This document shows positions 1 through 23,679 of a stretch of DNA of 23,679 nucleotides, one piece after another. Below the pieces are notes generated by a model that saw only the letters and a program-made list of their open reading frames with translations, made no database searches and was not told where the DNA came from. The DNA is from a virus: the IMG/VR virus record IMGVR_UViG_3300006108_000064, positions 1-23,679 of that record. One strand, written 5' to 3'. The translations under genes and the position numbers were made by a program. Position 1 is the stretch's first letter. The number at the start of each line of letters is the position of its first letter.

Positions 1-2
1 TG

Positions 3-224
3 AAAGACATTAAAATTGGAGATAAAATTCTCTCTAATTCTGGATACAATGTTGTTGTCAATGTGTTTTCAAAAACAGAAAAGGTAGCATATAAAATTAA
101 AACTTCTAGCGGAAAGGAAATCATCTGTTCCGGAGAACATCTTTTTCCGATAGAGAATTTCTCGGAAATCTCCATAAACAAAGGGCTTTCTGTAGGAGAC
201 AAAATTCATATATACAATAAGTAG
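3..224 (+). CDS. 41: gp41 replicative helicase, N-terminal split-intein fragment (IntN; 5' end outside window)
   Basis: The open frame enters from the left edge and ends at TAG 222-224. Its 73 visible residues read as the middle and end of an intein N-half: a KDIKIGDKILSNSGYNVVVN stretch (block A/N2-like region) and a block B motif ending CSGEHLFP, whose His assists the first acyl shift. From memory this closely resembles the IntN of the gp41-1 split intein from environmental T4-like phages. The catalytic Cys1 and the N-extein (helicase N-terminus and Walker A) lie upstream, outside the window. The frame stops soon after block B and no homing endonuclease domain follows, so it should splice in trans with the product of 314-718. 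The base composition is visibly more A+T rich than the helicase extein. Identification is strong; splicing activity is inferred. Confidence 0.88.
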   Translation, partial: KDIKIGDKILSNSGYNVVVNVFSKTEKVAYKIKTSSGKEIICSGEHLFPIENFSEISINKGLSVGDKIHIYNK

Positions 225-313
225 TTGTTAGATCGACATCGGAGTTGTATATGACGAAGAGAATAAATTACACCCCAAACTGAACGTCATCTTAAAAAAC
301 GAAGGAAAATTAT
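225..313 (+). other. Short spacer between split-intein halves
   Basis: These 89 bases separate the two intein halves. No promoter or terminator is visible. A stop-free stretch in a third frame runs from about 232 to 318 (reading DIGVVYDEENKLHPKLNVIL, then about 8 more residues), but it has no ATG and is closed by stops on both sides. It may be a relic of a longer continuous intein or its linker. The end of the spacer carries the ribosome site for the IntC gene. Confidence 0.5.
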
Positions 314-718
314 ATGCTTGATGAAATAGTTTCTATAGAATGTATCGGCAACATGGAAATGTTGGACATCGAAGTATCCGGAAATCATTTATTCTATGCT
401 AATGATATTCTGACACATAATTCAACTTCTGATATGGATCTCACCAATACCTCCGAATCAATGGGTCTTGTGCATACGGTTGATCTAATGTTGGCTCTTA
501 TCAGCACAGAGGAACTGGAAGGTATGGGGCAGATCATGATCAAGCAACTAAAGAATCGCTACGGCGATCTAAACAACCACAGGAGGTTTGTTGCTGGCAT
601 TGACAGATCAAAGATGAAACTCTATGATGTGGACGACAAACAGCAAGAGGATGTGCATGAGTCTGGATTTGAGAAGACAGACAATCCAAAGAAGGATTTC
701 TCAGGAATCAGGTTTTAG
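314..718 (+). CDS. 41: gp41 replicative helicase, split-intein IntC plus C-terminal extein
   Basis: This 134-aa product starts at ATG 314 behind an AAGGA ribosome site at 302-306. Residues 1-36 are an intein C-half with block F (GNHLFYANDILTHN) ending in the splice residues His35-Asn36. Ser37 is the +1 nucleophile. Residues 37-134 are the C-terminal part of a DnaB-type T4 gp41 helicase, recognisable from TSESMGL, the LMLALISTEELE strand and the QLKNRYGD motif near the end of the RecA core. Trans-splicing with the IntN fragment ending at 224 would rebuild the hexameric helicase that unwinds DNA at the phage fork with the gp61 primase (encoded at 16409). The +1 Ser matches gp41-type split inteins. 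Nothing in the frame suggests degeneration. Confidence 0.92.
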   Translation: MLDEIVSIECIGNMEMLDIEVSGNHLFYANDILTHNSTSDMDLTNTSESMGLVHTVDLMLALISTEELEGMGQIMIKQLKNRYGDLNNHRRFVAGIDRSKMKLYDVDDKQQEDVHESGFEKTDNPKKDFSGIRF

Positions 719-724
719 TAAATA
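718..724 (+). promoter_or_regulatory. Weak late-promoter-like box (GTAAATA)
   Basis: GTAAATA lies 26 bases upstream of ATG 750, the same spacing as the better ATAAATA boxes before the other capsid-targeted genes. T4 late promoters have the consensus TATAAATA. The mismatch makes this the weakest member of the set. Confidence 0.35.
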
Positions 725-749
725 GTAAACCAAAAAGAGGAATCTACAC

Positions 750-902
750 ATGAAAAGTTTCAGAGAGTTTATCACGTAAATCACGATCAGAGATGCCTCC
801 GGTAAACTCAAGCGACTTGCGTGTGTGCCAATCAGACAAGCCGACAATAAGGTCCGCTGCTTACCTCCTGGTAAGAGCGGATCTTCCAGCGGCGGACCAT
901 AG
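750..902 (+). pseudogene. Small capsid-targeted protein interrupted by an in-frame stop at codon 10
   Basis: ATG 750 follows a good AGAGG ribosome site and encodes MKSFREFIT, then TAA at 777-779. The same frame continues open for 40 more codons to TAG 900-902 (starting ITIRDASGKLKRLACVPIRQ and ending in a Gly/Ser-rich tail). The first nine residues match the T4 capsid targeting sequence (T4 internal proteins begin MKTYQEFIAE) and the starts of the genes at 1367 and 6953. Those proteins have Glu at codon 10, the residue after which the prohead protease cuts, so a single GAA-to-TAA change would explain the stop. The downstream part is basic (KLKR), as expected of a DNA-associated internal protein. 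It could be a nonsense mutant, a stop read through at some level, or a sequencing error. No alternative start lies directly after the stop. Confidence 0.6.
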
Positions 903-919
903 ATTTTTCAAAAAAGTTC

Positions 920-948
920 TTGACATATTTTCTCGGATCGTCTATCAA
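920..948 (+). promoter_or_regulatory. Early sigma70-like promoter
   Basis: TTGACA at 920-925, a 17-bp spacer, and TATCAA at 943-948. The likely start site near 955 gives a short leader to ATG 975. The spacer (TATTTTCTCGGATCGTC) is almost the same as that of the promoter at 3201, and both are followed by a GATGTA/AATGTA segment. Confidence 0.7.
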
Positions 949-974
949 GAGGATGTAACGAGAAAGGAAAAGTC

Positions 975-1316
975 ATGGAAAAGCAGATTGAAAAGCTGAT
1001 CGAAAACATCATTCAGGATTACAAGAACTTCCTTTACGGCAGCCGATACAATAATTGGCCGAGCGCGATTGATCACCGCAATCAGCAGTATGATCGTTTC
1101 ATCAAGGGCGTTCGTGTCGTTGACGGCAAAAAATATGTCAAGATCATCACCGAAGGTGGTGGTGTTTGGGGCTTCATCAACAAGGGCAACGACAAGTTCC
1201 GCGTCGGCGACATTCTCAAGGCTGCCAGTTGGGCTGCTCCTGCTCTGAACAAGGCCCGTGGCAACATTCTTGATGGTGACTACGAGATTCGCTGGACTGG
1301 TCCTCTTTGCCTCTAA
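975..1316 (+). CDS. Conserved phage protein, unknown function
   Basis: A 113-aa soluble protein starting at ATG 975 behind an AAAGGAAAA ribosome site. It is the first gene after the promoter at 920-948, so probably early. It begins with a charged helix (MEKQIEKLIENIIQDYKNF) and ends with a compact half containing GGGVWGFI, FRVGDILKAASWAAPALNKA and a final YEIRWTGP. Small proteins with this WGFI...GDILKAASW...ARGNI pattern recur in T4-like genomes without assigned function. There is no signal peptide, membrane segment or metal-binding motif. The gene is codon-regular and intact. I do not recognise a biochemical role. Confidence 0.82.
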   Translation: MEKQIEKLIENIIQDYKNFLYGSRYNNWPSAIDHRNQQYDRFIKGVRVVDGKKYVKIITEGGGVWGFINKGNDKFRVGDILKAASWAAPALNKARGNILDGDYEIRWTGPLCL

Positions 1317-1331
1317 AAAACTTCAAGAAAC

Positions 1332-1356
1332 ATAAATATGATGTGTTGCATCATAT
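1332..1356 (+). promoter_or_regulatory. Late-promoter box overlapping an RNA hairpin before the HAD gene
   Basis: The ATAAATA late box at 1332-1338 overlaps the 5' arm of a perfect 8-bp inverted repeat: ATATGATG 1336-1343, loop TGTTG, CATCATAT 1349-1356. The GGAAA ribosome site and ATG 1367 follow directly. A late transcript would start about six bases after the box and lose most of the 5' arm, whereas a read-through transcript from the early promoter at 920 would keep the hairpin. Confidence 0.5.
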
Positions 1357-1366
1357 GGAAACAAAA

Positions 1367-2002
1367 ATGAAATCTTTCAAACATTTTTTCTATGAGGGTG
1401 TCGGTGGAAAATCCGACACTCTTCATGCTTTTGACATGGACGAAACCATCTTCGCCCACGACAAGAAGCACCTCAAGGTTCATGTTATGGATCAAGGAGG
1501 AAATAGAGTCAGAACTCTTACCAATCAGGAATACAACAATCACACATTGTCTCCTGGACAATATTATGATTATTCAGATTTCAAGTCGTCTGACATATTC
1601 CATAAGTCCGCTCGTCCTATTCGCAAGATGTTAGCCAAGATGAAAGCCATTCATAATAATGGCGGCAAGGTCGAGATCGTGACCGCACGACAGGATTTTG
1701 ATTCAAAGGAAAGATTTGGTCGTGAACTTGGTCGTTATGGTATCGATATAAACAAGATTCATGTTCGTCGTTCCGGCAATCTTGATCCTCGTGGCCATCC
1801 TGCCGTAAACAAGGCTAACATGGTATCCAAACTCATTCGTCAGAGTGGATATAAAAAGGTGCATCTATACGATGATAGCGAGCCAAATCTGGATCACTTT
1901 CTAAAACTGAAAGGGCGTCATCCGGATGTTGATTTCGTCGCACATCATGTCCAACATGATCCTGAGACAGACGAAGTGAGATTGACCACAAAATCTTCTT
2001 GA
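1367..2002 (+). CDS. HAD-superfamily phosphatase with capsid-targeting N-terminus
   Basis: A 211-aa haloacid-dehalogenase-fold hydrolase. Motif I is AFDMDET (Asp23 nucleophile, Asp25 acid/base, Thr27), motif II is the Thr of VTARQ (Thr106), motif III a Lys in NKANM (Lys149), and motif IV the acidic pair LYDDSEPN (Asp169, Asp170). The set is complete, so phosphatase activity is likely. The small insert and VTARQ/YDDS motifs resemble phage polynucleotide 3'-phosphatase and RNA-repair-type HAD proteins, but the substrate cannot be read from sequence. Residues 1-10 (MKSFKHFFYE, then GVGG) match the T4 capsid targeting propeptide with Glu at position 10, which suggests packaging in the head. I chose ATG 1367 for this reason and for its GGAAA site; in-frame ATGs at 1307 and 1355 would only extend it. 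Confidence 0.85.
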   Translation: MKSFKHFFYEGVGGKSDTLHAFDMDETIFAHDKKHLKVHVMDQGGNRVRTLTNQEYNNHTLSPGQYYDYSDFKSSDIFHKSARPIRKMLAKMKAIHNNGGKVEIVTARQDFDSKERFGRELGRYGIDINKIHVRRSGNLDPRGHPAVNKANMVSKLIRQSGYKKVHLYDDSEPNLDHFLKLKGRHPDVDFVAHHVQHDPETDEVRLTTKSS

Positions 2003-2027
2003 CATATTTCTCAAACTATACTATTGT
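1999..2027 (+). promoter_or_regulatory. Early sigma70-like promoter before the structured leader
   Basis: TTGACA at 1999-2004, 17-bp spacer, TATTGT at 2022-2027. The -35 overlaps the stop of the HAD gene. The predicted start at about 2034 coincides with the first base of the long inverted repeat at 2035, so the transcript would begin with that stem. Confidence 0.7.
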
Positions 2028-2034
2028 GAATATA

Positions 2035-2105
2035 CGAGATGAGAGAGATCGAGTGGTCTTTCGAAAATGGCTAGTTACTGCCGGGTGGACTTCTCTCTCA
2101 TCTCG
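2035..2105 (+). ncRNA. Structured RNA leader closed by a perfect 14-bp stem
   Basis: CGAGATGAGAGAGA at 2035-2048 is the exact reverse complement of TCTCTCTCATCTCG at 2092-2105. The 43 bases between contain smaller possible helices, including TGGC/GCCG around 2067-2083 and GTC/GAC pairs, so a branched fold is plausible. The element begins at the expected transcription start of the promoter at 1999-2027 and ends just before the GGAGA ribosome site for ATG 2120. There is no U-tract after it, so it does not look like an intrinsic terminator. It could be a cis-regulatory leader, a 5'-end stabiliser, or a processed small RNA. I do not recognise it as a named riboswitch. Confidence 0.6.
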
Positions 2106-2119
2106 CCATTTGGAGAAAA

Positions 2120-2308
2120 ATGATGACGAAGTATAAAGAAGGGTTTGAACTGACCAACGAGTTGGTCAAGATTCTAGATAAGCGCGGCGGTGTTCCTTAT
2201 GTCGCCGGTTATCTTCAGTCTTTCTTGCCTGATGTCGCCGCCCACGGTATTGATGCTCTCCGCCGGCGTGTTGAATATCTGAAAAACGAAGAATATACCG
2301 AACTCTGA
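2120..2308 (+). CDS. Small hypothetical protein, first gene after the structured leader
   Basis: A 62-aa soluble protein beginning at tandem ATGs (2120 or 2123) behind GGAGA. It is predicted mostly helical: an N-terminal charged helix (EGFELTNELVKILDKRGG) and a second half ending RRRVEYLKNEEYTEL. It lies between a strong early promoter with a structured leader and a tRNA gene starting 10 bases after its stop, so gene and tRNA are probably one transcript. The YVAGYLQSFLPDVA segment has the length and pattern of many small phage proteins but I recognise no family. No metal ligands or membrane segment. Confidence 0.75.
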   Translation: MMTKYKEGFELTNELVKILDKRGGVPYVAGYLQSFLPDVAAHGIDALRRRVEYLKNEEYTEL

Positions 2309-2318
2309 TAGGGTTTGT

Positions 2319-2402
2319 GATCGCGTAGGAGAATAGGTAAACCCAGCAGACTTTTAATCTGTCGCGAAAGCACTGTCGGTTCGAGTCCGACCGCGATCAC
2401 CA
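2319..2402 (+). tRNA. tRNA with UUU (Lys) anticodon and an enlarged variable region
   Basis: An 84-nt cloverleaf. Acceptor GATCGCG 2319-2325 pairs with CGCGATC 2392-2398, followed by discriminator A2399 and an encoded CCA 2400-2402. Anticodon stem GCAGA/TCTGT flanks loop CTTTTAA (2351-2357), giving anticodon UUU at 2353-2355. T arm GTCGG-TTCGAGT-CCGAC is canonical. The variable region (2363-2374) is 12 nt with a GC-GAAA-GC mini-hairpin instead of the 4-5 nt usual for tRNA-Lys. The D arm, with GGTAAAC and a 2-3 bp stem, looks like those of class II tRNAs (Leu, Tyr). Decoding Lys AAA/AAG is the simple reading. Because LeuRS ignores the anticodon, charging with another amino acid cannot be excluded. 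It is cotranscribed with the gene at 2120. Confidence 0.88.
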
Positions 2403-2416
2403 TTCAGGAAAACATT

Positions 2417-2827
2417 ATGACGATGCATCTACTCGGTCCAGCATTTAGCACAACCAGGACATCTTCCAAAAAGGCGAAGATGTCTTCTGGTAAGTATTCT
2501 AAGTATTGTCAAGACTGGATTGATTATAACAAGCGAATGAAGAAGCTTGGATCCAAGACCAAAACCTTTGAAGAATATCTCGTCTATCGTGAAGGCAAGT
2601 TCAAGCCCAACCTCCGCGGCACAACTATGCCTGACTATCGCACAGAAGAGAGTCGTAAGCATCGAGAACTTTATCCGTCTCAAAGTGAGGTGGGTGTGGC
2701 GTTTGCTAAGGCTCCAAACACCTATACTGGTGATAAACTTCTGGGTATTGCTACACTTCACAAATCCTGTTTACAGCCCGTCTTTTCTAGAAAAGATGCT
2801 GAAGATATTTCGCGAATGAGGAGGTAA
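2417..2827 (+). CDS. Conserved phage protein (MHLLGPAF family), unknown function
   Basis: A 136-aa basic soluble protein starting at ATG 2417 with AGGAAAA upstream; an in-frame ATG at 2423 would give the more typical start MHLLGPAFSTT. Its features are the LLGPAF N-terminus, a Lys/Ser-rich linker, a helix W-IDYNKRMKKLG, the motif KTFEEYLVYREGKFKP, and a C-terminal segment containing YPS and GDKLLGIATLHKS. The LGIA-hLHKS-hxPVF ending recurs in T4-like and other phages. I know of no assigned function. There is one Cys and no membrane segment. It starts directly after the tRNA and probably shares its transcript. Confidence 0.82.
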   Translation: MTMHLLGPAFSTTRTSSKKAKMSSGKYSKYCQDWIDYNKRMKKLGSKTKTFEEYLVYREGKFKPNLRGTTMPDYRTEESRKHRELYPSQSEVGVAFAKAPNTYTGDKLLGIATLHKSCLQPVFSRKDAEDISRMRR

Positions 2828-2836
2828 TGACTGACT

Positions 2837-2989
2837 ATGACTATTATGACTTTCAAGGAATACAAGGATTTTGAGCGCGAAGCTGTCAAGGAACAGTATA
2901 GGCGCAATGTCAGTTATTATGATCCTATGAGGGGCTGGGTTCTGGATACATCATGGAAACTAAATACAGATAGGCAGAACTCTAACTGA
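2837..2989 (+). CDS. Small hypothetical protein, 50 aa
   Basis: ATG 2837 opens a 50-codon frame ending TGA 2987-2989. It reads MTIMTFKEYKDFEREAVKEQ and continues with two aromatic, charged segments (YYDPMRGW, DTSWKLNTDRQ). Position in a tight + strand array, between a stop at 2827 and a strong GAGGAG ribosome site at 2988-2993, supports it. Its own ribosome site is weak (GAGG at 2821). A competing frame from ATG 2827 ends after 15 codons. An internal M-TFKEY-DFE resembles a capsid-targeting start, but without the expected Phe/Glu spacing. No function recognised. Confidence 0.55.
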   Translation: MTIMTFKEYKDFEREAVKEQYRRNVSYYDPMRGWVLDTSWKLNTDRQNSN

Positions 2990-3000
2990 GGAGAACCTTC

Positions 3001-3204
3001 TTGGCTACACTTACAAAAGATCAAAAAGCCATCAAACAGCGCATCAAGGCTTCCATCGAGAAAGAGATCGGAATGTGTGATGATCATGCCGACCTGATGG
3101 TTCTTGCCACAACCCTCTACAAATCTTCCAAACTCATTTTCTCGACCTATCCTGGTCACGAGGAAAATCCTATTTCATCTGAAGGTTCTGAAAAAAAGGA
3201 TTGA
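3001..3204 (+). CDS. Small hypothetical protein with UUG start
   Basis: A 67-aa protein starting at TTG 3001. The start is fixed by an excellent GAGGAG site seven bases upstream and by the absence of an early ATG. It is helical and charged (LTKDQKAIKQRIKASIEKEI), followed by CDDHADLMVLATTLYKSSKLIF and a hydrophilic tail. The early promoter at 3201 overlaps its stop. A TAAATA box at 2961-2966 lies upstream. No family recognised; probably a small regulatory or host-interaction protein, but that is only a guess from size and position. Confidence 0.7.
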   Translation: MATLTKDQKAIKQRIKASIEKEIGMCDDHADLMVLATTLYKSSKLIFSTYPGHEENPISSEGSEKKD

Positions 3205-3228
3205 CATATTTCCTGGATCGTCTATGGT
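3201..3228 (+). promoter_or_regulatory. Early sigma70-like promoter
   Basis: TTGACA at 3201-3206, 16-bp spacer, TATGGT at 3223-3228. The segment GGATCGTCTAT is shared with the promoter at 920, and GAATGTAGT follows as in the promoter at 3552. Confidence 0.65.
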
Positions 3229-3260
3229 GAGAATGTAGTCAGTGATTTGGAGTGATTGCA

Positions 3261-3542
3261 ATGTCCTTTGCTGCTGGAAATCTCGCCTCTAATCTTCTCG
3301 GATATTTTCGTGAGAAGGAGCGGGGTCGTCCTTTTGAATACAAGGCCAATCCGATGCAGGGTCTTGCTGAGAAGACCTTTGGTGAGAATCTTCCTCATCT
3401 GGTCTTTGTTGGTCCTGAGGGCGATGGGGTCCGTATGGCTCGTGTTTTGAAGACCGTGGCATATGTCGCGATTGACGAAGATGGCCGTGGTTTGGTGATT
3501 CAGAAATGGCAAATCAAGGGTCATCGCCTATACGGCCGGTGA
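3261..3542 (+). CDS. Hypothetical protein
   Basis: A 93-aa protein. ATG 3261 is preferred over an in-frame GTG at 3252 because GGAG at 3248-3251 is nine bases from the ATG but abuts the GTG. It follows directly on the promoter at 3201. The sequence starts with a helical SFAAGNLASNLLGYFREKE and continues with a beta-rich half ending in VAYVAIDEDGRGLVIQKWQI, which suggests a small alpha/beta fold. It has no Cys, signal peptide or membrane segment. I do not recognise the family. The promoter for the lipoprotein starts ten bases after its stop. Confidence 0.78.
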   Translation: MSFAAGNLASNLLGYFREKERGRPFEYKANPMQGLAEKTFGENLPHLVFVGPEGDGVRMARVLKTVAYVAIDEDGRGLVIQKWQIKGHRLYGR

Positions 3543-3551
3543 CCTTTTTTC

Positions 3552-3579
3552 TTGACATTATTTTCAACTCTGCTATTAT
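3552..3579 (+). promoter_or_regulatory. Early sigma70-like promoter
   Basis: TTGACA at 3552-3557, 16-bp spacer, TATTAT at 3574-3579, with AATGTAGT just downstream. It drives the lipoprotein gene at 3606 and probably the overlapping set to 5238. Confidence 0.75.
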
Positions 3580-3605
3580 CAGAAATGTAGTTAGAGAGGT
3601 GAATC

Positions 3606-3755
3606 GTGTTTCGCAAGATTATCGCTGTTGTGTTGATCGTCGCTCTTGTGGCGGGCTGTGCTAAAGACAAGCATCCTGATCTGCCTGTTCCTGCTCAGAA
3701 CTGTGAGGTTGTCAATGCCGATTATGCCAATGTCGGTGTTCTCGGTCAAATGTGA
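3606..3755 (+). CDS. Small phage lipoprotein
   Basis: GTG 3606 with GAGAGGTG upstream gives a 49-aa precursor. It has a basic start (MFRK), a hydrophobic core (IIAVVLIVALV) and a lipobox LVAGC with Cys18, the residue that signal peptidase II would leave lipidated. The mature peptide is about 32 residues, with a Pro-rich segment (HPDLPVPAQ) and a second Cys at 33. It sits right after an early promoter, so an early envelope function such as superinfection exclusion fits the position. Its size and prolines also fit an outer-membrane spanin, but no inner-membrane spanin partner is adjacent. It is too short for most gene callers. Confidence 0.75.
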   Translation: MFRKIIAVVLIVALVAGCAKDKHPDLPVPAQNCEVVNADYANVGVLGQM

Positions 3756-3767
3756 GGAGTATTGATT

Positions 3768-4163
3768 ATGACAAAGATTGTGTATAATGCTGGCTTTGGC
3801 GGATTCAGCCTGTCTGAGGCGGCTATTGACCGATATGCTGAAATCAAGGGTATCACTCTTTATGATGGACAGTATCTGTGTCCGAAAGAAGAATATGATG
3901 CAATCCATGATGAAGAAATAAAAAATCCTATCGGACCTGATCGTTTTGCTAAGACCGAGGCACTTTATTTCTCTGATCGTTGTATTGATCGCACAGACCC
4001 CGCATTGGTCCAAGTTGTTGAGCAACTTGGTGATAAGGCGAATGGTTCTTGTGCTAAACTCTTTATCACAGATGTTCCTTCTGGCACCAAGTATCGTATT
4101 GATGAATATGATGGTCTGGAGTCTGTTATGACCATTGATGATTATGAATGGAGTATTGCGTGA
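3768..4163 (+). CDS. Conserved phage protein (NAGFGGFSLS family)
   Basis: A 131-aa protein from ATG 3768 with GAGGAGT seven bases upstream (an in-frame TTG at 3762 is too close to that site). The N-terminal motif YNAGFGGFSLSEAAIDRYAE is the signature of a protein family common in phages and some bacteria. The remainder includes DRCIDRTDPALVQVVEQLGDKA and a C-terminal VPSGTKYRIDEYDGLE...DYEW segment. Function of the family is unknown to me. Its stop overlaps the next ATG (TGATG), which indicates translational coupling. Confidence 0.85.
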   Translation: MTKIVYNAGFGGFSLSEAAIDRYAEIKGITLYDGQYLCPKEEYDAIHDEEIKNPIGPDRFAKTEALYFSDRCIDRTDPALVQVVEQLGDKANGSCAKLFITDVPSGTKYRIDEYDGLESVMTIDDYEWSIA

Positions 4164-4558
4164 TGATTGTTGAAAATGCCGTCCTATGCAACAAATGCGA
4201 GGACCACATCTTTTCCAAGCATCGCCATGATTTTGTAACATGCAGTTGTGGAGCAATCTCTGTAGATGGTGGACAAGAATATCTACGGCGCTCTGGATCC
4301 GCAGAAGTTAGGGGAACTTATACCGATCTAAGTTGGTCTCTGGAAGATTCAATCTATCGGGAATGTGTTGATGCAGCCGAACTAGCAGTGAATACAGGAC
4401 GAAATGCTCATGGTATTGCTAATGCAGTAATGCGCGCACTTCGTCATCGTGATCGTGTGATTGCTGAAGGCGAATATCGTGTAATGGCTGATTACAAAGA
4501 TGAACTGATGGTTGTTGAACCTGATGGAACTGTAAATCGTTATAAGAAGGTAGTGTAA
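4163..4558 (+). CDS. Zinc-ribbon-like conserved phage protein (DUF7695-like)
   Basis: A 131-aa protein whose ATG 4163 overlaps the preceding stop. An in-frame ATG at 4148 inside the upstream gene is less likely. The first 45 residues carry Cys9-x2-Cys12 and Cys27-x-Cys29, with the conserved core SKHRHDFVTCSCG and VDGGQEYLRR, a small zinc-ribbon-like domain found alone in many phages. The C-terminal part (about 50-131) is a helical region plus a DELMVVEPDGTVNRYKK strand pair, and looks like an added domain. Nucleic-acid or protein binding is plausible. The stop/start ATGA overlap continues the operon. Confidence 0.8.
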   Translation: MIVENAVLCNKCEDHIFSKHRHDFVTCSCGAISVDGGQEYLRRSGSAEVRGTYTDLSWSLEDSIYRECVDAAELAVNTGRNAHGIANAVMRALRHRDRVIAEGEYRVMADYKDELMVVEPDGTVNRYKKVV

Positions 4559-4809
4559 TGAAAGTATCTGAAAAATACCGAGTATATAAAGACCAATATG
4601 GATATTGGTGGCCGCAATACAGAGATCATATTGGATTTGACAACAACGATGAACCAGTATATGTGTGGAAAATAATTAACAAAGATGATTATGTTGTATA
4701 TACATATAAAGAAGCGATTTCTTGGGTGAATGCCGAGGTTGCCAGAAAAGAATATAATGAAAATCCTGTAGTTCTGTATCCACCATTTCCTGAGGAGGAA
4801 CCAAAGTGA
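4558..4809 (+). CDS. Small hypothetical protein, aromatic-rich
   Basis: An 83-aa protein starting at ATG 4558, which overlaps the TAA of the previous gene by one base. It is rich in Tyr and Trp (YGYWWPQYRDH, YVWKI, YVVYTYKEA) and ends with PFPEEEPK. The layout suggests a small beta sheet plus one helix (YKEAISWVNAEVARKEYN). Codon use is more A+T rich than the late genes. The last four codons overlap the GTG start of the next gene. No family recognised. Confidence 0.75.
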   Translation: MKVSEKYRVYKDQYGYWWPQYRDHIGFDNNDEPVYVWKIINKDDYVVYTYKEAISWVNAEVARKEYNENPVVLYPPFPEEEPK

Positions 4810-5075
4810 CCAAATATCTAGTAGAAACCGTATCTATTTTCCGCATTCGTTATGTCGTAGAGGCAAATGACCCTACTCATGCGGCGGATGAAGTTGTTGT
4901 AAATGATGGATCATTGCACGAGTTTTCTCAGAAGCATCTAGATGAGATTATTTCATCTGTGCGAGAGATTGATAATGCTCAATATCTCCTTCAGTTTGAT
5001 GAAGATAATGATTATCTTTCTGGATGGACCGACGAACAGAAGTTTAATTTTGTGAATGTGGTGGACTATGACTAA
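4806..5075 (+). CDS. DpnD/PcfM-like small protein
   Basis: An 89-aa protein starting at GTG 4806, fixed by GAGGAGGA upstream and a four-base overlap with the preceding stop. The first strand pair YLVETVSIFRIRYVVEA followed by an ANDPTHAADEVV helix is the pattern of the small DpnD/PcfM-like family, common on plasmids and phages and without a proven role. The C-terminal half is acidic (QFDEDNDYL). The next gene begins inside its last codons. Family assignment is from memory of the motif and is moderate. Confidence 0.72.
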   Translation: MTKYLVETVSIFRIRYVVEANDPTHAADEVVVNDGSLHEFSQKHLDEIISSVREIDNAQYLLQFDEDNDYLSGWTDEQKFNFVNVVDYD

Positions 5076-5238
5076 GAAAGATGCTATAAAATACACAGCA
5101 ATCACTTGGTTGTGTATTTTAACTTTTGCTGGATTATTGGTTGCCACTTTCTTTTTTTCGCATATTATGATTCCAGTGTGGATTGCAATCTGGTCATCAT
5201 TGCTGACTTATCTCATGTATATTTCTTATTTGGAATAG
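5068..5238 (+). CDS. Small two-segment membrane protein
   Basis: A 56-aa protein beginning at ATG 5068 inside the end of the previous gene; an in-frame ATG at 5056 would add four residues. Two hydrophobic segments are visible, about residues 10-28 (ITWLCILTFAGLLVATFFF) and 31-53 (IMIPVWIAIWSSLLTYLMYI), with a basic N-terminus (MTKKD), so an N-in hairpin in the inner membrane is likely. Such proteins can be holin-like or exclusion proteins; the early-operon context favours neither strongly. Confidence 0.7.
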   Translation: MTKKDAIKYTAITWLCILTFAGLLVATFFFSHIMIPVWIAIWSSLLTYLMYISYLE

Positions 5239-5242
5239 CTAA

Positions 5243-5794
5243 ATGAATATCTTCATGATTGATTCTGATCCCACCAAAGCCGCACAGTCTTTGGTGGATC
5301 GTCATGTGGTCAAGATGATTCTGGAGACCGCCCAACTTCTGTCAACGACCCACAGAGTCCTTGATGGTGCACCTGTTGAGGTTACCTATCGTATTCCTGA
5401 GTCTGGTAAGGTCAGGAAAAAGAAGGTTTGGGTTCTGGACGATGATCGCAACGATGTTCTCTATAATGCCACGCATATGAATCACCCATCTGCGGTGTGG
5501 GTGCGCCAATCTGTGGCTAACTATGCTTGGCTGGTTGAACATCTCTTTGCTCTTGGTGATGAATATACCTATCGCTATAGCAAGCGACATAAGACCATTG
5601 AGAAGTTGGGCTACTTGATTCAATCGCCGCCATTCAATCTACGCGAATATGACCAGACCAAAATGCCTTGTGCTATGCCTGATGAATACAAAATCTCTGA
5701 TGATCCGGTGTTGAACTATCGCGAATATTACATCAAGGGCAAGGCTGCTCTTCATCGCTGGACTAAACGAGAGGTTCCGGACTGGATTTCATAA
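5243..5794 (+). CDS. Conserved phage protein (HVVKMILETAQLLST family)
   Basis: A 183-aa soluble protein starting at ATG 5243. The N-terminus MNIFMIDSDPTKAAQSLVDR and the helix RHVVKMILETAQLLSTTHR are the signature of a family widespread in T4-like and other tailed phages. Further conserved elements are THMNHPSAVWVRQS, an NYAWLVEHLFALGDEYTYRY helix, IQSPP, and a C-terminal YREYYIKGKAALHRWTKRE. The conserved His, Asp and Arg residues suggest an enzyme, but I know of no demonstrated activity. An ATAAATA late box begins inside its final codons at 5791, so the next gene starts a new late unit. Confidence 0.85.
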   Translation: MNIFMIDSDPTKAAQSLVDRHVVKMILETAQLLSTTHRVLDGAPVEVTYRIPESGKVRKKKVWVLDDDRNDVLYNATHMNHPSAVWVRQSVANYAWLVEHLFALGDEYTYRYSKRHKTIEKLGYLIQSPPFNLREYDQTKMPCAMPDEYKISDDPVLNYREYYIKGKAALHRWTKREVPDWIS

Positions 5795-5797
5795 ATA
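5791..5797 (+). promoter_or_regulatory. T4-type late promoter box (ATAAATA)
   Basis: CATAAATAC with the ATAAATA core 28 bases before ATG 5825. It matches the T4 late consensus TATAAATA at seven of eight positions and has the spacing of the boxes at 1332, 6912, 10973 and 11959. Confidence 0.6.
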
Positions 5798-5824
5798 CAA
5801 AACAATCCATTCGTCGGAGTCATC

Positions 5825-6874
5825 ATGGCAAAACTACTAAGGTATAAAATGTTCGTTGAAGAGTTTCTTCTGGTTGAAGCCTCAAAAAAATCTGGATATA
5901 ATGATGAACATGCTATGGCTCATCTGTGGAACTCTATCGTTGGACATCCCAGACAAAGCCAACTGATCGGACATCAGGATTCCTCGAAAATACATGAGGA
6001 GATAGAAAAAGCAAAGAATGGTCCTCTACATCCTTTGCACCACAACAATGCTCCGTCTGCTGGCTATACAGGCGGCGTAGTAAATCCTGAAGCATACTAT
6101 AAAGAACTGCATGATGCTGCTGATACGATGCACGCCCTTGCTAATCATCCTGCATTTGCTAATGCCATAAAAAATGGTGCGAGAGCAAGAGTGACTGGAG
6201 CAGAACCAGGACAACTTTCTGATACATGGAAAAAGAATGGCGGCAAAAACAAAACATCTAAAGCGGATGTTGTAATAGGAGGCGATGGAGACAAAGGAGG
6301 AAAGTTGACACTTTCTCTCAAAAAGGGAGATTCTCAGTTGATGTCTGGAGAATCTGCTGAAACTCGTGCCACATACGACCATGCTTCAAATAGACTGATG
6401 CAAGAAAATCCAGAGTTCAAAAATGAACACAAGACGGGTGTTATGAATAGAATAAATGAAATAACATCACACATGGATTCAATGGTTCCCTCTCGCATTT
6501 TAGAAAATGCTACTGCATCGGGTATGAAGATACCTCAAGAGAAAGTTGATGAATATATCAGGTCCGAACAACTAAGACATAACGAACAAGCAAATAAAAA
6601 GATGAAAAAGTTACACGCCGACTATCCGGATTTAGAGAAACATGTTATATACGAAGCTGCCACTGGACACGGAAAGTTTGGAAGAAATAATATAGGAACC
6701 GCTAGATTTCTTGTCACAACACATAAAAAAGGACCACACATACACGATACAGAAAATGACGGTCCTATAAAATCTAGTATACCTCGCATTGCTCTTCCTA
6801 AAGGAGGAATAAGAGACAGTAATGGCAGGTTCAGAAATAGAGGTGGCAATCTAAAGATAGACATGAGAAAATGA
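5825..6874 (+). CDS. Putative capsid-targeted nuclease-like protein (PD-(D/E)XK-like)
   Basis: A 349-aa protein. Starts are possible at ATG 5825 (GGAGT upstream) or ATG 5849, which would give MFVEEFLLVEAS, a capsid-targeting-like start with Glu at residue 10. At about residues 143-172 a SKADVVIGG strand, a short turn and LTLSLKKGDSQLM resemble the Asp...(S/E)xK core of phage PD-(D/E)XK-fold proteins. A later EAATGHGKFG motif (about 278-287) is typical of the same phage family in my recollection. The C-terminus is very basic (RDSNGRFRNRGGNLKIDMRK), fitting DNA contact. The canonical Glu of ExK is replaced by Ser, so catalysis is uncertain. A late box lies upstream and a terminator follows directly. 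Confidence 0.68.
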   Translation: MAKLLRYKMFVEEFLLVEASKKSGYNDEHAMAHLWNSIVGHPRQSQLIGHQDSSKIHEEIEKAKNGPLHPLHHNNAPSAGYTGGVVNPEAYYKELHDAADTMHALANHPAFANAIKNGARARVTGAEPGQLSDTWKKNGGKNKTSKADVVIGGDGDKGGKLTLSLKKGDSQLMSGESAETRATYDHASNRLMQENPEFKNEHKTGVMNRINEITSHMDSMVPSRILENATASGMKIPQEKVDEYIRSEQLRHNEQANKKMKKLHADYPDLEKHVIYEAATGHGKFGRNNIGTARFLVTTHKKGPHIHDTENDGPIKSSIPRIALPKGGIRDSNGRFRNRGGNLKIDMRK

Positions 6875-6876
6875 TA

Positions 6877-6907
6877 GGGAGGGCTTTGCTCTCCCTTTAT
6901 TTGTTTC
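6877..6907 (+). terminator. Rho-independent terminator
   Basis: GGGAGGGC 6877-6884, loop TTT, GCTCTCCC 6888-6895 form an 8-bp stem (one G-T pair), followed by the T-rich run TTTATTTGTTTCT. It lies directly after the stop of the gene ending at 6874 and before a new late box at 6912. Confidence 0.8.
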
Positions 6908-6911
6908 TGAC

Positions 6912-6918
6912 ATAAATA
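6912..6918 (+). promoter_or_regulatory. T4-type late promoter box (ATAAATA)
   Basis: CATAAATAC lies just after the terminator and 35 bases before ATG 6953. The nine-base word is the same as at 5790-5798. Confidence 0.6.
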
Positions 6919-6952
6919 CAAAATATGCCATTTGAATCATCAGGAAATAAGA

Positions 6953-8188
6953 ATGAAATCTTTCAACACTATTATTTGTGAAGCAGCCAGAATGACACCA
7001 ACAACGGTGGCTGCACCTGAAAAGTTGGGACACCTGGACCACATTGAAGATCGTTTGTTTCAGGCTGGCGATGAAGGATATCAACATGCAGTAAACACAC
7101 TCAATGGAATGCACAATCATCTGGCGGGCAACCAGTCTCATGTAAAGATTGGTGAAAAGTTTGATGGAAGCCCCAGCGTTGTATATGGAACAAATCCAGA
7201 AAACGGAAAGTTCTTTGTGGCCACCAAGTCTTGGGGCAACAAAAATCCAAAGATCAACTACACACCCGAAGACATTGCGCGCAATCATGGCCATGCTCCT
7301 GGTTTGGTGGAAAAACTCAACGCTGCGCTTGAACATCTTCCCAAGGTGACACCCAAAAAGGGCATCTATCAGGGCGATGTCATGTATACCGACAAGGATG
7401 TGAATCGCGAAGGTAAAAACTTCTCGTTCACTCCAAATACACTGACATACACAACCGGTAAAGATTCTCCTGAAGGTAAAAAGATCGCTCATGCCAAGAT
7501 TGGTGTTGCTGTTCATACTGGATACGAAGATGGTGGTTCTGGAACACTGGCTGGTCATCGCCCTCGTTTCATGCCAAATCTGGCCAGGTTTGGTACTCAT
7601 CCGGATGTTCATATCATTTCAACTGAGATGAAGCCCAATCCAAAGCATTACACCGATGAACAGAAGGCTGAGTTCCAGAAGCACATGGATGCCGCTCAAC
7701 AGGCATATTCCACTTTGCATCCTGATGCACATCAGGTGTCACAACGACATGCAGATGATGTTATGGCGTATCTGAACCATGAGGTAAGAAGAAGCGGAAC
7801 ACCCAGCCATGCAGAGTTTCAGAAGTTTGTCTCTGATCGTGGCAACAAGGAAATCGGAAAACTAAAGTCACAATCAAACATTGATCGCAAGACTGGTATT
7901 CTTCAATCTCGCCTATCAGACATTGCTGCAAACAAGGAACATTTTGATAAGTTGTTCCAGATTCATAAACACCTACAAGACGCTAAGAATGTTCTGGTGA
8001 ATGCATCAAATCAGAACAACTCATATCGTCATTCTATTGCTGGAAATCCTGCTGGACCAGAAGGTAGTGTTGTTGTTGATCCTGAGAAAAATACCATTGA
8101 CAAGGCTGTCAATAGAAGCGAGTTTAGTGCTGCCAACTTTGCAAAGAATGCTGGTAGTGGTTTTGTCGCGCCCGAAAAAGATAAATAA
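6953..8188 (+). CDS. KxDG nucleotidyltransferase/ligase-like protein with capsid-targeting N-terminus (DUF6267-like)
   Basis: A 411-aa protein. ATG 6953, with AGGAAATAAG upstream, is preferred over a TTG extension at 6932 because it begins MKSFNTIICEAAR, a capsid-targeting match with Glu at residue 10. Residues 68-75 are EKFDGSPS, the KxDG motif I of ATP-dependent DNA/RNA ligases and capping enzymes, with Lys69 as the candidate nucleotide-accepting residue. Further ligase-like stretches are KFFVATKS (86-93), GIYQGDVMYT (about 136-145) and AKIGVAVHTGY (about 178-188). The C-terminal third is helical and charged. Proteins like this occur beside nucleotidyltransferase genes in T4-like phages, as here. 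The substrate is unknown; ligase chemistry is an inference from the motif set. Confidence 0.78.
   Translation: MKSFNTIICEAARMTPTTVAAPEKLGHLDHIEDRLFQAGDEGYQHAVNTLNGMHNHLAGNQSHVKIGEKFDGSPSVVYGTNPENGKFFVATKSWGNKNPKINYTPEDIARNHGHAPGLVEKLNAALEHLPKVTPKKGIYQGDVMYTDKDVNREGKNFSFTPNTLTYTTGKDSPEGKKIAHAKIGVAVHTGYEDGGSGTLAGHRPRFMPNLARFGTHPDVHIISTEMKPNPKHYTDEQKAEFQKHMDAAQQAYSTLHPDAHQVSQRHADDVMAYLNHEVRRSGTPSHAEFQKFVSDRGNKEIGKLKSQSNIDRKTGILQSRLSDIAANKEHFDKLFQIHKHLQDAKNVLVNASNQNNSYRHSIAGNPAGPEGSVVVDPEKNTIDKAVNRSEFSAANFAKNAGSGFVAPEKDK
8181..8187 (+). promoter_or_regulatory. T4-type late promoter box (ATAAATA)
   Basis: GATAAATAA overlaps the last codons and stop of the ligase-like gene, 19 bases before ATG 8206. 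The core matches, but the spacing is the shortest of the set. Confidence 0.4.
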
Positions 8189-8205
8189 GAAAAAGAGGGA
8201 GCCAC

Positions 8206-10542
8206 ATGGGACAGTTTGCAAACAAGATAAGAGCCAAATTAGGTCTTGAACCAAAAAGAGATGTCACCTTGACGGGCAAGCTGCCCAATGAGGTTGTCAT
8301 CAATCGCGATATGAACGAAGAGATCAATCCAAAGACAGGATTGAATCCCTATGTTCTTGCTCCGGCTAGAATGAACGGACCAACAACCGGTCACGGCAAG
8401 CTGGTCGAGAAGATCAAGGATGTGGCCAAGCAAAACAATGCTCCTTACAATATTGTTCTGACTCGCACAAACGATAAGCCAACAGCCAGAAAGACTGGCA
8501 CAGCAATCAAGAATCCTTTGACACCAGAGCAAAAGCTAAATCATGCTCGTAAGTTCTTTCCTGGCTCAAACATCAATCTAGCTAGTCCTGAGAGACCAAA
8601 CCTACTCAGTCAAGCATCAGAGATTCACAAGATGGGACACAACCATCTTATTGTTGTTGCTGGTGCAGATAGAGTTCCAGAATATCAGCGTTTACTGAAT
8701 CAGTATAATGGCAAGGAAGGTCCTCACGGGCACTTCAACTTCAAGAAGATTGATGTTGTATCTGCTGGTGAAAGAGATCCAAATGCTACAGGTGTAGAGG
8801 GTGTTTCTGCATCAATGGCTCGTAAGCTCCGTGCTGATAATGACTACAAGACATTCCGTGAGCGAGTTGTTCCTCCTCATGTGGACGAAAAATCTGCTCA
8901 AGAATACTGGAACGATCTTGGTCATGGTATGGGATTGAATGAAGAGGCTGGCTATCCAGTTTCTGTTATTCCTACAAAGGGTGGTCGCAGCACTAGACCT
9001 CTGGTTGATCCTCCTATCGACGGAGAACCAGGTGATGTCGGATACGACACCGATCTGGACAAGGGTGATAAGACGAATCTTCGCCGCAGAAAAGCATACA
9101 AGCGTCTGGTTCAAGTTGGAATGAAGGAAGATTTTGACGATATTGCTCCAGGAACATATCCAGATTCTGTGAAGCCTTCAGCATTTGCTCCTACAGGAAC
9201 TCCTGTTCCAACGGTGAAGGCGAAAAAGACTTTTGGAAAAATCAGAGAAGGCATGTTTGCTGCTGATATCTCAAACGGAGATACAGGCGAAAGTGGTAGC
9301 CCAAACAACAGCGACATGTCAGTTCAGGGTGTTCCTGTTACCGCCAAGGAAACCAGTCTAAGAAAGACTGTGAAGAAGAGACTGGAAGAAGCCAAAGCCC
9401 ACCACGAAAGATCAAACCTTGAGACTGCTGGTGCAGGTCAAAGAGTCAAAGTTGACTATAATGGCAAATCCATCTATGGTAGAATACATAACTCACACGA
9501 GGGAAGTCATCAGATTGTTCTGGACGATGGCAGCCACATTTTTGTCAACAAAGATCACGACCATATAAAGGTTAGTATGGTCAAAGAATCTGCTGACTAT
9601 GCTGCTATGCATGTTGGTATTCCGACCAACAAGAACGACAATGATGATTCTCAAGAACTGAAACTACCTGAGACAGGTGGACTTCAGAGAGGCACCAAAG
9701 TCAAAATCAAGAAACCTGGTTACGAAGGTCATGGTAACATCGATTTTTTTGATAATGACAGCGGCAAGTATATTGTTTCTGTTCATGGCTATGGTCACAA
9801 TCTACATCTTGACAAGGACGATATTGAGGCTGTAAAGGAAGATTCTCCTTGCTGGAAAGACTATGAAATGGTGGGCATGAAAAAAGGAAAAAAGGGCAAA
9901 CCTGTTCCTAACTGTGTGCCAAAAAACGAAGAATATCTCAGTGACCGCGGCGCAGATTCCAAGGGGCTTTATCGTTCAACAGAATCGGGTGCTGGCCTAA
10001 CACGCAAAGGTGCCAAGCACTTTGGTATCAAGACTGCTGTAACCAGAAAGAATGTTGATCCAGATTCTGAAGCAGGCAAGCGTCGGAAGTCCTTCTGTGC
10101 AAGAATGTCTGGTATGCCTGGTCCTATGAAGGATGAGAAGGGTCGTCCTACACGCAAAGCCATGTCACTGAAGCGTTGGAGATGCAGAACGGAAGATGTC
10201 AAGGAATCTGCTGAGATAGAGAAGTCTGGACATGTTTATCACCATCATATTGTTCCCATGGGAAGATCAGAGGTGCTTAGAACAAAGCAACAGCTAAAGA
10301 GACTTCAGAAAAAGAAAGCCAATATTCAAAGTCATATCCAGAAGTTGACACAGGCAACACAGACTTGGCGCGAAAAGATGAGCGAGTCCAAGAATACTCC
10401 GTATGTTCGTCCACACACAGAAGCAGGCAGCACCAAACAGTCTGGCTGGAAGGCAAGCGACAAACACGGAAAAGTGAAGTATTTCGGAATGGATTTCAAA
10501 TCAGCCGCTGAGAGACATGCATATAAGGGTCAAGAATCATGA
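8206..10542 (+). CDS. Large fusion: HxGH-type nucleotidyltransferase domain plus SH3-like and DUF6321-like C-terminal modules
   Basis: A 778-aa multidomain protein starting at ATG 8206 (GAGGGAG upstream). Residues about 48-210 form a cytidylyl/NMN-adenylyltransferase-like Rossmann domain: ARMNGPTTGHGKLV (54-67) is the (H/T)xGH signature and GVSASMARK (199-207) corresponds to the ISxTxxR motif. The middle is a linker of acidic and Lys-rich segments. About 408-452 and 495-543 are two SH3/KOW-like beta modules (GQRVKVDYNGK..., RGTKVKIKKPG...). Next come a CWKDYEMVGMKKG...VPNCVPK motif (about 549-573) seen in many T4-like phages, and a basic region with SFCARMSGMPGPMKDEKGRP (about 625-644) as in DUF6321. 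The acid segments resemble cleavage linkers. The nucleotide substrate cannot be assigned. Confidence 0.75.
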   Translation: MGQFANKIRAKLGLEPKRDVTLTGKLPNEVVINRDMNEEINPKTGLNPYVLAPARMNGPTTGHGKLVEKIKDVAKQNNAPYNIVLTRTNDKPTARKTGTAIKNPLTPEQKLNHARKFFPGSNINLASPERPNLLSQASEIHKMGHNHLIVVAGADRVPEYQRLLNQYNGKEGPHGHFNFKKIDVVSAGERDPNATGVEGVSASMARKLRADNDYKTFRERVVPPHVDEKSAQEYWNDLGHGMGLNEEAGYPVSVIPTKGGRSTRPLVDPPIDGEPGDVGYDTDLDKGDKTNLRRRKAYKRLVQVGMKEDFDDIAPGTYPDSVKPSAFAPTGTPVPTVKAKKTFGKIREGMFAADISNGDTGESGSPNNSDMSVQGVPVTAKETSLRKTVKKRLEEAKAHHERSNLETAGAGQRVKVDYNGKSIYGRIHNSHEGSHQIVLDDGSHIFVNKDHDHIKVSMVKESADYAAMHVGIPTNKNDNDDSQELKLPETGGLQRGTKVKIKKPGYEGHGNIDFFDNDSGKYIVSVHGYGHNLHLDKDDIEAVKEDSPCWKDYEMVGMKKGKKGKPVPNCVPKNEEYLSDRGADSKGLYRSTESGAGLTRKGAKHFGIKTAVTRKNVDPDSEAGKRRKSFCARMSGMPGPMKDEKGRPTRKAMSLKRWRCRTEDVKESAEIEKSGHVYHHHIVPMGRSEVLRTKQQLKRLQKKKANIQSHIQKLTQATQTWREKMSESKNTPYVRPHTEAGSTKQSGWKASDKHGKVKYFGMDFKSAAERHAYKGQES

Positions 10543-10976
10543 TCGGCCTTGGCGACAAACTCAAGGTGGTATTAGCAGATTCATTTAGTTTTTATCTGAT
10601 CGCACACTATTGCCATTGGAATGTCGATGGTCCGGATTTCTATCAACACCACAAGTTTCTTCAGGATTTGTATGAAGAGGTTTATGATTCCATAGATTCA
10701 ACGGCTGAACATATCAGAACTCTTGACGAATATGCTCCTGGTAGTTATAAGAGATTCCAGGAACTATCATCTATTCAAACTATTGACACCATTCCTCTCG
10801 CTAGGGAAATGTTGAATATTCTTTTCAAGAACAACGAAGTGGTCATGAAGAATATTGTGGCTGCTATACAAGAAGCCGGCAAGGATCCAATGAATAAAGG
10901 CATTGAGAACTACCTACAAGACAGACTGGATGCACATAAGAAGCATCGATGGATGTTGAAGTCATTTTTGAGATAA
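10539..10976 (+). CDS. Dps/ferritin-like protein
   Basis: A 145-aa four-helix protein whose ATG 10539 overlaps the preceding stop (ATGA). It carries the Dps ferroxidase pattern: AHYCHWNVDGPDFYQHH...DSTAEHI. His26 and His38 are 12 residues apart and Asp53 and Glu57 follow, the same spacing as H51, H63, D78 and E82 of E. coli Dps. The position equivalent to Asp67 is Gln42, with Asp43 next to it. Length is slightly short of cellular Dps (about 160-170), with no Lys-rich N-terminal DNA-binding tail. Iron oxidation and storage or peroxide protection is the family role. In this late block it could protect packaged or incoming DNA. There is no obvious capsid-targeting start. Confidence 0.85.
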   Translation: MIGLGDKLKVVLADSFSFYLIAHYCHWNVDGPDFYQHHKFLQDLYEEVYDSIDSTAEHIRTLDEYAPGSYKRFQELSSIQTIDTIPLAREMLNILFKNNEVVMKNIVAAIQEAGKDPMNKGIENYLQDRLDAHKKHRWMLKSFLR

Positions 10977-10979
10977 ATA
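10973..10979 (+). promoter_or_regulatory. T4-type late promoter box (ATAAATA)
   Basis: GATAAATAG overlaps the stop of the Dps-like gene, 23 bases before ATG 11002. Confidence 0.5.
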
Positions 10980-11001
10980 GATAAAACCCCGGGAGTTACA
11001 A

Positions 11002-11955
11002 ATGGACGAACTATACAACAAAATCAGACAGGCTATTCTTGAAGACAGAGAGCAGATTGATGAAGTCTCTCAAGAAAGGGCCATGAAGGTCTGGAAATAT
11101 TCCAAGAATCCCAAGTCAAAGGAACTGGCCTATAAGAAGGCTTCAGGTCATCCGGATGTTATTCCTGCCACACAGAACGAAGATTCTGTCAATGAATCAG
11201 AGTTGGGTGATGTTCTTGGTTCGGAAGAAGGCGTCCACAAGACACCAAAAACACACAAAGATGAATATGGCAACGTCATCAAGAACTATCCTAAGCACAT
11301 GGCCAAAAAGGCTATGAAGGATATCACCAAGGAAGAAGTTGAACTGGACGAAGAAAAAAAGAAAGTTGTGATCACACTTTCACCAGAGAATGCCAAAAAA
11401 ATAACACATACTGTAAGAGACGGTCTAGGCCGTCCTTTAGATAAGGATGGAAATGTCATGAAAGAAAGTCACACAGTCAAGTATGCCATGAAGAATCCTA
11501 GCATGGGTGGTAAGATTGCTGTTGCTCACTATGATTCCAAGGAAGATGCTGAGAAGTTCCTTCAGTCAATCAAAAAGAAGGGCGGCAATGGTATCATCAG
11601 CACAGTCAAAGAATCCGTTCTTGATGAGGCCCGTGGTCGTCCACCCAAGGAAGGTTCCGAAGCCTGGAAGCGTCAACAAGCCAACAAGGGTGATGACATT
11701 AAGGCTCTGGAAGTTCAACTGAGAAAGACAGTTTCTATTGGTTCTCCAGTAACATTCCATGACGGTAACACACATGAAGTCACATCAGGACATGCTCAGA
11801 GATTCATGGACCACATGGCTGCTCGTAGAACCAGTCAAGAGAAAGCCGACTTCCAGAAGAGAGCCAGCAAGTCACATGAAGCATTCAAGAGCGCCGTTTC
11901 TGAACCTGTTCCAGGTCAGAAGAAGGACACCGGTGAAATCGTCAAATATCGATAA
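11002..11955 (+). CDS. Modular head-associated protein with acidic ELDE linkers and an AT-hook-like motif
   Basis: A 317-aa hydrophilic protein starting at ATG 11002 (GGGAG upstream). It consists of small modules separated by acidic linkers: an N-terminal charged helix (QIDEVSQERAMKVWKYSKNP), then KEEVELDEE (about 111-119), a compact domain with KKVVITLSPENAKKI and AHYDSKEDAEKFLQSIKKKG (about 120-202), then ESVLDE (about 205-210), followed at once by ARGRPPKEGSEAWKR, an AT-hook-like RGRP core that suggests DNA binding, and a helical C-terminus. Identical-style linkers occur in the genes at 11994 and 14416. The (L/I)xE-type sites fit T4 prohead protease cleavage. A structural or internal head protein is likely. 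I do not recognise the individual modules. Confidence 0.72.
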   Translation: MDELYNKIRQAILEDREQIDEVSQERAMKVWKYSKNPKSKELAYKKASGHPDVIPATQNEDSVNESELGDVLGSEEGVHKTPKTHKDEYGNVIKNYPKHMAKKAMKDITKEEVELDEEKKKVVITLSPENAKKITHTVRDGLGRPLDKDGNVMKESHTVKYAMKNPSMGGKIAVAHYDSKEDAEKFLQSIKKKGGNGIISTVKESVLDEARGRPPKEGSEAWKRQQANKGDDIKALEVQLRKTVSIGSPVTFHDGNTHEVTSGHAQRFMDHMAARRTSQEKADFQKRASKSHEAFKSAVSEPVPGQKKDTGEIVKYR

Positions 11956-11958
11956 ATC

Positions 11959-11965
11959 ATAAATA
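11959..11965 (+). promoter_or_regulatory. T4-type late promoter box (ATAAATA)
   Basis: CATAAATAT lies between genes, 29 bases before ATG 11994. Confidence 0.6.
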
Positions 11966-11993
11966 TAGAATAAAAACACTTAGGAGACTCTGA

Positions 11994-12935
11994 ATGTCTG
12001 AAGATTTCAATGAAGAAAAGTATTCTTACAAGGCTGCTCATGCTGGTGAGGATATCGGTAAGCCAGGCAAGAACTTCGCCAAGATTGCTAAGTCTGCTGG
12101 TGAGAAGTATGGTTCAGCCGAGCGCGGTAAGAAGGTTGCTGGTGCTATTCTAGCCAAGATTCGTGCAAAGCACGGTGTTCATGAGGCTGCTGGTGAAACC
12201 TATGATACCACCACGCATACTCCAACTGCTGTGAAGTCAATCAAGAAGTTCAAGGGTAATCCTCCTGTTCATCCTGTGGCTACACATGAAGAAGCCGAAC
12301 AGAATGAAGGTGTTGAACTAAGTGAAACTTTCCATGTTTGGGATAACGGTGGAGAAACCCACGACAGATATAGTGTTGTTCATAGCAGTGATATGAAGAA
12401 TAAGAATCATCAAGGTCATGTAGATATGCTTGGTATGTCCACCGATCCAACTCACCCACATGGATTTTCTCAGTTTACTTCTGGTGTTCCTGGAAAACAT
12501 CTCGGTAAGAAAATCAAGTTTGATTCTCTACCAGAACGTCTACAGCGTCATGTCAAATCTCGTTATGAGATCAATGAAGAAACAGAAGCAGATCAACTTG
12601 ATACATCTCTATCAGATATCGTTCCCGGCAAAGAAGGCGAAATATACAAAAAGACTTCAGAAAAGTCAACTGCGCCTTCAAAACCAACCGGAACTACAAC
12701 TCATGTAGTTGCTGGTAAGACTGGTGAGGCATATAATACAACAGGAATTACTAAGCGTGTTCCTGCCCTAGAGTCTGCTATTGCTGATGTTATGGCAGAA
12801 TCGTTCAGAAAGCGCGCACTCTATGAAGAAGCCGCAAACATTTCAATCGTTACACCTGAACAACGTCAGGATTGGATGAATGTTGAAATGGGTAAGCTAA
12901 ATTTCATGGACTATCTAGATAAGTATAAGGTATAA
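11994..12935 (+). CDS. Modular late protein with embedded VWDNGG/DRY domain
   Basis: A 313-aa protein starting at ATG 11994 (AGGAG upstream). Residues about 13-60 form a basic Ala/Gly/Lys-rich helical module (AAHAGEDIGKPGKNFAKIAK, ERGKKVAGAILAKIRAKH) seen in small DNA-related proteins of phages and bacteria. After an acidic linker (EEAEQNEGVELSE, 99-111), residues 112-192 form a domain with FHVWDNGGETHDRYSVV, DMLGMSTDPTHPHGFSQF and LPERLQRHVKSRY, a small domain I recall as a stand-alone protein in many genomes. Three T-rich repeats follow the pattern G(K/E)xxE(A/I)Y(N/K/D)(T/K)T (around 66-73, 213-221 and 241-250). The C-terminus is helical. Function is unknown; context and linkers suggest a virion component. 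Confidence 0.7.
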   Translation: MSEDFNEEKYSYKAAHAGEDIGKPGKNFAKIAKSAGEKYGSAERGKKVAGAILAKIRAKHGVHEAAGETYDTTTHTPTAVKSIKKFKGNPPVHPVATHEEAEQNEGVELSETFHVWDNGGETHDRYSVVHSSDMKNKNHQGHVDMLGMSTDPTHPHGFSQFTSGVPGKHLGKKIKFDSLPERLQRHVKSRYEINEETEADQLDTSLSDIVPGKEGEIYKKTSEKSTAPSKPTGTTTHVVAGKTGEAYNTTGITKRVPALESAIADVMAESFRKRALYEEAANISIVTPEQRQDWMNVEMGKLNFMDYLDKYKV

Positions 12936-12948
12936 GGGAGAATAACTC

Positions 12949-13542
12949 ATGTCTCAGTGGGGAAATAAAGATCAAGCTAATAATGCACCAAAGTGGAAGA
13001 GTATTGCCACAGGTTCACCTACACCAAATCGTGGTAACACAGTATATGCCAACACAACTGTAGGTGCATTCATCGCCGGCGAATCTCTGGGTGTATTTGG
13101 TGTTGATGTTGTAGAATCTGCAACAGTTCAACCAAAATCAATCGCTCCAGGTTGGGTTCTAACTCGTAAGGGCACCGGCGGGCTAACTGCAATCACATTC
13201 ACATCAAACACCACAACTGTTGGATATGTGAATACTGATGTTGTAGTGGTTGCTTCACCTGTTGCTGGCAGCAATGCTTCAGCATCAATCACAACCAACG
13301 CAACTGGTGGTTCAGTTACGCTGAAGATCACGAATCCCGGTTCTGGATTTACTGTTGTAAATGCCACACCCAATGTTGCTATTACAAATGCTACTGGTGG
13401 TACTGCTACCGGCAACTCAACAGTAACTCCAATCTCAGCCACCATTGGCGGTCATGCTGGTCGTATCTTCCGTGAGCCTCTGGTAATCGTCAAGGGTATG
13501 GCTAACAATGCTGCTTCGGGCGGCGGTTCAACAACACCATAA
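12949..13542 (+). CDS. Virion surface/structural protein (MSQWGN family)
   Basis: A 197-aa protein starting at ATG 12949 (GGGAG upstream). The N-terminus MSQWGNKDQANNAPKW and NTTVGAFIAGESLGVFGVD are the signature of a virion protein family common in T4-like marine and soil phages. The middle (about 82-165) is Thr/Asn/Gly-rich, beta-prone and repetitive (FTSNTTTVGYVNTD, ITNATGGTATG), like small immunoglobulin-like or fibre repeats. The C-terminus has GGHAGRIFREPLVIVKGMA, the usual family ending. Very few charged residues fit an exposed, assembled beta protein. A capsid decoration or tail role is possible. It is followed six bases later by a second beta-rich protein. Confidence 0.75.
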   Translation: MSQWGNKDQANNAPKWKSIATGSPTPNRGNTVYANTTVGAFIAGESLGVFGVDVVESATVQPKSIAPGWVLTRKGTGGLTAITFTSNTTTVGYVNTDVVVVASPVAGSNASASITTNATGGSVTLKITNPGSGFTVVNATPNVAITNATGGTATGNSTVTPISATIGGHAGRIFREPLVIVKGMANNAASGGGSTTP

Positions 13543-13548
13543 TAGATC

Positions 13549-14025
13549 ATGGCCGGAAAGACATATAGTGATATCTTCGCGGTATCCAACACAAACACAC
13601 TTGCCAATACGGACCTTCTAGCCCTCCAACGCGGTTCTGGAGGTAACACATATGTCTTTCAAGCCAATGCTCTATACAACTATGTTTCTTCTGTCATATT
13701 CACAAACCAAAGAAATGTAGTATCTATTATTGGACCAACAGTATATAATGCTTTAGCAAACGATGATGTTATTCTCTGCGACACCGTTCATGCTGGTGCA
13801 AACATCACAATATCCTTTCCTTCCTCTCCAGCCAACGGCAAAGAATATACAGTAAAGCTGACCAACGCCAATGGATCTGTAGTAACAATCACAACATCAA
13901 ATACTTCTGTTGCTACCGTAGAAGCCACTTCAGGTGGTTCGGCCGGCAACACAACGAGTTTGACCTCCATTGGACAGTTCGCCACCTGGACGTTCTATAA
14001 TGGTGTATACAGAAAAATAGGTTGA
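13549..14025 (+). CDS. Beta-rich virion structural protein
   Basis: A 158-aa protein starting at ATG 13549. The upstream ribosome site is poor, so translation is probably coupled to the gene ending at 13542. The N-terminal segment (YSDIFAVSNTNTLANTDLLALQRG...TYVFQANALYNYV) matches small phage fibre or collar proteins that begin with an anchor helix. The remainder is Thr/Ser/Asn-rich beta sequence ending in ATWTFYNGVYRKIG, a typical closing strand of fibre or decoration domains. It shares composition with the preceding gene. Exact location on the virion cannot be told. Confidence 0.7.
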   Translation: MAGKTYSDIFAVSNTNTLANTDLLALQRGSGGNTYVFQANALYNYVSSVIFTNQRNVVSIIGPTVYNALANDDVILCDTVHAGANITISFPSSPANGKEYTVKLTNANGSVVTITTSNTSVATVEATSGGSAGNTTSLTSIGQFATWTFYNGVYRKIG

Positions 14026-14026
14026 T

Positions 14027-14419
14027 ATGAATGAAAAATTGGATGAGGTGTCATTTACTCTTTATGCAGCCAAACATTATAACAATGCTGGCAGTCTTGA
14101 TACAGACGAGTTTTTCAATGACTTGAAGAGATTCAAATACCTAAAAAGATTATTCAATAAATATGAAGAAAATGGCGAACTAAAAGAACGATTGATACTG
14201 AATCACATCATTATTATTTACAATGTATTTGGTGTTACTCCTGCTACTAGAATGTTATTCTTTAGATTGGAAGAACACATGCGTTACTTGAAACCATTTC
14301 TGGAGTTTTTGGGTTATTTACCGAAAGAAGTCAAGAATATAGGATTTTTTGCTAAAGACATCAACTGTTATGACATAATGGGTGATGATAACATAAAGAA
14401 GGCGCTACAGGAACTATGA
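14027..14419 (+). CDS. Conserved T4-like phage protein, unknown function
   Basis: A 130-aa protein starting at ATG 14027, one base after the previous stop. It is helical and has a recognisable conserved core: FTLYAAKHYNNAGSLDTDEF, DLKRFKYLKRLF, and LKERLILNHIIIIYNVFG, followed by RMLFFRLEEHMRYLKPFLEFLGY. Proteins with this pattern are widespread in T4-like phages next to structural genes. I know of no function. The last codons overlap ATG 14416 of the next gene, which suggests translational coupling. Confidence 0.82.
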   Translation: MNEKLDEVSFTLYAAKHYNNAGSLDTDEFFNDLKRFKYLKRLFNKYEENGELKERLILNHIIIIYNVFGVTPATRMLFFRLEEHMRYLKPFLEFLGYLPKEVKNIGFFAKDINCYDIMGDDNIKKALQEL

Positions 14420-15951
14420 AGACGTTCAGACAATTCCATGAAGATGGCGTAGCAACTGGTGGAGCTATGGCGACAACAACCACTTCCGGCGGTCAAAGCC
14501 CAATCGAGAAGCAGATCAAAAAGAAAGCTCCAGCTTCTCTTGGTGCAAGACAGGGTCGCGTGCGCGAAGTAATGCCTGAAGAAACTCAGATTGACGAAAT
14601 GGGCGGCGATCAACACTATTCGGATACCAAAGGTGCTACATCGGGTGGTGGTAATGCAACACCAATTACTAGAAAGAAGATGGTTGATGATGCAGCAAAG
14701 ACTCTTCGTCGCGTAACTGATACAGCCAATATGGCTCCTGCTCCTGCTCGGACATTCATGACGAAGGAAGAAGCAGAACTTGATGAATCTCGTGGTTCTG
14801 ATTATGCGCTATATCATAAGTCATATACTGATGCGATTAATCATGCACTTGGTCATCATGGTAAGAGCGGCTTAACTGTATCTGATGATGATAGATTTCA
14901 TCACGTTGGTGTCATGTCAAAGAAGCCAAGTGAAGGTAATACAACTTCAGTAAATCTTCCTGCTACACACGCCACTACAGGCAAAAAACATACGATTCAT
15001 ATTCAGGTTTATAATAAAGGCGGTTCACATCCTTATGAATTGAATACATATTCTAGTGGTGTGGGAAGACATAATCAGAACGAAGAAGTAGATCTTGATG
15101 AAGACACTCTTGCTGCACAGAAAGAAATCGTCAAGGCTAACGCAACAACCAAAGGCGTTTCTGGTGCCGGAGATAATCCAGATAAGACTGTTCCTGTCTC
15201 TAAGCGACTTCAGAGAAAGATAGTTAGCAGAAACACCCGTCAAGGTGGCACAACAGCACCTCTTGTATCCAGAGCCAAGGCTGTAAGAGAAGCGAGAGAA
15301 GAGGTTCAGTCTCCACGCAAGATTGGCACAGTTGTTGGGTTCAAGCAGTTTGAGCGCGGAACCAAAGGTGGCGGACAGCCTGTTCCACCAGAATCTTTCA
15401 TGACAAAGGAAGAAGTCGAGCAGATCGATGAGTTATCCAGACTCATGATTATCAATAAACTTCTTAGGCCCATCAATAAACTGTCTCCCGAAGAACAGAA
15501 AAAACATGAACGTGCCAGAGCAGAGGCGGCCGCCAAACTGATCGGTCTGTCGGTGAAGATTCCTGCAACAGAAGAAGCCGAAATCGAAGAGATGGCTGGA
15601 GCCAATATGGATCGCCGCGCTCTCGTTTCTCATATCAAAAAGCAAGGATGGCAACAGAGATCAAGTGGAGCCAGCGGCGACCACGATGTATTTGAGCATC
15701 CAAAATCAACACACAAGATTGTCGTTCCTCGTCACAACAAACTAAAAGCGCCTCTTACTCTGAGTGTTCTAAAGAAGTCCAAAATCATGGACAGAGAGAT
15801 GGCAGAAGACACTCAGCGCGCACAGAAAGAAATCGTTGCCGCCAATGCCAAAACCGAAAAGAATCCTACGGGATTCGCAACACAATCACCTGAACCTGAT
15901 TTGATAGACCTTGAGAATGATCTTGTAAAGCTTACTAAAAAGAGGAAATAA
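14416..15951 (+). CDS. Polyprotein-like capsid-targeted protein with HicA-like domain
   Basis: A 511-aa protein starting at ATG 14416 (ATGA overlap). It begins MKTFRQFHEDGVATGG, a capsid-targeting match with Glu at residue 9. Five acidic cleavage-like linkers split it: ETQIDEM (56-62), FMTKEEAELDES (114-125), NEEVDLDED (222-230), FMTKEEVEQIDEL (329-340) and TEEAEIEEM (385-393). Between linkers two and three is a compact domain (126-221) that I do not recognise. Residues about 398-457 resemble a HicA/YcfA mRNA-interferase fold: RRALVSHIKKQGWQ, then SGDHDVFEHP with His423 at the catalytic-His position, HKIVVPRHNK, and LTLSVLKKSKI. A repeat, AQKEIVxANAxT, flanks modules (234-245 and 469-480). 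A head protein delivering processed domains is inferred, not shown. Confidence 0.75.
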   Translation: MKTFRQFHEDGVATGGAMATTTTSGGQSPIEKQIKKKAPASLGARQGRVREVMPEETQIDEMGGDQHYSDTKGATSGGGNATPITRKKMVDDAAKTLRRVTDTANMAPAPARTFMTKEEAELDESRGSDYALYHKSYTDAINHALGHHGKSGLTVSDDDRFHHVGVMSKKPSEGNTTSVNLPATHATTGKKHTIHIQVYNKGGSHPYELNTYSSGVGRHNQNEEVDLDEDTLAAQKEIVKANATTKGVSGAGDNPDKTVPVSKRLQRKIVSRNTRQGGTTAPLVSRAKAVREAREEVQSPRKIGTVVGFKQFERGTKGGGQPVPPESFMTKEEVEQIDELSRLMIINKLLRPINKLSPEEQKKHERARAEAAAKLIGLSVKIPATEEAEIEEMAGANMDRRALVSHIKKQGWQQRSSGASGDHDVFEHPKSTHKIVVPRHNKLKAPLTLSVLKKSKIMDREMAEDTQRAQKEIVAANAKTEKNPTGFATQSPEPDLIDLENDLVKLTKKRK

Positions 15952-15952
15952 C

Positions 15953-16312
15953 ATGACCACTTCTCAAGAAACTAGAATATCATTGGTCGAGCAAGACTTA
16001 AAGCGAAACTATGCAAGTCTTGAGAAGATGCAAGACTCTTTAGAGAAGCATCGTGAAGAAAGCTCCCAAAGCAATAATAGAGTTTACGGCCGTATGGAAG
16101 AACTAAGACAAGAAATCAAACAAGACCTTCAGAGTCTCGATTCCAGGTTTACCGACCAGATCGACAAACAAAACGAGACTTTGAATAGAATAGACTCCAA
16201 CCTGTCAGACATTGACAAGTGGCGTTGGTTGGTCATTGGTGCTGCGACCATTCTGGGCTTCATCATGACCCAACTGGCATCCATTTTCGGCTGGACACTC
16301 AACAGACAATAA
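15953..16312 (+). CDS. Coiled-coil protein with C-terminal membrane anchor
   Basis: A 119-aa protein starting at ATG 15953 (GAGGAAATAAC upstream). Residues about 5-88 are a charged heptad-rich coiled coil (EQDLKRNYASLEKMQDSLEK...). A single hydrophobic segment, about 91-115 (WRWLVIGAATILGFIMTQLA), is followed by IFGWTLNRQ. This layout, coiled coil then a C-terminal transmembrane helix, is that of XhlA/hemolysin-type holin-associated proteins and some phage membrane chaperones. It is the last gene of the late block. A lysis-associated role is possible, but no endolysin is visible nearby. Confidence 0.72.
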   Translation: MTTSQETRISLVEQDLKRNYASLEKMQDSLEKHREESSQSNNRVYGRMEELRQEIKQDLQSLDSRFTDQIDKQNETLNRIDSNLSDIDKWRWLVIGAATILGFIMTQLASIFGWTLNRQ

Positions 16313-16334
16313 GTCTCCAACGCCATTTTATGGC

Positions 16335-16362
16335 TTGCCATACTTCCGGATGTGTGTATACT
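16335..16362 (+). promoter_or_regulatory. Sigma70-like promoter for the primase operon
   Basis: TTGCCA at 16335-16340, 16-bp spacer, TATACT at 16357-16362. It lies in the only gap between the late block and the replication genes. The short inverted repeat GCCAT/ATGGC at 16322-16334 just upstream has no U-tract. Confidence 0.55.
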
Positions 16363-16408
16363 CGGAATATCGCTGCATGATTGGATCTAGTGGAGATTTG
16401 TATAGATT

Positions 16409-17446
16409 ATGGCTTATTATATTGATCTAAAGTATTTGTCTCTTGTTAGTTCCTATCTTCCTCAATATACTGTAACCTCTTCCAATCCATTCAAAGCATC
16501 CTGTAGATGCTACATCTGTGGTGACTCCAAGAAGAATGCCTATAAGAAAAGGTTCCACTTGTATCAGCACAAGGATACCATCCTCGGTAAATGTTTCAAC
16601 TGTGGTGCCGCCCGAGGTATCAAGAGTATTCTAAAGGAACTGAATCCGGAACTCCGAAAGGAGTATGATCTGGAGACCTTTGCTGATGCTCGTCCTGTCA
16701 ATATTGCAGCTGCACCAGTCATCCATCACAAATACTTATCCGATGGAGAATATAACAAGTATCTCAAGAATGTCAAGAAAATATCTCAGTTGTCGGTTGG
16801 ACATCCTGCAAGAGCATATGTAGAATCTAGGAATATTCCTTCCAGTCAACACTTCAGACTCTATTATGTTCCAAAGTTCTTTGCATGGACCAACTCCATT
16901 ATTCCTGACAAGTTCAGGTTGGACAACGGAGATGAACCTAGACTGCTGATTCCTTTTTTTGATAAAGAAGGTAACATGTTTGGTTATCAAGGTCGTTCAT
17001 TTGATCCTAGCAACGATCTTCGTTATATCACGATCATGATGAGAGGAAACTTCACAAAGGTTTTTGGATTGGATCAATGGGACAAGACCAAGACTACCTA
17101 TGTGTTGGAAGGATGTCTGGATTCTCTCTTTGTGAAGAATGGTCTGGCGGTTGGTCAGGGCGACTTGTCTGTTGCATTGAAGTTTGTTGACAAAGACAAA
17201 ACGGTATTTATTCCTGATAAAGACACCAGAAATCGTGAGGTCATGAAGAATGTCAAAAAACTAATAGACATGGATTGTAATGTATGTATGTTACCAGAAA
17301 CATTTGCAGACAAGGATATCAATGGAGCAGCGATAAAGGGCTTGACAGAAAAGAATATTTCTGATATTATCAAGTTCAATACATACAGAGGCCCCATGGC
17401 TAGGCTTCGGTTTAACTCATGGCAGAAAGTTGGAGATTTAATATGA
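16409..17446 (+). CDS. 61: DNA primase (T4 gp61-like)
   Basis: A 345-aa DnaG-type primase, close to the 342 aa of T4 gp61. An N-terminal zinc ribbon uses Cys34-x2-Cys37 (CYICGDS) and Cys62-x2-Cys65 (CFNCGA). The TOPRIM core follows: LLIPFFDKEGNMFGYQGR, the EGCLDS motif (Glu about 233, Asp about 237) and FIPDKDTRN (about 267-275) with the paired metal-binding Asp residues. It makes RNA primers for lagging-strand synthesis together with the gp41 helicase fractured at 1-718. ATG 16409 has a poor ribosome site (GGAG 13 bases upstream), but N-terminal conservation supports it. Its stop overlaps the next ATG. Confidence 0.92.
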   Translation: MAYYIDLKYLSLVSSYLPQYTVTSSNPFKASCRCYICGDSKKNAYKKRFHLYQHKDTILGKCFNCGAARGIKSILKELNPELRKEYDLETFADARPVNIAAAPVIHHKYLSDGEYNKYLKNVKKISQLSVGHPARAYVESRNIPSSQHFRLYYVPKFFAWTNSIIPDKFRLDNGDEPRLLIPFFDKEGNMFGYQGRSFDPSNDLRYITIMMRGNFTKVFGLDQWDKTKTTYVLEGCLDSLFVKNGLAVGQGDLSVALKFVDKDKTVFIPDKDTRNREVMKNVKKLIDMDCNVCMLPETFADKDINGAAIKGLTEKNISDIIKFNTYRGPMARLRFNSWQKVGDLI

Positions 17447-17688
17447 ATAATTCTGACGGATTTGCAAATAATGTTATCGGAGAATCTTACAGCAGTTACA
17501 CCAAACCATCTAGGTGTGATTATGTGAGGAATACCACACGATGGGAAAGATTCAAGTATAAATGGTTTTGGAGTTGGTTTGGTGGAAAGGTGTATGATCC
17601 AGAACGCTACACCAGGTGCAATCACTATATAAATCACGAGCAGTATGGACCCACAACACATCAAGATGAACTAGGAGTGGAATTTTAA
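17443..17688 (+). CDS. Small aromatic/basic hypothetical protein
   Basis: An 81-aa protein. ATG 17443 (GGAG seven bases upstream, overlapping the primase stop) is preferred over an in-frame ATG at 17419 inside the primase gene. The sequence is rich in Trp, Tyr and Arg (RWERFKYKWFWSWFGGKVYD, CNHYINHEQYGP) with two Cys, and has no true membrane segment. It is placed between primase and thyX in a coupled operon. Its TAA overlaps the thyX ATG (TAATG). No family recognised. Confidence 0.72.
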   Translation: MNNSDGFANNVIGESYSSYTKPSRCDYVRNTTRWERFKYKWFWSWFGGKVYDPERYTRCNHYINHEQYGPTTHQDELGVEF

Positions 17689-18359
17689 TGTCTGAAGTAA
17701 ATTTGGTAAGTATCACACAGCCTGATTATGATTATACCGGCTGTGTAAGTGCTCAGGAACTAATTGCATGGTGTGCTAGGATTAGTAATCCCGGCAATCA
17801 GCAGAACCATCAATCGGCCCCCAAGCTGCTAGAATATCTGATCACTCATAAGCACTTTAGTCCACTTGAAATGGTCGATGTGTCACTAGAAGTTCGCACA
17901 ACTAGAGATATTGCTCGACAGATGTTGCGGCATCGTTCTTTTGTATTTCAGGAATACAGCCAACGCTATGCCGATCCTACCAAGGATTTAAACTTTGTTA
18001 CTCGTGAAGCACGGTTGCAGGACCCGAAGAATCGTCAGAATAGTGTTGAGGTTAGTGATGTTCATTTAGAAGCATTATGGGCTGATGCTCAAAATATTGT
18101 CAAAAACGAAGCATTGAAATCATATAGGTGGGCAATCGATCATGGCATTGCGAAGGAACAGGCAAGATCAGTTCTCCCTGAGGGTCTAACTGAATCTGTT
18201 CTCATTATGAAGGGTTCACTTCGGAGTTGGATCCACTATTGCATACTTAGGATGGCCCCAGAAACACAGAGGGAACATCGTATTGTTGCAGAACAGTGCT
18301 GGGAAATCATTACGGAACAGTTTCCTGATATTGTGGAGGCATTCAATGCTGACACTTGA
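17688..18359 (+). CDS. thyX: Flavin-dependent thymidylate synthase ThyX
   Basis: A 223-aa FAD-dependent thymidylate synthase (dUMP to dTMP using methylenetetrahydrofolate and NADPH). The ThyX signature RHR-x7-S is exact: RHRSFVFQEYS at residues 81-91, followed by QRY. Other family elements are the SPLEMVDVSLEV strand, ARSVLPEGL (substrate-binding Arg) and SLRSWIHYCILRM near the C-terminus. Length is typical (about 220-260). It lies in the replication operon with primase and nrdA, so it supplies dTTP for phage DNA. It starts at ATG 17688, coupled to the previous gene. Intact; no insertion. Confidence 0.96.
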   Translation: MSEVNLVSITQPDYDYTGCVSAQELIAWCARISNPGNQQNHQSAPKLLEYLITHKHFSPLEMVDVSLEVRTTRDIARQMLRHRSFVFQEYSQRYADPTKDLNFVTREARLQDPKNRQNSVEVSDVHLEALWADAQNIVKNEALKSYRWAIDHGIAKEQARSVLPEGLTESVLIMKGSLRSWIHYCILRMAPETQREHRIVAEQCWEIITEQFPDIVEAFNADT

Positions 18360-18501
18360 TCTTTCTGGGATAATTGACCAATTTCGGTATGAACTAAATA
18401 ATAGTATAACTCATGCTAAAATGGAAGATGCGATTAAAGAATATTTGAAGAATGAGTGCAATGTTAGAATATTTGTAGATGGAATCGATTGCGGGGATTA
18501 A
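18346..18501 (+). CDS. Small hypothetical protein, 51 aa
   Basis: ATG 18346 lies inside the end of thyX with an excellent GGAGG six bases upstream, and the frame ends TAA 18499-18501. The product is 51 aa, acidic and helical (LSGIIDQFRYELNNSITHAK, EDAIKEYLKNE) with a final strand VRIFVDGIDCGD. An earlier in-frame ATG at 18283 is buried in thyX and lacks a ribosome site. The fold looks like a small helix-strand domain; no family recognised. Confidence 0.68.
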   Translation: MLTLDLSGIIDQFRYELNNSITHAKMEDAIKEYLKNECNVRIFVDGIDCGD

Positions 18502-18677
18502 ACGATGAGCAAACCCGAATTATAAATTTTAACGGTCTCTATTATGTTGAGAGAAGATTTTTGTTTTGGTGGTATCCTGCATTTGTTCATCACTGGGCTG
18601 GCGGTGAACACGAATCTCCATACAGATTTAAAACCAAAAAACAAGCAGAGAAGGCAATGATCAAATGTGGGCTGTAA
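18489..18677 (+). CDS. Small hypothetical protein, probable UUG start
   Basis: The open frame begins at TTG 18489, overlapping the end of the previous gene, and ends at 18677. Its 62 aa include a strand-turn segment GLYYVERRFLFWWYPAFVHH and a final helix KKQAEKAMIKC. The pattern (aromatic beta pair, then a KTKKQAEKAM helix) recurs in small phage proteins of the DUF type. GGAA at 18481-18484 is the only ribosome-site candidate. The start is uncertain; the frame itself is convincing by composition. Confidence 0.6.
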   Translation: MRGLNDEQTRIINFNGLYYVERRFLFWWYPAFVHHWAGGEHESPYRFKTKKQAEKAMIKCGL

Positions 18678-18716
18678 AATAGTTCAAAAAGATTTCAATT
18701 AGTTGCATTTTAGGGG

Positions 18717-18744
18717 TTGACAGCATTTCTAGGTATGATATAAT
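18717..18744 (+). promoter_or_regulatory. Strong consensus sigma70 promoter
   Basis: TTGACA at 18717-18722, 16-bp spacer, TATAAT at 18739-18744: both hexamers are perfect. The expected start near 18751 leaves a leader of about 115 bases before ATG 18866. Confidence 0.85.
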
Positions 18745-18762
18745 GTGAGTATCACCTACATA

Positions 18763-18846
18763 TAGTATGCTGGATATACTACTAGAATTTGATTGATTGT
18801 TAAAAGTCAGGGAACAGGCGCAAGCCTGCATTGGTGCTAACCAATG
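18763..18846 (+). promoter_or_regulatory. Structured 5' leader with three hairpins
   Basis: Hairpin 1: TAGTAT 18763-18768 with ATACTA 18776-18781. Hairpin 2: CAGGC 18815-18819, GCAA tetraloop, GCCTG 18824-18828. Hairpin 3: CATTGGT 18829-18835, loop GCTA, ACCAATG 18840-18846. The last two abut and could stack coaxially. No U-tract follows, so this is not an obvious terminator. The ribosome site TTAGGAG comes directly after hairpin 3. Together with the promoter this fills the 188-base gap between genes. Confidence 0.55.
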
Positions 18847-18865
18847 AGTGTTAGGAGTTGATTGA

Positions 18866-19204
18866 ATGAAGAAGTTCTTAATAGTGGTTCCAATTGGTGA
18901 TGACGATGAGGAGTTTCTCTATACAGAAGCTGATATTCTGAAGGAGTATTGGAATGTATGGAAGGGTCGAATGGTCAAAAAGTACGGAATAAATTCAGAT
19001 CTAATTACTGAATCTAATTGCATTGAAGATTGGATTACGGTTAATTGGGCTTGGGAAGTGACTGATGGTTCTGTTCATTCCCACACTTGCGCCCCCTATC
19101 TGTTGAAACTAATCAAAGAGTTGCAGGCGGAAGTTATACAGTTGCATGATGATATTTCTAGTTTGGAAAGAGAACTTGTATATCTAAGATCGGATTTGAT
19201 ATGA
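18866..19204 (+). CDS. Conserved phage hypothetical protein
   Basis: A 112-aa protein starting at ATG 18866 (TTAGGAG upstream), the first gene of the operon leading to nrdA. It opens with MKKFLIVVPIGDDDEEFLYT and continues TEADILKEYWNVWKGRMVKKYG and ESNCIEDWITVNWAWE, a pattern I recall from hypothetical proteins of T4-like phages, and ends with a coiled helix (KELQAEVIQLHDDISSLERE). No catalytic motif. Its stop overlaps the next ATG (ATGA). Confidence 0.78.
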   Translation: MKKFLIVVPIGDDDEEFLYTEADILKEYWNVWKGRMVKKYGINSDLITESNCIEDWITVNWAWEVTDGSVHSHTCAPYLLKLIKELQAEVIQLHDDISSLERELVYLRSDLI

Positions 19205-19404
19205 CTGACAAAGAAGCAGTTGAACTTTTACAGACGTTTCTTGGCGTTCTAAAAGAAGTTACTGATCGTCTTATGGTAGAAGCAGAAACTGTTGCTGAAC
19301 TAGATCGGATTCAAGATGCACTTACCGGGAAGAATGGCATATACACTCTGCTGCAAAAAGAAATTGGCAGATTGATAAAAGAAGATAGGATGAAAAATGT
19401 CTGA
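19201..19404 (+). CDS. Small helical hypothetical protein
   Basis: A 67-aa protein starting at ATG 19201, coupled by ATGA to the preceding gene. It is entirely helical and charged (KEAVELLQTFLGVLKEVTDR, AELDRIQDALTG, LLQKEIGRLIKED), so probably a two-helix or coiled-coil protein. Its last two codons overlap the start of the membrane protein at 19397. No family recognised. Confidence 0.7.
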   Translation: MTDKEAVELLQTFLGVLKEVTDRLMVEAETVAELDRIQDALTGKNGIYTLLQKEIGRLIKEDRMKNV

Positions 19405-19555
19405 GAAGTCTATCATTTGGACCATGGCTGTTATTCAGAATATTGCATTGCTTACTGCTTCTACTGCTCTATTCTGGCACACAGATAATGCTTGGTGGTT
19501 TCTGCTGCTGTTGCTTTTTGGTATACCTAATTGTAAGGAAAACAAAGATGAATAG
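19397..19555 (+). CDS. Small membrane protein, 52 aa
   Basis: ATG 19397 opens a 52-codon frame to TAG 19553-19555, overlapping genes on both sides by eight bases. It has two hydrophobic segments: about 6-26 (IIWTMAVIQNIALLTASTAL) and 33-44 (WWFLLLLLFGIP), with a charged tail CKENKDE. This fits the coupled operon and lies in the gap left otherwise between 19404 and 19548. A ribosome site (AGGATG) lies just upstream. Function unknown. Confidence 0.66.
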   Translation: MSEKSIIWTMAVIQNIALLTASTALFWHTDNAWWFLLLLLFGIPNCKENKDE

Positions 19556-19769
19556 ATGGTGGTCCAGATGGTGTAAGGCTCTTGGTGAACGGGTCAGTGA
19601 TTGTGATAAGGAAAGCGATAAGGTTGCTTGGGTTAGAACCTTTCTGATCGTGCAGGCCATCATCACAAATATTTTCATCGTAGCGAATTGTTTACACCAC
19701 TGGTTTGATCCTCCTCCAAAAACCATCATATATAAGACTGTGAGCGATAGCATTGAGGTAAATAACTAA
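19548..19769 (+). CDS. Small single-span membrane protein
   Basis: ATG 19548 (AAGGAAAA upstream) gives 73 aa, preferred to an upstream extension of the same frame that would overlap the previous gene. It has a Trp/Arg-rich start (MNRWWSRWCKALGER), an acidic stretch, one hydrophobic helix about 28-48 (WVRTFLIVQAIITNIFIVAN), and a periplasm-facing or cytosolic tail with DPPPKT. Its TAA overlaps the nrdA ATG (TAATG). It may be a phage membrane or exclusion protein; I do not recognise it. Confidence 0.68.
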   Translation: MNRWWSRWCKALGERVSDCDKESDKVAWVRTFLIVQAIITNIFIVANCLHHWFDPPPKTIIYKTVSDSIEVNN

Positions 19770-21220
19770 TGATTTTTGTAACTAAGCGTGATGGTAATAA
19801 AGAGCCTTTGAATATCGAGAAGATCCATAAGGTTGTAGGTTGGGCATGTGAAGGTCTAAGTGGAGTATCAATCTCTGATCTTGAGCATAATAGCCATTTG
19901 CAGTTTTATACAGGAATTACTACTTCTGCCATCCAGGAAACCCTGATCAAGGCTGCTGCCGATCTCATCTCCGAGGATGCTCCTAACTATCAGTATGTTG
20001 CTGGTAGACTGATCAACTATAACCTCCGTAAGGAAGTGTATGGTCAGTACGAGCCGATCTCTTTATGTCAACATTATGCTAACGTAGTTGAAGATGGGTA
20101 TTATGACGAATCATTGGCTGATGTATATGACGATGCAGACTGGTTCGAACTAGCCGAATATATTGACCATGACCGAGACAATCTTCTCACATATGCTGCC
20201 ATGGAACAATTTCGTGGTAAGTATCTAATCAAGAATCGCGTAACCGGTCAGTTCTATGAAACTCCTCAGATGGCTTTCATGCTGATTGCCATGACTCTCT
20301 TTCAGAACTACACCAAAGATCGACTCAAGTGGGTAAAGGAACTATACGATGCAATCAGCACTTTTGATATTAGTCTTCCTACTCCAATCATGGCTGGCGT
20401 CCGGACCCCTGACCGCCAGTTCTCTTCGTGTGTTCTTATTGAATCTGATGACTCTAGAAAATCAATCAGTGCAACAGCAGCGGCTATCGTAGAATATGTT
20501 TCAAACAAAGCTGGGATTGGTATTGGTGGCGGTCGTATTAGGGCTGCTGGATCTCCTATACGCAATGGTGCTACTGTCAGCACTGGTGTTGTTCCTTTTT
20601 GGAAGCATTTTCAATCTGCTGTTAAATCTTGTAGCCAAGGTGGTGTCCGAGGTGGAGCAGCGACACTCCATTACCCCCTTTGGCATTACGAAGTGGAGGA
20701 TCTTCTTGTCCTAAAGAACAACAAGGGAACTGAAGATAATCGTATTCGTCATCTAGATTATTCTGTTCAGTTCAATAAGGTAATGTATGAACGGTTGCTC
20801 TCTGGTGGAAATATTACTTTGTTTTCTCCAAGTGATGTGCCTGATCTTTATGATTCGTTTTTCGTTGACGTAGATAAGTTCAGAACTCTCTATGAGAAGT
20901 ATGAAAAGGATAAGAAGATTCGCAAGAAGGTTGTTCCTGCGATTGAATTGTTTTCTGCATTCATGCAAGAACGAAAGGATACTGGTCGTATTTATTTTAT
21001 GAATGTTGATCATGCAAACGATCATGGTTCCTTTATCAAGGATTTGGCTCCTATTCGTATGTCAAATTTGTGCCAGGAAATATGTTTGCCCACCACACCA
21101 CTGAAGGATATTCATGATGGTGGTCCAGTAGTCAAAACAATGAAAATGACTAAAGAAGAGTATCAAAAATATCTTGAATGGAAGAAAAATAATCTAAACA
21201 CCCCAATTAAAAGCAGATAA
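19769..21220 (+). CDS. nrdA: Ribonucleotide reductase large subunit, N-terminal part (fractured NrdA-a)
   Basis: 483 aa of class Ia ribonucleotide reductase alpha. The N-terminus is an ATP-cone-like segment (FVTKRDGNKEPLNIEKIHKV). Cys221 in FSSCVLIESDDS is the redox-active Cys equivalent to E. coli C225. NLCQE (433-437) holds the active-site Asn, thiyl-radical Cys435 and Glu, equivalent to N437/C439/E441. The chain then continues DGGPVVKTMKMTKEEYQKYL and stops at 21220, before the second redox Cys (C462), which is encoded downstream at 21498. The break is made by the GIY-YIG gene at 21251. The two chains must associate for activity, as reported for the mobE-split NrdA of Aeromonas phage Aeh1. 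Confidence 0.93.
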   Translation: MIFVTKRDGNKEPLNIEKIHKVVGWACEGLSGVSISDLEHNSHLQFYTGITTSAIQETLIKAAADLISEDAPNYQYVAGRLINYNLRKEVYGQYEPISLCQHYANVVEDGYYDESLADVYDDADWFELAEYIDHDRDNLLTYAAMEQFRGKYLIKNRVTGQFYETPQMAFMLIAMTLFQNYTKDRLKWVKELYDAISTFDISLPTPIMAGVRTPDRQFSSCVLIESDDSRKSISATAAAIVEYVSNKAGIGIGGGRIRAAGSPIRNGATVSTGVVPFWKHFQSAVKSCSQGGVRGGAATLHYPLWHYEVEDLLVLKNNKGTEDNRIRHLDYSVQFNKVMYERLLSGGNITLFSPSDVPDLYDSFFVDVDKFRTLYEKYEKDKKIRKKVVPAIELFSAFMQERKDTGRIYFMNVDHANDHGSFIKDLAPIRMSNLCQEICLPTTPLKDIHDGGPVVKTMKMTKEEYQKYLEWKKNNLNTPIKSR

Positions 21221-21222
21221 AG

Positions 21223-21250
21223 TATAAATGGTAGTGAGGAGAACACTACT
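21223..21250 (+). promoter_or_regulatory. Late-promoter box and ribosome-site-sequestering hairpin of the homing endonuclease
   Basis: TATAAATG at 21223-21230 resembles the T4 late box. It is followed by GTAGTG 21231-21236, loop AGGAGAA 21237-21243, CACTAC 21244-21249, and ATG 21251. The AGGAG ribosome site is in the loop of a perfect 6-bp hairpin. A late transcript starting about six bases after the box would lose the 5' arm and free the ribosome site. Confidence 0.65.
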
Positions 21251-21514
21251 ATGATTACACTATATGTTAAAACGCATAAAGTTACTGGACTTAAATATCT
21301 TGGTAAGACAGAACAAAATCCGTTCGAATACCTGGGTTCAGGGAAGAGATGTAAAAGAGAACTGAACAAATATGGTAAAGATATTGAGACAGAGATTCTA
21401 TTTCAATCTGATGATATATTAGAAATAAAAGAACAAGGGTTATACTATTCCAAATTATGGGATCCGGGGAATCTAGCAAAGCATTTAAGGAAACAAAATG
21501 GATTTCAAATATGA
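21251..21514 (+). CDS. GIY-YIG homing endonuclease inserted in nrdA
   Basis: An 87-aa GIY-YIG nuclease domain. The first strand TLYVKTHKVTGLKYLGKT carries the GIY...YIG equivalents (LYV and KYLG). An Arg/Lys-rich helix (SGKRCKRELNKYG) holds the catalytic Arg, and KEQGLYYSKLWDP holds the metal-binding Glu. No C-terminal DNA-binding region is present, so it is shorter than I-TevI or the phage Seg enzymes and may depend on other contacts or be truncated. Its end overlaps the start of the second nrdA piece by 17 bases. The A+T-rich composition contrasts with nrdA. There is no room for a group I intron, so it is a free-standing gene inserted in nrdA. Confidence 0.86.
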   Translation: MITLYVKTHKVTGLKYLGKTEQNPFEYLGSGKRCKRELNKYGKDIETEILFQSDDILEIKEQGLYYSKLWDPGNLAKHLRKQNGFQI

Positions 21515-22514
21515 AATTGTCGATAGTATCGACACTAAAGATAAGGAACATGTTTATGTTACAGAAGTTTTCGAATCTGATTGTAAATCAGAAATATCGT
21601 TGTGTACGTTAAGTGCAATCAACTGGGGCAAGATCAAGAAACCAAGCGACTTTGAGAAGCCTTGCACACTTGCGGTCAGAGCTTTGGATGCGCTTCTTGA
21701 TTATCAGTCTTACCCTGTCAACGCCGCTCGTATATCTACTCTTAATCGTCGCCCTCTGGGTGTCGGTATTATCAACTTGGCTTATTGGCTTGCTCGGAAT
21801 GGCAGTAACTATTCCGATCCGAATCTTGAATTGGTTCACGAATATGCTGAGGCATGGTCTTATTACCTTATCAAGGCTTCTGTAGATTTAGCAAAGGAAT
21901 CTGGTGTCGGTCCTTGTCCTAAACATACCGAAACTAGATATGGCGAGGGCGTAATGCCTATTGATACATATAAGAGAGAAGTTGACGAACTTATACCAAA
22001 TCCAGATTATAAAATGGACTGGGATACTCTTCGTGGGGACGCTTTTCTTTATGGTATTCGCAATTCAACTCTGATGGCTCTAATGCCTGCTGAAACGTCC
22101 GCTCAGATTTCCAACTCGACGAATGGCATTGAACCACCAAGAGCATTGGTGTCAGTAAAACAATCAAAGGACGGAACTCTGAAGCAGGTCGTTCCCGGTA
22201 TTGCTAAGTATAAGAACAAGTATGAACTTCTATGGGATCAAAAGTCACCAGAGGGTTATCTAAAGATTTGTGCTGTGCTTCAGAAGTTTATTGATCAGGC
22301 AATTTCGGTTAATTTCTCTTATAATCCAGCCCACTATCCAGATGGTAAAGTTCCTATGTCAGAACTTATTGGACATATGCTATCACACTATCGCTGGGGT
22401 GGAAAAACTGGATATTATTTGAATACCGCTGATGGTGCCGGAGAAATCAATCTTGGTGTACAATTAAGTTCTGATGGAATTGACGAAAATGATTGCGATT
22501 CGTGTAAAATATGA
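21498..22514 (+). CDS. nrdA: Ribonucleotide reductase large subunit, C-terminal part (fractured NrdA-b)
   Basis: 338 aa starting at ATG 21498, with AAGGAAA upstream inside the endonuclease gene. It carries the second redox Cys in ISLCTLSA (Cys36, equivalent to E. coli C462), RRPLGVGIINLAYWLA, the substrate-loop motif ALMPAETSAQISNSTNGIEP, the radical-relay tyrosine pair in GKTGYYLNT, and the C-terminal CxxC-K (Cys333, Cys336) that re-reduces the active site. All catalytic features missing from the first piece are here, so the split enzyme should be complete. The first 30 residues (YEIVDSIDTKDKEHVYVTEV) belong to the loop where the insertion sits. Its stop overlaps the next ATG. Confidence 0.93.
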   Translation: MDFKYEIVDSIDTKDKEHVYVTEVFESDCKSEISLCTLSAINWGKIKKPSDFEKPCTLAVRALDALLDYQSYPVNAARISTLNRRPLGVGIINLAYWLARNGSNYSDPNLELVHEYAEAWSYYLIKASVDLAKESGVGPCPKHTETRYGEGVMPIDTYKREVDELIPNPDYKMDWDTLRGDAFLYGIRNSTLMALMPAETSAQISNSTNGIEPPRALVSVKQSKDGTLKQVVPGIAKYKNKYELLWDQKSPEGYLKICAVLQKFIDQAISVNFSYNPAHYPDGKVPMSELIGHMLSHYRWGGKTGYYLNTADGAGEINLGVQLSSDGIDENDCDSCKI

Positions 22515-23679
22515 GATTTGATTTTTCTCCTTTATATCCTCTAAATGAAACCAATATTGTTGATTTTGATACTGTAATGATGGTTAAAATTCTGCGGTCA
22601 ATCATTAGTAATGAAAAGGGTAGAATTAGAAAGTCTGCTAATGATATAACACAATGGAATGAATATAATTGGCTATTCGATTATATTCATTCCAAGATCA
22701 ATTTTGGAGATTATTCACTGAATGAACGATTACATTTATTTGAAATTGGAGCGACAGAGCACCCAAACTGTAAATATTGTGAAAAACCCTTATCATATTC
22801 TATATCAAAAAGACGTTATCCAGAAACCTGTTCTGGATGTATGTGGATAGACAAAAAGGATGAATTAAATCGTAAAAGAGAAACTACTATGGTTGAACGA
22901 TATGGATATGTGAAAAACTTTAGTAGTGAACAATTTAAAGATGAGGTTAAATCCACTTGTCTAGAAATATATGGAGTGGATAATGCATTTAAATCGCCAA
23001 TTATAAGAGATAGAGCCAAATATACTTGTTTAGAAAGATATGGAGTTGATCATTATAATAAAACTGAAGAGTATAATGACAAAACTAAGGCAACCTGTTT
23101 AGAAAGATATGGAGTAGAACATTTTACTCAATCAGAATCTTTCAAGAAAAATAATATAAACGCAAACTATAAAGGTTGGAGAGAGCAAGCAGAATATATT
23201 GTAGATAATTATTCTTCTGGTATGCCATCGTATAAACTGTGTGATGAGATTGGGTATAGTCAATCTCATTTTAATAAAATTTTACATAATTTAGAATTAG
23301 ACCCAAATCTTCCGCAAAACAAAAGATGGAAACCAACCTTTCGTTCTAAGGGAGAAATTGAGATTGGGGATTTTGTGAAATCATTGGGGTTTGATTTTGA
23401 AAATAATACCAGAAACGTTATAGATGGAGAATTGGATATTTATATTCCATCTATGAATCTTGCTATAGAATATAATGGAACATATTGGCATTGTGATAGT
23501 TTGCGGCCAAAAGAACATGTAATAGACAAACTTAATAAATGCGAGAATTTGGGTATACATCTTGTCACTATACAAGAAAACGTATATTTAGAAAATAAAG
23601 ATAAAGTTCTAAATAAAATTCGTTCGATGTTGTGCAAGGAAAATGATGTAATTTATGCTAAATATTTAGAATTACATCA
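22511..23679 (+). CDS. EDxHD (Vsr-like) homing endonuclease, partial at 3' end
   Basis: ATG 22511 overlaps the nrdA-b stop (ATGA), and the frame stays open to the window edge (389 codons). Domains in order: a helical N-terminus; a zinc-finger-like CKYC...CSGC (Cys87, 90, 107, 110); four repeats of about 23-25 residues with the pattern T(C/M)xExYGVxxxxxSxxxxxK (about 124-220), as in phage homing-endonuclease DNA-binding arrays; a helix-turn-helix-like segment (SYKLCDEIGYSQSHFNKILH); and a nuclease domain with Glu282, Asp309 (GELDIYIP), Glu320 in IEYNG, and His327/Asp329 (YWHCD), the EDxHD signature. That family was first described in fractured phage genes and includes I-Bth0305I. Very A+T-rich. 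The C-terminus is outside the window. Confidence 0.88.
   Translation, partial: MRFDFSPLYPLNETNIVDFDTVMMVKILRSIISNEKGRIRKSANDITQWNEYNWLFDYIHSKINFGDYSLNERLHLFEIGATEHPNCKYCEKPLSYSISKRRYPETCSGCMWIDKKDELNRKRETTMVERYGYVKNFSSEQFKDEVKSTCLEIYGVDNAFKSPIIRDRAKYTCLERYGVDHYNKTEEYNDKTKATCLERYGVEHFTQSESFKKNNINANYKGWREQAEYIVDNYSSGMPSYKLCDEIGYSQSHFNKILHNLELDPNLPQNKRWKPTFRSKGEIEIGDFVKSLGFDFENNTRNVIDGELDIYIPSMNLAIEYNGTYWHCDSLRPKEHVIDKLNKCENLGIHLVTIQENVYLENKDKVLNKIRSMLCKENDVIYAKYLELH

What the first reader, a model, noticed from the sequence alone, without database searches (positions are those of the whole stretch)
15607..15790. HicA-like toxin fold embedded in a capsid-targeted protein
Residues about 398-457 of the 14416 product follow the HicA pattern (helix, GW turn, xxHxxFxHP, VPxH, LxxxLKKxxI) with a candidate catalytic His423, bounded upstream by EIEEM. 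HicA enzymes are mRNA interferases normally paired with HicB, and no HicB-like gene is adjacent. A phage that packages and releases an RNase-like domain at infection would be a new kind of host-takeover factor.
Basis: partly seen in the sequence, partly recalled or inferred. Interest (0 to 1): 0.78.

Follow-up and report, generated by a model that had tools for sequence, protein, structure and literature searches.

The report
HicA toxin domain as phage-head cargo
A T4-like freshwater phage carries the RNA-cutting domain of a bacterial toxin (HicA), without its antitoxin, as one of several swappable pieces of a protein that looks built to be packed into the phage head, cut free there and probably injected into the next bacterium.

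Summary
Residues 393-458 of the 511-aa product of ORF 14416-15951 are a true HicA domain: it passes Pfam's cut-off, the best fold matches are all HicA, and the G421-x-H423 active-site motif is intact. No HicB was found in 28 related virus records. The domain is one cassette in a head-type polyprotein. The ORF starts with a T4 internal-protein-like capsid-targeting sequence (MKTFRQF; T4 IPI has MKTFKEF) and carries five acidic L/I-x-E sites, the motif T4 prohead protease cuts. IMG/VR contigs gave 21 distinct HicA cassette contexts: all keep G-x-H, and 20 start immediately after [LI]-x-E (2.7% expected). In two phages the order is simply targeting sequence, site, HicA, site. In one, the gene lies between portal (gp20) and prohead protease (gp21), the place of T4's core genes 67/68. 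The positional counterpart in cyanophage S-CREM2 was detected in virions by mass spectrometry (published). Best explanation: HicA is packaged, cut free in the prohead and injected as an RNase effector. Packaging and cleavage are strongly inferred; RNase activity is untested. The published survey of 14 classes of HicA contexts does not include this one.

The parts
14416..15951 (+). ORF of 511 aa: head-type polyprotein that carries the HicA domain
   Evidence: five acidic L/I-x-E sites against 0.25 in shuffles
14416..14445 (+). capsid-targeting-like N-terminus MKTFRQFHED
   Evidence: T4 IPI MKTFKEF, IPII/IPIII MKTYQEFIAE; CTS-like starts in 46 of 1448 ORFs against 9 of 6857 internal Met
14578..14598 (+). 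predicted prohead-protease site EETQIDE, cut after E61
14767..14787 (+). predicted site EEAELDE, cut after E124
   Evidence: 97% identical cassette after it in another gene of L003
14788..15102 (+). neighbour cassette, residues 125-229 (unknown function)
   Evidence: 60 loci; preceded by [LIVM]-x-E in 34 of 34 contexts against 15% at random; AF2 pLDDT 80.8
15082..15102 (+). predicted site EEVDLDE, cut after E229
15409..15432 (+). predicted site EEVEQIDE, cut after E339
15571..15591 (+). predicted site EEAEIEE, cut after E392, directly before HicA
   Evidence: 20 of 21 HicA contexts start exactly after [LIVMF]-x-E, 2.7% at random
15592..15789 (+). HicA domain cassette M393-M458
   Evidence: Pfam PF07927 33 bits, cut-off 27; fold; profile hit to 4c26
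15676..15684 (+). active-site motif G421-D422-H423
   Evidence: G and H invariant in 13 aligned variants, G-x-H in 21 of 21 contexts; G22 and H24 needed for toxicity in B. pseudomallei HicA (PMC3969222)
15790..15948 (+). C-terminal tail (D459-K511) shared with homologues that lack HicA
14027..14419 (+). DUF7207 gene upstream, marks the conserved gene slot
   Evidence: PF23837; homologue gp159 next to virion protein gp160 in S-CREM2
8206..10542 (+). cytidylyltransferase/DUF6321 multi-cassette protein of the same gene group
   Evidence: S-CREM2 counterpart gp154 found in virions (PMC10665884)

Best explanation
ORF 14416 encodes a T4-type internal head polyprotein, and its HicA domain is cargo. 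Its N-terminus targets it to the prohead scaffold. The phage's gp21-type protease then cuts after L/I-x-E sites and frees a basic HicA module that starts at M393 (in the window probably with its 53-residue tail). The module stays in the head, enters the next cell with the DNA and acts as a small RNase on RNA there at the start of infection. No antitoxin is needed because the domain is held in a polyprotein and then inside the prohead. Shown by sequence: HicA identity, intact G-x-H, the sites and their exact placement, the targeting-like start, cassette exchange between genes and phages, no HicB found. Inferred: packaging, cleavage, ejection, RNase activity and its target.
For: HicA identity. 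G-x-H kept in 21 of 21 contexts, purifying selection. HicA directly after [LIVMF]-x-E in 20 of 21 contexts, 2.7% at random. L118 and L131 have targeting sequence, site, HicA, site. In L110 the gene lies between portal gp20 and protease gp21, followed by gp22 and gp23. HicA and S77 protease on the same contig in four records. The closest long relative has gp21, gp22, gp23. N-terminus like T4 IPI. Positional counterpart gp160 of S-CREM2 found in virions (PMC10665884). No HicB in 28 records.
Against: No experiment on this protein. The window fragment itself holds no gp21. The window CTS has Asp at position 10, which in T4 IPIII allows targeting but blocks processing (PMC9026906). No clear site follows HicA in the window, so the released piece may carry a tail. 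S-CREM2 gp160 has no HicA, and its authors allow for carry-over of some proteins. AF2 confidence is moderate.
Confidence: 0.55

Rival explanations
1. Packaged and cut free, but not an RNase: the very basic dsRBD-like domain is a nucleic-acid-binding internal protein that helps pack DNA or coats injected nucleic acid.
For: Core pI 10.8, charge about +9. Other cassettes of these proteins are not recognisable enzymes.
Against: The G-x-H motif, needed for toxicity rather than for the fold, is kept in 21 of 21 contexts (PMC3969222).
Confidence: 0.22
2. A decoy: the injected HicA domain binds host HicB-type antitoxins or occupies their targets and so disturbs a host HicAB defence system.
For: HicA modules are proposed to act against phages (PMC10865869). 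The cassette keeps the general HicA surface.
Against: Binding HicB would free host HicA, which would rather trigger defence. A decoy has no need for the catalytic His, yet it is invariant. Not tested.
Confidence: 0.08
3. The acidic L/I-x-E stretches are only flexible linkers; the protein is an uncut virion or cytoplasmic multidomain protein.
For: No cleavage has been measured. Acidic linkers between domains would also be rich in E.
Against: P3 is L/I/V directly before each HicA and P2 is mostly D or E; the motif equals T4's gp21 rule (PMC9026906); scaffold gp22 of the relative G005 carries such sites.
Confidence: 0.13
4. The HicA resemblance is chance or a different small fold.
For: The single-sequence hit to solved HicA is weak (E 0.15).
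Against: Above Pfam's cut-off; all 13 aligned variants match HicA and no other family; six HicA-type structures lead the list with a gap below.
Confidence: 0.02

Closest known systems
HicA mRNA interferase toxins (PF07927; 14 context classes, Gerdes 2024, PMC10865869)
   Same: Domain profile, predicted fold, G-x-H active-site motif
   Different: No HicB, not an operon, sits inside a phage polyprotein; none of the 14 classes is a phage head protein
T4 internal head proteins IPI, IPII, IPIII and Alt
   Same: Targeting sequence at the N-terminus and L/I-x-E cleavage rule; head-gene position in L110
   Different: Several exchangeable cassettes per protein; cargo is a toxin-antitoxin family domain, not known among T4 internal proteins
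Polyvalent proteins of phages and conjugative elements (Iyer 2017, PMC5512222)
   Same: Multidomain proteins thought to be delivered at invasion and cut into units
   Different: The paper proposes built-in metallopeptidases, and HicA is not named in its main text; here the sites point to the prohead protease acting in trans
Synechococcus phage S-CREM2 gp160 (virion protein)
   Same: Same gene slot (DUF7207 gene, this gene, primase, nrdA), cassette layout with acidic L/I-x-E sites, detected in virions
   Different: Other cassettes and no HicA; no direct sequence match to the window protein

Membership tests
HicA domain family (PF07927) | Profile match above the curated cut-off | tested here: met
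   29.4 and 33 bits, cut-off 27; 13 of 13 variants match at E 0.01 or better
HicA domain family (PF07927) | dsRBD-like helix-three strands-helix fold | tested here: met
   moderate model confidence (pLDDT 66.6)
HicA domain family (PF07927) | G-x-H active-site loop | tested here: met
   G421, H423; invariant in variants
HicA domain family (PF07927) | RNase activity and toxicity | not testable with these tools
   needs expression and RNA assays
HicAB toxin-antitoxin system | Adjacent or fused HicB antitoxin | tested here: not met
   No PF15919 in 28 records, no PF05534 in 7
T4-type internal head protein | Capsid-targeting N-terminus | tested here: met
   MKTFRQF against T4 IPI MKTFKEF; by resemblance only, Asp at position 10
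T4-type internal head protein | L/I-x-E prohead-protease sites | tested here: met
   five sites, 0.25 expected; placement test
T4-type internal head protein | gp21-type protease in the same phage | tested here: inconclusive
   The window is a fragment; present in relative G005 and in four HicA-bearing contigs
T4-type internal head protein | Present and processed in the virion | not testable with these tools
   Only the positional counterpart S-CREM2 gp160 is known from virions (PMC10665884)
Polyvalent proteins | Several unlike domains in one delivered protein | tested here: inconclusive
   Several cassettes shown; delivery not shown
Polyvalent proteins | Built-in zincin-like metallopeptidase or MuF-type virion domain, common in the published set | tested here: inconclusive
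   Pfam and PHROG scans of the window ORF gave HicA and no such domain; a diverged one could be missed

The most novel reading that the evidence does not exclude
T4-like freshwater phages assemble an injected effector arsenal from short exchangeable cassettes, each bracketed by prohead-protease sites, so that one targeting sequence loads several proteins and the maturation protease releases them. An active HicA mRNA interferase, from a toxin family thought to serve bacteria against phages, is one of these weapons, kept safe without an antitoxin by confinement in the prohead.
Probability: 0.45. Interest if true: 0.87.

Novelty: new variant of a known kind. Interest (0 to 1): 0.76.

Why it matters
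HicA toxins are discussed as bacterial anti-phage weapons. Here the same domain, with its active-site motif intact and no antitoxin found, sits in a protein that looks made for the phage head. If active, phages have turned the toxin round: an RNase delivered before any phage gene is expressed. The cassette layout would also give a simple rule (targeting sequence, then domains cut apart at L/I-x-E) for finding injected phage effectors by sequence, many of them now listed as of unknown function.

Tried and rejected
Chance match: rejected. A toxin-antitoxin module: no HicB found. Cultured relatives of the HicA cassette: none close; tblastn in 50,697 phage records gave only annotated free-standing HicA genes and weak hits, all under 60% identity, and the full ORF gave none. 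A bacterial source of this cassette: a scan of GTDB contigs found none, but it depends on short conserved motifs and does not prove absence. T4-style late promoter TATAAATA: not above chance. Fold of the neighbour cassette: only cystatin-, PAS- or NTF2-like arrangements at Z 5.4 and below, no clear relative. Literature: no paper found on HicA in phage virions or on cassette polyproteins cut by the prohead protease; the library lacks most subscription journals. My first boundary test over all shared segments (41% of ends within 10 aa of a site, 14% at random) pools dependent pairs; the later cassette-specific tests are stronger.

Full report
The window is an IMG/VR virus fragment of 23,679 bases. 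ORF 14416-15951 on the + strand encodes 511 residues. A profile of 13 phage variants finds solved HicA 4c26 at E 1.6e-05, and its conserved His aligns with the Ala of the G-S-A loop in that entry; 4c26 is the H24A mutant described in PMC3969222. AlphaFold2 with four sequences gives helix-strand-strand-strand-helix, mean pLDDT 66.6. Foldseek's four best chains are HicA, and the six best by VIA-align are all HicA-type, Z 5.3-7.7 over 55-65 residues, with the next row at 3.9.

Active site. In B. pseudomallei HicA, changing the Gly or the His of this G-x-H loop abolished toxicity (PMC3969222). G and H are invariant in 13 aligned variants, and G-x-H is present in all 21 distinct contexts. Between contexts the domain evolves under purifying selection, dN/dS about 0.07-0.14, although dS is above 1 and so imprecise. 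The 68-residue core has pI 10.8 and charge about +9.

The domain is an exchangeable cassette. The homologue in L002 carries HicA with less around it; the L003 homologue has a DUF6321 cassette in its place; the L006 homologue shares the first ~110 residues and then carries another domain. The HicA cassette also sits in other ORFs, of 1538 aa (L010/L011) and 709 aa (L013/L014). Later scans brought the total to 31 contigs. The neighbouring cassette of the window ORF (residues 125-229) is 97% identical to a stretch in a different gene of L003, and both copies begin and end at an E-E-x-x-L-D-E sequence. Relatives of it occur in 60 loci.

The sites. T4's prohead protease gp21 cuts after L/I-x-E (PMC9026906). 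ORF 14416 has five acidic sites of this kind, ending at E61, E124, E229, E339 and E392, against 0.25 in shuffled sequence. The HicA cassette starts exactly after [LIVMF]-x-E in 20 of 21 contexts; random positions in the same proteins give 2.7%. The exception, L132, has HicA at the start of its ORF. The neighbour cassette follows [LIVM]-x-E in 34 of 34 contexts, 15% at random. Contexts are related to one another, so these are not independent trials, but the placement is striking. In 15 of 21 contexts another such site follows within 25 residues; in the window none is obvious, so its released product would be M393-K511.

Head targeting. The ORF begins MKTFRQF; T4 IPI begins MKTFKEF, and IPII and IPIII begin MKTYQEFIAEA. 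In T4 IPIII, residues 4 and 7 matter most for targeting, 8 and 10 for processing; Asp at 10 blocks processing but not targeting (PMC9026906). The window protein has Asp at 10. CTS-like starts occur in 46 of 1448 ORFs of the fetched loci against 9 of 6857 internal Met (some loci overlap). In L118 and L131 the arrangement is exactly T4-like: MKSFTQFINEEVEILDE|HicA|site and MKTFKAFISEEVELLDE|HicA|site. In L087, L088 and L089 the neighbour cassette directly follows a CTS-like start.

Gene position. In L110 the order is tail sheath, tail tube gp19, portal gp20, the HicA polyprotein (719 aa), a 135-aa protein, prohead protease (S77), scaffold gp22, major capsid gp23. In T4 the genes between 20 and 21 are the prohead core genes 67 and 68. 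Four HicA-bearing contigs carry an S77 protease. The closest long relative of the window, G005, has gp21, gp22 and gp23, and its gp23 has a Glu-containing junction (ALMEEAGQGG) where T4 gp23 has SFLTEAEIGG. In the window the gene lies in a conserved slot: DUF7207 gene, this ORF, a small ORF, primase, NrdA (the primase by order). Cyanophage S-CREM2 has the same slot: gp159 (DUF7207 homologue), gp160, gp161, primase, nrdA. Its gp160, with the cytidylyltransferase gp154, gp155 and gp156, was found in virions by mass spectrometry (PMC10665884). gp160 has the same cassette style but no HicA, and its authors warn that some such proteins could be carry-over.

Antitoxin. No HicB-like gene (PF15919) was found in 28 records, nor PF05534 in 7. 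Many records are fragments, but three are 155-214 kb.

How it most likely works. Packaging via the N-terminus, release by gp21 in the prohead, ejection with the DNA, and RNA cleavage in the new host. The first two steps rest on strong sequence evidence, the third on the T4 precedent, the fourth on conservation of the active site alone. In the producing cell the domain would be kept in a polyprotein and then inside the prohead, which could explain the missing antitoxin. Rivals: a non-catalytic nucleic-acid-binding internal protein, an uncut protein with acidic linkers, or a decoy for host HicB.

Comparison with the known. The 2024 survey of HicA contexts lists 14 classes: operons with HicB, fusions with HicB, Viperin neighbours and an SMC fusion (PMC10865869). 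None is a phage head protein. Polyvalent proteins (PMC5512222) are the closest concept; that paper's main text does not name HicA and proposes metallopeptidase processing. So this is a new variant that combines known kinds: HicA domain, internal head protein and polyvalent protein. My searches covered open-access papers only.

Verdict. Observation confirmed. Interpretation partly supported: identity and head-cargo setting well supported, enzymatic role untested.

Noticed in passing
14416-15951: The window ORF looks like a fusion of two versions of the same gene: residues 1 to about 247 resemble the L006 version up to its end region (AQKEIVKANA), and the rest resembles the L002 version from TTKGVSG on. 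This suggests that cassettes accumulate by recombination between alleles (read from the sequences).
   Followed up: partly
14788-15102; L033-L092: The neighbour cassette (RGSDYALYHKSYTDAINHAL...) is far commoner than HicA (60 loci), always behind an L/I/V/M-x-E site, and AF2 predicts a confident small alpha+beta fold with no clear relative.
   Followed up: partly
L011:1937-6553: The 1538-aa polyprotein of this relative carries, besides HicA, a stretch like a phage metal-dependent phosphohydrolase (PHROG 990) and DUF5824: other possible injected enzymes.
   Followed up: no
L017:10583-11380: In G005 a protein with an EF-hand-like cassette and an EDLEDLDE site lies upstream of gp21, again in the region of T4 genes 67/68; the same cassette occurs in polyproteins of other contigs.
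   Followed up: no
L132:4001-4468: In a 155-kb contig HicA starts the ORF and is followed by LLSFSQFIAEAEYQ, which resembles a T4 targeting sequence placed behind the toxin domain instead of before it.
   Followed up: no
19769-22514: The ribonucleotide reductase large subunit is split into two ORFs (profile positions 1-222 and 213-523) with a small ORF at 21251-21514 between them, probably an intervening element; no Rfam intron reached its threshold.
   Followed up: partly
314-718: C-terminal part of a DnaB-like helicase preceded by what looks like the end of an intein (...NDILTHNS); in L003 the helicase is interrupted at the same point with an extra ORF inside.
   Followed up: no
2319-2402: tRNA-Lys (anticodon ttt), 84 bases long by ARAGORN.
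   Followed up: no
10539-10976: A ferritin/Dps-like gene sits inside the polyprotein gene group, and similar genes sit beside the polyproteins in L002, L003, L006, L010-L014 and L132.
   Followed up: no

Follow-up and report, generated by a model that had tools for sequence, protein, structure and literature searches.

What controls a homing endonuclease gene that lies between two pieces of nrdA is the question raised by a 23,679-nt stretch of viral DNA (the window), where a short open reading frame begins at a hairpin enclosing its ribosome-binding site (RBS). In phage T4, the RBS of I-TevI, I-TevII, I-TevIII and segB is masked by a hairpin on read-through RNA and a late promoter starts inside the hairpin (PMC2988022); the same principle, in which a late start frees the RBS, operates on the ordinary late genes e, soc and 49 (PMC3014915). 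We consider late control in the style of I-TevI and of Aeromonas phage Aeh1 mobE to be the best explanation of the leader across the family to which the window copy belongs, with a probability of roughly 0.7.

Table 1. Features of the split nrdA locus, in window coordinates.
Feature	Coordinates	Strand	Remarks
nrdA 5' piece, 483 aa (ATP-cone, all-alpha, first part of barrel)	19769..21220	+	
Mobile tract (approximate limits, ~480 nt)	21124..21605	+	98-100% identity to L011
NrdA-N C-terminal tail VVKTMKMTKEEYQKYLEWKKNNLNTPIKSR	21128..21217	+	missing from uninterrupted NrdA
Late-promoter-like box TATAAATG	21223..21230	+	reads TATAAATA in all intact relatives
RBS hairpin 5' arm ATGGTAGTG	21228..21236	+	folding
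Predicted late transcript +1	21236..21236	+	inferred from T4 box geometry -13..-6
Hairpin loop AGGAGAA, contains Shine-Dalgarno (SD) AGGAG	21237..21243	+	sequence, folding
RBS hairpin 3' arm CACTACTAT, takes in A and T of ATG start	21244..21252	+	folding
GIY-YIG homing endonuclease remnant, 87 aa	21251..21514	+	intact relatives 201-203 aa
ATGGGAT, junction of 348-nt in-frame deletion	21457..21463	+	7-mer at both ends of missing piece in intact relatives
NrdA-C N-terminal head MDFKYEIVDSIDTKDKEHVYVTEVFESDCKS	21498..21590	+	missing from uninterrupted NrdA
nrdA 3' piece, 338 aa (rest of barrel, natural C-terminus)	21498..22514	+	

The hairpin has a perfect 6-bp core spanning 21231-21249 (GTAGTG at 21231-21236 with CACTAC at 21244-21249). 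With its flanks the stem reaches 9 bp (ATGGTAGTG/CACTACTAT, one G.U pair) at a predicted -9.8 kcal/mol, enclosing the 3' end of the box and the A and U of the endonuclease AUG at 21251. T4 late boxes occupy positions -13 to -6 (PMC2988020), which places the +1 of the leader on the final base of the 5' arm, and an RNA beginning there has no predicted fold. This agrees with the initial annotation, which expected a late RNA to begin at the end of that arm. Its description of a ribosome site in the loop of a perfect hairpin fits the SD and the 6-bp core but not the extended stem with its G.U pair, and the late-box-like sequence that it noticed is in place but departs from the late consensus at the final base, A to G. 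The same change turns an A-U stem pair into the G.U pair and leaves the hairpin intact.

When box, SD and ATG were held fixed and the remainder of the leader was shuffled, a 9-bp stem with the SD in its loop arose in 143 of 200,000 shuffles of the window leader and in 29 of 200,000 for the version in the relative L009. The box is not unusual by itself, the window holding 35 matches to TATAAATA with at most one mismatch against 27 expected. As an intrinsic terminator on the + strand the hairpin was rejected, having no T run and not being flagged by the terminator scan, which flags it on the - strand only, with a weak tail. Rfam identified neither a group I intron nor any other known RNA at the leader. 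The A-to-G change also creates an out-of-frame ATG, which opens an 8-codon frame (21228-21254) whose TGA overlaps the endonuclease start.

Near-identical contigs (L009-L015) encode full-length endonucleases at the same nrdA site behind a perfect TATAAATA and the same hairpin, the leader being cut off in L014; the stem of L009-L013 is that of the window. In a diverged group (L016-L019 and L117-L130), ATAGTTGTG/CACAACTAT takes the place of ATAGTAGTG/CACTACTAT around a 10-nt loop, and the stem differs by one compensatory pair, A-U to U-A. All nine stem pairs hold in every sequence compared (100% of cells), with one pair changed on both sides, and slid-partner controls break the pairing. The covariation consists of this one compensatory pair, probably a single evolutionary event, and the backing that it gives to conservation of the hairpin is modest because its score was matched or exceeded in 26 of 500 shuffles. 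In a further relative, L037, the leader (6-nt loop) and the C-terminal portion of the endonuclease are retained beside a different N-terminal catalytic domain, which we assigned by eye as GIY-YIG-like.

The loop among relatives is therefore not of one size, at 6, 7 or 10 nt. This variation bears on a reading in which the inverted repeat would act as a DNA operator, bound by the endonuclease or another protein that represses transcription from the late promoter beneath it. In its favour, I-TevI represses the late promoter of its own gene (PMC2988022), the presumed transcript start is covered by the repeat, and the covariation would also fit a palindromic DNA site. However, variable arm spacing is unexpected for a dimer site, which disfavours a fixed-spacing operator, and in every case the SD lies inside the repeat and the start codon at its end; we regard an operator as very improbable.

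The window is a 23.7-kb fragment, and the evidence for a late transcription system comes from G001, a 157-kb relative carrying the same element, which encodes gp55 (phrog_234, E 1.9e-59). There, 17 of the 30 TATAAATA sites lie upstream of a gene start at a distance of at most 55 nt, where 0.7 would be expected. By inspection, the late-type genes of the window have [CG]ATAAATA shortly 5' of their starts. In the nrdA kin, 32 of 103 TATAAATA sites precede an SD and an ATG, and the final A is invariant among these promoter-placed boxes. None of 129 TATAAAT[CGT] sites in the same kin is placed in this way, a contrast from which we take the G of the window box to be a probable lesion of the promoter; none of 35 TATAAATG sites there is so placed. 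In vitro, T4 boxes that depart from the consensus at one position are used (PMC2988020), so TATAAATG might retain some promoter activity.

Among 126 distinct late-box leaders outside those picked by our hairpin pattern scans, six have SD-embracing stems of at least 10 bp (0.35 expected; maximum of 2 in 40 shuffled sets). Judged by inspection of translations, three of the six stand before GIY-YIG genes and one before a tail-like gene. The pattern scans, which are biased by design, find the same leader build on neck-like and other genes of relatives. Since SD-embracing stems recur on other late-box leaders, the late-box RBS hairpin is a device of late genes in general, endonuclease genes among them.

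Several leaders elsewhere in the relatives deserve separate mention. In L226, L264, L276 and L283, a neck-like protein gene (MATPNSK...) is preceded by late-box RBS hairpins, with paired changes between their stems (GTAGTA/TACTAC and GTAATG/CATTAC). At another locus, L134 and L136 carry a GIY-YIG gene with TATAAATAGTCTCTAAAGGAGACT, where the SD sits in the 3' arm directly after the late box. Seg-like endonuclease genes (L148, L151, L152, L155, L156, L160, L161 and L162) share a different late-box leader, in which a GTAGTTCGCGG...CAACTACTCTAA hairpin is followed by a second small stem around AAGGAG and then by CAGCATG; this is possibly an undescribed regulatory leader.

The proximity of the upstream reading frame is a point against late control at nrdA. 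The stop codon of the nrdA 5' piece (21218-21220) is separated from the stem that follows by 7 nt in the window and by about 9 nt in the diverged group, and the footprint of a terminating ribosome is expected to reach the first few stem pairs. With the stop so near, a ribosome terminating there could open part of the stem. Taken further, the hairpin would be no repressor: translation would be coupled to nrdA, with ribosomes melting the stem and re-initiating at 21251, and the late box would merely add late RNA. Coupling alone does not account for a 9-bp stem that persists across a compensatory change and three loop sizes, or for hairpins of the same build on other late-box leaders, and we think it unlikely.

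The late-control model, which we prefer, assumes that nrdA is transcribed early or middle in these phages. A free-standing GIY-YIG homing endonuclease gene would have invaded the nrdA of a T4-type phage and broken it into two parts, each coding for a piece of the protein. In intact members, long read-through nrdA RNAs would fold the hairpin and mask the SD and start codon, and little endonuclease would be made from them. A gp55-type late RNA polymerase would initiate at TATAAATA; the resulting transcript, which begins on the final base of the 5' arm and is unable to fold, would be translated. Homing would move the leader, the endonuclease and the new NrdA tails jointly, and the window element would be decaying, having lost the final A of the box, the invariant Trp and the middle of the endonuclease. 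We infer the repression and the late start from an anatomy, conservation and covariation that can be read directly in the leaders.

The lesions of the window endonuclease are equally direct to read. Trp34, invariant in 17 relatives, is Cys (W34C), and V73, A79, N80, E84 and G86 are deleted. PHROG places the 87-aa protein among homing endonucleases (E 5.6e-5); Pfam did not recognise the endonuclease and gave no GIY-YIG match, tblastn with the 87-aa protein against the phage collection gave no match, and a sequence search of solved structures returned only a low-complexity match. The GIY-YIG fold is predicted in an intact relative, whose structural model has a confident N-terminal domain with the I-TevI catalytic domain as its best PDB match (Foldseek probability 1.00, TM 0.68 of target, E 0.011, a weak value). 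The window gene is a degenerate, internally deleted remnant that has presumably lost activity, and for that reason there is probably little left for its leader to control.

For the window copy taken alone, it is likely that the leader is a relic without a regulatory role, its promoter and endonuclease both broken, which is compatible with late control in the family. The off-consensus box, W34C, the loss of the A79/N80 region and the 348-nt deletion all point to a relic, but the hairpin and SD are intact and the 87-aa frame is open. The copy also comes from a single metagenomic contig, in which an assembly error is possible, and no other contig was found to share the deletion. In spite of the lesions in box and endonuclease, the window retains the hairpin and both pieces of NrdA.

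The boundaries of the mobile tract are visible in comparison with two relatives. The nrdA sequence flanking the tract is only roughly 60-80% identical to L011, and outside the tract the L013 backbone is nearly identical to the window over much of nrdA and downstream. Because the tract matches L011 while the flanks match the L013 backbone, this is the signature of element transfer, suggesting that the element moved by homing together with its leader and both NrdA tails. Empty sites are found in kin with an uninterrupted nrdA reading NLCCEITLPTTPLKDIHDESGEISLCTLAAINWG. Judged from substitution patterns, the tails are under protein-level selection, with dN well below dS (for example, dS 1.5 and dN 0.07 for the tail between the window and L037, rough values from short sequences).

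The closest precedent is Aeh1 mobE, for which PMC2988022, citing Gibb and Edgell (2007, 2009), describes an RBS-sequestering hairpin with a late promoter. I-TevI logic in a free-standing nrdA endonuclease is already known from that case. The I-TevI-style control that the initial annotation proposed is well supported for the family, with its perfect box, conserved covarying hairpin and gp55 in a relative, but is not supported as stated for the window with its off-consensus box; its free-standing GIY-YIG gene within nrdA is likewise found whole in the intact relatives but as a remnant here.

mobE splits nrdA at the same place as the window element, between the LPT.P and EISLCTL segments, and in Aeh1 and the window family alike both NrdA pieces bear new tails. 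mobE is an HNH enzyme, whereas the window family is GIY-YIG, and the mobE hairpin is longer (the leader folds at -20.9 kcal/mol) with its SD in the arm, not the loop. Sequence kinship between the window and Aeh1 tails is not claimed, the best uncorrected shuffle p being 0.018 among several tests. The Aeh1 NrdA tails were reportedly found by Crona et al. in 2011 to be needed for assembly and activity.

T4 I-TevI is the nearest fold to the modelled intact-relative endonuclease, but the T4 I-Tev genes sit in group I introns and Rfam found none at the window locus. Compared with the I-Tev and segB leaders, that of the window has the SD in the loop and uses the late box itself as the base of the stem. 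The leaders of T4 e, soc and 49 resemble those ahead of tail- and neck-like genes in the relatives; these T4 genes are phage genes and not mobile elements, unlike the window endonuclease.

Three things are new here: a GIY-YIG family occupies the Aeh1 nrdA site, its leader is portable, and that leader outlives the decay of the enzyme. The late-switch hairpin of T4 and Aeh1 would be a portable mobile-element part in uncultured phages, one that withstands a swap of the catalytic domain, passes with the element between phage lineages and persists after promoter and enzyme decay. A second, unrelated endonuclease that splits NrdA at the Aeh1 site with tails makes it testable whether essential genes that have been broken are generally rescued by such tails. 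More speculatively, and with the odds somewhat against it, endonucleases of unrelated kinds (HNH in Aeh1 and at least two GIY-YIG catalytic domains here) may have landed repeatedly at the nrdA break and independently gained an RBS hairpin anchored on the late box and mobile with the element, along with NrdA tails that keep the two parts of the split enzyme joined and outlast a dead endonuclease.

Other elements occur in the window and its kin. An intein C-piece lies in nrdA just 5' of the CEITLPT segment in L033, L047, L049-L053, L055 and L059, no more than about 20 codons from the endonuclease site, so that different mobile elements strike the same gene region. A second free-standing endonuclease gene (22511-23679) has an ATGA overlap with the nrdA 3' end; it is Vsr-like with DUF7487, has a homing endonuclease as its best PHROG match and is cut off by the window edge. 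A tRNA gene is present at 2319-2399 (Rfam RF00005). At 3-718, a gp41-like helicase contains what looks like a natural split intein with a weak Pfam intein match and no endonuclease gene between its pieces, the N-intein-like piece stopping at 224 and the C-intein-like piece (MLDEIVSIECIG...FYANDILTHNS) starting at 314.
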